64,000 bases of DNA from Rhododendron vialii (taxonomy: Eukaryota > Streptophyta > Magnoliopsida > Ericales > Ericaceae), in NCBI RefSeq assembly GCF_030253575.1, contig NC_080559.1, positions 27,120,501 to 27,184,500 of the forward strand, written 5' to 3'. Below the pieces are notes generated by a model. It worked only from the letters and a program-made list of their open reading frames with translations. It was not told where the DNA came from and searched no databases. The translations under genes and the position numbers were made by a program. Shown here piece by piece: positions 1-64,000 of this stretch. Position 1 is the stretch's first letter. The number at the start of each line of letters is the position of its first letter.

Positions 1-1323
1 GTTTTCTTCCTCCAAATTGTCCTCCTCCTCATGGCCCGCTCCATCCCGGCTTCCGTCCCCCGCGCCCGCCGTCACTTCCCCGCTCCCTCCACCCCCCCCG
101 CCGCAGCCGCCAACCCGCTATGCACCGCCACGGTCTACGTATACGACCTCCCACCCATTCTAAACACCGACTTGCTCAGAAACTGCAGCGAATTAAACCC
201 CTGGGTGTCAACGTGCGAGGCCTATTCAAACAACGGGTTCGGCCGGAAAGCCGCGGGGCTAAGCGGCATCGTGCCGGATAATTTAACCCACGCGTGGTAC
301 TGGACGGACCAGTTCGCTTTGGAGATAATTTACCACAACCGGATGGTGAATTACAGGTGCAGAACTCTTGAGCCGGAGTCGGCTACGGCGTTCTACATCC
401 CGTTCTACGCCGGACTCGCGGTGGGGAAGTACCTGTGGTTGAACTACACCGCCGAGGACCGCGACCGCCACTGCCGGACGATGGTGGAGTGGGTCCGGGA
501 CCAGCCGCACTGGAACAGATCCAACGGCTGGGACCATTTTATCACGATGGGAAGAATCTCATGGGATTTCCGCCGGTCTCAGGATACGGACTGGGGGTCC
601 AGCTGCATATACTTGCCCGGGATGAGAAACGTTACACGGCTCCTGATCGAGAAGAATCCCTGGGACTACTTCGACGTCGGTGTGCCCTACCCCACCGGAT
701 TCCACCCCTCCACGGCCTCCGACGTCGCGACGTGGCAGGACTTTGTCCGGACGCGCAGGCGCACGACGCTGTACTGCTTCGCCGGCGCGACGCGTGGGTT
801 CATCAAGAACGACTTCAGAGGCTTGCTTCTGAGTCAATGCTACAACGATTCTGAATCCGGTTCGTGTCGGGTGGTGGACTGCGGCGGATCGAAGTGCGCG
901 AACGGGTCGTCGGCGATCCTGGAGGCGTTCCTGGGCTCGGACTTCTGCTTGCAGCCGAGGGGGGACAGTTTTACGCGGCGGTCGATATTCGACTGCATGG
1001 TGGCCGGTTCGATCCCGGTTTTCTTCTGGAAGCGGACGGCTTACTACCAGTACGAGTGGTTCCTGCCGGGTGAGCCGGGGAGTTACTCGGTTTTTATGGA
1101 CCGGAACGCGGTTGCGAACGGGACGTCATCGATCAGGGGTGAGCTTGAGAAAATCAGCAGGGAGGAGGTGAGGAGGATGAGAGAGAAAGTGATCGAGTAC
1201 ATACCGAACGTTGTGTACGCGAAGCCTGGTGAGGGTTTGGTGGGGATTAGGGATGCGTTTGATGTTGCCGTTGATGGGGTGCTTAGGAGGATCAAGAAAC
1301 AAGAGGGAGGATATAAGTGGTAA
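1..1323 (+). CDS. XLT2: Xyloglucan galactosyltransferase, GT47 exostosin family (XLT2-like), 5' partial
   Basis: Golgi type II glycosyltransferase of the MUR3/XLT2 subgroup of GT47, expected to add galactose from UDP-galactose to xyloglucan side chains. Seen: the frame is open to the first base. The ten codons before the Met at position 31 read VFFLQIVLLL, a hydrophobic stretch that looks like the end of the signal anchor, so the real start lies left of the window and 31 is only an internal Met. Then come a Pro/Ala-rich stem and the exostosin domain beginning at VYVYDLP (about codon 44). It contains TDQFALE, FYIPFYAGL, the block around GWDHFI and GRISWDF, and the nucleotide-sugar region with FCLQPRGDSFTRRSIFDCMVAGSIPVFF. 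The visible 440 residues lack only an N-terminal piece relative to the roughly 500-aa family length. No intron, and G+C-rich like related single-exon genes. XLT2 is preferred over MUR3 by length and by the neighbouring RH7; a close GT47 paralogue is possible. Confidence 0.85.
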   Translation, partial: VFFLQIVLLLMARSIPASVPRARRHFPAPSTPPAAAANPLCTATVYVYDLPPILNTDLLRNCSELNPWVSTCEAYSNNGFGRKAAGLSGIVPDNLTHAWYWTDQFALEIIYHNRMVNYRCRTLEPESATAFYIPFYAGLAVGKYLWLNYTAEDRDRHCRTMVEWVRDQPHWNRSNGWDHFITMGRISWDFRRSQDTDWGSSCIYLPGMRNVTRLLIEKNPWDYFDVGVPYPTGFHPSTASDVATWQDFVRTRRRTTLYCFAGATRGFIKNDFRGLLLSQCYNDSESGSCRVVDCGGSKCANGSSAILEAFLGSDFCLQPRGDSFTRRSIFDCMVAGSIPVFFWKRTAYYQYEWFLPGEPGSYSVFMDRNAVANGTSSIRGELEKISREEVRRMREKVIEYIPNVVYAKPGEGLVGIRDAFDVAVDGVLRRIKKQEGGYKW

Positions 1324-1412
1324 AGCAAGTTGTTGTATACATAATTTATTTTTAGTTTGGAATTACTTGTACAAAGATCTGTTACGTTAAATTTGTTATT
1401 TTTTAAGTATTA

Positions 1413-1659
1413 CTCCCTCCGTCCCAATTTGTTTGTTCCATCGTCGAAATTCGTGTCTTTCAAAAATATACTTATATCTTACATTTTATAACATTTTTTA
1501 TGATTTTGAAAATTTTGTATAATAAAACTAATTGAGATCTATTTAACAAGATTCATATTGCATATTAAAAACATTACGAATTGAAAATTATAGACAATTT
1601 TTTGAGAGGTCAAAACACTTTTTGTCAAAAAGAGGACAAACAAACCAGGACGGAGGCAG
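1413..1659. mobile_element. Stowaway-like MITE, copy 1
   Basis: The left end reads CTCCCTCCGTCCC, the classic Stowaway (Tc1/mariner) terminal repeat. The right end, ending in CGGAGGCAG, is its imperfect inverted complement. A TA dinucleotide flanks each end (1411-1412 and 1660-1661), as expected of mariner-type insertion. About 247 bp, AT-rich, non-coding. Its interior matches the second copy at 1865-2114 in reverse. Confidence 0.8.
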
Positions 1660-1864
1660 TATTTATCTATCGTTTTATGAGACAGGTCATTCTCGTACGG
1701 TACATAATATTCCATATGTTAAGAGGCAATATATACGATGGAATATGTTATATGCTGGGTAAACAGAACTGCATGTTATGCTTGAGAATGTTGCCCTTTA
1801 GTTTTATATATATCAAGAGAATTCTAACATCAATTTAGTGAAACGTAACGGCCTGTTTTAGATA

Positions 1865-2114
1865 CTTTCCCCGTCTCGATTTGTTTGTCATCTTTTTGAC
1901 TTTTTAAGAGTGTTTGACCTTTAAAAAAATTATCTATAATTTTCAATTCGTAATGTTTTTAATATGCAATATAAATTTTATTTGGTAGTTCTTAATTAGT
2001 TTTATTACACAAAATCTTTAAAATCATAAAAAAAATTATAAAATGTAAGATATAAGTATATTTTTGAAAGGCATGAATTTCGATAACTGGACAAATAAAT
2101 TGGGACGGAATGAG
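1865..2114. mobile_element. Stowaway-like MITE, copy 2 (inverted relative to copy 1)
   Basis: The left end CTTTCCCCGTCTCG and right end GGGACGGAATGAG are degraded Stowaway termini with flanking TA. The interior is clearly the reverse complement of copy 1, for example the shared AATTATCTATAATTTTCAA-like segment. Only about 200 bp separates the copies, so a transcript through both could fold into a long imperfect hairpin. Confidence 0.75.
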
Positions 2115-2183
2115 TAATACTCTGTACTATAATCATAGTAATACTAATCATAGTAATACTTTGTTCTATAATCACTTTCCATT

Positions 2184-2300
2184 GGTATCACCTTAGAGGC
2201 ACGTCAACCACACCCCTCTCACATACAGGTGGGTCCTACTGGAACGAGACCCACCTATATGTAAGAGGGATGTGATTGATGTGCCTCTAAGTGATATGCC
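2184..2300. mobile_element. Short foldback MITE
   Basis: About 117 bp that is almost wholly palindromic. Arms begin GGTATCACCTTAGAGGCAC and end GTGCCTCTAAGTGATATGCC, with a second paired stretch around GTGGGTC and GACCCAC. A similar, shorter hairpin with matching wording (CTCACATA, GAACCCAC) lies at 48638-48715, which suggests a family. No TSD resolved. Confidence 0.6.
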
Positions 2301-2933
2301 TCTAGCATTTTGGTATATATATTAGTGTGGTGCTTTGTTCGGCCACTTTGAGGGATTGGGAGGGAATAAAATAAAGAGGCAAGGAGCTTGAGTAAAGAAC
2401 AAAGGTTAGTGGATCGATTCTGTACTTTGCATGTGCCTCTTAAAACTGAGAGTTTAGCAAGTGGTTTTGCTTTTGCTTTCTGTCTGTTCATGCATGTTTA
2501 ACATTTTGCTTACAGAAAATTAAGCATGCGTTTTAGACCCCACCTGTAGGCTTATGAGTGTTTGCCCAATTCGTCTTTATTTTTGTGCTGTTGAAATTTG
2601 TGGTAATGTTAATGGAGGTGTAATGGATTGATGGTTACTAGCTTCAGGCACCGTAAGAATGTTGGGATCCTTTATGGTATAACGGTATAACCATTGTTCT
2701 AAATTGACAATGGAACGGGTGAATATTTCTAATAATGCTTATTTATAAGCATTGATTTCACAAAATAATACTACTACATTTTCCCACAATATACTAATAT
2801 AGATTGTTTTTGGACATAAGGGTGCTGTTACAATGAGTTGGGGATTATCACTGATCAGTATACTTCGAATCGTTAATTTTATTTGGGAAACTGTCCATCT
2901 GAAAATTTAGATCGCCACCCCAACGGTTAATAC

Positions 2934-3744
2934 TGTAGGGGGCCGAAATATCCGAAGATTCATAGGGTTCACATGGTCCAAAGGGGAGAAACAGGTTCAC
3001 GCGCTATTTGACCGGTCGTCCAGCTGTCTCAGTTCATCTGTAAATAAAGATGAGCTTAGGCGTGATGTGTCATTAATCTTCCGAAGGATAGATGGATCCC
3101 CGGGTGCTTCGTCGAACGTTGTACGCCTATCCGAACGCACGTAAACTCGAGTTCGCTTGGTGATCTTATCTTTTGCCCGGGGATGTCCTCTCCCTCGGCA
3201 AAGTTGTTCTTCGGATAGGGAGAAGTTTCGTCCATCAGGAGGGAGTTCCACCGAGTGTCATCGTTTATGGAACCTTCCAGAAATATCTGTTGATAAGTAA
3301 GTTGTCCTTTCTGATATTCGAAATGACATCTCTGAATGATGTGACATTTCTGACATCGACCCATGTGACTCTGTAAGATCTGGGAAGTGGCGCTCATTAA
3401 ATGTCCCTGCTGCATGACGTCATCCGAGCATTACTCGACGCATGGAAAGCAAAGCCATCTTGCTCAGCACTCTACCCCTTTGCCTATAAATAGAAGGGTA
3501 CCATCACTGAGAAAGGGGATCAGAAAAAACTTCTTCTGAACTGTATTCTCTCCTCTCTATTAGCCTATTTCTTACCAAACTTCTTCTTCTCCTTTCTCCA
3601 CTTACTGACTAGTTTGTCGGAGCTTCTTCCCGAAGGAACATCTCCCTCCGGTTCTGCAGGTACACCAAGTTCAACGCCGTCTTCTCCGGCCCAGCAAACG
3701 GAGAAAGGCACACTGGAAAGATCACGAAGAAAGCGACCCCCACA
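2934..3744 (+). mobile_element. Solo LTR, copy 1 (+ orientation)
   Basis: 811 bp bounded by TGTAGGGGGCC at the left and GACCCCCACA at the right (TG...CA with short inverted ends), with a perfect 5-bp target duplication AATAC at 2929-2933 and 3745-3749. Inside, a TATA box (GCCTATAAATAG, near 3481) is followed by a pyrimidine-rich leader, which gives the + orientation. No primer-binding site, gag or pol follows, so this is a solo LTR left by LTR-LTR recombination. A clear homologue lies inverted at 62972-63777. Confidence 0.88.
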
Positions 3745-4136
3745 AATACATAATTGTATTGATGTTTATTGTTAAACAATAGTCATCAACTTTTTTCTTG
3801 AAGAAAATGTTCAATTCAATCCATGTTAACATTACTGTTTATCAATGTTAACATCAATTAATGTTTCGATGAATCTCACTTCTGAAATAATGGATGAACC
3901 AAACAACATAAACAGTTCAACCATATCATCACAACTCAAAGCCTTCCGCCGACGGTTGAAGTGGACCAGAAGCTTTTGTTCGCGTGGGGGCTAGCTCTCG
4001 GAAGAAAGAACCAAAAGATTGGTAAAATAATATTCTCAAAATCTATGGTAGTGAAGGGAACAGGGCCTCCTTGACCACATGGCCCATTTGTGTTGTACTA
4101 GTATATAATACTGTACAGATTGCATACCCATACGGA

Positions 4137-4847
4137 GCCTGATAATGCCACGATTATTTTTCCTAATGCCACGAAAAATTACTTTATCTGACTTTTTGAC
4201 CCTGCTACACTTTTCCTAATAAGCACCAGAAATTTCCACCCCTCTTGTCTAACAGAGATCGACAACCATGGCCACACACTCCTCCTCTCTCTTTATCACC
4301 TCTTCTTTAATTTCTATATCTCCACATGCCACACCCACCAGCAATTCTTCATTATCCCTCTCCCATTTGCCATCTGATCTTCCCAAGCCCTCAATCGCTT
4401 ACTTCCGAGAACTAAAATGAAGACGAATTTGAACGCCACCGGAAATCCAAATCACAAAAAATCCAATTGATTCCTTTCGAAAACTCCTCGACATATTTTC
4501 TCCGCCCAAATACACCGCTGGCAACAGGGTGGCGATACCGTATTTGCATGCAACTCGACGAGCGAAGAGGATGAGGGATAAAATAGATATAACGGGAGAT
4601 CATACTCGTCGGCCAAGAGGGTGGTCATACTCGTCGGCCAAGAGGGTGGGGAATAGATCGGAGGACTGAATGAGAAAAATATTGTTTTGAAGCAAGAAAG
4701 ACGAGTAACAGGAGGAAATGTTAAAGAGAGGAGGGGACGAAAGTACAGTAGTCAGTAGTATGTCCGTTTGACTTAATTGATGGGTAAACTCGTCATGTCC
4801 ATCAAACGTTCGTGGCACTAGTAAATTTTGTCGTGGCATTATCAGTT
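4137..4847. mobile_element. Non-autonomous Mutator-like element, 711 bp
   Basis: Terminal inverted repeats share CTGATAATGCCACGA (left from 4139, right ending about 4845). They are flanked by an identical 11-bp direct repeat ACCCATACGGA at 4126-4136 and 4848-4858. A 9-11 bp TSD is the hallmark of Mutator-like elements. The interior has no intact ORF. It contains a perfect 25-bp tandem duplication at 4600-4624 and 4625-4649. Whether the interior derives from a host gene could not be judged. Confidence 0.75.
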
Positions 4848-5003
4848 ACCCATACGGAATAGCCTCCATGGAAGAAATCGTTTTTGTTTGGATTCGCAAC
4901 TTGCAAGTTGCATCCTCTGTATGGAGTACTTTTTTCCCGAAGGACTTCCAACCTACTCCTACCAAAAAAAGAGTCAAATTAAAAGAGATGACGGACAAAA
5001 TAT

Positions 5004-5368
5004 AGGTAAATGATTTTCTCTCTTTTTTTTTTTATTATTATTATTAATTGCCCTCCTTGTTTTGTCATCTTTTGATGTGCATTTACATTTTTACCCTTCC
5101 AAGTGTAAGAAAATCCAATCATGAAAGGCTAATCATGTAAATTTACATCTAAAAAACAAAAAAAATAACGTGGTTATGGAAAAAAAGGTAAATGATTTTT
5201 GCACTCTCATTTTTTTTTTTGATAATTGCTCTCGTTGTTTTTGTCATCTTTTGATGTGCATTTACATTTTTACCCTTTTAAGTGTAAGAAAATTCATTCA
5301 TGAAAGGGTAATCACGTAAATTTACATCTAATAAACAAAAAAAAAAAACGTGATTATGAAAAAAAAGG
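5004..5368. repeat. Tandem duplication, about 182-bp unit, two copies
   Basis: The unit starts AGGTAAATGATTTT at 5004 and again at 5186 and runs through the shared core GTCATCTTTTGATGTGCATT. Copies differ by several substitutions and poly-A/T length. Within each unit the ends are partly complementary, so the unit may be a MITE that landed twice. No coding potential. Confidence 0.65.
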
Positions 5369-8300
5369 AGTGTGAAAATCATTTCACAAAATATATTCTA
5401 GCATAATTATCACCTTTAGTCAAGATTGCCACAAGTGCTAAAGTGCTCAGAGGATCTTACGTCTTGGACAACAAAATCGGAGGTTTTGAGGAGAGTTTGT
5501 AAAATTCACTCAAAGGGTTGGTCAAGTGTAAGCATAAGGCTTAGTTTTACGAATGATCCTCAAAGTATTAGCGAATTGTTAATTTGGTCTCCAATATATC
5601 AATGGCGTCTACTGCATTGATAATCACTCAATAATGTAGATTCTTGGTGTTTGTCCTTTAGTATGTTACTTTTATATAAATAAATTATCATTTTTATGCG
5701 ATATTGCACGTAAGGTAGTTTTACAAGTGTTTCGGGTAAAACCACAAGAATAAGGCATGTTTTGACACCAATCATAACCCTCGAGGGTGTCCAAGTACCC
5801 GAGGCCATGTGAAACACTACCACCGAGGCTCAAGAGCAAAGAAATGAAGCATCGGAGGGTGTCCGGGGCCGTTGGATGCCAAGACGATGAATAAGCTGAA
5901 GATTGAGTTTAAGCATCTCGGTATCGATACAACCATTTTGGTCCGATACCATAAACTTAACTTTTGTCTATAGAACAGCGTGTCGATACAACAAAATGGT
6001 TGTATCGATACAAGAGCTTTACATTCAGAACCAGTTTTTAGCTTAGCTGCTCGGTATTGATACATCATTTCCTCTGTATCGATACCAAGTGCCTTCGTCT
6101 AGTTTTTTAGTTTGTTTTTGGGATATTTGTGAAAAGAAAGGTTGAGAGTATAAATAGCCTTCTGTCTCCCCTTAATCTTATCTTATCTTATCTTTTTGCT
6201 TTAGTCTTTCTTCTTGCTTAAGTTTCCTCCATTGTTGCTTCAAGCTTTCTTAGTGTAATTCCTTCAAGAACACCTTTAGTTAAATTCTCGTTTGTTGTTT
6301 TCTCCTTTATTAAAGTTATTTGTACAAATTATATTTTACTTAATATTAATCTATTTCCGTTTTTATCGCTTAAATCTTATGTCTCGTAACTCTCGTTTTA
6401 TCCTTATGCTTAGTTCTTTAGCTATGAGTGAGTAGTCTTTTAGACTTGGTCAAGAGGTGATTCCTTCATCGAGACTTGGTTGGTTTAATGGTTTTTCTTG
6501 CCTTAAAGCTTATAATCAGTTTGTAAAATGGATTAAACCTCTTATTTTCATTCAAAGCATGTAGTTGCTAACTTTTTGATCGTGCGTCGACAAGTTTAAC
6601 TTGGTACGCACGATGCTTGGAACCCTGGCACTTCAAGTGTTTGATAAAATGACTAAATAAGTTTTGGTCCATTTTCGGACTCCATCTTTATATGTTATTT
6701 TCATTGTTAAACCTTCCGAGTGAGAGCACACTGTTGTGACTCTCGCTTGAGTTATCAAAGAGAACCATTAGCTGGCTAAGTCACAGGTGAGTTGATCCCC
6801 GACTCTCACTTGAGTTATCAAAGAGAACCATTAGCTGGCTAAATTGCGGGTGGGTTGATCCCCGAGACCTTGCCGCTCGTTAATCTAGTTAAAAACTCTT
6901 TTCTAGTCTTTTACTTTGAGAGGAACTTCCACCTTTCAAAGCAAAACCAAAAATTGATCGCCTAAACGCTGAAAATCCTTACAAACCTACAATCTGAACA
7001 AACTACATTTGAATCTCTCTATGGGTACGATCCCAAACTTTCCGGTTATTATGCTAACAACGACCTAACCCTACGCTTGAGGTTTCTACTTTTTCAATGG
7101 ATAGGTTCGTGGCTAAGCATGCATCGCCAACGATTACAATGCACGTTTAAATGGTCCTTTAGACTAACTCCATCTGTGTTCAACGTTAAGTGCATAGGGT
7201 ATTTTTGAAACTTTGTCTTTAAAATTCGGATAATTTTTAACAATGGTCCCCAAAATATTCGTGAGATGTCAAAATTGGTCCCAAAAAAATTGGTATTGGT
7301 GGCCGAGATTGGGTTAAAGTTTTGATTTGGATCCCAGGGGTTTTGCAGATGGAGAAGATAAGAGGTGTTTGGTAGTTTGTTTGATAAAAGACGCGATTTG
7401 TAGCATTGTGCTCGTTAGATGCACTGGACAATACAAAAAAAAAAGGGATTTTATTTGTTTTCCATGCATCGAACAAGTACAAATGCTAGTATCAGAAACG
7501 TATGCGTATGTCTCTGTCTTGGTGTTTTTTGGGAAATTAATGGTGGAAGGTTGGTAGCATGTTAAACGTGGAACAAACTGAAGGCTCATCCAACTTTTGT
7601 CTTTTTCATCGTATCTAGACACAATTGGACCGCTCTATTCACCGTCACAGATTCACAAATTATAGGTCCTACAGTGATATATTTATGAGGTTTGAATCCA
7701 AAACCACTTTTTGGGTTACAACTTAGAAAGGTAATGCCAGTGCCAAAAATACATGCCTTTCTTCGGTTTTGGGCTAGAATGATCAAAGTGAACTGTCATC
7801 AAGAAGTTCGAATAGCCCATAATATTGTGTCTGAAAAGCCCATGAAACTTTGTGTCTTAAAGCCTTTGACACCACTAAACTTGGGCTGGCTGAAGGGATA
7901 ATGGATTTTGGATAAATTACAAATGGGTTTAGAAAATCAAGACTTAATTTCCATTAAGAATAAGCTCATTTTTTATTTACCTCCAAGTGCAAGCTCGTGA
8001 TAAAGATTACCTTTTTACCTTTACTAAATACAACCATTCCCTCTCACCTTCACCCCAAACTACCACCACCTCCGTCCGGCGACCACAAATTCGCAGTTCT
8101 TTTTCCGGCGATCACAAAATTAATGATTATTAGTGTGTACAAAAATAGTCAAGCACCTCCTTTGTAAGAATTCGAACTCAAAACCGCTTATTTACAAGCA
8201 AGAGTTGTGAAATTATGAACCAAACACTCGTTCAAGTCAAGTGGTAATAGCTGAAGTCGATAGAATTTGACCGAATTCTTATTCGCAAAATAATAATTTT

Positions 8301-8403
8301 TCTTTGTTAATTTTAACTGCCAAACAGATTTTCGTGCTTTAATAAGGCGAAAAGTCTGTCTATATAAACTTTTTTTCCCACAGATCATGCACATATTGTA
8401 ATA
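5369..8403. other. Intergenic; LTR-like sequence, no gene seen
   Basis: No supportable ORF. At about 6145-6170 a TATA-like AGTATAAATAG is followed by a CT-rich leader, and 5900-6090 repeats the motif TATCGATAC several times in both orientations. This resembles the LTR of a retrotransposon, but neither ends nor TSD could be fixed. A 63-bp tandem duplication lies at 6738-6863. From 7200 to 8400 only AT-rich sequence was seen. Confidence 0.4.
6738..6863. repeat. 63-bp tandem duplication
   Basis: Two adjacent copies (6738-6800 and 6801-6863), each beginning GACTCTC and containing AGAGAACCATTAGCTGGCTA, differing at a handful of positions. It lies inside the probable LTR-like stretch, so it is likely part of a retroelement leader rather than a functional array. 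Confidence 0.75.
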
Positions 8404-8884
8404 CTAGCGAATGCCCATGCCTGAAGGCACGGTTCGAAATCGATATTCAATTCATATCAAATTTTGAAGGCTAAGGCCCCATTCACAAAATTCTAACTAC
8501 ACAAAAAACAAAAAACAATAGCTCAAGTATATCCACCAGTTAACTTGAATCAGCACATAAACAAACTACTAAACTAATAGTTGTAGCACCCACACCCGAA
8601 GGAACTCATTGCCAGCCATTTAAATTTACAGCCAATTCAACCACAATACAAACTACAATTCATAACTGGCAAAACCCAACTGTAAATCATATTGAACGGC
8701 TTGAGCAATCAGCAAATGCAAATCATTATGTGCTCGCATATGCAATATCTCAACTTCAGTCCAACAATTTCAACTCTACGAAAAATAATGACCCTGCCAT
8801 ATTCTTCAGTATTTAAGCTCAATAATAAGACAGGAAATAATAATCAGCAAATCTCAATTGTTAATTGATGAAAACTAACTTAAT

Positions 8885-9282
8885 CAGCTAATGGTTGCAG
8901 AGGCATTAGCTGTTCGAATGGGGGTCCAACTGGGACAAAATCTGGGTCTGAGGAATGTGCTTATAGAAGGTGACTCACAGCCGGTTATCAATATGATTAA
9001 CGGTCTAGTAGTGGTGAACCAACAAGTGAAGATTATTATTGACGATATCAAGGTGTTGAGTAGTTGTTTTGCGTCTTGTATTTTCTCTTATAGCCATCGG
9101 TCCTCTAACTCAGTTGCGCATTTGTTGGCTAGTAAGGGTTTAATTGGGTTGGGGTATAGTCATTGGACTGAGTCCCCACCCGTTTGGCTTCTTGATCCCT
9201 TGTCAAGGGATGAAGTGTCCTCTTGATGTATTGGTTTTGAAGTTATAATATCATTAGTTATCGTTTTGACAAAAAAAAAAAA
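8885..9282 (+). mobile_element. 5'-truncated LINE: RNase H domain plus poly-A tail
   Basis: An open frame (from at least the Met at 8891, stop at 9226) encodes an RNase H-like domain of the type at the end of plant LINE polyproteins. It has AEALAVRMGVQ, EGDSQPVINMI with the conserved Asp, SYSHRSSNSVAHLLA, and a tail ending PPVWLLDPL. About 45 bases after the stop comes an A-run (9269-9282). A fragment with only the C-terminal domain and a poly-A tail is the usual product of aborted target-primed reverse transcription. Exact 5' junction and TSD not resolved. Confidence 0.7.
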
Positions 9283-10108
9283 AGAAAGAGTAGGAAACCT
9301 TTGTTTTGGAGATGAAATACCAACAAAATAGACAACTCCAAATTAAAGTTTCAAAACAAAGAAAGTAGAAATCATCATTCATGGAATAAGAAACCATTGG
9401 TTTACATCTATAATACAAATCAAACACGACAACTCCCAATTAAAGTTTTAGAAAATCTAGAGACCAATGTCCAATTAACAGAGCACACCCAAAAAAGTAA
9501 GAAGAAAGTTAATGATTAAAATTATGTTTCAATATTTTTTACTCAATCTGCACAACTTAAAGTATTGTTTCACAACAAAATGGACAGAAGCAAAGTAAAT
9601 TTATATAAAGTAAAATAAGCAAAGCACAGGTACTACTTGTTGGAAATTCATAAATCACGCAACACACGTACTAAAAATCCAATAAAGTTAAAAATCCAAT
9701 GCTTTAACAACGATGTTTTCACGATGATCTCATTGGTTCTTTGCCAGTCCTTGACATTCCTGCATAAAGAATATCGAGAATTATAAGATTTATAACAATT
9801 TATAAACCAGTTTATCTAGAATCTAGGTATGACAATGGAAAGAGAAGGACAACTTATTAGTACCTTTGGAAATGTGCAAACATTCTTCTGACCAATCAAC
9901 TTTTAACACGAAGGTTACCACAGAGGCACAATGTTAATGGTACATAGGTTGTGGAGCAGGAATAATAAACACATATGCGCATCCATAAAATTGAGAAAGA
10001 TACTCTTTGAGTATCTGCATTTCATTTTCCTGACACAATATCTATATTATAAAGTAATGCTATATTTTATAGACAGAACATTACATTAATTTTTTATCTC
10101 GTCTGTAC

Positions 10109-10229
10109 CTTTAACATTAACTTCTTCAAATCAGATGGTACACATCGCAAGATAAATTCCGCATTCGCGTCCTTCACCAAGAGCTTCATTGAGCCAGTGG
10201 AGTCTTTCACAACCATCTTTACATTATAC
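10109..10229 (-). pseudogene. RPA1-like OB-fold exon remnant inside the Helitron
   Basis: On the minus strand a TTTTAG acceptor precedes 10229 and a GTACAG donor follows 10109. The 121-bp exon translates to YNVKMVVKDSTGSMKLLVKDANAEFI and onwards, which resembles the beta-strand core of replication protein A large-subunit OB folds (pattern: basic/hydrophobic strand, D-x-TG, hydrophobic strand, D). Downstream on the same strand, near 9868-9900, a short piece LIGQKNVCTFPK also fits. No full ORF exists. Probably the eroded RPA gene of a plant Helitron; a captured host RPA1-like gene is the alternative. Confidence 0.5.
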
Positions 10230-11025
10230 CTAAAACATATTACAAATATATTGTAGATATAAGTTGACTTCAAAAAAAGCCCATAAAATGCATGACTGAG
10301 TTGAAATACTGTTATTTAAATAAAAAAAATCTGGCTGCTGTTTCCACATCTTCTTCTCTGCATTGACTACGAAGATGGGTTACTACGTTAGTAAAAAAAA
10401 AAAGATTGACATAACTGTGTTCCTCCTTCTAAGTTAAAAATTTATGATCAAAATTTTTTAAAAGTACATTGATAAAAGGAATATGGATGCCTTTAACTTG
10501 CGCGCACCAATTTGCTAGTATTTCAATATGAGGTCTATATGAACCTTAAAAACATAAATGCAAAATGAAGAATCGAAAATGCAAAAAAGCCAAGGCCTTA
10601 TTATTCCTAAATAACTATCATGATTTAAAAAATAAGCTAGTTTATTTTTCCTTAAAAACAGTTTGTTATTTAAAAAAAAATTCAAATATTTGTCTTTTAT
10701 TTCTACGTGTGAAGATGCCCCATAAAGAATAGATTCGAACCCACCCTATCTTTGAACAAAAAATATGGATGGTAGGGGGATCAAAAAAATTGTTAGACAG
10801 GAAATTTAAATGGAGGAAAATTTGAACCAAAAGAAAATGCGTAACATAGAAGGACCCCAAATCTATTTACTGAATTCTAAAATGGGAGATAGAGAGAACA
10901 TCGTGGTTGGGTGTAAACCAAAAGAAAATAATTTCTATATTAAATTAAAACAATGGAGTCACTCACCTCAATTTTTGCAGTCTTGGAAGCAGAGTTCAGT
11001 GATTTTCGGTGGTATGGTTGTATTG

Positions 11026-13625
11026 TGTAACAACCCGAAAATTTTATTAATAATAATATCATTTAATTAATGTTATTAATAATGAAATTAATTCTTTTCC
11101 TTAATAAAATTAATTATTTCCTTAATAGGATATATATATACAAACATAATTATCTTTTTTTAATTTTTTTTAATTGCATGCATGCATAATTACGAAATTC
11201 CTTTCATCTCTCCCTCTCCTACTCAGTCTCTACTTTCTCCCTAACCCTTATTTTCGTCCATCTCAAGCCCTAGAGTTATAATCCTTTTTAAACTCAATTT
11301 TATCAACTTTTATAAAAATTCTCCTATATATATACCTCATTAATCCGACCCTAGGTTTTACCACAAAATTCTCTACACCCCACCAGTTCAGAAAAGAGAG
11401 AAAAATCGAAGAGAACGAAGCCCCAATCTATGGAGTTTTAGAGAGAGAAAGAAAGAGAGAGGAAAGTGGGTTTGCATTCCAAAGCCAATCGAAACCCAAT
11501 TCGACCATTCCAATCTGTTCCTACCACTCCTAGCATCGCCAAACGTCGGTCAATTCGAGCCCAAGGTCCCCCGATCGCTAAAACCGAAATTGTCTTCTCC
11601 AAAGTTTCAAAATTCGTTTTAAAATCAATTCGGCCCGAACCAAGGTATTATAATCCCTTCCAAACACTTCTCTAAGTATATTAAGTGTTTTTAAGCCTAA
11701 CCCTATGCCCTAAATGGACCCATGCATCGAAACCGTAGCAAAAAAACCAAAAAAATGAAATCTGGACCGTACCTTGCGGCCGCAACCTGCGGACCGCAAG
11801 AACCAGTCGCGAGTTTGCGGCTGGGCTTCCCACCGGAAGGTCAACCCAGTCAGACCTTGCGGTTTGACCTGTTTTGGTTCGAATCAACTTTTCGACATTC
11901 CGAACACTGTTTTTGACCCCCGAACTATTTTTCCTAGACTTTTCACACCTCAAAGATCATACCTTGTTAATATCATAATTTATTTATTTATTTAGATATT
12001 TATTAATTATTTATTTGTTATCTTTCAAGGTTTTATAAACGAAAAATATTTGCAACCTTCCAAAAAAATATTTTTAACACCCAAACTATTTTTCCTATAT
12101 TCCTCACACCTCAAAGATGATAATTTGTTAAATTAATATTTTTTTATTTAATTTACTATTTATTGTTATTTCTATAGTGTTTCCAATCAAAAATTCTTTA
12201 CGACCTTATAAACCTTATTATAAATGCCCGAATAATTTTATTTAGACTCTCTAGATTCTGAAGATGAAATTTTGTTAACCGCAACACATTTTAAATTATA
12301 AATTATTTATTATCTATTTACTTCACTTTTGGTCACTTTATTTAACGTCTTTATTTAAATTAATCCCGTGACCCTCCGAACCCAACTTTCGACACTCAAC
12401 TGGTTGCATAAGATCTTTAGGACTCTTATTAAGGTCATGATAAATATTCTTAATATTTTTTATCTAATTAATGTATTTAATTAGTTTTTAATTAATCTAT
12501 TATCTTAGAATTAATTAATAAGAGCCCATAAAATTTTTCTTTTAATTTCTTTTAAAATTCTTACTTTATTATTGATATTGTGACCATATAAGATTAAGGG
12601 CAACGGCCCGTCCATAATAAGTTGCGTGATTACATTGTTTATTAATTGTTTTAATTATTATTTATTTGTTGTATATTGCATCACTGCTTAATTGAATGCT
12701 AGATTGGACCCTAGAGACATGGGTTGGTATGCGAATAGAGTTCACTTAGACGATGCTAGGTAATGGATGAATTGGAAAGTTTTGCTTTCTTTAGAATGCC
12801 TGCAGGCGGGATTTTGAGATGTGATAAGTTGGATGTGATGGTTTGAAACTGGCAAAGTAAGTCCAGTGTTGATTGATGAATGATAATTGGCAAAGTAAGC
12901 CCAATGATGAATGATGTATTGATACTGGCAAAGTAAGCCCCAGTGATGATTGTGAAGTGGTATATAAGATAAGCGAACCCTAGTTATGATTCGGGCATGA
13001 TAAGCTTTCTTTTGTTGTAATGAGAGGGATACACGCTAGGTACATAACTGAAGTGCAATCCGCGATAACAAAAGAAAGTGAGCTTATGGGACAGGGCATA
13101 GCTAGCGATTGGGGAGGAAAGATCCCGCGGAGGAGATTTTAGATTTCACGTCAAGTTAATGGATAGTAATAAATTGGTTTATATGGAACAAACTCTGTCT
13201 TACTTTTTCGCACTACTATTATCCTGCTGCTTGCTAACTGTAAAGTAAGAGGGGTAGTTGGGTTGGATTATACTACGGGGTGAACTCGTTCACTCAGGTA
13301 TGGATTGCCTGGCTTCCGTGCTAGATTTTGCAGATAATCAAGAAGAGACACCAAATCCCGAAAGTGAACAGTTTATGCGGAAGAGAACCCAAAGGTGGGA
13401 GCTGAGCCAGAATATGCTTGGGATCCGTATCAAACTTAGAAGATGGCTCTGTTATTTTGTTAGTTTATTACCACAAAGACTATTTTCAGTATTTCTACGA
13501 TAATTTGTAATAGACGAAACTTTAGGGTGAATTATCCAGTTTGGATTTTGAATTTTAATTCAATAAATTTTTAGAAATCAATATTTAAAACCTCCGATTT
13601 TATTTTCAAAAATCGGGGCGTTACA
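11026..13625. mobile_element. Long solo LTR (Ty3-type ends), 2.6 kb, nested in the Helitron
   Basis: Begins TGTAACAACCCGAAAA and ends TCGGGGCGTTACA, the inverted termini common in plant Ty3/gypsy LTRs. The 5-bp TSD TATTG is perfect (11021-11025 and 13626-13630). A TATA-like stretch (about 11322-11335) and a purine-rich leader with GAGAGAGAAAG suggest + orientation. No gag-pol coding sequence is present between the ends, so this is most simply one long solo LTR. It postdates the Helitron because it interrupts it. Confidence 0.75.
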
Positions 13626-14185
13626 TATTGTAACTGAGGTTGAGAGAGGAATTATGGGGGAGGAGAGTGGGAATTGAATAAAGAGAACCGGAAAGAAAAC
13701 GTGTAGGGAGAAAGAGAGAGAAACGATTAAGGAGAGAGAGAGAGAGAAATTTTCCTTACACAATTTGTATTTCCATTATAGCACCGACCCAATCAATGGC
13801 AATTTCGGAAATCAAGTTCGATGAATGACATAATTGAATAATCAAGATTTGATAATACTTGAATTGCAATCCTGGTTTCGATTGTAATCAACAGCAATTT
13901 CATTTCGATTGTAATAAACTGCTTTTTATTACAGTCAAGTCTTTGTAGTCCATAACTGAATAATGTCCATCCAATCATGACCAAAAATTCAGTAATTTCA
14001 TAAATCATTACCAAAAATATTTTCGTAAATCAGTCATTACAATCAATTTGGTAAATGTGGGAACATTAATTCCCGAAATCAAAGGGAACCATCCAGAGAG
14101 AGAGAATTAGGCACGGGCGTGACAAAAAAAGACCCAATGTTGTAAGGAAAAAAAAAACTAATCTCTCACACTCACATTTTTTCTT

Positions 14186-14374
14186 CCAATTTTCGGCAAA
14201 AGAAGCCCAATATGAGTAAAAATTGTTCAAGAAAAAAATCGAAGTTGCAAGAGAACTGAAAAAAATCATTTAAGAATCTCCCAATTTTCGGCAAAAGAAA
14301 CCCAATATGAGTAAAAATTGTTCAAGAAAAAAAATCGAACTTGTATGAGAACTGAAAAAAATCCTTCGATGTTT
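14186..14374. repeat. 95-bp tandem duplication near the Helitron 5' end
   Basis: Two copies beginning CCAATTTTCGGC (14186 and 14281) with the same AAATTGTTCAAGAAAAAAA segment and a few differences. It lies about 600 bp inside the Helitron 5' terminus (minus-strand element). Non-coding. Confidence 0.7.
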
Positions 14375-14990
14375 GAATCCATTGCAATGTTCAAGAAATT
14401 GAACTTACCTCACTATCAGTAATGGTCGTTCGTGGAAAATGTATGCTTGTGACAAACAGACCGTAAAAAACGTGGGCCTTCTAAATAGAAGGTATAATCA
14501 AAATTGAAAGCTTTGAAGTAGCAATGATTCCAAATTTTCGGCTGAGAAGGTACAGTATTATAGAAAGTATAAGATAGTATGAAGAATAAAATCTAATAAT
14601 AAACAAACATTTGATCTTTTTACTGATTTAAAAAAAAAAAGTTTGAAAATCACCCTAATTTTCGGCTAGCTGATTGGACTGATTTCTAAATATACCATTC
14701 AATCCTCCTGTGATTTCGGGTATACTTTCCTAATATACCATTCCAAATACACACAATCTATATACCATTCCACATATTTGATAAATGTGGTAACATTAAT
14801 TCCCAAAATCACAGTGAACCAATCTTAGCCGAAATTATGGCCTTTTCGTAGTAATTTTTTTTTTCCAAATTAATCCCTCGGTTTTCTACACTGTAATCTC
14901 AGCCGTTGAAAAAATGTTTACCGATCCTAGGGTCCAAAATATAGGAGACAATTTAGGGGATTCAAAAACCACCCTATCATATTATATAGA

Positions 14991-15743
14991 TGGAGGCCAC
15001 TACAGTTCCCAAAAGAACGATCTAAGTCAATTCTTTAAATTTATAATATTTTTTTGAGAGCTTCCTTGACAAATCAGCTCAATACAATGACTGTTAGTGC
15101 TCGATCCAATCTTCCAACTTTCATTCAAATTTTAGGGGTCAAAATCTTTATCAAAACTTAGAAAATTAGATCAAGCACTTATACTTATAATGTGTTTGGA
15201 TTTGGATTTGAAATTTTTTTTGAAAAATAGTAAGGATAATAAGTGAAAAGAGGTAGAGAAAGAGAATGTTGAAAGTAGAGAGAATCTAAAAGATATTTTT
15301 TAAAAAATATTTTTTGAAAAGCAAAGACATAATCCATTTGAGGTGAATTTTAGCTCAAAAAATATTTTAAATTTAATGAACAACTCAAATTATTTATATA
15401 AGATATGTAATTGATCCCACGTTGCAACTGTGTACGGTCTGTGCAGAGACTGTGCACAGAAAATCTGTTTTGTGAATAGCACTGCTGTAATAAAGCGAGG
15501 AAATGCAAGATCATTCCCAATCGAACGGTACGTATTCAACTAAAATAGGGTTAGACAATCCAACGGCTTCAAACTGCTTCACCTTCAGACCATAAAACTC
15601 AAACCCTAAACCCTTTCTCTTCCTCTTTCGCTCCTTGCTACCGCAATTCACAGCAGACATCCTTTGTAGCAGGAGCCTCCCTCTCTCTCCTCTCTCCTTC
15701 ACATCCTTTCTCTCTCCACACACACACACATACCAACATAGTC
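14991..15743. other. RH7 upstream region
   Basis: Non-coding. The 200 bp before the RH7 start are strongly CT-rich with a (CA)n run ending just before the ATG, as in many plant leaders. No unambiguous TATA box was found. The remainder is AT-rich without recognised elements. Confidence 0.5.
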
Positions 15744-18700
15744 ATGCCTTCTCTCGCTCTCTCCGAACCTGTATCCTCCCAGTCCCCCAAAGTCAAGAAG
15801 AAGAAGATGAAGGCCGACGCGAACGTCGAAACCCTAGAACTCGACTCCTCGACCGTTAAGAAGGCCAAGAAGGAGAAGAAAGCGAAGAAGTCGAAGGCCT
15901 CCGATTCCGATTCGGAAGAATTCAACTTGAACAGCAAGAAGAAAGATAAGAAGCGGAAGGCGGCCGATATCGACGAGGAGGAGGAGGAGGAGAGGAGCGA
16001 AGCAAGCTCGGAATTGATCGAGCCGGTGAATTCGAGTAAGAAGAAGAAGGTGAAGCTGGTGGAGGCTGTCGATGACGTGGAGGAGGGGGAGGAAATGGAG
16101 AATCCGAATTCGGTGTCGAAGTTTAGGATTTCGGCGCCGCTGCGGGAGATGTTGAAGTCGAAGGGGATTGAAGCGTTGTTCCCTATACAAGCCATGACTT
16201 TTGATATCGTCCTGGACGGGTCGGACATCGTGGGCCGGGCACGCACCGGTCAGGTACGTATTGCACGTGTTGATAATTAGCTTTAATAGGGCTTGAATTG
16301 TCATCATGTTGTAGGTTTCAAGATTAGGGTCGTTTTACTTGTCAAGATTTTGATATGAAACACTTTGATGGGCAAATCTAAAATTTAAGCATAAATGTGA
16401 GTAGATGGTTCGTTAATGGCATAGTTGTAAATTTGAGAAGAAGGAATGACCTTGTAAGATTTGTGTACAAATTTGATTCAAGCCGTATAAGATTGAGTCA
16501 AGGACTTGGGTTGGTTTTAAAGATTTGCATTAATGGTGTAGTTGTAAATTTGAGAGGAAGGAAATGACCTTGTAAGATTTGTGTAAAAATTTGAGTGAAG
16601 CCGTATAAGATTGAGTCAAGGACTGGGGTCGGTTTTAGGGGTTTTACCCAGGTTTTGATTCTGAGTCAGAATAAAAAATTGGGCACGGGCTAGAGATGCT
16701 CTTATACATATGCCACTGAGGAATTTGCAACTTATTATTGGGGTACTGTTTTGAAGAGGTTGGTATTGAGATGAATTTATCTCTTTGCTTTATTCGTTTG
16801 AGCTTAGTTAGTTAGTTTGTGTCAGCTATGTAAGGTTCTGGGGGCATTTCAAACTTCGTTTAGGAAATGCTTATTTGGGAATCGAAATATACCATCGTTT
16901 CTGGGTTGGAAGTAGACCTTGCTTGTATGCACTTGATATTTGGACTAGATACTTGCACGAGCTAGTAGTGTCTTGGCTTGGCATGAGATAGCTTCATGCC
17001 TTCATCTATAGTCAAAAAAAACTCTATACGATATAAGATTTGGTTTGTCCTTGAAGAATCTGGCATGTTAACCGGTTTAGGCTTCACAATGACGATGTCG
17101 GACCCCTAACAATGATGTCTGCTAACTAGTCAAAACCTTAGCGTTAGTAATTGATAAGTCCCATGGTACAGTCATGGATGCTTTCTGATGTTGATCTAAT
17201 TGGGTTTTCGGTTGCTTGATGTACCAACTATGATGCACGGACACGGACACGCCATGTGTATATTTATTTATTAACTTATTTATATAAATAAATAAATGAT
17301 TTTAGTTTGACATCCAGATTTTTTTAAAATTACAGTTAGACCCCTAATTTTAGTTAAAAAATTACAGTTTGACCCTCAATTTTTTTAAAATTACAGTTTG
17401 GCCCCCAATTTTTTTTTAAAATTACAGTTTGGCCCTTTTTGTGTCCCCATCAGTGTCCCCCCGTGTCCTCAGCCATGTCCCCGTAGAAAATTTAAATTAA
17501 ATTATGGGACACACCATGTGGCGTGTGTTAGACTTGTCCCACATCGCTCATCTAAGTCACCCAAGCTTGGTTAATAAATTCTAAAGGCTACTCCACTTAT
17601 AGCCAATTGGTTTTAGGTTGGAACCCTCCAAGAAATCTAACATGGTATCAGAGCTAGGTCTTGGGTGGCCTCACCTCTCGTGGGAAAGTCTCTGTCATCT
17701 TTGTCGACCGAGTCAGTCAATCAGCTCCTGGTTTGTCACCTCCACGTGTGCATCCGGGCTGCACGTGAGGGGGAGTGTTAGACTTGTCTCACATCGCTCA
17801 TCTAAGCCACCCAAGCTTGGTTAATAAATTCTAGAGGCTACTCCACCTATAGCCAATTGGTTTTAGGTTGGAACCCTCCAAGAAATCTAACAGCGTGTCC
17901 CATACGTGTCCCCGTGTCCCGACACTGTGATGCTTCGACCTCTAGAGGTGTCGGTGCTTCATAGTGTACCAAAGATGATGCTTTTATCAATCTTGTTCCT
18001 AGTGACTGTAAAACATAGTGAATGTAATCTTTGCTCTTGAGGCACTTAACAATCAGTCAATCATTGTGTGCCAATGCAAGGCTTTAGTTAAGTAGAGCTT
18101 GAGGCATTTAACAATCTTTTTCGTACCTATGCGAACACAGGCTTCAGTGTTGGTCCGAAGTTGACTTCCAAACTGATAGTAACGACTTTGTTTGGTTCTC
18201 CCCTCAGAAATAATCTCTCCAAAACTTGACTGTTTCGCCATTTGTGTTTTTTCGTCTTTTGTGATTTTTTGTCAAATTTTTTACTTGTTTATACTTTTTG
18301 GATGTGCATAACATACCTCTATTCAAAAAGTTAATGAGTTTGTCAAAATGTTAAAAAAATTATTAAAGACGGAAAAATACGCAAATCTATAGAACTTTTT
18401 TATCTCAAAAATACATCTCAAAATTGCAAACCAAACACATTGAACGCTTTTGGATTGAGGATGCTTTTGGTCAGTCCTGTTTTTTTGTACTGTAGACTGA
18501 ATGGAAATGTGGTCTTGCACTGTCAATATTTATTAACTTATTCGTGACATGATCAGATGTTCTGTGGTAGAAGTATGTCTTGGGAGCTTCTGTTGTAGGT
18601 TATTGAGAAGACCAAAGGCTAGTCTTAGCTATCTATGATATACAAGGCGTAAAAAAATTAAGAATTTCTCATGGGGTTATATGGTAGTTTGATATGATTT

Positions 18701-18811
18701 GTGCTTAAGTTATGTCTGGTCTATTCGAGACGGTTTGTCCCCTTAGCTGGGAATAAGGATCTTGGTGAAGCTTGCCGCATGGCTTATAGGTGCTGTAGAC
18801 ATAACTAGTGT

Positions 18812-18850
<39 letters not shown>

Positions 18851-19452
18851 CCTGTTTGTTTGGTATGGAGTGGTTGAGCGTTGAGGTCTAGTGCAGGCCT
18901 CTGTGAGGTCTTGTAGTCCTGTAGTGTTTATTTGTTTTTTGTTTTTTTTCCTGGTTTGCTGGACTGCCAGGGTCTGCACTTGCTTTTGTCATTGTCTTGT
19001 TCTGATTTGTGGTAATTACCTTACCAAAAAGGGGCTAGTCTTACTTATTGGAAAAAAGGACAGAAGCTCGTGCAGTATTTTACTGGTGTTTATTCTAATA
19101 ATGCTCTTTACCAAATTTTAGCTCTATCGACATCAACTTTATTCATTGTATTTGAATTTGCCGTTGAAGGAACTCGCCTTGCTTGAAGAAGTTTATTTGT
19201 TTAACTTTCATTTGCTTCACAGTTCTGTGCGTTGGTTGCCAGTTTCATTTCTTGTTGACTGAATTTTGACTCCTATGTTGCACCGTACAGGGTAAAACAC
19301 TAGCCTTTGTGTTGCCATTATTGGAATCTTTAACAAATGGGCCTACAAAAGCAGCAAGAAAAACTGGATATGGGAAGGCACCAAGTGTTCTTGTGCTTTT
19401 ACCTACAAGGGAATTGGCCAAACAGGTATTAGACAACAACCCTAGTGTTATA

Positions 19453-19495
<43 letters not shown>

Positions 19496-22400
19496 CCCAG
19501 TTTCCTGTTTAATTTATTGTTTTCATTTGTTTTTATACAGGTGTCTGCGGACTTTGAAGTTTATGGTGGGGCCTTGGGATTGACCTCATGCTGTTTATAT
19601 GGCGGAGCTCCTTACCAAAGTCAACAGATTAAACTGAAAAGAGGGGTTGATATAGTTGTGGGGACACCTGGCCGAATTAAGGTACCCTCTTTGGATGGTT
19701 AATTATATGCCTTGGTTGTGTTATGTTTGCCTCAAACCAAACCAAACCAATCCGAGCCTTATGTTTGCCACAGGAATTTAAAAATTTGTTGCCTGTGATG
19801 ATACTATTTTTCTTGAATTGGTTGGTATGACCATCAGCTTCCATGAAAATATTGTTGTAGGATCACATAGAGAGGGGAAATATTGATCTGAGCTCACTGA
19901 AGTTCCGTGTGCTCGATGAAGCTGATGAAATGCTAAGGATGGGTTTTGTTGAAGATGTTGAGCTTATTCTAGGTATGTAGTTCATCGTACACAAGTTCCT
20001 TGTGTTGATAATAGGTTGATAGTGTGGTATATGTCTTGAAGCCACCATAGGTTCCACTAATGGAGTATTTATAACAGCTCACTTGTCGAATTTTGTAGGT
20101 AAGGTGGAGGACGTGAGCAAAGTTCAGACACTTCTATTCAGTGCCACTTTACCAACCTGGGTTAAGAATGTTCGTTTCTTTCTTAATATTTCTCAATTTC
20201 TTGTGGGTATTCAGATTTCAAAGTTGTGCTAAATGTGCTGTTCTCTCTCCCTGTCCAATTATTTCTGAAAACTGTTCCTTTCCTTTTCCCTCTTTCCATC
20301 CTCTTATCTGACTGAAAGCTGTGTTTCCAGATTGCTGCTAGGTTTCTCAAACCCAATAAAAAAACTGTTGATCTTGTTGGTAATGAAAAGATGAAGGCTA
20401 GTACCAATGTGAGGCATATAACTATTCCCTGCTCAAGTTCTGCCAGATCTCAACTTATTCCTGATATTATTCGCTGCTATAGCAGGTGGGTTACATATGG
20501 TGCCCAGTGATTTTCTGTTTATGATATTTAGGTGTTCCCTCTAAGTTGTGATTAATCGTCTTGATCTATTGCTCTCTGGTGTGGTTGATTCAGTGGTGGG
20601 CGTACTATCATTTTCACTGAGACGAAGGATTGTGCTTCTGAACTTGCTGACATTTTGCCTGGAGCACGTCCTTTACATGGGGACATACAACAAGCTCAGA
20701 GGGAGGTATGTCAAGCAATTCACTTTAATTTAGGGTTTTTTCCCCCTCCTGGCCCATTTAGGGTTTTTTGGCACTTGGCCTAGTATTATGCACTTTGCAA
20801 TCGTTTGAGCTTTTCGTTGGAATGCCCTGATAGTTTTTAGAATATGCCTACTTCTGTGATGAGTCCGGCCAGGGTGTGCACGCGTTGGTCCAGGTTGGGT
20901 TTGGGCCTGACCCGTGAACCGACCGAGCTGTATGGGTTTAGAGAAAATCTAATCGATGCTGATTGATGAGCCTTTCGAAACCTCCTGTTGTGGGTCTCGG
21001 TTCACTTGGTTGGAGACGGTTGGTTTTGGCGGGTTAGCCTCCAGAGAGAGAGAGAGTACTGGTTCGAGCTATGCAGTTCCTAGATTCCTCCACCCGCAAT
21101 CCGACCACCCTAGCTGATCTCAGCTAAGCTATTGAGGGATTCGCCTGTTGGGCTACAGTTTGAATACCTGCACTTTAGGCTGTGAGTGTGGTCTTCTGTC
21201 ACTCCTAGGTTAGATGTGTTGACTAAACCCGGTCTTCTAGGTGCTTTCTTTCATTATATAAACTCACTGCACTGCTTTCTTCTTAGGTTGTCCTTGTAAC
21301 AGTTTTCCCACCTTGAGTGTAATGTTTTGAGCTAGGGTTTAGCATAATCAAAATCATAATTACTTCTGTGGGTGGAGATTTTCAAGGATACATGGATACT
21401 GATTTAGCAGAAGTTTCATTTATGATGAGATTGAAGTTCTTTATAGTGCTTGGGGTATATATTAATGTGAAACTGGATCAACGTAGTTGGTTTCTGTCGA
21501 CACTAGTATCTCGACCCGTTCTATTTTAGCTATTGTCCTTGTTCTGTTCTAAAATTGTGATCTGATGGTCCCAGGTTACTCTTTCTGGCTTCAGATCAGG
21601 AAAGTTCATGACATTAGTGGCAACAAATGTGGCAGCAAGGGGGTTGGACATCAACGATGTTCAGTTAATCATCCAGGTTTGTTTACAAGTTAATAGAGAT
21701 ACAGGCCTGGTTTCAATATATGTGTCTTCTTAAGATACTGATAATAGCTATATCTTTAGTGCGAGCCTCCACGTGATGTAGAAGCATATATTCATCGATC
21801 TGGACGGACGGGTAGAGCTGGTAAAATTACTAAATCTTGGCTCTTTTTTATGGTTATTAGCAATTTTAATATAATTATGGTGTTCACTTGTTTAGAATGG
21901 TTTGTCTTCTCTGAATTACTTAAGAGCTATTCTTTTCCAGGAAATACTGGGGTTGCAGTGATGCTTTATGACCCAAGACGTTCAAATTTTGCCAAGATAG
22001 AAAGAGAATCTGGGGTTAAGTTTGAGCACATATCTGCTCCTCAGCCAGCTGATATTGCCAAGGCTGCTGGATCAGAAGCAGCAGAAACAATCACCCAAGT
22101 AACCGATGGGTAAGTTAACATAATAACAATGCAGCTGTGTAGTTCTATTTCGGTTGGGAATACTATTTTCTGTTGCCCCATGTATTGATTATGTGCCCTA
22201 CAAACTGTAGTGTCATTCCCATCTTCAAATCTGCTGCTGAGGAGCTAATAAATGCTTCTGGTCTATCACCGGTAGAACTGCTTGCAAAAGCACTTGCCTG
22301 GACTGCTGTGAGTTATTCTGGTTATTATTTTTCTGTTTTTAAATGTTGTTACGATTATATACTGGAATTTTTTTGGGGTTGATCGGGCTTAAACGTCAAT

Positions 22401-23493
22401 GGTGTAGGGTTATACAGAGATCAAGAGTAGATCACTTCTTACTTCCATGGAGAACCATGTCACTGTACATCTTGAGGCTGGAAGACCCATATACACACCA
22501 TCGTTAGTCCTTTATCAACTCAATATCTTTATTACGCATATTGTGTTTCTGCTTTTTTGGTTTATATATATAATCTAAGATGAGAAAGAACAAACAACTA
22601 TGCTTTTTTTTTTTTTGGAACATAGAACAAACAACTATGCTGGCCTTGACTTTTGTTATGGTACCCACTCTAGGGTGTCTGATATGGATATTTTGTACAA
22701 TGCATTTCATGGACGGTACAGGTTTCCTCAGGCACGCCTAATAATTCTTCTCCTAATGTCGTGACATTTCAGGTTTGCTTATGCTGTCTTGAGGAGGTTT
22801 TTACCTGAGGAGAAAGTGGAGCTGGTGAAGGGTTTCTCTCTAACAGCTGATGGAAAGGGGGCGGTATTCGATGTGCCTACTGAAGAGTTGGACACATTTC
22901 TTGCTGGTAAGTTTTGTTTGATTATGAAACTATTTCAAATGGGATTAAACTTCATACAAATCTTTTTGGCAGCAAAAGCGGAGCAGTTTAGCATCTATTT
23001 CGAAAACATTTGGTTCCATATGGACATATGCAACTACTATGTAATTGAGAAACATTTTTGTCCCAGAAATATTTTCCAATTATTTCTCCACTGTTTTTTC
23101 TGCTCTACTATGTTCTGAAAATATTATATTATTTTTTCAATGTGTTTTCTCCAATTTTTTTTGCTTGCGTGGTTAGATGTCTAAAACCAGGGGTTTTAAT
23201 GTACTTTTCATGGATTCGTGTGACTCCATGTCTATTTGCTTCTTGTTTTTTGTCTGTGTTGTGTTCTGCAAACAGGCCAGGAAAAGGCAGGTGGTGTGAG
23301 TTTAGAGGTGGTGAAAGAGTTGCCTCAATTGCAAGAGAAAGAAGCAAGAGTGGGAAGATTTAGCAATAGTGGGCGTGGCGGCGGGGGTGGGAGGTTTTCA
23401 GGAGGAAGAGGAGGTGGTTTCTCTGATCGAAGAAGCGGTGGGTTTTCCAGAGGCTCCGGTGGCGGGAGGGGTCGCAGCAACAACAAATGGTGA
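15744..23493 (+). CDS. RH7: DEAD-box ATP-dependent RNA helicase 7 (PRH75 type), 14 exons
   Basis: Nucleolar RNA helicase of the DDX21/PRH75 group, implicated in rRNA processing. Exons by frame and GT/AG: 15744-16253, 19291-19425, 19541-19681, 19861-19972, 20099-20169, 20331-20485, 20594-20705, 21575-21676, 21760-21820, 21941-22109, 22211-22307, 22408-22502, 22773-22906, 23276-23493; about 703 aa, close to the plant family size. Order: Lys/Glu-rich acidic-basic N-terminus (residues 20-125, nuclear/nucleolar targeting); Q-motif region with FPIQ; motif I ARTGQGKT, split by intron 1; Ia PTRELA; TPGR; DEAD in [44 protein letters not shown]-type domain follows (about residues 520-610), then a Gly/Arg-rich RGG-like tail ending GRGRSNNKW. 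All motifs are intact. Intron 1 (3.0 kb) hosts a TRIM, a tandem duplication and a TC microsatellite. Confidence 0.93.
16413..16646. repeat. 117-bp tandem duplication in RH7 intron 1
   Basis: Copies start TTAATGG at 16413 and 16530 and share ATGACCTTGTAAGATTTGTG and GCCGTATAAGATTGAGTCAA, with scattered differences. Intronic, no ORF. Confidence 0.75.
17526..17892 (+). mobile_element. Complete TRIM retrotransposon in RH7 intron 1
   Basis: Two 117-bp LTRs (17526-17642 and 17776-17892), each TGTTAGACTTG...AATCTAACA, differ at only four positions, all transitions. LTR1 is followed at once by TGGTATCAGAGCT (17643), the classic primer-binding site for initiator Met-tRNA. LTR2 is preceded by the polypurine tract GAGGGGGAG (17767-17775). 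The 133-bp interior has no coding capacity. The 5-bp TSD GCGTG is perfect (17521-17525, 17893-17897). This is a terminal-repeat retrotransposon in miniature, moved in trans. It sits within another repetitive stretch rich in CACGGACACG / CCGTGTCC wording (about 17235-17930). Confidence 0.95.
18815..18847. repeat. (TC)n microsatellite, RH7 intron 1
   Basis: Uninterrupted CT/TC dinucleotide run of about 33 bases; likely length-polymorphic. Confidence 0.95.
19456..19493. repeat. (CT)n microsatellite, RH7 intron 2
   Basis: About 38 bases of CT repeat in the 115-bp intron 2, 48 bases before the exon 3 acceptor, so length change here alters the branch-point/polypyrimidine region spacing. Confidence 0.95.
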
Positions 23494-24891
23494 GCAGCTT
23501 AGATTTTCACAAAACATTCAGCTAACTGATGCAGCATTTGGTCACCTGTTGCAGCGAAGAGTTTTTGTGATATCAAATAAAATGGAGATGTGATTCCTAA
23601 GCCAATTTGTCCTACAATTGAAAAGCTGAATACTGGAATGTAGCCCATTTGTGTTTATCCTTTTTTTTTTTAATTTTTTGGCGGGGTTTTTCCTTTGCCC
23701 CTCCAACTAAAGTTTTGCAAATGAGGAAACCACCATAGAGGAGAATGTACTCTTATTTATTAGGTAAATGTATTGCGTTCGAATTTATCAAGGGACTATA
23801 TGGTTTTATATGTTGTTTTCTTGGATAAACAGTTACCACTTCATTGTAGCCTCTCTCCTTGCAAGACGTTTAATGCAAAATTGGCCCTGCCTTGTAGAAT
23901 TTCTTCCAATTTTATTACTAGTATGTAAACTGCAAACACACACTTTAGACTCATGCTCACATCTTTTGATGGGTTTCACACATACTGCAGGTATAGTGTA
24001 TGTGGGCCTCGATGGAAATGTGAGTGAGGTTGTATAAATATTTGTGCAAGTATTTATGGTGGTAGAATGATTGGAATTTCTCCTTACAAAATGTTTACTT
24101 CTCTTTTTACCACTCTCCCTGGTTTATCCCTTAATGCATTTATCACATTATTTCCAAAGCTTATGCTCTGTATGGAAGTTGTGAAAAAGAAGGGATAAAA
24201 GAGAAAATAATTAAAGAGGAAAATATGGGAGATTTGTAAGAGAAAATTACTAATTGCAATATTTTGTTTCGCTTTTCCTATTTTTTTTTTCCTTCTCAAA
24301 CCAAACAAGAAAATGATTTTTATCCTGAACTTTCCCTTCCTTCCCTCGTTTTACAGCCAGAGTGCCAGCATTAGGTTCAACATCAGCAATTTTTGTATTC
24401 TAAAGAAAATTTTCCCAAAAATTCAATATTTTATTGTTTCATTTTTAAGGTCATTTGGTCCTGTTTTACTTTCTCAAATAAGTATTTAAAAAATAAAAAT
24501 CTATTTTCAAGTTTAAAAATAATGAATTTATGAAAATACTTTTTAAATTTTTTAATCTTTTTTTTTAGAATTTGATAGATCTTACCAAGCAAGGTTCATA
24601 TTGTATATTTTTTTGATTTTAGTAAATTTATATTATTTTTAAACTTAAAAATTACAAATAAATTTAAGGGGATAAGCTGGATCACACCTTTAATCCACGA
24701 TTAGGCCTGTTCCCAGTTCCACCGCTCTCTCCACTTCTCTCCTCGGCCAAATTCCAGACCCACCTCCACCAAACCAGATTCAACCAACGCCGCCGTCGTT
24801 GGCCGTCCGCCGCCTATTCCACGATTGATTATCTATCTCTCATAGATTCACCAAACTCTGATTCATTAGTGTGATAAATTTCACCCCCGTC
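23494..24891. other. RH7-OMA1 intergenic region
   Basis: No gene seen. It contains the RH7 3' flank, AT-rich sequence, and from about 24665 a CT-rich leader before the OMA1 start. No bounded transposon recognised. Confidence 0.5.
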
Positions 24892-27800
24892 ATGAGCTGG
24901 TTCAGGCGCTCCAAATTCGCCATCAATTCAATCCGAACCTTTTCCTCAAGAACTCTACCCAAAACCCCAATACCCATTTTCAAAACCCTAGCTTCTTCTC
25001 ATTTCGTCCCGAAACAGCAGATACCTATTTACAATCCCTTCCTCGTAACCTCCAAACGACATTTCTCCTCCTACTACATCGATCGAAACCAGGTCCAGCA
25101 TTTCCGCCCGCGCGGGCCCCGCCGCTGGTTCCAAAACCCTAGAACCGTCCTAATCGTGGTCCTGGTATCCTCGGGGGCGTTCGTCACCGTCTACTTCGGT
25201 AACCTCGAAACGGTGCCGTACACGAAGCGAAAGCACTTCATTCTCTTATCCAAAACCCTAGAGAGACAGCTGGGAGAGTCCCAGTTCCAGCAGATGAAGG
25301 CGTCTTTTAAGGGAAAAATCCTGCCCGCTATCCACCCGGACAGCGTTCGGGTCCGGCTGATCGCGAAGGACGTGATCGAGGCGTTGAAGAGGGGGTTGAG
25401 GCAGGAGGAGGTATGGAGCGATTTAGGGTACGCGGCGGTGGAGAGCGGCGGAGAAACCCTAAGTGGGAAGGAGGAGACTATAATGGCGTTGAGTGAGAGT
25501 GATGGTGATGAGGTGGGGAAGTGGGGCAGGGAGGATGAGGTTCTTGATGATAAGTGGGTTGAGGAGAGCAGGAAGAGGGGGAAGGAGAGCGGGTCCCGCT
25601 CAGCCGTTTCGCATTTGGAAGGGTTGAATTGGGAGGTTTTGGTGGTGAACGAGCCCGTCGTGAACGCGTTTTGTTTGCCCGGTGGGAAGATTGTTGTGTT
25701 CACCGGGTTGTTGGAGCATTTCAGAACTGATCCTGAGATTGCTACCATTATTGGGCATGAGGTATATTTGTATGAACAACTAGTAGGTTTGCAAATGAGC
25801 CAAGCCGAGCTTTATGGTGTTTAAGCTCGGTTCGTTTAGTAAACGAGCAAAAAACTCGAGCTTGGCTTGTTCGTAAACAAGCCGAGCCAAGTTAATTTAC
25901 TTAATGAGCCTCTGAGCCTCTTTAAACAGGCTAAGCTTTTAAGTGTTTAGCTCGGCTCGTTTACTAAACGAGCCTAAAACTCGAGTTTGAGCTCGGCTTG
26001 ATTACTAAATGAGTTGAGCTGAGCCGAGCCTTAACGAGCAAAGCTGCAAGTTGCTCGCGAGCAGCTCGGTTCGTTTGTAGCCCTATGAACAAGGGTTTGC
26101 ATAGTTAGAAAATCTCATAAGTACCCTCAATGAAACGGGTAAAACCCGACATTAAAAATCACTTCTTTATGCAAAGATCACTTCCAGAGGTACTAATATT
26201 AGGCATTTATTATTTTTTGTGCTAATGTGGTCCAACTCTGTTTTGCTGTTTGTTTGATTTTATAGGTTGGGCATGCAGTGGCGCGGCATTCGGCTGAGGG
26301 GATAACGAAAAATCTGTGGTTTGCGATATTGCAGTTGATTCTTTATCAGTTTGTTATGCCCGATCTTGTCAACACAATGTCGACGCTTTTCCTAAGACTT
26401 CCTTTTTCGCGAAGGTGAATTTTCCTTTTTCTGAGTTTTACTTGGATCATTCTTGTTTGAGCATGCAGTTCCCTTCTTTGCATAGAAGATTAATTATTCT
26501 CCATTAATGTAGAAATCTTTGCTGCATTAAGAACAGACACTGATTAGGCCATCTCCAATAGCTTTCTTAAGGTGAGGGAGGGAGGGAGCTTGTAGATACA
26601 TAGGCACGTATGCATCTTTGTATAAAAAAATTGTACACTTAAACACGTGTTAGTTGTTACCAACAGTACAGGTGAACTCTCTATTCACCAAATTAACCTA
26701 CTTTTTTGTCATAAACACACAAAAGTGGGTCCTAGTGTTTGCATTTTTTGTCCTATAACACACAAAATTAACTACACTATCTGAGAGTGGTGGTTTTAGG
26801 GCAAAGCATATGTGTTGCACCGCAAGTAGCTCCATTGTGTTCTTCATCATTCAACAACTTTGTGCTATCTTTTGTTAATTCTTTCAACGAGTGTTTTTAC
26901 ACTCATCTTACAAGTTATAGGTTTCTGCGCTATTACTAACAGATAGTCAGATACTAGCTGAGGTTCTTTAACTGTTTGTTCAGAGAAAACATATGTTGCT
27001 AAATTTTGTTAAGTAGTTGCTCTTGCTGTTGTATCCTTGGAGTTGAGATTCAAAGACTGAAACTTGACTATAAAGTTGAGAGTCAAGCAAAGACTGGATT
27101 TTGGAACTTGATTCCAATCAGTGTTCTAAAACAAGGAATTAATCGGCGATTAATCGGCAGAGCCTATCCGATTAGGTCCGACTAACGATTAATCACCGAT
27201 TTCTAATTAATATGCGCTGATTAATTGCCGATTAATCCGATTAATCGCTCGAAGGTGGCTGACCACCCGACTAGCGCCGAGCGACTTTTAGAACATTGAT
27301 TCCAATAGAACTACTTTCTATTTTATCGCTTGAGATCCTAACATCTCTATACAGAGCACTTAAAGAACCTAAAGATCGCAGGCAGTTAACCGCCAATGGT
27401 AACTGCTTATGTGATAGTAATGTATTTATGAAACATGTGGCAGATTGTAAGTTTGGTGTTAAGGTGATATGTTGACCCTTGTAAAATGTCAGAGTACAAA
27501 ATGGTTGGCAGTTTGTCAAGGCACGAACAGGATTTTCCTACTTATGTGAAGCCACACTATCAGTACACAATTACTAGGGATTGAAGGCTCAAGTACGGAC
27601 CCTAATATTGCCTTTAGCAACTTCTCTTCATCAGTGCTCCAACGTAGTAAATGACAACAGAGACATTGTGTGTCCTAGGAAATACGGGTATACATCTCGT
27701 GTTAACAGCTGCTTAGTTCTGGGATACTCATAGTTGTCCTTTTGTTGGTCTTCGAATTATCATTCCCATCCGACAAATTGAGTAGCACGAGAATATTTTT

Positions 27801-30341
27801 GTTGTGCAAAGGAGAAGCAAATGGCAGTAAGGACACAACATTCAGGGATACTAGGTCGCTAGAGTGGTAACTGTAAAGTGACATATTTAGGAACCTCAGT
27901 CATGGATTTTCCATGGCTACCTTTGTTGTTTGCATATGTAAATTGCAATGGCTTGGGTTGTCCGACCAATTAGAAACCCTTGTTTTTTGCGCTCTCCCTC
28001 CATGAATCCTTGAAGTGACAAAGAAAGGTTGTTCAATGTTCCTTGAGATTATCTTTAAGAGTTCCTAAACTATTTGTTTCCTTCAAAAGATTTGGATTCA
28101 GGTTGAAGCACCCATAGTAAAATAGAGATTTACAAATGTTTGATGAACTTTATGTGTACTCGCAAGTACCAGGGTGAAGTATTGCTCTCCAGTTCAGTGA
28201 CATGGGAACTTGACGAATCTGCTTTTCTGTATATGAATTATAGTTGTTAAAAACCTACATGATACGTATCCTACGATTTCGTCGATTTGTATCGTCTCCT
28301 TCGGATAATGATACCTATCCCACTTTGTATTCTTTTTGGATAGAAATCCTATGATACGACCGCATATCCTACGATTTATACGCGTATCCTAATTCGTTAG
28401 GTATCCTACGATTACTTATTGCGAAAAAGTCCGACCTTATTTCAAGAAGCGGAACCCCAAATGCATTAATCTAAGTCGTTTGATCTAATTATGACATTTT
28501 TCAAACCATTTGATAGAAATTCAACATCGATGTATGGCTTGTATAGAATAAATAACCATACTTTGATTGTGTTTTGCCTAACTTTTCTTTCCCTAGCAAA
28601 GGGAACACCTTAATGTAATAGGCCCCAATTGAGAGATTTGAAATTTTGTATCCTAAAAACTTTTTTTTTTAAATGTAAACATAGTTTGTTGATGTTATTA
28701 GGTGTGCCTACTTTTTAATTGTATTAATTATGATTAACGTTGTTGAAGCATAAACTAAATTTAGTATTTTAACACAAGAAAGTTAAGTTCAAACAAGTCC
28801 AATTGACTAAGCTCCAATTTACAAAACCCAAAGATCTATATTATTGAAGAAGATATAAATATCTAATTTTTAGAAACTCTAAAATATCTAGCTCTAGAAG
28901 CTCTAGAATATCCTTGTGAAATATCTAGAGTTTTTTTTTGTGAGAATTAGTCACATGTGTAATTCTAGAATTACCTCAAAGCTTATCTTCTATGAAAATG
29001 TCTTTGAACTAGAATCTTCCATGGAGTAGTATAAATAGGGATGGGTTCTAGCCATTTTGTACCAAGCCAAAAAAAAGTTTGAGTTCAAGTGTAATAGAAA
29101 TACTCTCATTCCTCACTCTTGTCTTTACTATTCTCCCTTTTCCAAAAATCTTGTCCAACTAAACAATAGAAACTCCCACTCTTCCAACAAACGTATCTCA
29201 GGATATGCGATCGTATCTCGATATGATCTATACAATTGAAAAAACAATACTCGATATGTATCTCGATTTGAAAACACTGTTATGAACATTGTCGTCCAGA
29301 TTTAGCATTGGTTTGCAAGCCCTCTACTTGTTGAGCCAAGTGATTGTATACTGATGTCCAAGTGCTTACTTACTTACCTTGTCAACCTTTTTCTGATAGG
29401 CACATTTCTTTGAAAAAGCTCGAACCATTACAAATCTAAAGAGGCATCCCAAACAAATTGCCTCTACAAAAAACAAATCCCATTGCTTGGGTACAAGAAG
29501 AAACTAACAAGAACTACAGGCTATCCACAGTATAACCACTATTTACATTAAAAAAACACTATCAGAAAGCCTCCAACTCTCTCCTAAAGCCACACAGTTG
29601 AAGACTTGACTCTTCATCTTGAACACAAAAAATCTCTGATAGAGTTTACAATGTCAAGGGAAACAATGTCTACCTGTTTAGATAGACCTTAAAACACCCT
29701 AACATTCCTTCCTATCCAAATGCCATAGATAGTAGTAGCTAGCATGCTATGCAGAACCAAACTCCTAAAATCCTTAAGACTTCACATGCTGGACAAACCA
29801 ATCCACAATATTAGGAAGACAACAAACTAATCCACAATATTAGGAATACCTGATACAGAAGTTCTCGCTGCCAGATTATAGAGTAAGAACACGGGAAGAA
29901 GAGGTGGCGGTGGGTCTCTCTATCAATATTGCACTTTTCATCCACCTGCATTCCCCATCTAACCAATCTGTCTTTAGTATTCAGCTTATTTTGAATTGCC
30001 CACCATAACACAAATGCCCAACGTGGAACTACTTGTTTTGACCAAACCACTAATGCCAACCTTGTCAACTTTGTTCATTATGTTTGGCTAGGATGGAAAT
30101 TGAGGCAGATTACATTGGGCTACTGTTGGTTGCTTCAGCTGGGTATGACCCTCGAGTGGCGCCCAAAGTTTATGAGAAGTTGGCCAAGGTCACAGGGGAA
30201 TCAGCATTGAGAGATTACCTTTCTACTCATCCTTCTGGAAAGAAGAGATCTCAACTACTAGCTCAAGCCAAAGTTATGGAAGAAGCTATGACAATTTATC
30301 GGGAAGTGCAATCAGGACGAGGAGTTGAAGGTTTTCTTTAA
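24892..30341 (+). CDS. OMA1: Mitochondrial metalloendopeptidase OMA1 (M48), 3 exons
   Basis: Inner-membrane zinc protease of the M48 family, which processes membrane proteins under stress. Exons 24892-25761, 26266-26414 and 30092-30341; about 422 aa, near the plant OMA1 length. Start: the ATG giving MSWFRRSKF is chosen; the frame runs upstream to a GTG at 24871, but no ATG lies there. Seen: a Ser/Arg-rich presequence (residues 1-60), one membrane segment TVLIVVLVSSGAFVTVYFG (about 88-106), the M48 block with NAFCLPGGKIVVFTGLL, then the zinc motif HEVGH. That motif is split: exon 1 ends after His-Glu and exon 2 begins Val-Gly-His. The third ligand region EIEADYIGL is at the start of exon 3. 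Both introns carry transposon debris; intron 2 is 3.7 kb. Confidence 0.93.
25779..26083. mobile_element. hAT-type MITE in OMA1 intron 1
   Basis: 305 bp flanked by a perfect 8-bp duplication TATGAACA (25771-25778 and 26084-26091), the hAT TSD length. Ends are imperfect inverted repeats: the right end reads, in complement, GGGCTACAAACGAACCGAGC and the left has TAGGTTTGCAAATGAGCC. The interior is full of GAGCTCGG / CCGAGC wording. Related wording reappears at about 59310-59540. It begins only 17 bp after the exon 1 donor. Confidence 0.75.
27119..27295. mobile_element. Small TIR element in OMA1 intron 2
   Basis: 177 bp with ends TGTTCTAAAA / TTTTAGAACA, flanked by an 11-bp direct repeat TTGATTCCAAT (27108-27118 and 27296-27306). 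The interior repeats ATTAATCG and CGATTAAT many times. Flank length suggests a Mutator-like insertion. The left end carries an extra CAG not mirrored at the right. Confidence 0.6.
28236..29278. mobile_element. Probable TIR element in OMA1 intron 2, unclassified
   Basis: Both ends carry related wording in opposite orientation: GTTAAAAACCTACATGATACG at the left, and ATCTCGATTTGAAAACACTG at the right, preceded by repeats of GATATG and CGTATCTC. The interior is AT-rich with no ORF. No exact TSD was found, so class and limits are tentative. Confidence 0.35.
29811..30068 (-). mobile_element. LINE fragment: reverse-transcriptase zinc-binding domain
   Basis: On the minus strand an 85-codon frame reads VVWSKQVVPRWAFVLWWAIQ, LNTKDRLVRWGM, then ETHRHLFFPCSYSIIWQ. 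This matches the zf-RVT domain that follows reverse transcriptase in plant LINEs: W-x-x-x-xP-x-x-xFVLW, L-x-T-x-DRL, C, E-T-x-xHLFF-x-C. One of the expected cysteines has become Asp (CNID). It lies in OMA1 intron 2, ending 23 bp before exon 3, in antisense orientation. No RT or endonuclease remains. Confidence 0.7.
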
Positions 30342-30350
30342 GGCTGCACG

Positions 30351-30610
30351 CAATAGATGCCAACATGAATGTGCTGTCAATCTGAAAGGTTTCTACTAAT
30401 TGTCTTAGATCAAATCCACCATTTTTCAGTGTTGTTTTCATTTAATACCTAATATTATGCAGTGGATGCCAACATGCATGCGTTGTCTGTCTATAAGGTT
30501 TCTTCTAATTGTTGTAGATTATTTTTTTTTGAAAGGCAATTGTTGTAGATTATACCACCACTTTTTGGTGGTGTCAACATTTTATACCAAATATCTACTG
30601 CGAATTGTGG
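30351..30610. repeat. Tandem duplication downstream of OMA1
   Basis: About 114-bp unit: GATGCCAACATG at 30356 recurs at 30466, followed in each by a related AAGGTTTCT-CTAATTGT stretch. It begins 10 bp after the stop, so it probably lies within the 3' UTR. The second copy carries a short internal insertion. Confidence 0.55.
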
Positions 30611-31125
30611 TTCTTTTTTTACAAGTCTTTACTTTGGTTTCAACTGGAGTATCATGATTCATGGTGACCTTGGGACTTATTTGTTGGCAACCCCCCCTTT
30701 TTTTTGTTTGGCGATCTATTCGTGTAGAAGCTTCATCCCAATGCTGTTTCTGTTTTTGTGTGTAAGGGTTTGGCCTTAACGGCGTATTGTGTGTTTGTTG
30801 GAAAATTTGGGAAAGCAAATTGTCATTTAATTTTGTTCCACAGGCACAACTTGCTTAATAGAAGAATGCAAAATGTGAGAGCTCAAACAAATGGGCAAGG
30901 CCAAGGTCAAAACCCTCAACAGCAGAATTTTAAGGTAAAGCCCATGTCTTCCACAAACTCTCTATAGCATCACCTGACTTACAAAGCAGTAGCTCAAATA
31001 TTTCTGTGAATTGTTTCATGTTGTTCATGCTTTGGCATCCTGCTCTCTCTCTCTCCCCCTCTCCACTTATCCGTTATGCTCTCCCTCTCCTCTCATCAGT
31101 ATGAGCAATGGATGTACGCTAGCGT

Positions 31126-31726
31126 CACTGGTGACGCCATAGCTAAGCTAGTGGGGTCGGCCGACCCCATGGCAAAAAATTAATATGCTACTACTAGTAT
31201 GATATAGAAATCGGTTGGCCAGTATATGAACCCATTAACAATTGATATGATCCCACTCTAGCGACAAATTCAGGGTATACGCGCATCTCGATTAATTCAT
31301 GGAAATTCAATCCCATCGTCCACTAAGACGGGGTCCAATTAAAGCCAAAACAATACCCTCCCTGTATGATCAAACTCATAAGAGTTGATAGTGCTTGTGA
31401 AGTTTCGAATATGAGGCCTAACGTTTCAAAGCTAAGCCCGATTAAAGCCAGGACAATGCCCGGAGGATCTAACCCATTGATATCACATGAGAGGTTTCAA
31501 ACATGAGGCTTTAGGAATGGACAATACACTGTTTTTTTTTTTTTTCAAAAAATAAGCAAGAAAATTGCATCGCCTTAGAATTGTTTGAGATAATTTAAAG
31601 TGCGATGTTTTGAAACTTTAAAGATTGAATTGGCCAATAATTAACAATGTTAGGAATTGGTTGAATGTGAGTCAAACTTGAGAAAATTTCCGACCCCATG
31701 AACTAATATTCCTGGAGTTGCCACTG
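31126..31726. mobile_element. hAT-type non-autonomous element, 601 bp
   Basis: Perfect 8-bp TSD GCTAGCGT (31118-31125 and 31727-31734). The right end in complement is CAGTGGCAACTCCAGGAAT, the familiar plant hAT terminus, and the left end CACTGGTGACGCCATAGC pairs with it imperfectly. Just inside the left end is the palindrome TGGGGTCGGCCGACCCCA. No transposase ORF. Confidence 0.8.
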
Positions 31727-32545
31727 GCTAGCGTATTGTGATGAATTGCTAGTGTGCATAGCGCCACATGTATCATATTGGATCTTCAACAAGGGACAAC
31801 GGTCACATTCTTAAGAGCATCTTCAATGTTAAGCCATTAAAGCAAGTCAAAACCATAGTTTTGTAATTACCAAAAAACCCCCATCATTTGGTGTAAGTTA
31901 GGAAAACAATAATAACATTCAATGATCGTTCATTTTCCAAGTAAAAAACGACAGAAGAAATGCAGTTATCATATTTATGTGTTGTTACTTTTTCATTTGA
32001 GTTCCTACGAAATGATTCAAGTGATTTTAGAGTTGTGTTGAATTAAGGTAAAGGAAAATTCTAAAATCAGCCCAGTGGGCTGACAATAGTGAGAGTGTGA
32101 ATGTGTATTAAAGGGTATAAAAAATACACAGAAATACGTGTTTTCCTTGTCTTATAGTGTGTTTATCGTCAGTCCATTGGGCTGACAATAGCAAGACCGT
32201 AAGGTAAAAAAACAATTTTCGTTCTATTAAGCACTTTTAACTTTGACAAAATTACTATAACGAGCTATTCAAAAAACCAAAAAAAAAAGTTCGGGAAAAA
32301 TGACTAAAATGGAAATGCTCGACGAGGTTCTTTTGCACTCTTTAAAGAACGCACCAAACAACCAGGACAGGGCAGTTGGTCTAGTGATTGCGTAGCAGAA
32401 TTGTTGTGAGGTTGCAGGCTCAAATTAAATAAAGAAGAGTGTGACAGCCATTGCGTTGCGGATGAGATTAGGGCTAGGCACCTTAGCTTTGAATGCCACT
32501 ACTAATTAATGTCCTGATGCTTTATATGTGGAGTGGAACCACTAC

Positions 32546-32548
<3 letters not shown>

Positions 32549-32625
<77 letters not shown>
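32549..32625. repeat. (GA)n microsatellite, about 77 bp
   Basis: Uninterrupted GA dinucleotide run, the longest simple repeat of this type in the window. Confidence 0.97.
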
Positions 32626-32626
<1 letters not shown>

Positions 32627-33185
32627 ACCATTACTGCTACGGGGCCACTGACCAGTATCCACATCCTAGGAATTAAGAGGATGTGTACCAAACCCTAATT
32701 GATCTTGGGTTGGGTAGCATATAGCCCAGCAGCACCCAACTTTGGAGATAGGCAGCTCCGGACGTAGGACTTCCAAAGAAGGTTTCGACAAAATTGACTA
32801 AGCTTTCCCTAGCTAACAATAACAAAGCTTTGATTTGTAACAGTGTTGAAAAAGTACTCCTAAAAAAAAGAAGAGGAGACAACTTTGTTTGAATAATTTG
32901 GTGTTATTTGACACAATCATAAATGCAGATCATTGAATTAAAATTAATTGTTGATGAACATTGGTTGGCTTCGGTGATGTGATAAATTTGACAAAGTCAA
33001 AATTAATAATACTAAAAATGACTCCCATAAATCCATGGATTAATTTGTCATTTCATTGTTTGGTAGCAATTTTAGCTCGTTGTTTGATGTAAATTTCTTT
33101 AAAAAAATCTACCACACTATAACGAGTGAACTTGCTTTTAAGACTTTGCAGCTTTTAATAATGGCCACTTCATGATAAGGGGCAC

Positions 33186-33411
33186 TTTTTTTTTTTTTTT
33201 TGGTAATGAAGAGTGGTCCTTGGGCAAGTTTGTGCGCATTACAAGACTTAATCTCTTCAGCTCCTACTAGCCTTTGCGAGCCCAAAGGGTTTTTACGCAT
33301 GTGGTGGCCCCAAGAGTTTTTTCGCAATGCAAAAGAGTCGAACCTAAAACCTCAAGATGTTAAATCCTTCGGTTCTGGCTGATCAACCAATTGTACTACC
33401 TTTTGGGGTTA
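33186..33411 (-). mobile_element. tRNA-derived SINE, full length
   Basis: On the minus strand the element starts with a tRNA-like head containing TAGTACAATTGG (A-box region) and a perfect B box GGTTCGACTC. It then runs through an unrelated body and ends in a poly-A tail (the T-run at 33186-33201 on +). A perfect 9-bp TSD AAGGGGCAC flanks it (33177-33185 and 33412-33420), which fixes both ends. Non-coding, transcribed by RNA polymerase III when active. Confidence 0.85.
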
Positions 33412-33591
33412 AAGGGGCACGTTCTTCTTGCAGCGTAAGAATTTTGAATTTATAGAGAAAGGTAGAAAAGGCAAATAAAGCACAAGCTAGTACAGGTATC
33501 TTTTGCGGATCAAAAAAAAAAGTACAGGTATCTTTTTAAACCTTTTGTTGAAATAATGGGAAAATATTATTTTATCTCATCAATTTCCCTC

Positions 33592-33840
33592 TTCTTCGCT
33601 TGGCATGGCTCACCCCATTTCCAGAGCTGAGACCCGAGTTCGAGTCTCACCAATGATGGAAGTGGAACTCATGCCACCTGTGTACCTAAATGGTGCTGTG
33701 GTGATAGCCTGTCCTCACGGATAGTAGCTATAGCTCGAAACGGACATTCCACAACAGGTAGGGAGCCCTTATGGTCACGCCCAATGGGAGCTGCTACGCT
33801 GGTCGTCCTCTCCCACCCTTTATTATTATAAAAAAAAAAA
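33592..33840 (+). mobile_element. tRNA-derived SINE
   Basis: The head has GAGTTCGAGTCTC, a close match to the Pol III B box, preceded by TGGCATGGCTCA in the A-box position. The body ends in TTATTATTATAAAAAAAAAAA (to 33840). TSD not resolved, so the 5' limit is approximate. Confidence 0.6.
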
Positions 33841-34567
33841 CCCTCAAGAAACCTTAAATTCAATTCCTCTTTCATTGCCATTTGACTTGACAAAACCAAG
33901 ATCCAAGCGTTGCACTGCAAATTCCATGTAGATTGCTTTAGTGGTCGGGTCAAGGCAACTCAATACAAGAAGTTATTAAACCATGCAAATACCATCTGTA
34001 GTGCCATGCAAAGTGGTAGCAGTAGATAGTTATCTTAAATTCAGTGAGGGACACCTCACACCAGAGGGTGGGCACCCTTTAATCAATTTGGTTGGTTGTT
34101 GTTAGCTAGGGTAGGGAGAGATTGTAAACTGATTTTGGGTGGGCACCTTACAGAGACGTTTCCAAATATTAGGCTTCACAGTCAATAAATCAACTGCTGC
34201 TGTTTGGGTTTTGCAATTGCAACAGTGGGAGGGAGAGTTTGTAAAGTGTGAAACTCAAGGCCATACTTGTGAAGGTCCTCCTCCACTACTACTGTCTGTC
34301 TATCAATAAAAAGGGTCTCCACTGCGAAAGTAGTATTAATCAGACAGACGGTGCTCAGATTTTTTAGTACATGCATCTTCGTGAAGACCAATGGTGCCAA
34401 TTTTTTTTATTTATTTAAGGGAGGGCAAGAGGGTAATTTCACCTACCAACTCACCTAGACAATTGCTGACTAGGGAGGGGTAGAATGAATGGTGCCAATT
34501 TAGGACAGTTGTATTGGGTCTCAACTAGGCTAGTGATGCCAATGGTACCAATTTAGGACCCCACAAA

Positions 34568-34625
34568 TTGCCGATGAGATTAGTTCTCCAAAAATAGTTG
34601 AGGTATGCGCGTAAGCTGACCGAGA
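34568..34625 (+). mobile_element. SINE 3' fragment
   Basis: Wording AATAGTTGAGGTATGCGCG and GTAAGCTGACC matches the 3' part of the SINE at 56650-56860. The tRNA-like head is absent. Confidence 0.45.
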
Positions 34626-35907
34626 TATTTTAGTTATTTTTTTGACAAATTAGATCATCCTAATTATATTAATACGAAAATAAAGTACACCTGAAACAAC
34701 CAAACAAAATACCACAAACATCTGAGTTATAAGTAAAAAAAAAAAAAGTACTACCAGTTACAGCAAGCACTGCCTCTGCAGAAATGAAAACCCATCTCCT
34801 CACCGCCACCGGATCCCCTGTTGGACTCACATCCGGACAAGCGCCTGTCCGAGTCTCTCTCGGTCGTTGATTTTACAAATCAACGGTTGAGATGAGCCGA
34901 GCACCTTTTGCTCCAAAACGATGTTGTTTTTGAGCAAAACGTGTTCGGTTCATTTCAGCCGTTAATTTACGAAATCAACGGTCAAAAAGAGTGAAACAAG
35001 CGGGTCAGACATGGGGAGTCGGATAGGGGATCTAGACTCCCTCATCACCGATATTTTCTACACTAGAGGGACCCAATCAACAGTGGTGTACTGTACCCCA
35101 CCTAATCTCATTTACTCTTATTAGAGCAGGAGATGCCCCCAATATCAAAAAATCGAAAGTTCAACTCAATAAAGAAACCTACGTGTGATTTTTTTTTTCC
35201 TTTCTTTCCCCATAACTCAAGTATTTAGGCCAGTATACACGTACTTCAATTAATTTTGGGACTCAATCTCACCGTCTATTTGCCAGTTGCGAACTTGCGA
35301 TGAGCCCAATTAAAGACGAAGCTCCGTATGGACTATGGAGAGCAAAGATTCATGTAATCTAGTACCATGTCAAACGTTAATCCTATAATTCATTTTCCCA
35401 TCTCAAAATATGAACTATGGAGAGCAACCTTTAAAAATCAAAATACTTTTAAGGAGTATATAGACTGAGGTTTATAATTTTTAAGGTAACAAATTACTAC
35501 ATGTTTGGTTTTAAAATGTGGAGTGATTTTCGCACTCAAATTATTAACTTTGGGAGTGCAAAAATAAATATCAATTTAATTTTCGCACTTCCCTTAGAAG
35601 TGAGGTTAATAATTTGTGGAGTACGAAAATCACTCCCAGTCCAAATTTGACAAGTAGATACTGGTACCAAAGACAAATTGAAACAGTGTCTCAAAAGGAC
35701 CATAGCAACAATAACTTCTCGCCACCAGCCACCTCCCCTAACTCAGAATAACTGACATTGAAGAAACAACCACCACATTTATTACCTCCTGCACCGGAAA
35801 GACAGAGGTGAAGGCCCCCCAACCCCTTTCATTGATTGTATTTCAATAGGCCAACTCTCATTTTCCTGCTTCCTCATCTTTCTTCACTCCCTTTCTTCCC
35901 CAATCCA

Positions 35908-38232
35908 ATGTCTGGAACTCCACTCCAATGGCTGCTTCTCTTCCTATCAACCCTTCTCACCATCAATCTTGCTCTCTGTTTACCCCAAAACCCATCACCC
36001 AGGAAGACTTACATTGTCCAAATGGACAAATCTCTGATGCCAGAAACCTTCACCGAGCATTTCCAGTGGTATTCCTCAATGATCAAATCAGTAGTCACTG
36101 AGCCAGAAAAACAAGATGCCAAAGATGATGAGAAGATCATCTATACTTACCAGACTGCTTTTCATGGCCTGGCTGCACAGCTCAGTGAAGAAGAAGCAGA
36201 GAGGCTGGAGAAACTTGATGGTGTGATGGCCATATTTCCCGAGACCAAGTACGAGCTGCACACCACGAGGAGTCCCCTTTTCCTTGGGCTAGAACCACAA
36301 AAAAGCACAAATATCTGGTCAGATAGCACCGCCGATCACGACGTGATAGTCGGAGTGCTCGACACCGGGATATGGCCGGAAAGCCAAAGCTTCAACGACA
36401 GTGGGATGACACCAGTTCCAGCTCACTGGAAAGGAGCTTGTGAAACAGGACGAGCCTTCACCAAGAGCAACTGCAACAAAAAAGTCGTGGGCGCTAGAGT
36501 CTTCTACCGGGGGTACGAGGCTTCCACCGGCAAAATCAACGAGAAAGACGAGTACAAATCGCCGCGCGATCAAGACGGCCACGGTACCCACACGGCGGCG
36601 ACCGTGGCCGGATCCCCTGTTCGCGGCGCAAATCTCTTGGGGTACGCTTACGGGACGGCCAGAGGGATGGCCCCGGGTGCTAGGATCGCCGCTTACAAAG
36701 TCTGCTGGACGGGTGGCTGTTTCAGCTCCGATATTCTCTCCGCTGTGGATCGAGCGGTGGCAGACGGGGTAAACGTCTTGTCCATCTCTCTTGGCGGCGG
36801 AGTGTCGCCGTATTATCGTGATAGCTTGTCCATAGCCTCCTTTGGGGCAATGGAGAGGGGGGTTTTCATTTCGTGTTCGGCGGGAAATGGGGGGCCTGAT
36901 CCTATCAGTTTAACAAATGTATCGCCGTGGATTACCACGGTTGGAGCTAGCACAATGGATAGGGAGTTTCCATCTAGTGTTAAGCTTGGGACTGGGAAAA
37001 TTATATCAGGAGTTTCCCTATATAAAGGGAGGAGAAACCTGTCGAAAGAAAAGCTGTACCCACTGGTTTACACTGGAAGCAATTCGAGCAGTCCCGATCC
37101 TAGTTCCTTGTGTTTAGAAGGAACTCTAGATCATAGGAAAGTAGCTGGAAAAATCGTTATCTGCGATCGAGGTATTAATCCTAGAGTTCAGAAGGGACAG
37201 GTGGTGAAAGACGCAGGTGGGATAGGTATGATACTGTCAAACACGGCAGCAAACGGAGAGGAGCTGGTGGCGGACGCCCACCTCCTTCCGGCTGTGGGGG
37301 TGGGAGAAAGGGCGGGGAAAATGATCAAGCAGTACGCGTTGACAAATCCGAAGGCGACTGCAACCCTCGCATTCATGGGGACTAAATTGGGGATACGCCC
37401 GTCTCCAGTGGTGGCGGCGTTTTCATCCAGAGGGCCTAATTTCTTGACGCTGGAGATTCTGAAGCCGGACATGGTGGCCCCCGGGGTGAACATTCTCGCG
37501 GCCTGGACCGGCGAAGTGGGCCCGTCAAGTTTGCAGACGGATCACCGTCGAGTTAAGTTCAATATACTGTCCGGAACGTCCATGTCGTGCCCGCACGTGA
37601 GCGGTGTCGCTGCATTGCTCAAGGCCAGGCATCCGGAATGGAGTCCGGCAGCCATCAAATCAGCGCTCATGACTACTGCTTATGTCCATGATAATATGTA
37701 CAAGTCTCTGGTAGATGCAGCAACAGGTGCACCTTCCAACCCGTATGACCACGGTGCGGGTCACATACATCCGGCAAAAGCACTTGATCCAGGTTTGGTT
37801 TATGACAATGGGGCACAGGAATATTTTGAATTCTTGTGCACGCAAGCCTTAACCTCAGGCCAGCTGGATGTTTTTGCCAAGTTCTCCAACAGAAAGTGCC
37901 GGAAAACGCTTGCAAATCCGGGGGATTTGAACTACCCAGCTCTTTCAGCTGTGTTCCCGGAAACCCGTAATGTCACGGCTGTGACCCTTCATAGAACTGT
38001 CACTAATGTTGGGCCACCTGTTTCCACTTACCATGTGATAGTTTCGCAGTTTAAAGGAGTTTTCATCAAGGTTGAGCCAGCAGTGCTGAAGTTCAACAGC
38101 AAAGACCAGAAACTATCCTATAAGGTCACATTCACTACAAAGTCTCGACAAACTACGCCGGAGTTTGGAAGTCTGATTTGGAAAGATGCGTTGTACAGGG
38201 TGAGAAGCCCGATAGCGATTACATGGCTGTAA
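35908..38232 (+). CDS. SBT1.3: Subtilisin-like serine protease SBT1.3-type, single exon
   Basis: Secreted plant subtilase (S8A), acting in the apoplast. 774 aa from the ATG giving MSGTPLQW; the frame extends upstream only to a TTG at 35836, with no earlier ATG. Order: signal peptide (residues 1-25, LLLFLSTLLTINLALCLP); inhibitor I9 prodomain (about 34-119, starting KTYIVQMDKS); catalytic domain with Asp152 (VLDTGIWPES), His225 (DGHGTHTAATVAG), oxyanion Asn327 (SAGNGGP) and Ser558 (GTSMSCPHVSG). A PA domain is inserted between the Asn and Ser (about 370-490), and a fibronectin III-like C-terminus ends PIAITWL. All catalytic residues are present and the length is typical. Intronless, as most SBT1 genes. 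Placement next to OMA1 and the AHG1-like gene matches the Arabidopsis SBT1.3 neighbourhood and supports this subfamily call. Confidence 0.93.
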   Translation: MSGTPLQWLLLFLSTLLTINLALCLPQNPSPRKTYIVQMDKSLMPETFTEHFQWYSSMIKSVVTEPEKQDAKDDEKIIYTYQTAFHGLAAQLSEEEAERLEKLDGVMAIFPETKYELHTTRSPLFLGLEPQKSTNIWSDSTADHDVIVGVLDTGIWPESQSFNDSGMTPVPAHWKGACETGRAFTKSNCNKKVVGARVFYRGYEASTGKINEKDEYKSPRDQDGHGTHTAATVAGSPVRGANLLGYAYGTARGMAPGARIAAYKVCWTGGCFSSDILSAVDRAVADGVNVLSISLGGGVSPYYRDSLSIASFGAMERGVFISCSAGNGGPDPISLTNVSPWITTVGASTMDREFPSSVKLGTGKIISGVSLYKGRRNLSKEKLYPLVYTGSNSSSPDPSSLCLEGTLDHRKVAGKIVICDRGINPRVQKGQVVKDAGGIGMILSNTAANGEELVADAHLLPAVGVGERAGKMIKQYALTNPKATATLAFMGTKLGIRPSPVVAAFSSRGPNFLTLEILKPDMVAPGVNILAAWTGEVGPSSLQTDHRRVKFNILSGTSMSCPHVSGVAALLKARHPEWSPAAIKSALMTTAYVHDNMYKSLVDAATGAPSNPYDHGAGHIHPAKALDPGLVYDNGAQEYFEFLCTQALTSGQLDVFAKFSNRKCRKTLANPGDLNYPALSAVFPETRNVTAVTLHRTVTNVGPPVSTYHVIVSQFKGVFIKVEPAVLKFNSKDQKLSYKVTFTTKSRQTTPEFGSLIWKDALYRVRSPIAITWL

Positions 38233-39652
38233 CCGATATGATTTATGTTGCACTGTGTTAGAACATGAATCTGGATGGGTGCTACAATAACAAAGAAACC
38301 TTCAAAAAGCCCCAAGGCTAGTAGTTTTTGATTGCATGATCGAAATGCTCTCCTTCGTTTGTTTCTTGTACTCGTATTGCTAGTTTTTCTTGTACTCTGT
38401 ATTACTAGTTTTCGGAGAAAATAAAACTACAAAGAACTGCTTTTCATTTTCTGTTGAATTCAGTCTCAATTCACACAAGGTTGTTTCACCACACACACAC
38501 ATCATATTGTTACTCCAGGGCAACTATGACACCCTACAGAGGACTCTAACCTCAATTCCATAACAAGAAGGTTACCACATTTGTGCAAACGAGAAGGTTC
38601 AATAATTCCAAACATCACCTCCAGTGGCCTCATGGAGATGTAATCTTCCTATGATGCTGGCTAAAGGAATCAAGGACAAAAAGCTAAGGATCCTACCACA
38701 TATAGCATATATAGCTGGTGGAGTGGTAAGTGTTCCATGAGCCTTCTAATGTGTGTAATACCCAATGCCAGGATATTCCTATGATGGAACATTGTAACTT
38801 ACAACATCTTATCTACATCAACATCCTTGCAATGGCTCATCCATCCCTTCCATTATATGAAAGATGTAGACAGAAATGCAAGTCTCTCAACTCTCTAAGT
38901 TTGGGAAAATTTCAAAATACCCCTAACCTTTACTCTAAATTTCAATTAGACTCCGAACCTTTAAAAAAAATCAATTTTACTCCCAACTTATCTTCTGTTA
39001 ATCAAAACGTCCCCTTCCGTCCAAATGACTAATGGATTTCGTTAAAGGCTCTGTTAAATAGCGTCCCGATCGAATTTTGATGATCTGAGTCGCTCAATGT
39101 GATCAGAACGTGATTTTAAGGGTATCCAATAAGAAATTAGCAAAAAAAATAACAGGGAAGGGCTTGATTTGAGCAGTTTCTTATTGAACTGTTCAATAAA
39201 AAACTATTCAGATGAAGTCCTTATCGGTCATTTTTTTTGGTGATTTCTCGCAAGTACTTTTAAAATCATGTTCTGATCACATTGCACGGTTCGAATCAGC
39301 GAAATTCAATCGAAAAAAAAAAGATGCGGACGAAAGTAAAATCCGAACTTCCTCACTTGAACAAAATCCGAAAAAATGATTCCCAGTAATGCTACATACA
39401 TACCCGGAAAAAAGACTCTAGAGATTGAGAGTGATAGGCTGACATCACCCAGCTGCGTGGGACCCGTCTACTATAAAACTTTGTTTCCTTTCTTCTCTGG
39501 GCGCTCCCACATTAATTTCCTCTCTCTCTCTTCTCTTTTTTATTCCCTTTTTTTTTTATCCACCTTTTTTATTTCCTTTATTATAGTAAAAATATCTCTT
39601 CTCTTCTCTTTTTGCTATCCTCTCCCTCTCTCTCGGAAGCATAACTTCAAAC
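38233..39652. other. SBT1.3 3' flank and intergenic
   Basis: No gene. 38890-39370 looks like an old transposon: its two ends carry related A-rich wording about ACCCCTAACCTTT and CGAACTTCCTC, but no TSD was found. The last 150 bp before 39652 are a CT-rich tract. Confidence 0.4.
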
Positions 39653-40753
39653 AATAAGTCTACACACCAGGAAATCAGCCCATGCCCTAACCCTGGATAG
39701 CCCAAAACGACGTCGTTTTGGGCGTCCTTAAATAAATAAAAAATAAAAAAAACCAAATTGCTGAAATTTTGAATCGGCCTTTCTACCATCGCGCGAAAAC
39801 AGAACATGGAGATATCAGAGGAGGAGGAGGAGCAGCCCGACCACCAACCTCACCTCCACCACTTTCGTCCACCAGCCTCACCACCACCACCGGTGGCCAC
39901 CAGTGTAACCTCCACTCCGACGATCATGAGCACCACCGGCGATCGACTCGTTGCGAAAACCGACACACCCGCGACATCAAATCCACCGCCAAGGTCTTTC
40001 TTTCTCCCTCTCTCATATTTATATATCTGTTGGTCCTAAATTCGATTTGGGTTCTGACTTCAGTGTTGGTGGGGGCAAATGACGGAAGTAAAGGGTGGTT
40101 AACTCCTATCATGAATTGATAACTTATTGCTTATGAGGGGTGGGGGTTTTATCCCTCTAAATAATGCAAAATGTCAGGGTAAATCTGTATTAGGGTTCTA
40201 AATTTTGCCCCAGTTTACGGATTTGGTCCTTGTTCATTAATTACTTGAAGTCTTGAACATTTGAGTTCTCAACCTAGGATGCTTTTTAGCAACGTATATG
40301 GGATGAAGGATAGCTTAAGAGGACAAATAAATTATGTTCATTCTATACTCTTTACCTAGTGGAAGGCCAATAACATGTTATCAGGGGAAAAAAAGGACTT
40401 GTGAACTGAAGACAAAAAAGAGAAAGCACAGCTTTCGTTGTTGGCCTTTTTATAGAGATCTCCTCTCTTTTTCATTCTTACTGAGCTAACTAGCACGGTA
40501 AAGTGTCAAGAAGTAAGTGGAACTGTTTGGAATTTGTCTTGGAAACGGTTTCTTGATTGACATTTGGAGCTACACTAACATGAATTGATTGTTCATATGC
40601 ATATACCCACTGGATTGATATTGTGGTTTGCCAAGATAAGCTCATGTCATAATTTTGGGATAGTGGCTTTTACACTTGATATTTGGCATGCAATGATATT
40701 GCAGTTTGCCGAGATAAGCTCATGTCATAATATTTTTATTCTTGAACATGCAG

Positions 40754-42353
40754 GTTTCTGTTGCCATCACCAATATCTTTGATGTTGCCAGAGTTCGTTC
40801 CGTGAAAAGAGTCCACACTAAAGTTCGAATCAAGTACGATAACTCGTCATCGACAATTGAAGCACGTCGACATGACAACATGTGCAATCTCTTTAATGAG
40901 GTTGCCGATTTGACGGAAGATAGTCAAGAGAAATATGATAAGGTGATGACACGGTTATTTGAGCTAAAAAGAGAGTTGATTGAATCTTCGATTGTTTGTG
41001 AAAGTAATATGACTTCTGGTACTCCTAATAATTCCTTTTCAATAGGAGATGAAATTCTACCCTCTAAAGAGAGCATGAACATACTTGACCCGGTACAACT
41101 TCGTCGAAAAGGGAGACCGCCAACCAAAAGGAAAGAAGGCTTTGTCGAAAAAGTTGTTAAGAAGAAAAAAGAAACACAAAAGAAGACATTGTCGAAGGAA
41201 AAACCCAAGGTATAAGTTCATGTAAAATTTGAAATTATTTGTATTGCTAATTTCATGTTTTCTATTGAACTTTTTATACTTATGTTCCATGTAAACTATT
41301 TTTTAGGAGTTTGAGACACAAGAGAGGTTGGAACACAATAATTGTCAATTTCAGGAGGTTGGGATACAAGAGAGTGTGATCAATATTAATGTAATATTTT
41401 CTTTTTTTTTTTGTATAATTAATTTGTTTTTGCTCTACTTGTTTATTTTTTTATGTTATGTTTCATGTTAAATTATTGGTGATGTTGTTGGGCAGAGTTA
41501 CCCAAGCTACATGGGGCAGTTAATGTGGCCAAATATGATGTCTCATAATACGCGGCCAAATATGGCACAAGGCGGCGTCCTCCCCTTAGTTGCAGGAACC
41601 TTCAACTATGCCCACGTTTCTTCGACGGAAACGTGTTTTCACGTTCCCGGCGAAGGAAACTCCAAGAAACCCGTCCCAATAACGACGGAAACTCGTTCCT
41701 TACCTATATGGAAACTTACACCCAAAAAACGGTTGAGAGACTTATGATTCAAGTTGCAATTGGTACCTTTAAAGTTGTTTTGATCTTGTTGGTAAGCACA
41801 TCTGATATTAACCTTCTAGATTCATATTAATGCCCGTAACTTTTACGCCTACTTAATATGCACAAGAGCTCTATTGTGTAATCATGTGCTACAATAAAAA
41901 TGTTGAAATATAAATAGTAACTTATAATTTTAATAGTAATATTTTATGTGGTAGAATAATAATTTTATATTGACATTTAACAATATAAAATTTCAAAATA
42001 TATGTATAATTTTAATAATTTTTCCTAACCGCTCTCAATGGCGCTCCCACACTTCTGTGATCATCCGCTCTCCCGTCCCCGGCCCCGCCCCCGCTCCGGC
42101 TCCCGCTCCCGTCCTCGCTCCCGCTTCGTGTAACTAAGGTCCTTCCATTTTCTTCAAGTTTATGCCCAACCGGAACAAGTTTTAACCAATTTATATACAA
42201 GTTTCCAAGTTCACAAAGCACCATGCCAAGTTTTACCAGTACTCAAGTTTGGGGAAGAGGACAATCAAGTTTTTGGGGAGATCAACGTCAACGTTGGGAA
42301 GGAGCACAATCAAGTTTTATGGAAAGTCAAGAGCAAGGGTGGGGAGGAGCATA
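40754..42353 (+). pseudogene. FAR1-related (FRS/MULE transposase-like) C-terminal remnant
   Basis: Exons by frame and splice sites: 40754-41209, 41307-41390 and one from 41496. The first reads from VSVAITNIFDVARVRS to the family's usual C-terminal block CNLFNEVADLTEDSQEKYDKV followed by LDPVQLRRKGRPPTKRKEGF. The third begins SYPSYMGQLMWPNMM. A later piece, MPSFTSTQVWGRGQSSF (42222-42353), looks like the true C-terminal end, separated by about 450 bp of probable insertion. The FAR1 DNA-binding domain, MULE transposase core and SWIM zinc finger are all missing. Upstream, 39806-39988 is an open Pro/His-rich stretch starting MEISEEEEEQPDHQ, with a plausible donor; it may be the first exon of a chimeric transcript. 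Confidence 0.6.
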
Positions 42354-42872
42354 ATAAAGTATTTCAAAAATGTTGAATGCGAATGATAACAGCGAATAGT
42401 AGAAGACTTGCTTATTGATATAGGGAGTTTCTTGTATTCTGTTAGAAACTAATTTATGGTAATTCTCTCATTCATGTTTTGTGGTGAAGTGAAAATTATG
42501 TGGTGTTTCTATCATTTTGTTTAATGAAAAAGGTGTCACATTCAATGTTGGTAACAGTTGTGTATGCATTTCAGTTTTGAGTTTCAATGTTGGTAACAAT
42601 TACTTCAAAAGTAGGTGTTGGAAATTGAGTTTCAGTTTGGAGTTTCTGGACTGGTGGAGTTTGAGTTTCTAGAATGTCCTTGTGTCGTGTCCGTTTTCGT
42701 GTCGGACACGGTTCGTGTCCTAGTTTTTGAAAAATAATGTGAAACATTGGTGACAAGTGAAATTTGATCCTAATAATAATGGAGAGTAGTTCACTTGGTT
42801 GTTCTATGGAAATAATGAATATGTATTGTTATTTTCATTGGTCAGGACATTGATGAATCTGTAATAGTATTA

Positions 42873-43329
42873 GAGCATCCACAATGTAATAAGCAAATTG
42901 GTATGGATAAGCAAACTTAACAACAATGTTAAAAAAATACCTCACATTGTAATAAGCAAAGTTACAAGTCTTTTAGCAAATAACCAAATTCCACCCATCC
43001 CATAACCAAACTTAACAACTTTTACCAATAACCAAAACTTAATAACCAAACCCAATAACCAAATTCAAAACTAAAAAATTAAAAAACACCTCACATTAGA
43101 ATTGTCTCATCAAGACGAATAATTTGGTGTGGTCGGGTGTATGATTGGAACTTGTTTGCAATTGGACATAGGTGCATTGCATATTGTGGGGTTTTTTTTT
43201 TATAGGGATACAAAAATAACCAATGTGGAGGTCAAGTTTGTTAAGTTTGATTATGAACTAAATGGATAATCAAATGCTGACGTGACACATTTTGATTATC
43301 GATTTTGATTATTCCCATTGCGGATGCTC
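42873..43329. mobile_element. PIF/Harbinger-type MITE nested in the MULE
   Basis: 457 bp with ends GAGCATCCACAATG and CATTGCGGATGCTC, flanked by the 3-bp target TTA on both sides (42870-42872 and 43330-43332), the Harbinger/Tourist signature. AT-rich, repeats AACCAAA wording, no ORF. Confidence 0.75.
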
Positions 43330-44339
43330 TTAGCATTACGACTGCTTTGTTGAACCTGTGAATGTTGTAAGGTTGCAATGTGTTGGATTATATTGGATGA
43401 ATGCAATTTATATTAGTCAAACGTATTGTATTGTATCCGTATCGTATCCATATCCGTATCGTATCTTGAAAGATGTTTTGTGTCGTATCCATATTGAGTT
43501 TCATTTTTAGTTTCTGGAGTGCTAGAAATTGAGTTTATGGAATATCCTTGTTTCGTGTCCGTTTTCGTATCGGACACGTGTCAGACGCTGCTCCTTTTTC
43601 TCCTCGTCATCAAAAAGTTAGGATTTCAAACTTAAGTATTTTTGTTACCTCTTGGCCTTCTTTTTCAACAACATACACACCAATGCAGGTGTCTAAATGT
43701 AATTAGCATATGCAGGAAAGTATAGGTCAAAGCAGTTTGGCTTGCTGTTACATTTTCAGCATAAGTTGCTCATTACCGTAGCTACAAAATATTTCATGCT
43801 GATCTTGTAGTTTCTATGAGGCTAAGTTGTTTGCCAAGTTCATGATAATGCCTAGAGCTGGCAAAAGGGGACACGACGTAGTTTCTAGTAAAATTTGGGC
43901 AGCACCTCCCCTATTTTTATCCTAACCCGACGTCTTGCGTCTCGTTTAGTACAACAACAACATGTTACGCACAAGCCCACACTGGGCATTTATCATCCTA
44001 ATGACCATTCACAAAGCCAAAGTCATAAAATCATCAAGCACATTCAAGTTTAAAGTTTTGAAACAACAAAGAAAACCAAACATTGTCTTCAGAAAACCAC
44101 GAAAGCAACAAAAAATAAATAGAGCAAACTCTGGCATTCACTAGAATGATGAGCGTAATACATAGTCTTCCAGATACAAAAACCATTATATGGGCATTAC
44201 ATTTATCCTCTCCCTTAAGCTGCGAGCAAAAAATAAAAATAAAAATAAAAATAACTACTATCACCACCCTCACTATCATCGTCCTCATGCTCCCGGCTTC
44301 CTCCTCCTCCTCACTACCCGTCTCCTCTTCGTCCTCATC

Positions 44340-44481
44340 CTCGTCATCGTCGGCATCGACACTGGAAGATGTTTGAAGCATCATTAGGATGTTCACAGTA
44401 ATAGCTACAACATGAATGGGTTGTGGCATGATACGGGTCTTCTTGTTGTCCCTCGCCGCGTTTTTCAGCCAATTCCAGCAC
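44340..44481 (-). pseudogene. Histone H2A-derived fragment inside the MULE
   Basis: On the minus strand an intron-like TTTTAACAG acceptor precedes 44481. The sequence then encodes VLELA, a one-base insertion (GCTGAAAAACGCG), and continues in the next frame as NAARDNKKTRIMP. This is the histone-fold block of plant H2A (VLELAGNAARDNKKTRI), and plant H2A genes commonly have an intron at this point. After PQPIHVVA (for the family's PRHIQLAV) similarity fades into an acidic Asp/Glu run. Frameshifted and incomplete, so not functional as H2A. Confidence 0.65.
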
Positions 44482-44602
44482 CTGTTAAAACACACATCAA
44501 TTAGGCCATCTTCTTTGTAAACCACCTTGCTCAAATTCTGAAATAAGTTGATCAGCTTGCAAAATTAAACCTTGGGTAAATCTAATTTCCGCACACATTT
44601 AA

Positions 44603-44945
44603 ATGAGCAGTCATCTCAATAAGACCCTTGTCAAGAAAGCGAATCAGGTGGATGCACACAGACTCGACGTTGAAATGTCTGCCATGCTGAAAGAACAATT
44701 GGTTAATGTCTTTAGTCTAATGAAGGTATGTATCACATGGCTTATTTGGTTTTTCAATTGAAGAGGTTACTGGGATAGCTACAAGGAATTCAACTTGTTT
44801 CTCTTCTTTTCCTTGGGATTAGCCAGGATTTTTATTCCAATATGAACCAGAACTGGATGTTTTTTTTGAGTTTCTCATATGGTGGTTCTCCATTTGGGTT
44901 GATAAGCCTACTCCAGGGAATGCTCTTATGTATTCTATAGCTGCA
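44603..44945 (+). pseudogene. PEX2 (peroxin 2) gene fragment captured by the MULE
   Basis: Two exon pieces with intact splice sites. 44603-44725 encodes VDAHRLDVEMSAMLKEQ and LVNVFSLMK, then GTATGT. After a TTAG acceptor at 44822, 44823 onwards encodes PGFLFQYEPELDVFFEF, LIWWFSIWVDKPTPGNALM. This matches the N-terminal part of plant PEX2, a RING peroxin of the peroxisomal import machinery, almost residue for residue from memory. The TM-rich middle and the RING domain are absent. The intron is retained, so the capture was from DNA, not cDNA. Confidence 0.8.
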
Positions 44946-45911
44946 GTCTATACAATCCAATGTGCAACTATTTTTTCTACCAAATGAGAGACTATATATT
45001 CATTTGAAGCATTGTCTACAGAGGAGAATCAGATAGGCATTTCAAGTAAGTCTACCACACTTCTAATAGTCATTTAATTGCCTATTAACCTATAAAATAA
45101 AAAGCAAAGGGGTTAAATTTCACGCCCCTTGAACATCTTTCTTAATATTTAATCACTTGATCTTGCAGTTTATACAAAGGTAAATAAAAATACACAAACT
45201 CTCTGTAAATTCCCTTGGTCCTTGAAAAATCCCAAGAAAGTAGAAAACTTCAGTATATGATCGAAACTACATTATGAAATCATGTACAATTCTTATATTA
45301 GCAATACACACTGTGGTTCAATTTGGATTCAAAATCCTAACTTTCAATTGAAATCTCATCTTTCAATTCCAAGCAAAAACGAAATAAGGAAAAGCAAAGA
45401 TACAAAAAACCCTAACTTTCAATTGAGAGAGAAACGAACAAAATAACGAACAGAGATAGACCTTGGCGGTGTGTGGTCGCGTTGGAAGTCGTGAAGGCAA
45501 AAATTGCCACTGGTGGCGGCGGTGGAGGGAAGGTCGCCGGTGGTGGTCGCCGTGATGGTGTTGGTCTGGTCGTCGTCCTCCTCTCCTCCTCTCTCTCCCT
45601 TTTTCTCTCTCATCGTGCGCGTAGAACCAGATGAAGTATTTTGATCTTTTTTTTTTTTTTAGGGACGCCCAAAACGACGTCGTTTTGGGCTATCCAGGGT
45701 TGGGGCATGGGCTGGTTTCTTGGTGTGTAGACTTATTGATCAAAAGCATGAGAAGGAAACGACTCGCCCCGTTCTACTGAAGCCATCCACCTCTTTATTC
45801 CTCTTCTAAAGCTAGATCAGAGAGAAAATTACTTAAGAGTGCTGCATCAATCTCGTGGGCTACCTCGTTGCTTTACAGAATTTGTAATTTTGCTACAGTT
45901 CCTTGTTATAA

Positions 45912-46745
<834 letters not shown>

Positions 46746-47198
46746 TAAGAGCAAGTTTATCAGTAGTTTGGTAAAATTACTGGTAAACAGTGTATTTTTT
46801 CCATTTTACCTACTCATATATCTTTCAACGTTACATCAATACTATCTATTTAACCTATTCTCTATTAAAATATTATTACTTTTATTTTCCTTTTTTTCTT
46901 TTTTAGGAGAGAGTGAGAGTGAGAGAGAGAGAGAAAGTAAAAAAGAAATGGGAAGCCTGTGAACAGGGCTTCGGTAGATTTACCTCACCATTTCAACAAA
47001 GCCAATTTACCTCATCTTTTACCTCTTCTGCTGCTGCTTTCTTTTATGGGTTTTCCTTCTGTAAAATAGCAAAAAAGCCAATTTATCTCATCTGATATAC
47101 TTGCTCCAAGAGGAAAGGAACTATTCACAAGCTACTTAATATTTTATTATTTTATTTGTGAACTTCTCCCCTTTTGTTTCTTTATTTATTGAGAGATG

Positions 47199-47310
47199 CT
47201 ATAACCACACCTAAAATCACACACCTAAATGCACACTTTCACAAAACACAAGGGTCCCACACACACTGCGTGTGTTTTGTGAAAGTGTGTGTATTGGGTG
47301 TGGTTTTAGA
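47199..47310. mobile_element. Foldback MITE with perfect 19-bp inner stem
   Basis: Outer arms CTATAACCACACCTA / TGGGTGTGGTTTTAG. The inner stem CACACTTTCACAAAACACA at 47232-47250 pairs perfectly with 47271-47289 across a 20-base loop. No coding potential; TSD not resolved. Confidence 0.7.
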
Positions 47311-48134
47311 ATTTTTGTTCTTTATTTTGTATTGGGTTGATTGAACGGGTGTGAACATCTTATTTTTCTGATCATATTATTGTAAAGGGTCATAATTAAT
47401 TTTTCTCTCTAGGAATAATTAGGTTTTCTACGGGTCCCAGACTCCCAAATAAAAAGCAAATACTTAATTTTGAGAATTCTAGAGATAAAAATTAATTATG
47501 ACCTTTTAGAATAATATGATCAGAAAAATAAATTTTTTGCACCGATTCAAACAGATTGAAAATTAGAGTACTTAATTTTTATAATAGACCGCTATAGAGT
47601 ATTACATTTCAGAAAAAATAAAAAATAACATCAATATTATTTTGGAAGAAAAAAGAAATAATATATTAATCGACTACAAGTTAGAATAGAGAGTCTGATG
47701 CAGTATGCGTTTTAAAAGTGACTAGCTAAAGTAATAAAGTGGTATTTTAAGGTGTAATTTGGTCTGAAATTTAAAGAGAATGATGCGGATGCTCTAATGT
47801 TTTTAGAAAAAGTGCAAATTTTATTCTTATTCAATTTTTTTTTTGCATTTTATTAGTTTTGTGCCAAGCTTTTGTGAATTATTGACGAGACAAATTGAAA
47901 AAGTAAAATATTTTGAAAAATAACTACTTTTAAATAAAAAAAAGTTAAAAGTAAAAAAAAGTTGACAGTGGTTATTTTCTAAAATATTTGGGTTACTTGA
48001 CGAGACAAAGCAAAATAATCCACAAGAATTTGACACAAAATTAATAAATACAAAAAAAAATTCAATAAAGACAAAACGTGTTTTTTTCTAAAAGTAAAAT
48101 ATACTAGTGTTAGTGGAACGGGTCAATAAAAACC

Positions 48135-48372
48135 ATGTCTGTTCCTCCCGCCACTGCCAATGACGTCTGCCTCCGTTTGCTTCTTATCGCCGACCACAAG
48201 TTCAAACCAATCCCGCAAGACCTCCTCGCTTCTTTGTCCAACCAAACATCAAACAACGAACGGATCTCTATCTTATAAGATTGTGGAATCTCTATCCAAA
48301 TGTGATCTTCTCCCACTCGACAACAAATCTCTCTCCGTTTACCATCTCCAATCTCAGAAGAGCGTCGTTTGA
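48135..48372 (+). pseudogene. Unidentified coding-like fragment with one frameshift
   Basis: One frame from the ATG at 48135 reads MSVPPATANDVCLRLLLIAD and continues HKFKPIPQDLLASLSNQ, then stops. A neighbouring frame continues without a gap as SYKIVESLSKCDLLPLDNKS with LSVYHLQSQKSVV. Together they look like the first exon of a real protein broken by a small indel. I do not recognise the family. It could equally be a chance open stretch, so confidence is low. Confidence 0.3.
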
Positions 48373-48637
48373 GTGATTTTTGACGGTTAACTCATATGTA
48401 CATTTTTGTCGTAGAGAAAATTTGGAGATTTTAGATTTAGGGCTTTTTCAGTTTATGGGTTATCATTTGGATTTTTTTTTTTGTTGTGAAATTTGAATTG
48501 TAGTTGGAAATTATGTATTCAATTGAATTTGTTTTGCGCTACTGTTTCAAATAGACGGTGGAATGTGAATTTTTTTTTATTGAGGTGTACGGTTGAGGGA
48601 AAATGCACAACAATAATGCTAGGGACACTCTACTCAA

Positions 48638-48715
48638 CCACTCGCTCTCACATATGTGTGGAACCCACATCTAATTAAATATGTGAGCCTCACAATTATG
48701 TGAGAGGGAGTGGTG
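48638..48715. repeat. Short inverted repeat (MITE relic)
   Basis: ACCACTCGCTCTCACA at 48638 pairs with TGTGAGAGGGAGTGGT ending 48715 (15 of 16). Wording resembles the foldback at 2184-2300. Confidence 0.55.
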
Positions 48716-48953
48716 AAATTTGTTGAATTACACAAATTGTAATAGAAAATAGCCACACACACAAAAAAACCAGTTTATTTTGTTCTAAGACTTGATCTCA
48801 TATGTAACAGACAAGAGGAAAGAGGATTTTTTTTCCCTTTTTTTTTTTTCAATCGGTAGGGAGAGAAAAGAGGATGAAAGCGAAAATTTGGACTGAAGTA
48901 TATTCGAGTTGCAGGGCTACTGTTGTGGACGTGTGTAATTTGGTGTAGTTTTC

Positions 48954-49096
48954 TATAGGGCTGTTAGCCGAGACCGGAAAATGGATCGAAACCGAAAAAA
49001 TCGGACCGGACCGAATTTTTTAAACCGGTTGAATAATTTTGATCCGGTTTATGTGTTTTAAAAATCGGTCGAAACCGGACCGGTTATATATATGTG

Positions 49097-49151
<55 letters not shown>

Positions 49152-49610
49152 TAGGGGAGGGGTTGAATTATGGGTTTTTAGTTGATATTTTGTGGTGTAT
49201 ATTGGTCTAATAAATATATTTATTATATAAAATCAATCATATATATATATATATACATATGTGTGTATATATATAAAACTATATATAAAAAACTGTTTTT
49301 ATGGTTTAATTATGTTTTTATGGATTTTTTTTTATGAATTGGGCTTAAAATTGATCCTTTTGTTGGGCCAAAAAAAAAAGGGGTTGAATTATGGATTTTT
49401 GGTTGATATTTTGTGGGTTGAATTGTGAATTTTTTGATGTGTTGGGCAAAAAATATGGCCCATGAATGAAAACCGGATAAACCGGTTGAGCGGGTAGAAA
49501 CCGGACCGATTTATCTCAACCGGTTCCAGTTTCTAAAAATCTCAAACCGGATAACTGATTTCGACCGAAAAATACACCTAAACCGGTTGAAATAGGACCG
49601 GTATCACCCC
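48954..49610. mobile_element. hAT-like non-autonomous element
   Basis: Flanked by TAGTTTTC (48946-48953) and TAGTTTTT (49611-49618), a 7-of-8 match of hAT TSD length. The right terminus in complement is GGGGTGATACCGGTCC; the left is TATAGGGCTGTTAGCCG. Both halves are rich in ACCGGTT / AACCGGT motifs, with a (TA)n run at 49101-49139 in the middle. No ORF. Confidence 0.6.
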
Positions 49611-50497
49611 TAGTTTTTTAGGAAGCTGTAGCCTGTAGTTGTCCACTTTTTCCCCCCATGCCACGCATTTTCATGATGCGTTACTTGCATGCGTGGATTT
49701 TGTTGCCACGCAAGCTTCATAAATTGACATCACGCATTTTGGTAATGCACGATGGACTATTTTTACAAAATTTCAAAACATGAACATTTCTCCAATTTGT
49801 TTCCAACATTTGGACAGATCGGCGAAAAACTCGATTGAACAATGGCTTCAATTCGTTGTATACATAGAGCGAGATGTTTTTAATGGGATTAGTAATGAAG
49901 TAATCATGCAGAACTTTCAAACGATAAAAACTCGTTGGGATCGGTTGTAAGAATATTTAACAACGAATATTTAGACTTATGTGATTATGTTTAGAAGCTT
50001 TTGGAATATGAGTATTATTCTACAACTTTTGTGCCTTGTAGAAAATATTTAAACTTTTGTGCTTAGTATTTTTTCACTTCCATCTTATGGTGATAATTCC
50101 TGGCTCCGCCACTGGTACAAGAAGCCCCTGCTTTTTTATTGCTAATTGGCATAACGTCTGCCATGGCAAACTAGCTTCCATGGCATAATCTTGGATAACT
50201 TTCGCAAGGAAAGGATTTATAAGTCCATTTTGTTAAGCATATATGGTTACAGAAAATCTACAGCCAACCAAAACTTACACACAAGTGGTTTCAATGTGGT
50301 AATCTATACTATGTATTTGACGACCTTTTGTGAATCCAATATTTTTTTTTCAGAATGAAGGCATTCATCAAATTTTATGAGTCCCCCACTCAGTTATTTC
50401 AGTGATTCCTCAAATTTTGCAAACATATGTGGGCATTCCAGCATCAAAGCTGCACAAAGAATGTAACGATTCACATTGAATTGCCCTGCTAGGTAAT
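49611..50497. other. Intergenic; one hAT end only
   Basis: No gene. Around 50093-50113 CCTGGCTCCGCCACTG is the complement of the common plant hAT terminus CAGTGGCGGAGCCAGG, but no matching left end or TSD was found, so only a broken element is indicated. Confidence 0.4.
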
Positions 50498-51470
50498 TGT
50501 GACGACCCGAATTTTTACATTGCCTCAAAATAAATACATCTCCAATAATTACAAGTCATCAAGACAAATATATATGGTGGGCCTAAAAACCTCCAAAATG
50601 ATATAGATTTCTAAACAATCTCTAAAATTGAATCTTTTAATACTCCAACTCAGGTCCCCGGCCACTAACTTGCTTTGCACCTGTAAAATATTAAACGCCT
50701 GGGTACTATATGCAATACGAGGACAATAAACATGGCTAGCGTTAAGAATATGCTCAATAAACAACGATAGCAAATCTAGTAGGATCATTATGAACGTTTT
50801 CATTTGTAGCCTCCTACCCGGCTTATCTCGGTAACATGCCAAACACCACCCAGGTCAAAATCTGTATAGCCACTTGGGGCCCATAAACATTCTGAACTTC
50901 TCGTAGGATAGTCAATCATACATCTTTCATAACTTTGTGACCTGGTGGGCTTGCATATGTACCAATCTGTTCTATAGCTTTCAGTCAAATACTTTCCATG
51001 TCACGATACAAGAAGTGACAATAACTGAATCAAAAAACTTAGACATCAAAATGAGTACAAATATGAGAGAATCAAAGAATACTCTTTGCAAAGAGATTTA
51101 GCTATGAATGTATTACACACTATCCGGTACCTTAAATCACGTTCGCGGTCGTAAAAGCATGAATCCCACTTGGCTGCTTCCCCTACTCGACTTCTCTGTC
51201 TCTATAATAAGACCACAACTACAATTGTATTCTTCTTCTTTATACAAAACTTGATGACTGAATTCTAGGGTGGACACACGTCCATTAATTAAGCTATTTT
51301 ATCTTCCATCTAACATGTACACACAGTACTTATCCCTCAAGAATTCCATGCATACAGTCACGTCCGCTTCCTTTTTTCCCCTTAAACTTTGTCTTCACCT
51401 CACTTAAAATATCATGTTAAAAGAAATTTGATTCTACCGAAATACAGATTAGGTTTTTAGGGGTGTTACT
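50498..51470. mobile_element. Probable solo LTR, 973 bp
   Basis: Starts TGTGACGACCCGAATTTT, like the start of the long LTR at 11026, and ends AGGGGTGTTACT, where a canonical end would be ...TTACA. A perfect 5-bp TSD GTAAT flanks it (50493-50497 and 51471-51475). No gag/pol. The terminal base mismatch suggests age. Confidence 0.6.
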
Positions 51471-51866
51471 GTAATAAGTGGGAATAGTTGACAGCCTAAA
51501 ATAAGAACTAAGACTGCTTAATAGATCGAGCCAGGACATAGTACAAAGTCGACTTACTCTTGGTAAGATTACTCCAGTATGAGGGATATTATAGTCAAGA
51601 CTTCACACAACTTTCCGCAGCTAAACCATTAAGAAAAACATCTGCAGTAAAGAAAATATAATCAACAATCAAATATACAGTTCAGATTACTCACATTCTG
51701 TATCAGATGCTGAGCATCCAAAAGGCTCTTGGTTTTGTAAAGAACAAAGTGATACGGTACACCAAATAATCAGGAGGGCAAGAATCCCAATTAACATGGC
51801 CCATTCAATAAGAACATCGTCTACTTTATGAGTTTCCAAATATAGTCCGTATTGATAGATAAAATG

Positions 51867-52978
51867 CAGGGCCGGCCCAATCCTAAGGCCCAAGAGGCCT
51901 AGGCATTGGGCACCACAATGTTCAATTTGTGGGACGCTCCAATTTTTTTAGTATTTGGATTTGACTAGGGCTCTTTTTTAGCCCAATATCATAAAAAAAT
52001 GCCCATCCAACATGCAAATAAAGGCCCAATATGCAAATAAAGGCCCAAAAACTCAGATGACCCAAAAATTCGGTGGCATTTTTGTAAATTAGAGAACTAA
52101 TTGGTCCATTTTCGAAAAAAAAGTAAACCAAAGCTCTGGCACGTTTTTTCCATTACTCTCTCTCTCTCTCTCTCTCTCTCATCTGGAAACTAACCACCGA
52201 CATATCATATCACAATTACCCCGACCTATTGTTCTTTCAATTCTTAATTTTAGCTACGGCTTAATTTTGACTTTAAATTTTCAATGCATAGCTAGTGCTC
52301 AATGATTTTTATTTCCCTCATAAACTCCTAGCTAGAATATATTTTCCAATTTTCTCCCCTCTCTCTCACCCCTCATCGATCCTCTTCTTCATCTTATCCG
52401 TTTGTTCAACTCTCTATATTCTCCTTCACTAATTACTACTTCCTCCGTCTCTAAATAAATGTCCGCCGCACAAACCTAGACCTTTAAAAATATGTTTTTT
52501 TTTTGTTAAAAGATTTAAATTTTTTCACAACATAAAAGAACTCATTGATATCTATTGATTTGTGAAAAAAGAGAGTCTTTTTATGAAAAAAATGCATCTT
52601 TTTAAAGGTCTAAATTTGCTGAGACTCAATGTAGTACTATTTTCATTAATTTTCTCAACAAGTTTTCTTGGTGGTCACACAGACTGTTAGGTTGTGTTTT
52701 CGTAGAAATGGATTCAAGTAAAGGAATTTGTCATGAGGAACTTTTGCTTCTAGAAATGCAAGACGAGTAATATTCAAGTGATACTCATGCATTGTTGAGA
52801 TGATATGTATTTGCTTATTTGAAGACTTTGTATTTTGTGTTCGTAAGTAATAATTAGTAGAACTTTATATTGGTTTGACTTTCTCGTATTTTGATCGTTG
52901 CTGTAAAAATTGTTAAGTATTAGGGGCATAATTTTTTTAATTTGGTCTTGGGCACTCAAAACCCTTGGGGTGGCCCTG
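51867..52978. mobile_element. hAT-type non-autonomous element, 1.1 kb
   Basis: The left end CAGGGCCGGCCCAATCC and right end, in complement CAGGGCCACCCCAAGGG, are hAT-style TIRs continuing to the shared GGCCCAAGA/GCCCAAGA. The 8-bp TSD is ATAAAATG (51859-51866) and ATAAAGTG (52979-52986), 7 of 8. The interior has a CT microsatellite (52155-52180) and, around 52436-52640, an eroded Stowaway-like segment starting ACTTCCTCCGTCTC. No transposase. Confidence 0.8.
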
Positions 52979-53604
52979 ATAAAGTGATACTTTCAGAAAG
53001 AAGCATTGAGCAAGAACAAAATTAGAACGCGGCTTACTGAGTAGTACAACTCAACATTCCGAAATGCGTAGTTTGAATTCCTTCAGCTCCTTTCTCTTAC
53101 GACCAAATTCATTTATGAGCCAAGAATGATTTCTACGAGCCAATCAGGCATGCAACCAGTTGTAGCTAGTTTAAGTCCTTGACAGATGAGTTCATTGACC
53201 CATGGAACCATAGCAGTAGCGCATGGACCTCTTTTGATTGTCACAACAGCCTAAGAAGAAAAAAAGAAGAAGCTATAGTTATAAGAAAAATGGAAAAAAA
53301 CGAAGACGTGAAACCATAAATAAACCTAGCTATACGAAAGATGACCATAGGCTGCAGCTAAACATATTCGAAAACCATCATAAAAAGGAATGTATATATA
53401 TATAGGCGCGCGAGACTAGTATACATAAACTGTGCCTCAAATAGATTAAGCATGTGTGAGAGCTAGTATGTGCAGAGTTAGACTTGCTAAGATACACCTA
53501 CAAGTATAAACCAGGTAATTGAAAGTTTCAGTTCGAATAGATCCCTAATCAATCAAACATACAATCCCAAGATCAAGCATAGAGGCAGAGTTGTACAGGA
53601 GCTA

Positions 53605-53607
<3 letters not shown>

Positions 53608-53655
<48 letters not shown>
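53608..53655. repeat. (AT)n microsatellite
   Basis: About 48 bases of uninterrupted AT repeat. Confidence 0.95.
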
Positions 53656-53657
<2 letters not shown>

Positions 53658-54982
53658 CTATAGAGATCTCCAAAAATCTAGTAAAACATTAAAGTTATTT
53701 TACTTTGTCATGTTGTTACTTTTAATATATCTCAAAGACGGAAAATAAACACACATGGGCATTGCAATTGTCGACCAGAATAGTATATATACTAACTTAA
53801 TGTACTACAAAAGCTGCACAATGTATTGAGTACGTTTTTAAAATTAAAAGATTTCTCTTAAATAAGCCCCCCTTGCGCCAAAAGGGCGGTGCGACTGCCT
53901 GATCAGTCGCTGATAAAAGGTTGAATTAGAGAAAGAAGGCAGCCATGCCCCAGGAAGCATAGTTATACGTCGAAGCTGCATATCCTTGGTTGGGGTCGTC
54001 AATTCGATCGAGGAGAGAATTCCTTAAAGAGGGGAAGTCCTCTGCTCTTTTTCTTTCTGACTCCGTCACTGATTAAGCACGAAAAGCAGTTAAAACAAGC
54101 AATTGTTCCACCATGCACAATTTCTCACCTTCTTCACTGCATGCTCAAAAATTTCGTAGCCGTCTAAACATAACCGTGAATTGCGAAATCATCCAAAATA
54201 AACACTATAATAGTAACTCTCATGACTGATAAACGCAAAGTACGATGAGAATTGATATTAGGGCAGATCCGTGCATGCCAATAACCTCATAAACTTAACG
54301 ACAAGAATTGGAGGATTTTACACACTATCGTAAACCCACGTCTGCATTTTTCGTAGAATCTACAGCGAATTGCCAAAGCGTTTGATACATACTCACACCA
54401 GTAGGTACGGGGGATTGAATCCGTCTCCGATGTTTTGAAAACAGGGATTCAAGCTGCTGGCATGCATCATGCGAAGAACACCGAGAGCTTCACCGCTGAT
54501 AAGATTCTACCTCTCAATGGGAATAAAATTCCCTCCCGCCGTAAAGTTTGTCCTGAAACCAGTGTAATTTTTTAGTTTAATAATCATGTACTCACCGAAA
54601 TATTTTTCTTATAATATAGATCTTGTTAGATAGATTTCCGTGAAATTTTTTTGAACGATGTAAAAAAAATTAAAAAATTATTTTAGTGAATATATTATTT
54701 TTAAGTTTGAAAATTATATGTAATTTTGTTGGAATATAATCAACCTCAAGGGACGAGGAGTAACACCCAACTAATCCACAATAATCGTACTTTTAGAATG
54801 AACTAATTAATCAGTATAGTTATACGTCCACACCACTTCAAACTCAATCAACAGTTAGTATTTAGTATTTACTCCTACTAATCAACAGTAATGATACTTT
54901 TAGAACGAACTAATCAGTAGCTGTTGGTACAGTTGTTATGGCTAAACTCATATAGTAGCTTTTTTTATCAAGATGATGAGTC

Positions 54983-55192
54983 ATTGACCTTGTTCACAAT
55001 CATTTTGGCATTTTGGATTTGGATTTAGAATTGTAGGTAATGATTGTTGAGAGAAATAGAGTAATGATTGGAGAGAGATATAGAGAAAAACGAAAGTAAT
55101 GATTGGAAGTAGGAGTAATGAGTATAAAGAGAAATAGAATAATGATTATAAATCCAAAACCCTTAAACGAACAGGGTCTGAGGGTTTGGGTA
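54983..55192. mobile_element. Small foldback element
   Basis: Ends GACCTTGTTCACAATCATT and, in complement, CAGACCCTGTTCGTTTAAG, each followed by GGATTT wording. The interior repeats GTAATGATTG. TSD unresolved. Confidence 0.45.
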
Positions 55193-56649
55193 CTCGGCTA
55201 CTCGGCATGCAAGCATTACAAAAAATCACGATCACATTCGTAGGCCATCTTTCACTCGGAGGAGCATTTGTCTGTTCAAATCCATACAAATCTCTGTTCT
55301 TAATCGTCATAAGTTCATAACACAGTTACACAAATCGCTGGGAGGAAAGTTGCGTTGGTTGCAGTCCCTTGCGTAACTTTGTTTACGATCTTTTAGCAAA
55401 TTTGAAGTTACTCTTACCTTTTTCAAAAAAAAAAAAAAAAGAGTTACTCTTACCGTAAAAGATGTCTGGTATATAAGAATGCTTTAAGAGTCCGGATCTT
55501 CTCATATAGTATATATTGATCAGAATCCTCATGCCATGGAAAGGTAACTAGTAGTATTTTGAAAGCGTGATGGAGGTACTACCAAAGATTCCAGGTCTTT
55601 GTCCGTGATTTGCTTGTTAAACGAAGCCATCGACTAAACAAACAGGATAAGCATCTGTAAACAATTACAGTATTTTGTCTGGAAAATTGTACTACAAATC
55701 CGAATCAGGACAAAGAGCATTGCCGGGTCATATTTAAATGCACCAACTAGCTAGAAAAGTCAAACTTATAAAAAAAAAATGACTCCAACAATTATAGATT
55801 ATACAAAAAGAAAAAGACTTTCAACGATTAGATTATAAAAAATGACTCCAGCAATTAGATTATACAAAAAGCAAAAAGACTTCAACAATTTGATCAGATG
55901 AGTCTTCGGCCGGCCTTGTCAATGTTTCCTCACCGAACACGTACCATGCAAATGCTAGCTTGACCGTTACGATTCGTTAGTTTAAATTAAAAGTAATGTA
56001 TTATGAGAGAATGATCTATCTCGTAAAATTAAAATAAGAATCTTAACGAAACGGAACCATTTTTCAAATTAACGGATCCTTTAAGGGGGTCCGGTGGCAC
56101 AGGCCACCCCCTGTCCTAACTTGCCATTGCCAAACACCTCCGAGTCCTAAACTCCCAAACAAAAACCGCAGCTTTGTTTTGCGACCCCACCAACTATTTT
56201 TCAACTATTGTTGATGAATGATTAACCTATAAAAACAAGAAGTTTTGGGGAACACATATACTTTTACGTATTAAATACTCTTTTCATCTTTAAAAGATTG
56301 TTCGGTCTGCAAAACGAGAACTTAAATAAATGCATTTTGGTTAAAAAAATTCAATATTTTCCTACAAGATACTACTCTATATATCAATGGATTCTTTTAA
56401 TTTTTTGATTTTTTTTTTGAATTTGTTCTAATTAAAATGTATCTTTGAAAGTTTTCAGCTAGACAGATCGGATATTCTTTTGGGGACGAAGTAATTATAT
56501 TGATCTTTAATTGGGTGCCACCTCCAGGTTGAAGTTCTGGATTCGCCATCAGTTGCAAAATACACCCAAATAAGATCTTAGTGATTTGATCCGGAACAGA
56601 TGTGCGGGCTCGTATTTATAATCTCTTCTGACATGCACACAACCATTAA

Positions 56650-56864
56650 CTCCGAGCGGTTTATCAAGTGGGCATGAGAATAGCTAATAAGTGTTTGTCT
56701 TCCGTGAAGTCACATGTTTGAATCTCATGAAGACCAAACATTCCAAATCTAAGGGGCCACTGGAGCGTTTGTCTGGTCGTTAATTTTACGATCCCGAAAT
56801 TAGTCGAGGTACATGCCCGTAAACATGCTCGTAAACTGACCCAGCATCTCCTTATAAAAAAAAC
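56650..56864 (+). mobile_element. tRNA-derived SINE
   Basis: An A-box-like TTATCAAGTGG and B-box-like TGTTTGAATCTC lie in the right order and spacing (about 40 bp). The 3' body contains GTCGAGGTACATGC and GTAAACTGACCCAG and ends in TTATAAAAAAAA. The same 3' body occurs at 34568-34625. Limits approximate. Confidence 0.6.
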
Positions 56865-57300
56865 ACACACACATAACCATAGGTACAGCAAATTTCAATA
56901 GATAGTAGCTTTGCTGTCTTATTGCCAATTATTTGTCAAATCAGATCTCATACAGGAAGAAAATCGTGAATGATTATGTTGATCAGTTTTTACAGATTCA
57001 TATGCCAAAAAAGTCAACCTAGCCAATAGGCAAAAGGGCCAAACACTACTCGTGTCGAAAATTTTCTGATGGGAAAGTGGTCCAAAAAGTGAATATATAT
57101 AGATGTACGTGTTCATTTAGAGCTACCGTCTCTATCGACTATTTTATGATCTCTTTCCAGGGGTGATTTTTTTTTTTTTTTACTACTTTAAACTTTCACA
57201 AACCTTTTAAAGTACATCTTTACACGTTGCATAAGTTCAATGTAGAACTCATTCCCTATATTAATAGCCAATCTTTAAAAGTTAACCGAGTCTCAATTTT

Positions 57301-57505
57301 CTTATTTTTTGGTAACCGAAGAACAACCTTGCAGCCAAGCTACTAATGGACCCGACTGCGCAATCCAAACCTCGAGAGAGACTAGAACAACAACTCACCG
57401 CCATGGCCCCCCACTTAAATTATAATTTGTCTCCAGGGGGAATCGAACTCTGTTATGTTGCAAGCGCAGATTTAACTCTTACCATGTTGACAACCCATGG
57501 GTAGG
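57301..57505 (-). mobile_element. tRNA-derived SINE
   Basis: On the minus strand the B box reads GAGTTCGATTCC (around 57440-57451), preceded by a tRNA-like head with CCATGGGTTGTCAACATGG. The 3' tail is the A-run complementary to 57303-57310. A direct repeat TCAATTTT flanks it (57293-57300 and 57506-57513). Confidence 0.65.
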
Positions 57506-59886
57506 TCAATTTTTTTACTTTGTGTCATATAACACGTATATATACGTACACGTATATAGACGTACACGTCTTTAAAGAGTCTAATACAAATGCTCTTTAG
57601 TATGTCGCAAAGAATGCAAAAGATGATTTTTACATTGTATTCGTGAGACAATTAAGCTGCTTCCAAATTTCTTCTGTCGGTGTGATCAAATTTAATACTG
57701 AGAAACCAACTATTTGCAAAAATAGGTTGAGAATTGAATAACAAAATGGTGTACCTAGCCAATTGACTCAAGTTGGTTGCAAAATAATTAAAGAGAGCCA
57801 AAAAGGAGAAAAAGAAAGTAGTCACTACATGTACAAAAAACATACTATTTGGCAACATGTAAAAATGTCACCAAAATAGCATTTTTGACGCACAAGCTTT
57901 TGCTGTCATATATTGCTACTTTTTAACTACGTCGTTTGATGAGACAATTAGAAATAGAATGCAAATTAATGAATACCATTTTTCAGTATCGAAATTATAT
58001 ATGGTACATGTTTTCAACATTATCGCAGAAATAGACATCATTCAAACATCTACAAACACAAAAGGTAAACAATAAAAAGAGTATCGACTAGAGATATGTG
58101 GCCCTACAACTGTTAAGCATTCCGGCAATCGAAAAAGAAAAATGATAGACAGTGTCAAAGCTGGTGGTCATGACAAGGTTGCACAATACCCCCAATGGAA
58201 GAAAGCGTAAATAAGAAAGTGTCATTATATTGAAGACAACTGTGGCGACCCGCATACTTACCGGATCCCTCAGTGCATGCCGTGCTTTATATCGATTCAT
58301 CTTTGTCTCGTGTTCCTAATCCTTGTTTTGCGGGTTTTGCTGATTGTGTCTTCAGCCTTGTGGGGATGCTTGTGTTTCTTTTGGCTTTTGTGAGGGTGTT
58401 ATGTTCGGCTTTGTTTGTTTGTTTGTTTAGTTTTGTTGGATCTGTGTTTTGATTGTCGGGTTATTTTAGCTAGCTAGGTTTTATGTGTATAGTCTTGTTT
58501 GTATGGACAAGTATGGACGCTCTCAAACGAGAGAAATAAAAAGAGTATCATCCATAACACGAGGAGTTGCATACGTACGTAAAAGTCAAGTTACAAAACC
58601 AGATCAATGTGCGATTACGTATCGAGTTCCCTGTATTTAATTATTTAACGAAGCCTGCCTACCGCATGCCTAAGGATTTTCTGCACATTAATTCAAGTAG
58701 CCACCATCACTTTCAAGCCGTTAATCACCAACATTTTCCGAAGGAATAGGATACAAAGGAAGACTTTCAGGAGATTACATAATCATATTCGTTTTTTTCT
58801 TTTTTATATATCCGTCATCAATCGTGAACTTATCTGGATAGAAATTAATCTCAAGGTTCCACACAAAAAATCAAATTCGGCCCTCTCTCTCCAACAAATG
58901 AAAAAGGTTCCCTAGGTGAGAATTTCACCACAAAAATCTCTTCTCTTTTTCTTTGCCAGAGTTTTTATAAGAGTAGGAGTCAAATGTGACCAAAAAAATA
59001 ATGCAGCAGAAGATTAGGGAATATTAAATACTTATTCATAGATTGAGAAGATCTTTAAATAAGCGTTGCGGGAGAATCCATATTTTGTTCCTGTGGCTGT
59101 AGATCGAGTAAATTTCAATAAAAATAAAAGCATCGCCCTCATGCGTACTCACCACGTGTCGTACCCAGCGCATTTTCTCTAGGTGCCGGATACGGGAGAA
59201 AAAACACTAGCCTCACGCGTCGAGCACCCCCACCACCCTCCCTGCAGAGTTTAGTGGTCCTAGATTTCTGCCAGGGGGCCCTTGAGGCCTTCGCTTCTCG
59301 CTGACATATGGCCGCAAACGGATCGAGAGCAGCTCGAGTATTGAGTTCGTTTAGTAAATGAGTTGATTTTAATATTCGAAAATTTGCTCGTTTCGAAAAA
59401 GTAGGTTTGATGCATTCACAGAGACTTTTTACGTAAATAAATCGAGCTCGGCTCATTTACGACAAAACGAGGTTCAAATTTTTGACTTATCTAATAAATG
59501 AGGCGAACTCAAACTCGCCTTGTAGCTCTAGTAGATCCTAGTATATGAGTCGAGAGTGACCCATGTGCCCTACATGAGATCTGACGGCTGTAAGAGCGTC
59601 TGTGACGGGTAACGACAAGAATCCGATCAACGTAGCATCGTTTCCCTGACAACCGTAAGTACGTGTCAAGGTGGGACCGCACACGTAAGCTTCGCGGCGC
59701 TGCTTTCCGTCTGAGGTTGCCACGATTGTACCAACGCCCAGTTCCAAGAGAGAGAAAGTAGAGAGAGTGAGAGAGAGAGAGAGGGACAGGGAGTCTATTC
59801 GCCGAGAGAATTACAGAAAGCTACATGGTGGGCCACCCGTCCCCACAAAAAGCACTGACAACGCAATCGTGGTCTTTCTCAATTGG

Positions 59887-60078
59887 TCCACGTGTGCGAT
59901 GGAGACATGGCCTTCTCTTCATTCGGAGAAAAATAATTCAGATTTCATTCGACACGTGTCGACGTTCATGTACCCAGCGCCCCGGTATATCGCGATACGG
60001 TAAATTGACCAAGGGTAGAATTAGAAAGCAAGCAGAAGACGTTTTGCGGAAAAGGAAGCGTCAAAATAAACACGTGGC
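59887..60078. promoter_or_regulatory. ABRE/G-box cluster upstream of the AHG1-like gene
   Basis: Three ACGT-core sites: CCACGTGTGC at about 59888, the palindrome GACACGTGTC at 59951-59960, and CACGTGGC at 60071-60078. They lie roughly 340, 275 and 155 bp upstream of the TATA box. ABRE-type sites bind ABF/AREB bZIP factors, and ABA induction of clade A PP2C genes is a known negative feedback. Function here is inferred from motif and position only. Confidence 0.55.
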
Positions 60079-60226
60079 GGGCACACAGCCTGTTTTGGTC
60101 GGTAAAGGGCAATTGGGGCAATTCGGGCATTCTAACTTCAACCCCCAGAGTTGGCTACCGGAGCTGCTTCCACGAGAAATAGAGAAATTTCACCACGTTG
60201 CTTTTTCTTCTCTCTCTGTGCGCGTG

Positions 60227-60235
60227 TATATAAGT
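60227..60235 (+). promoter_or_regulatory. TATA box of the AHG1-like gene
   Basis: GTATATAAG follows a CT-rich stretch and lies about 105 bp before the preferred ATG, with a pyrimidine-rich (TCTCTC) likely initiation region between them. Confidence 0.6.
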
Positions 60236-60278
60236 CGACATAGATACTTCTCTCTCTCTCAAATCTTGTTTGAAAGAG

Positions 60279-60347
60279 ATGGTAGCGGCCGGAAACGGTG
60301 CTACGACGGGCAGTTCGCTTGTTTCAGGTCGATGCGACTGCCAATGA
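60279..60347 (+). other. Upstream ORF overlapping the AHG1-like start region
   Basis: The first ATG after the TATA box opens a 22-codon frame ([18 protein letters not shown]...) that is out of frame with the phosphatase. It stops at the TGA of 60345-60347, sharing the ATGA overlap with the in-frame phosphatase Met codon at 60344. It passes over the first in-frame Met at 60332. Such an arrangement could limit phosphatase translation. Confidence 0.5.
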
Positions 60348-62108
60348 CCGCTGTGCACTCTAGACAAGGACAAAGCAGAACGATGCAAGAGGAAGATGAT
60401 GACTCGCCGGCGAAATGCCGAGAGCGCCGCCGCCGGAGGATCGAGCGGAGGCGCTTGGGCCCCCCCACCGCGGCCGGTCCTTCTTCGTCGGCGTCTCCCG
60501 CCATTGGAGAGAATCCAGCCGATGTTTCAGACGGGAAGAGAATTCGTACGGAGGGAGCCGCAGATCTGACGTCGTCGTCGTCCGGTGATGAGGTGGAGGC
60601 GTTTCCCGGTTCACCGTCGGTGGGCGGGATGGCGACTCGGGTACCCGGTCCGGCCACTGATGTAACGCCGGTTTACGGGATGATGTCTGTCGCGGGAAGG
60701 TCACGTGATATGGAGGACGCGATACATGTACAGACGAACCTTTGCCGGCCGGAGTTTAACCGGCGGCTTCCCGTGCATTACTTTGGCGTTTACGACGGAC
60801 ATGGGGGAACTCACGTAAAGAGCTCACCCCCAAATCCTTTTTCGATAACGAAAACCTAGATCTAAAATGACGATGTAACCCACATTTAACAACTGAAACA
60901 TGCAATCAAGCAGGGGCATTGCTGTCATAAACCGGAATAAAATTCTAATACGTCTGATTGATGTGTACAGGTGGCCGCCCTGTGTAAGGACAGGATGCAC
61001 CTGCTAATGGAGGAGGAACTGATGCGCGTGGGACAGGCTGGCGCCGGCAGCAGCTCGAGGCGGGAGCCGGCGGCGGAGGGGTTGTACAGGGCGGCGATGA
61101 GGAGGTGCTTCGAGAGGATGGACCAGGTGGCGCTGAGCACGTGCGCGTGCGGGAGCATCGGGTACCTGTGCGGGTGCCACCCGATGGAGGTGGCGCTGTC
61201 GGGGTCCACCGCCGTCGTGGCCCTCGTGACGGCTAACCACATTGTCGTGGCCAACTGCGGCGACTCACGCGCCATCCTCTGCCGCGGCGGCAGGGCCGTC
61301 CCTCTGTCGGAGGATCACAAGGTAATGGGTAAAATTCTCCGATTTACTGCATGTATACTCGCGGGGTGCGACGGACACGTGTCCTGAGTTTAGCATCTTT
61401 TGAGGTAACAGCTCACCATTTAATTATTACAGTGGTCAAAAAATTTCGAGGGGTTGGTGGGTACAAGGAGGGGTCCCAGACTAGTAACCGATGGTTCTAT
61501 TCTGGAGCGGCGCTAGTATAGAGACACGTGTACATTTTGAACGTTTTGGATCGAGTTCACTGATTCAACCTTCAACTCGGTCAAACTCACTTCTGACAAT
61601 TGCATGAGGATTTCATCATGGGGTCCCACGTGTTTGCCACGTGGGCCAGTTTTTATTTTTCATCGTCTGCATGTAAAAATGTTTTGTCATCTCTTTGTCT
61701 AATCTAATGAAAAGGAGGAGAGAAATAGGTGAGAAATGGTGGGAAAATCTCAGATCCACGATTCCTACGAATTTCACGTACCAGTTTTCCTTGTAATTCC
61801 ACGCCATACATAATTTCTGTGATAGGATTTCATAATAGGGTAGGGAATTAGATTTATGTTTCTCGCGCTAAAAATGATATTTGCTGGGACTTTAACAATC
61901 ATTGGAGTTGTTGGATGGAAACCATTCAAGCCATTCATACAAACTAGAAAAAAGAGAGTTAAAAGAAAAGAGTGTGTATAATGATCGCGACTGTGGTTGC
62001 AGCCCGATAGACCAGATGAATTTGCAAGAATCCTAGCTTGTGGGGGGAGGGTGATCTATGTGAATGGAGCCCGAGTCGAAGGAATCCTTGCTATGTCCAG
62101 AGCTTTAG
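60332..62108 (+). CDS. AHG1: Clade A protein phosphatase 2C (AHG1-like), 3' partial
   Basis: Mg/Mn-dependent Ser/Thr phosphatase that represses ABA signalling by acting on SnRK2 kinases. Exons seen: 60332-60814, 60971-61321, 62003-62108; the next lies beyond the window, so about 313 of some 410 residues are visible. Start: Met at 60332 is the first in-frame codon after the TATA box; 60344 and 60383 are alternatives. The open frame to 59825 runs through the promoter and is rejected. Seen: the basic [15 protein letters not shown] block typical of clade [15 protein letters not shown] with the metal-binding Glu; [51 protein letters not shown]; then [23 protein letters not shown]. At the place of the receptor-locking Trp is Val (codon 62060-62062), as in AHG1. 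This and the position beside SBT1.3 favour AHG1 over ABI1/HAB1/HAI types. Introns 1 and 2 are 156 and 681 bp; intron 3 exceeds 1.8 kb and contains a solo LTR. Confidence 0.88.
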
Positions 62109-62788
62109 GTAACATCTCTGGACTTCAGTTTAGTGAAATCATGCTAATGTAGAACTTAATTGAATGATTCACAAGTCATCAGCATTGTCTTATGCAAGTC
62201 ATGTGTTTTAATTGTTCTACTGAAAATTTGCTCAAGTAGCCGTCCACAATATAGATTTGGTAAAAATATTTGATCGACTTTCTAAATTTGTATTTGCATT
62301 AATTTTCACATTTTAGGTTATGATGCTCCTCCTTTATTTTTCCACAATGTAAGTTGTTACCATAAAATTTGTTGTAATACTGCTAGGTGTCCTTTGAATC
62401 CTATACGCATTTTAACCTATAAGCATTTTAAGTTATATATAAAATGGATCCCTTCCCTTGCCTCAACATTGAGTAGAATTGAGTTGTACGTAGATCCGTT
62501 GTGACTTGTGAGTTTCCAAGCATGCATGCAGAGGAATGTGTCCGCTTTTTGAGATGTTGAAATGACCATATTATTTGTGTCTTAGCTTTTGAAAACATGA
62601 ACAGTCTGCATGGAAATTTTAATGACTGTTCGTATACCAGTAACAGTTTGTCATTATGCGTGGCATTTTTATCTAGATTCTAGATTTGTTGGCTAATGTA
62701 ACGGTTATGAAAAATTTAGTCATTTTGTCGTATAGGTACTTTTTCCAAATTGGATATCTTACTTTTGTCGTTTGTTAGATTTTGTTAC

Positions 62789-64000
62789 TTTAGACGGTTA
62801 TGTATGTTTGCATTAGTTACCCAGATACTTAATTTTGCCAAATCAGATATCTTACTTTTGTCAATAGTAAGATGTATCCTTAACGGTCAAGACAAAATGC
62901 ACTTTATATGGAGGGTCTGTAACAGCATGATTAATTATTTTGGCCTTTTCACGTGGTTGTCGTGATATGTATGTGGGGGGCTAAATCAACCGAGACCTTC
63001 TTGAACCTTTCTTCCCGCTATTGAAACGTAGGGGGATAACGTGGAGATCTTCGTACCTGCAAACCGGGGGGGATGTTCCTCTGGGAAGAAGCTCCGACGA
63101 ACAAGTCAGTAAGTGGAGGAGGGAGAAGAAGTTTAGTAAGAATGTATACTAGGAGAGAGGAGAGTGCAATAGTGAATTTTTTTAGACCCTTGCCCTAGAA
63201 CGGACACTCTTGTATTTATAGGCAAGGCTTTGAGTGTTGGGCAAGTCGGCGGTGCTCCTTACACGCCTCGTGAAGCTCGGTTGACGTCACATGTCAGAGT
63301 CATTTAATGAACGCCGCTTCCCAGGGTTTGCAGAGCCACAATAGTCAATGTCTCAGGAATGTCACATCAGACAGAGATGTCACTTCGGCTATCAGAGAAG
63401 ACACCTTGCCTATCAACGGAAGCTTCCTGAACATTCCACAACTACCACAGCTGTACATCATCCTCGAGAGGACACGTCGACGAATGGTTATCGGTCCGCT
63501 GAACTTAAGAAACGTCCGCCAAACAGAGAAAGTTGCGCAGGGCGAATATACTTCACCGGGCGACAGAAAGACTTACCGAGCTACGCGTGAACACGCCGTT
63601 AGGATAAGAAGCTAAAGCTCGGCCAGCTGCCTGAGACTCGTCTGACGTTCGGTAGACCTGTGATGAATACTGTCGGGACATGACCCGACTTACAGACGAA
63701 CTGAGACAACTGAACAGTGGGTTCCCCTTGTGACCCCTTTGAACTCTTCGAACTTCTGGACATTTCGGCCCACTGCAATGTATTAAGATGGTCCATGGAT
63801 ACAAGATTGTCGACCGTTGGGATTTATTCTTGTAGACGGTTATGTAAGTTTTCATGCGTCAGTTTGTCAGATACATTATTTGGCCACATTAAATATCTTA
63901 CGTTTACCAATTGTAGAGATATATCCTTAACTGTCATGACAACATACACTTGATTTAGGGTCATTAACAACATCAGTGATTAAGTAGGCCTTTTCACATG
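62789..64000. repeat. About 232-bp tandem duplication split by a solo LTR, AHG1 intron 3
   Basis: Copy A (62789-62971) and copy B (from 63832, cut by the window end) share TAGACGGTTATGTA at the start, TATCCTTAAC in the middle and GGCCTTTTCAC at the end, with moderate divergence. Removing the LTR and one TSD gives a unit of about 232 bp. A shorter related piece (CCAAATTGGATATCTTACTTTTGTC, in part) precedes copy A at 62746. Confidence 0.7.
62972..63777 (-). mobile_element. Solo LTR, copy 2 (minus orientation)
   Basis: 806 bp from TGTGGGGGGCTAAATC to GGCCCACTGCA, with a perfect TSD ATGTA (62967-62971 and 63778-63782). Read on the minus strand it follows the same order as the solo LTR at 2934-3744: GGGCCGAAAT start, TTGTCTCAGTTCGTCTG, TGACATCTCTG-like segment, TATA box (GCCTATAAATAC, near 63213-63224), CCACTTACTGACTTGTT. 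No internal retroelement sequence. It lies in intron 3 of the AHG1-like gene. Confidence 0.88.

Follow-up and report, generated by a model that had tools for sequence, protein, structure and literature searches.

A decayed Pack-MULE of Rhododendron carrying PEX2 and histone H2A-like fragments beside the probable remnant of its family's transposase

The element at positions 39652-45738 of the window, a 64,000-nt stretch of the Rhododendron vialii genome, belongs to a family of Mutator-like elements (MULEs) with long TIRs. The copy is decayed, and it stands for a Pack-MULE family that is new but of a familiar type, holding an unusually clear record of how its cargo was acquired (Table 1). We assign a probability of about 0.93 to the reading that this copy, non-autonomous and with an internal deletion, belongs to a Rhododendron family of FAR1-type MULEs in which host DNA was taken up between the 3' end of the transposase gene and the right TIR. 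The first-pass annotation had proposed an undescribed composite, a term that suits the family, of which we met no description in a literature search, but not the kind, which is well known.

Table 1. Features of the element, in window coordinates
Feature	Position	Strand	Basis or remark
Left TIR and putative first exon, ending at donor CACCGCCAAG/GTCT	39652..39993	+	TIR pair; donor near ends of siblings
Putative intron 1 of former transposase gene	39994..40753	+	Splice signals; sibling matches
Start of transposase exon 2, cut by internal deletion	40754..40802	+	Comparison with L013
C-terminal transposase exons (FAR1-related) and introns	40803..41584	+	96.5% to L013
554-bp nested insertion with short TIRs CTTAGTTGCA/CTTAGTTACA	41585..42138
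Remainder of last transposase exon and 3' region	42139..42396	+	L013 92%, L018 93%, partly L010/L011 94%
Nested 457-bp MITE, presumably Tourist-like, TTA flanks	42873..43329
Exon 2 of chimeric gene: H2A piece, then acidic and hydrophobic frame	44037..44481	-	P0154 100% over 199 aa
Contig C5 piece, 59 bp, 91.5%	44592..44650	+	Overlaps PEX2 piece by shared junction bases
PEX2 piece: two partial exons around a 97-bp intron (44726-44822)	44642..44934	+	95% to host PEX2 on C8
377-bp stretch	44935..45311		Matched in L010 and L011
Right TIR with exon 1 of chimeric gene; coding part 45613-45462, GT donor 45461-45460	45462..45738	-

Ends, siblings and target site duplications

The two TIR arms (39652-39751 and 45639-45738) are inverted and 91% identical over 100 nt, with three mismatches in the first 76 bp, bearing out the near-identical inverted ends of ~75 bp first reported. 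Inward of the arms, weaker and partly low-complexity similarity continues up to a splice donor ~342 bp from the left end and ~277 bp from the right. When the genome was searched with the 76-bp end, 16 matches were obtained, two of them the window's own and 14 further, so siblings exist and the objection that these ends have no other copies fails. The siblings terminate in CAATAAG or close variants, which fixes where the element ends. Our criteria for a MULE were TIRs of ~100 bp or more, a 9-11 bp target site duplication and a MULE-type transposase in the family; the window element itself has the long TIRs, and the transposase is present in the family through one sibling, L013. The copy is also non-autonomous, contains host gene fragments and shares its cargo with elements at different sites, in agreement with the earlier description of a Pack-MULE-like element.

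Identical 9-bp flanks were found in five of the eight two-ended copies (L011, L012, L013, L015 and L018). The flanks of L013 are poly-T, which is weak evidence. No duplication is present at the ends of the window copy, where three of nine positions are alike, nor in L009 or L010. Two candidate pairs in the window, AAGCATAAC/AAGCATGAG and TTCAAA/ATCAAA, were dropped because a 9-mer with at most two mismatches arises in 180 of 300 random pairs drawn from the same search space, and because the sibling ends set the terminus at CAATAAG or a close variant.

The missing duplication would be explained if the window copy had arisen by recombination between a cargo-bearing element similar to L010 and a transposase-bearing one similar to L013, since elements born of recombination are not expected to have one (as stated in a passage of PMC3310237). 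The C-terminal transposase exons are indeed shared only with L013 and partly with L018, and the cargo only with other copies. Relative to L013, the window copy has an internal deletion of ~1.8 kb with its junction near 40802/40803, and the two are 95% identical just before and 96% just after this point. The intron 1 region matches L010 and L011 over nearly its full length and L013 and L018 over its last part. The deletions, however, are complementary: L010 and L011 retain the FAR1 DNA-binding part of the transposase, and the window copy retains the C-terminal part. Because L010 and L011 keep this other part at the same place, together with the same downstream 3' region, deletions from one ancestor that had transposase and cargo together account for these three copies. 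Missing duplications in grapevine MULEs have, moreover, been ascribed to age (in the relevant part of PMC2528002). We therefore regard recombination as an unlikely origin of the window copy.

Captured host DNA and the annotated chimera

The PEX2 piece, first described as a plus-strand fragment of two exons, matches Pfam Pex2_Pex12 (E=2.2e-7) and is identical to the host gene at 278 of 293 positions in an ungapped DNA alignment that runs across the intron, which disposes of the concern that the similarity is insignificant; it has no match in PDB at E<=1. This alignment shows that PEX2 was captured as DNA, intron included, from the donor locus on C8. Beside it lies a scrap whose match to its C5 donor is short (48-59 bp), and the C5/PEX2 junction falls inside 8 bp common to both donors. 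The H2A fragment had been placed at 44340-44481 on the minus strand with a one-base frameshift. Here the claim holds for ~72 bp, or ~24 codons (44410-44481), which match PDB H2A chains at E=1.1e-5 when two frames are joined across a one-base shift, but not for the rest of that interval, which has no H2A match. The H2A piece, recognised by protein similarity, was probably also captured as DNA, from a splice acceptor onward. The proposal that at least two unrelated host fragments were gathered at the DNA level is thus supported, for PEX2 by its intron and for H2A less directly.

PEX2 and H2A pieces occur together in six of the ten sibling loci fetched, as well as in the window. All seven cargo copies have the same C5/PEX2 junction and differ from the host alike at three of 285 columns, one of these bases matching the C5 donor; the PEX2/C5 cargo of the seven probably goes back to one capture event. 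Scans for further cargo with Pfam gave no match for eight of 10 window frames, matches below the curated cut-off for the other two (E 0.0065-0.0067), and no match for six of the 20 frames of at least 60 aa from the left half of L009. A MAP65-like piece of P0034 (Pfam E=1.1e-4, below cut-off) was set aside, having no match in the window or ten element sequences at E<=1e-4; P0034 has none in PDB at E<=1. The nested 554-bp insertion is flanked by 8-bp repeats (41577-41584 and 42139-42146) alike at seven of eight positions and has no match in L010, L011, L013 or L018. Beyond a short overlap, the 377-bp stretch downstream of PEX2 is not matched in L009, L012, L016 or L017.

The two ends of the window copy resemble each other in having a first exon, putative at the left, with its splice donor, and such a donor lies near both ends in five copies (the window copy, L010, L011, L013 and L018); no donor motif was detected in L009 (both ends), L012 (left end) or L014 (its sole located end). 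A chimera transcribed from the left end had been suggested, but the annotated model, LOC131321294, which is identical to the window, begins instead at the right end and runs on the minus strand, with the TIR exon as exon 1 and the H2A piece in exon 2. L017 matches another gene model of R. vialii, P0155, at 100% over residues 16-204; exon 1 of the sibling gene model is partly in another frame. The left-end exon had no match in the 33 FAR1-like homologues (tblastn, E<=0.01). N-terminal similarity of P0017, P0020 and P0021 to the TIR exons is low-complexity and was rejected as proof, and matches of the chimeric protein to DUF3169 and CENP-B, both below curated cut-offs, were judged composition-driven.

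Annotation of the chimera at two R. vialii loci, a related model in R. griersonianum and an open frame of 176 codons, a length reached in 0 of 300 local and 7 of 300 whole-element shuffles, could indicate a young functional gene under selection. Counted from the start of the H2A exon, however, the frame stays open for 148 codons in the window, 130 in L017, 125 in L016, 71 in L012, eight in L009 and one in L010 and L011, and the summed pN/pS of 0.67, though below 1, comes from 21 non-independent pairs with only two to six synonymous differences each, too few for a verdict. That the chimera is a young functional gene kept by selection is highly improbable, and a host function of the element is not supported. 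The locus also illustrates how a transposon end combined with a scrap of histone sequence can enter a gene catalogue as a supposedly new gene.

The FAR1-related exons and the proposed origin

The C-terminal FAR1-related exons noted in the first-pass annotation are present, with 33 homologues at E<=1e-3 among 58 candidates and a best match 88% identical, but their reading as a third captured piece needs correction. A domesticated FRS gene might be considered, given that FAR1/FRS are host genes in plants (according to part of PMC8599713) and that Pfam detected no MULE domain in the window frames scanned and no transposase domain in the C-terminal frame. The MULE-domain part of L013 is deleted here. 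The FAR1 part, however, is not foreign to the TIR family: the same gene lies between the same TIRs in L013 and partly in L018, which have 9-bp duplications and no PEX2 or H2A match. In L013 it encodes FAR1 (7.2e-16), MULE (2e-20) and SWIM (4.1e-5) domains in three overlapping frames, and the TIR on the transposase side has a splice donor like the window's; in L010 and L011 the corresponding position is occupied by the N-terminal part. FAR1-related transposases are linked to Jittery-like MULEs. The exons are a C-terminal remnant of the transposase that the family itself encodes, and their capture from the host is hardly credible. Although the H2A match is short and the inner TIR parts are low-complexity, the idea that the similarities are chance or artefact is refuted by the 95% DNA identity to host PEX2 over 293 bp with its intron, the six sibling copies with cargo and the identical 9-bp flanks within the family.

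We propose that the ancestor carried a FAR1-MULE-SWIM transposase whose first exon lay inside a long TIR. In this view the ancestor took up the H2A piece from its splice acceptor, the C5 scrap and the PEX2 piece in the stretch that separates the 3' side of the transposase gene from the right TIR, and the 8-bp microhomology would fit copy-type repair with template switching. The composite now occupies at least seven sites, and its copies have lost different parts of the transposase. At the right end, splicing between the TIR exon and the H2A piece would give the annotated gene model, whose intron contains the PEX2 piece in antisense orientation. Since both ends have a similar exon and donor, captured DNA that retains an acceptor could be spliced on. 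A more speculative possibility, which we put forward tentatively, is a two-ended splice trap, in which both TIRs carry the transposase first exon and donor, and DNA arriving by microhomology-guided template switching is at once part of a chimeric gene from either end; if true, a MULE creates new gene structures while still mobile. One assembly holds the PEX2 donor, the C5 donor, the 8-bp junction, the transposase-bearing siblings and the cargo siblings, and much of the order of events is therefore readable.

Comparison with known systems

As portrayed in passages of PMC8903248, PMC3310237 and PMC2528002, Pack-MULEs of rice, tomato, Arabidopsis and other plants likewise have long TIRs, 9-bp duplications in the family, gene pieces with introns, several loci and transcription proposed to be driven by the TIR. 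Set against them are the transposase remnant beside the cargo and the similar exon and donor in both TIRs, traits that other Pack-MULEs may share. Jittery-like MULEs of grapevine and melon also contain captured gene sequence, in grapevine downstream of the transposase; in some of them, by the account in part of PMC2528002, it is a ULP gene, whereas the Rhododendron cargo is PEX2 and H2A and the copies found to bear cargo are derivatives with deletions. In the KI-MULEs (Kaonashi) of Arabidopsis, a captured piece similarly travels with a MULE transposase and in reverse orientation to it, but these elements are described in sections of PMC2528002 and PMC8277862 as having no TIRs, unlike the long-TIR family of Rhododendron. 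Junction microhomology is shared with the animal Pack-TIRs, which arise from gap filling or template switching (PMC8277862, in part), although here the element is a plant MULE and the junction lies between two captured pieces rather than between element and cargo. The same source, in a passage on plant Pack-MULEs, terms gap filling or fork switching as their maker worth exploring.

Terminal repeats and the transposase remnant

The window occupies positions 27120501-27184500 of contig C3. The two 100-nt terminal arms of the window copy show 91% complementarity, and their outermost 76 bp contain 3 mismatches. A search of the genome (13 contigs, 532,647,506 bases) with the 76-bp end gave at least 16 matches, the window's own two among them; the remaining 14 fall in ten further loci (L009 to L018), all taken for comparison, and the first-pass annotation's expectation of siblings sharing these ends is thus borne out. 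Two recognisable ends were present in eight copies, the window copy included, and in five of the eight the 9-bp flanks are identical directly at CAATAAG-like termini, while identical flanks were absent in the window copy, L009 and L010. L014, L016 and L017 were left out of this comparison because only one good end was located in each. Long TIRs and 9-bp duplications form the MULE pattern described in PMC3310237 and PMC2528002. At positions 7539-8217 of L015 the same TIRs form a 679-bp pair with identical 9-bp flanks, a MITE-sized family member.

Features of the window copy and its surroundings, and target-site flanks of related copies
Feature	Position	Description
Terminal arms	39652-39751 / 45639-45738	
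Nested insertion	41585-42138	554 bp, in last transposase exon; short TIRs CTTAGTTGCA/CTTAGTTACA
Nested MITE	42873-43329	457 bp; MITE-like inverted repeat, TTA flanks
H2A piece	44410-44481	minus strand
C5-matching scrap	44592-44650	
PEX2 piece	44642-44934	
Stretch following PEX2 piece	44935-45311	377 bp
Right-end exon of gene model	45613-45462	spliced to acceptor preceding H2A piece (44481)
MITE-like inverted repeat	45912-46745	right flank of element; arms GGCCATCCACAGTGG
Target-site flanks, L011		TTTTGCATA
Target-site flanks, L012		GTCCCGGGG
Target-site flanks, L015		TATGTATAC
Target-site flanks, L018		TTTCTGCAA
Target-site flanks, L013		poly-T, weak

The FAR1-like part, proposed earlier as one more captured host gene, is instead a remnant of the TIR family's own transposase: the same gene lies inside the ends of L013 (7,417 bp between ends), with FAR1 (7.2e-16), MULE (2e-20) and SWIM (4.1e-5) domains. 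These are spread over three overlapping frames, and we therefore claim no activity for L013. The window copy matches L013 at 95% over 224 bp ending at 40803 and at 96% over the following 783, and ~1.8 kb of L013 between the two stretches is absent from it; comparison with L013 also marks L018 as a further deletion product. What L010 and L011 retain is a different stretch of ~490 bp, which includes the FAR1 DNA-binding part and in L010 is 94% identical to L013; both copies then rejoin at the last transposase exon. The two nested insertions of the window copy have no match in L010, L011, L013 or L018; the longer, whose 8-bp flanks agree at 7 of 8 bases, we take from those flanks to be hAT-like.

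Captured cargo and its distribution

The H2A and PEX2 pieces occur together in the window copy and in L009, L010, L011, L012, L016 and L017, six of the ten loci taken for comparison, and the cargo of L014 is just part of the frame downstream in the H2A exon. A genome search with the PEX2 piece returned nine places, namely seven elements, a locus on contig C8 (95%) and one on contig C5 (94%, first 48 bp). The C8 locus is by homology the putative host PEX2 gene: eight stretches of a Camellia PEX2 protein align along the 7 kb examined, jointly reaching from residue 1 to 325 of 345. Aligned to this gene, intron included, the PEX2 piece gave a 293-bp ungapped match at 95%, and, since a 97-bp intron lies within it, capture was of DNA, as first proposed. 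The two donors have exactly AATCAGGT in common at the C5/PEX2 junction, past which the copies track C5 for one more base and then PEX2. All seven copies agree on a non-host base in 3 of 285 columns, one of which is that C5 base. Some 240 bases downstream of the C5 stretch there is a frame whose match to the Rdx family is weak, its E of 1.8e-4 falling narrowly short of the cut-off.

The H2A piece starts at a splice acceptor; the original H2A assignment is upheld in part, as a protein match to residues 51-74 of H2A chains (PDB set). The stretch following the PEX2 piece has matches in L010 and L011, with the other cargo copies matching over a short overlap only, and is possibly another captured piece.

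A 937-column cargo alignment of the seven copies splits the window copy, L010 and L011 from L009, L012, L016 and L017 (100/99; unrooted), and the former three also have a common PEX2-piece end, different from that of the other group. A 3-kb left half, absent from the window, is common to L009 (628-3600), L012, L014 and L016 (94-96% between copies) and may contain further captured DNA; of its 20 listed frames, the six compared with Pfam had no match. The pieces are common to more than one species, since P0034, a protein of R. molle, has this C5/PEX2 join at its start, and the H2A piece occurs in P0156 from R. griersonianum. In P0034 a MAP65-like piece follows the join, and the element family thus seems to have changed partners.

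A splice donor at both ends and the chimeric gene

A splice donor, CACCGCCAAG followed by GT, starts 272-405 bp from both ends in the window copy, L010, L011, L013 and L018. L012 and L017 also have it at such a distance from the right end, as does L016 in a form differing by one base; in L016 and L017 the left end could not be placed with certainty. No such donor turned up at the two ends of L009, on the left of L012 or at the only end of L014 that was located. One of the two donors of L013 sits on the transposase side, so the TIR would hold the first exon of the transposase, with a second copy of that exon in the opposite TIR.

P0154, the two-exon product of R. vialii LOC131321294, is 100% identical to the window over 199 aa. 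In this gene model the right-end exon is spliced to the H2A piece, and the PEX2 piece lies antisense within the intron. This annotated chimera may be transcribed. Pack-MULE interiors driven by TIR promoters are described in PMC3310237.

From the H2A exon, the chimera frame runs for 148 codons in the window copy, 130 in L017, 125 in L016, 71 in L012, 8 in L009 and 1 each in L010 and L011. Shuffles rarely reach so long a frame (0/300 local, 7/300 whole-element). Summed pN/pS, leaving aside codons 1-7 and any codon with a gap or a stop, was 0.67 over 21 non-independent pairs with 2-6 synonymous differences each, a value compatible with weak constraint as well as with none. We favour a chimera without host function.

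Place among known elements

Our literature search found, among the papers covered, none on Pack-MULEs or Mutator gene capture in Rhododendron, and the TIR family may therefore be undescribed. Gene capture by MULEs is an already known kind of event, to which this family belongs; PMC2528002 describes ULP genes captured by Jittery-like MULEs in grapevine and melon. Of greater interest are the first exon at two ends and the microhomology between the C5 and PEX2 donors.
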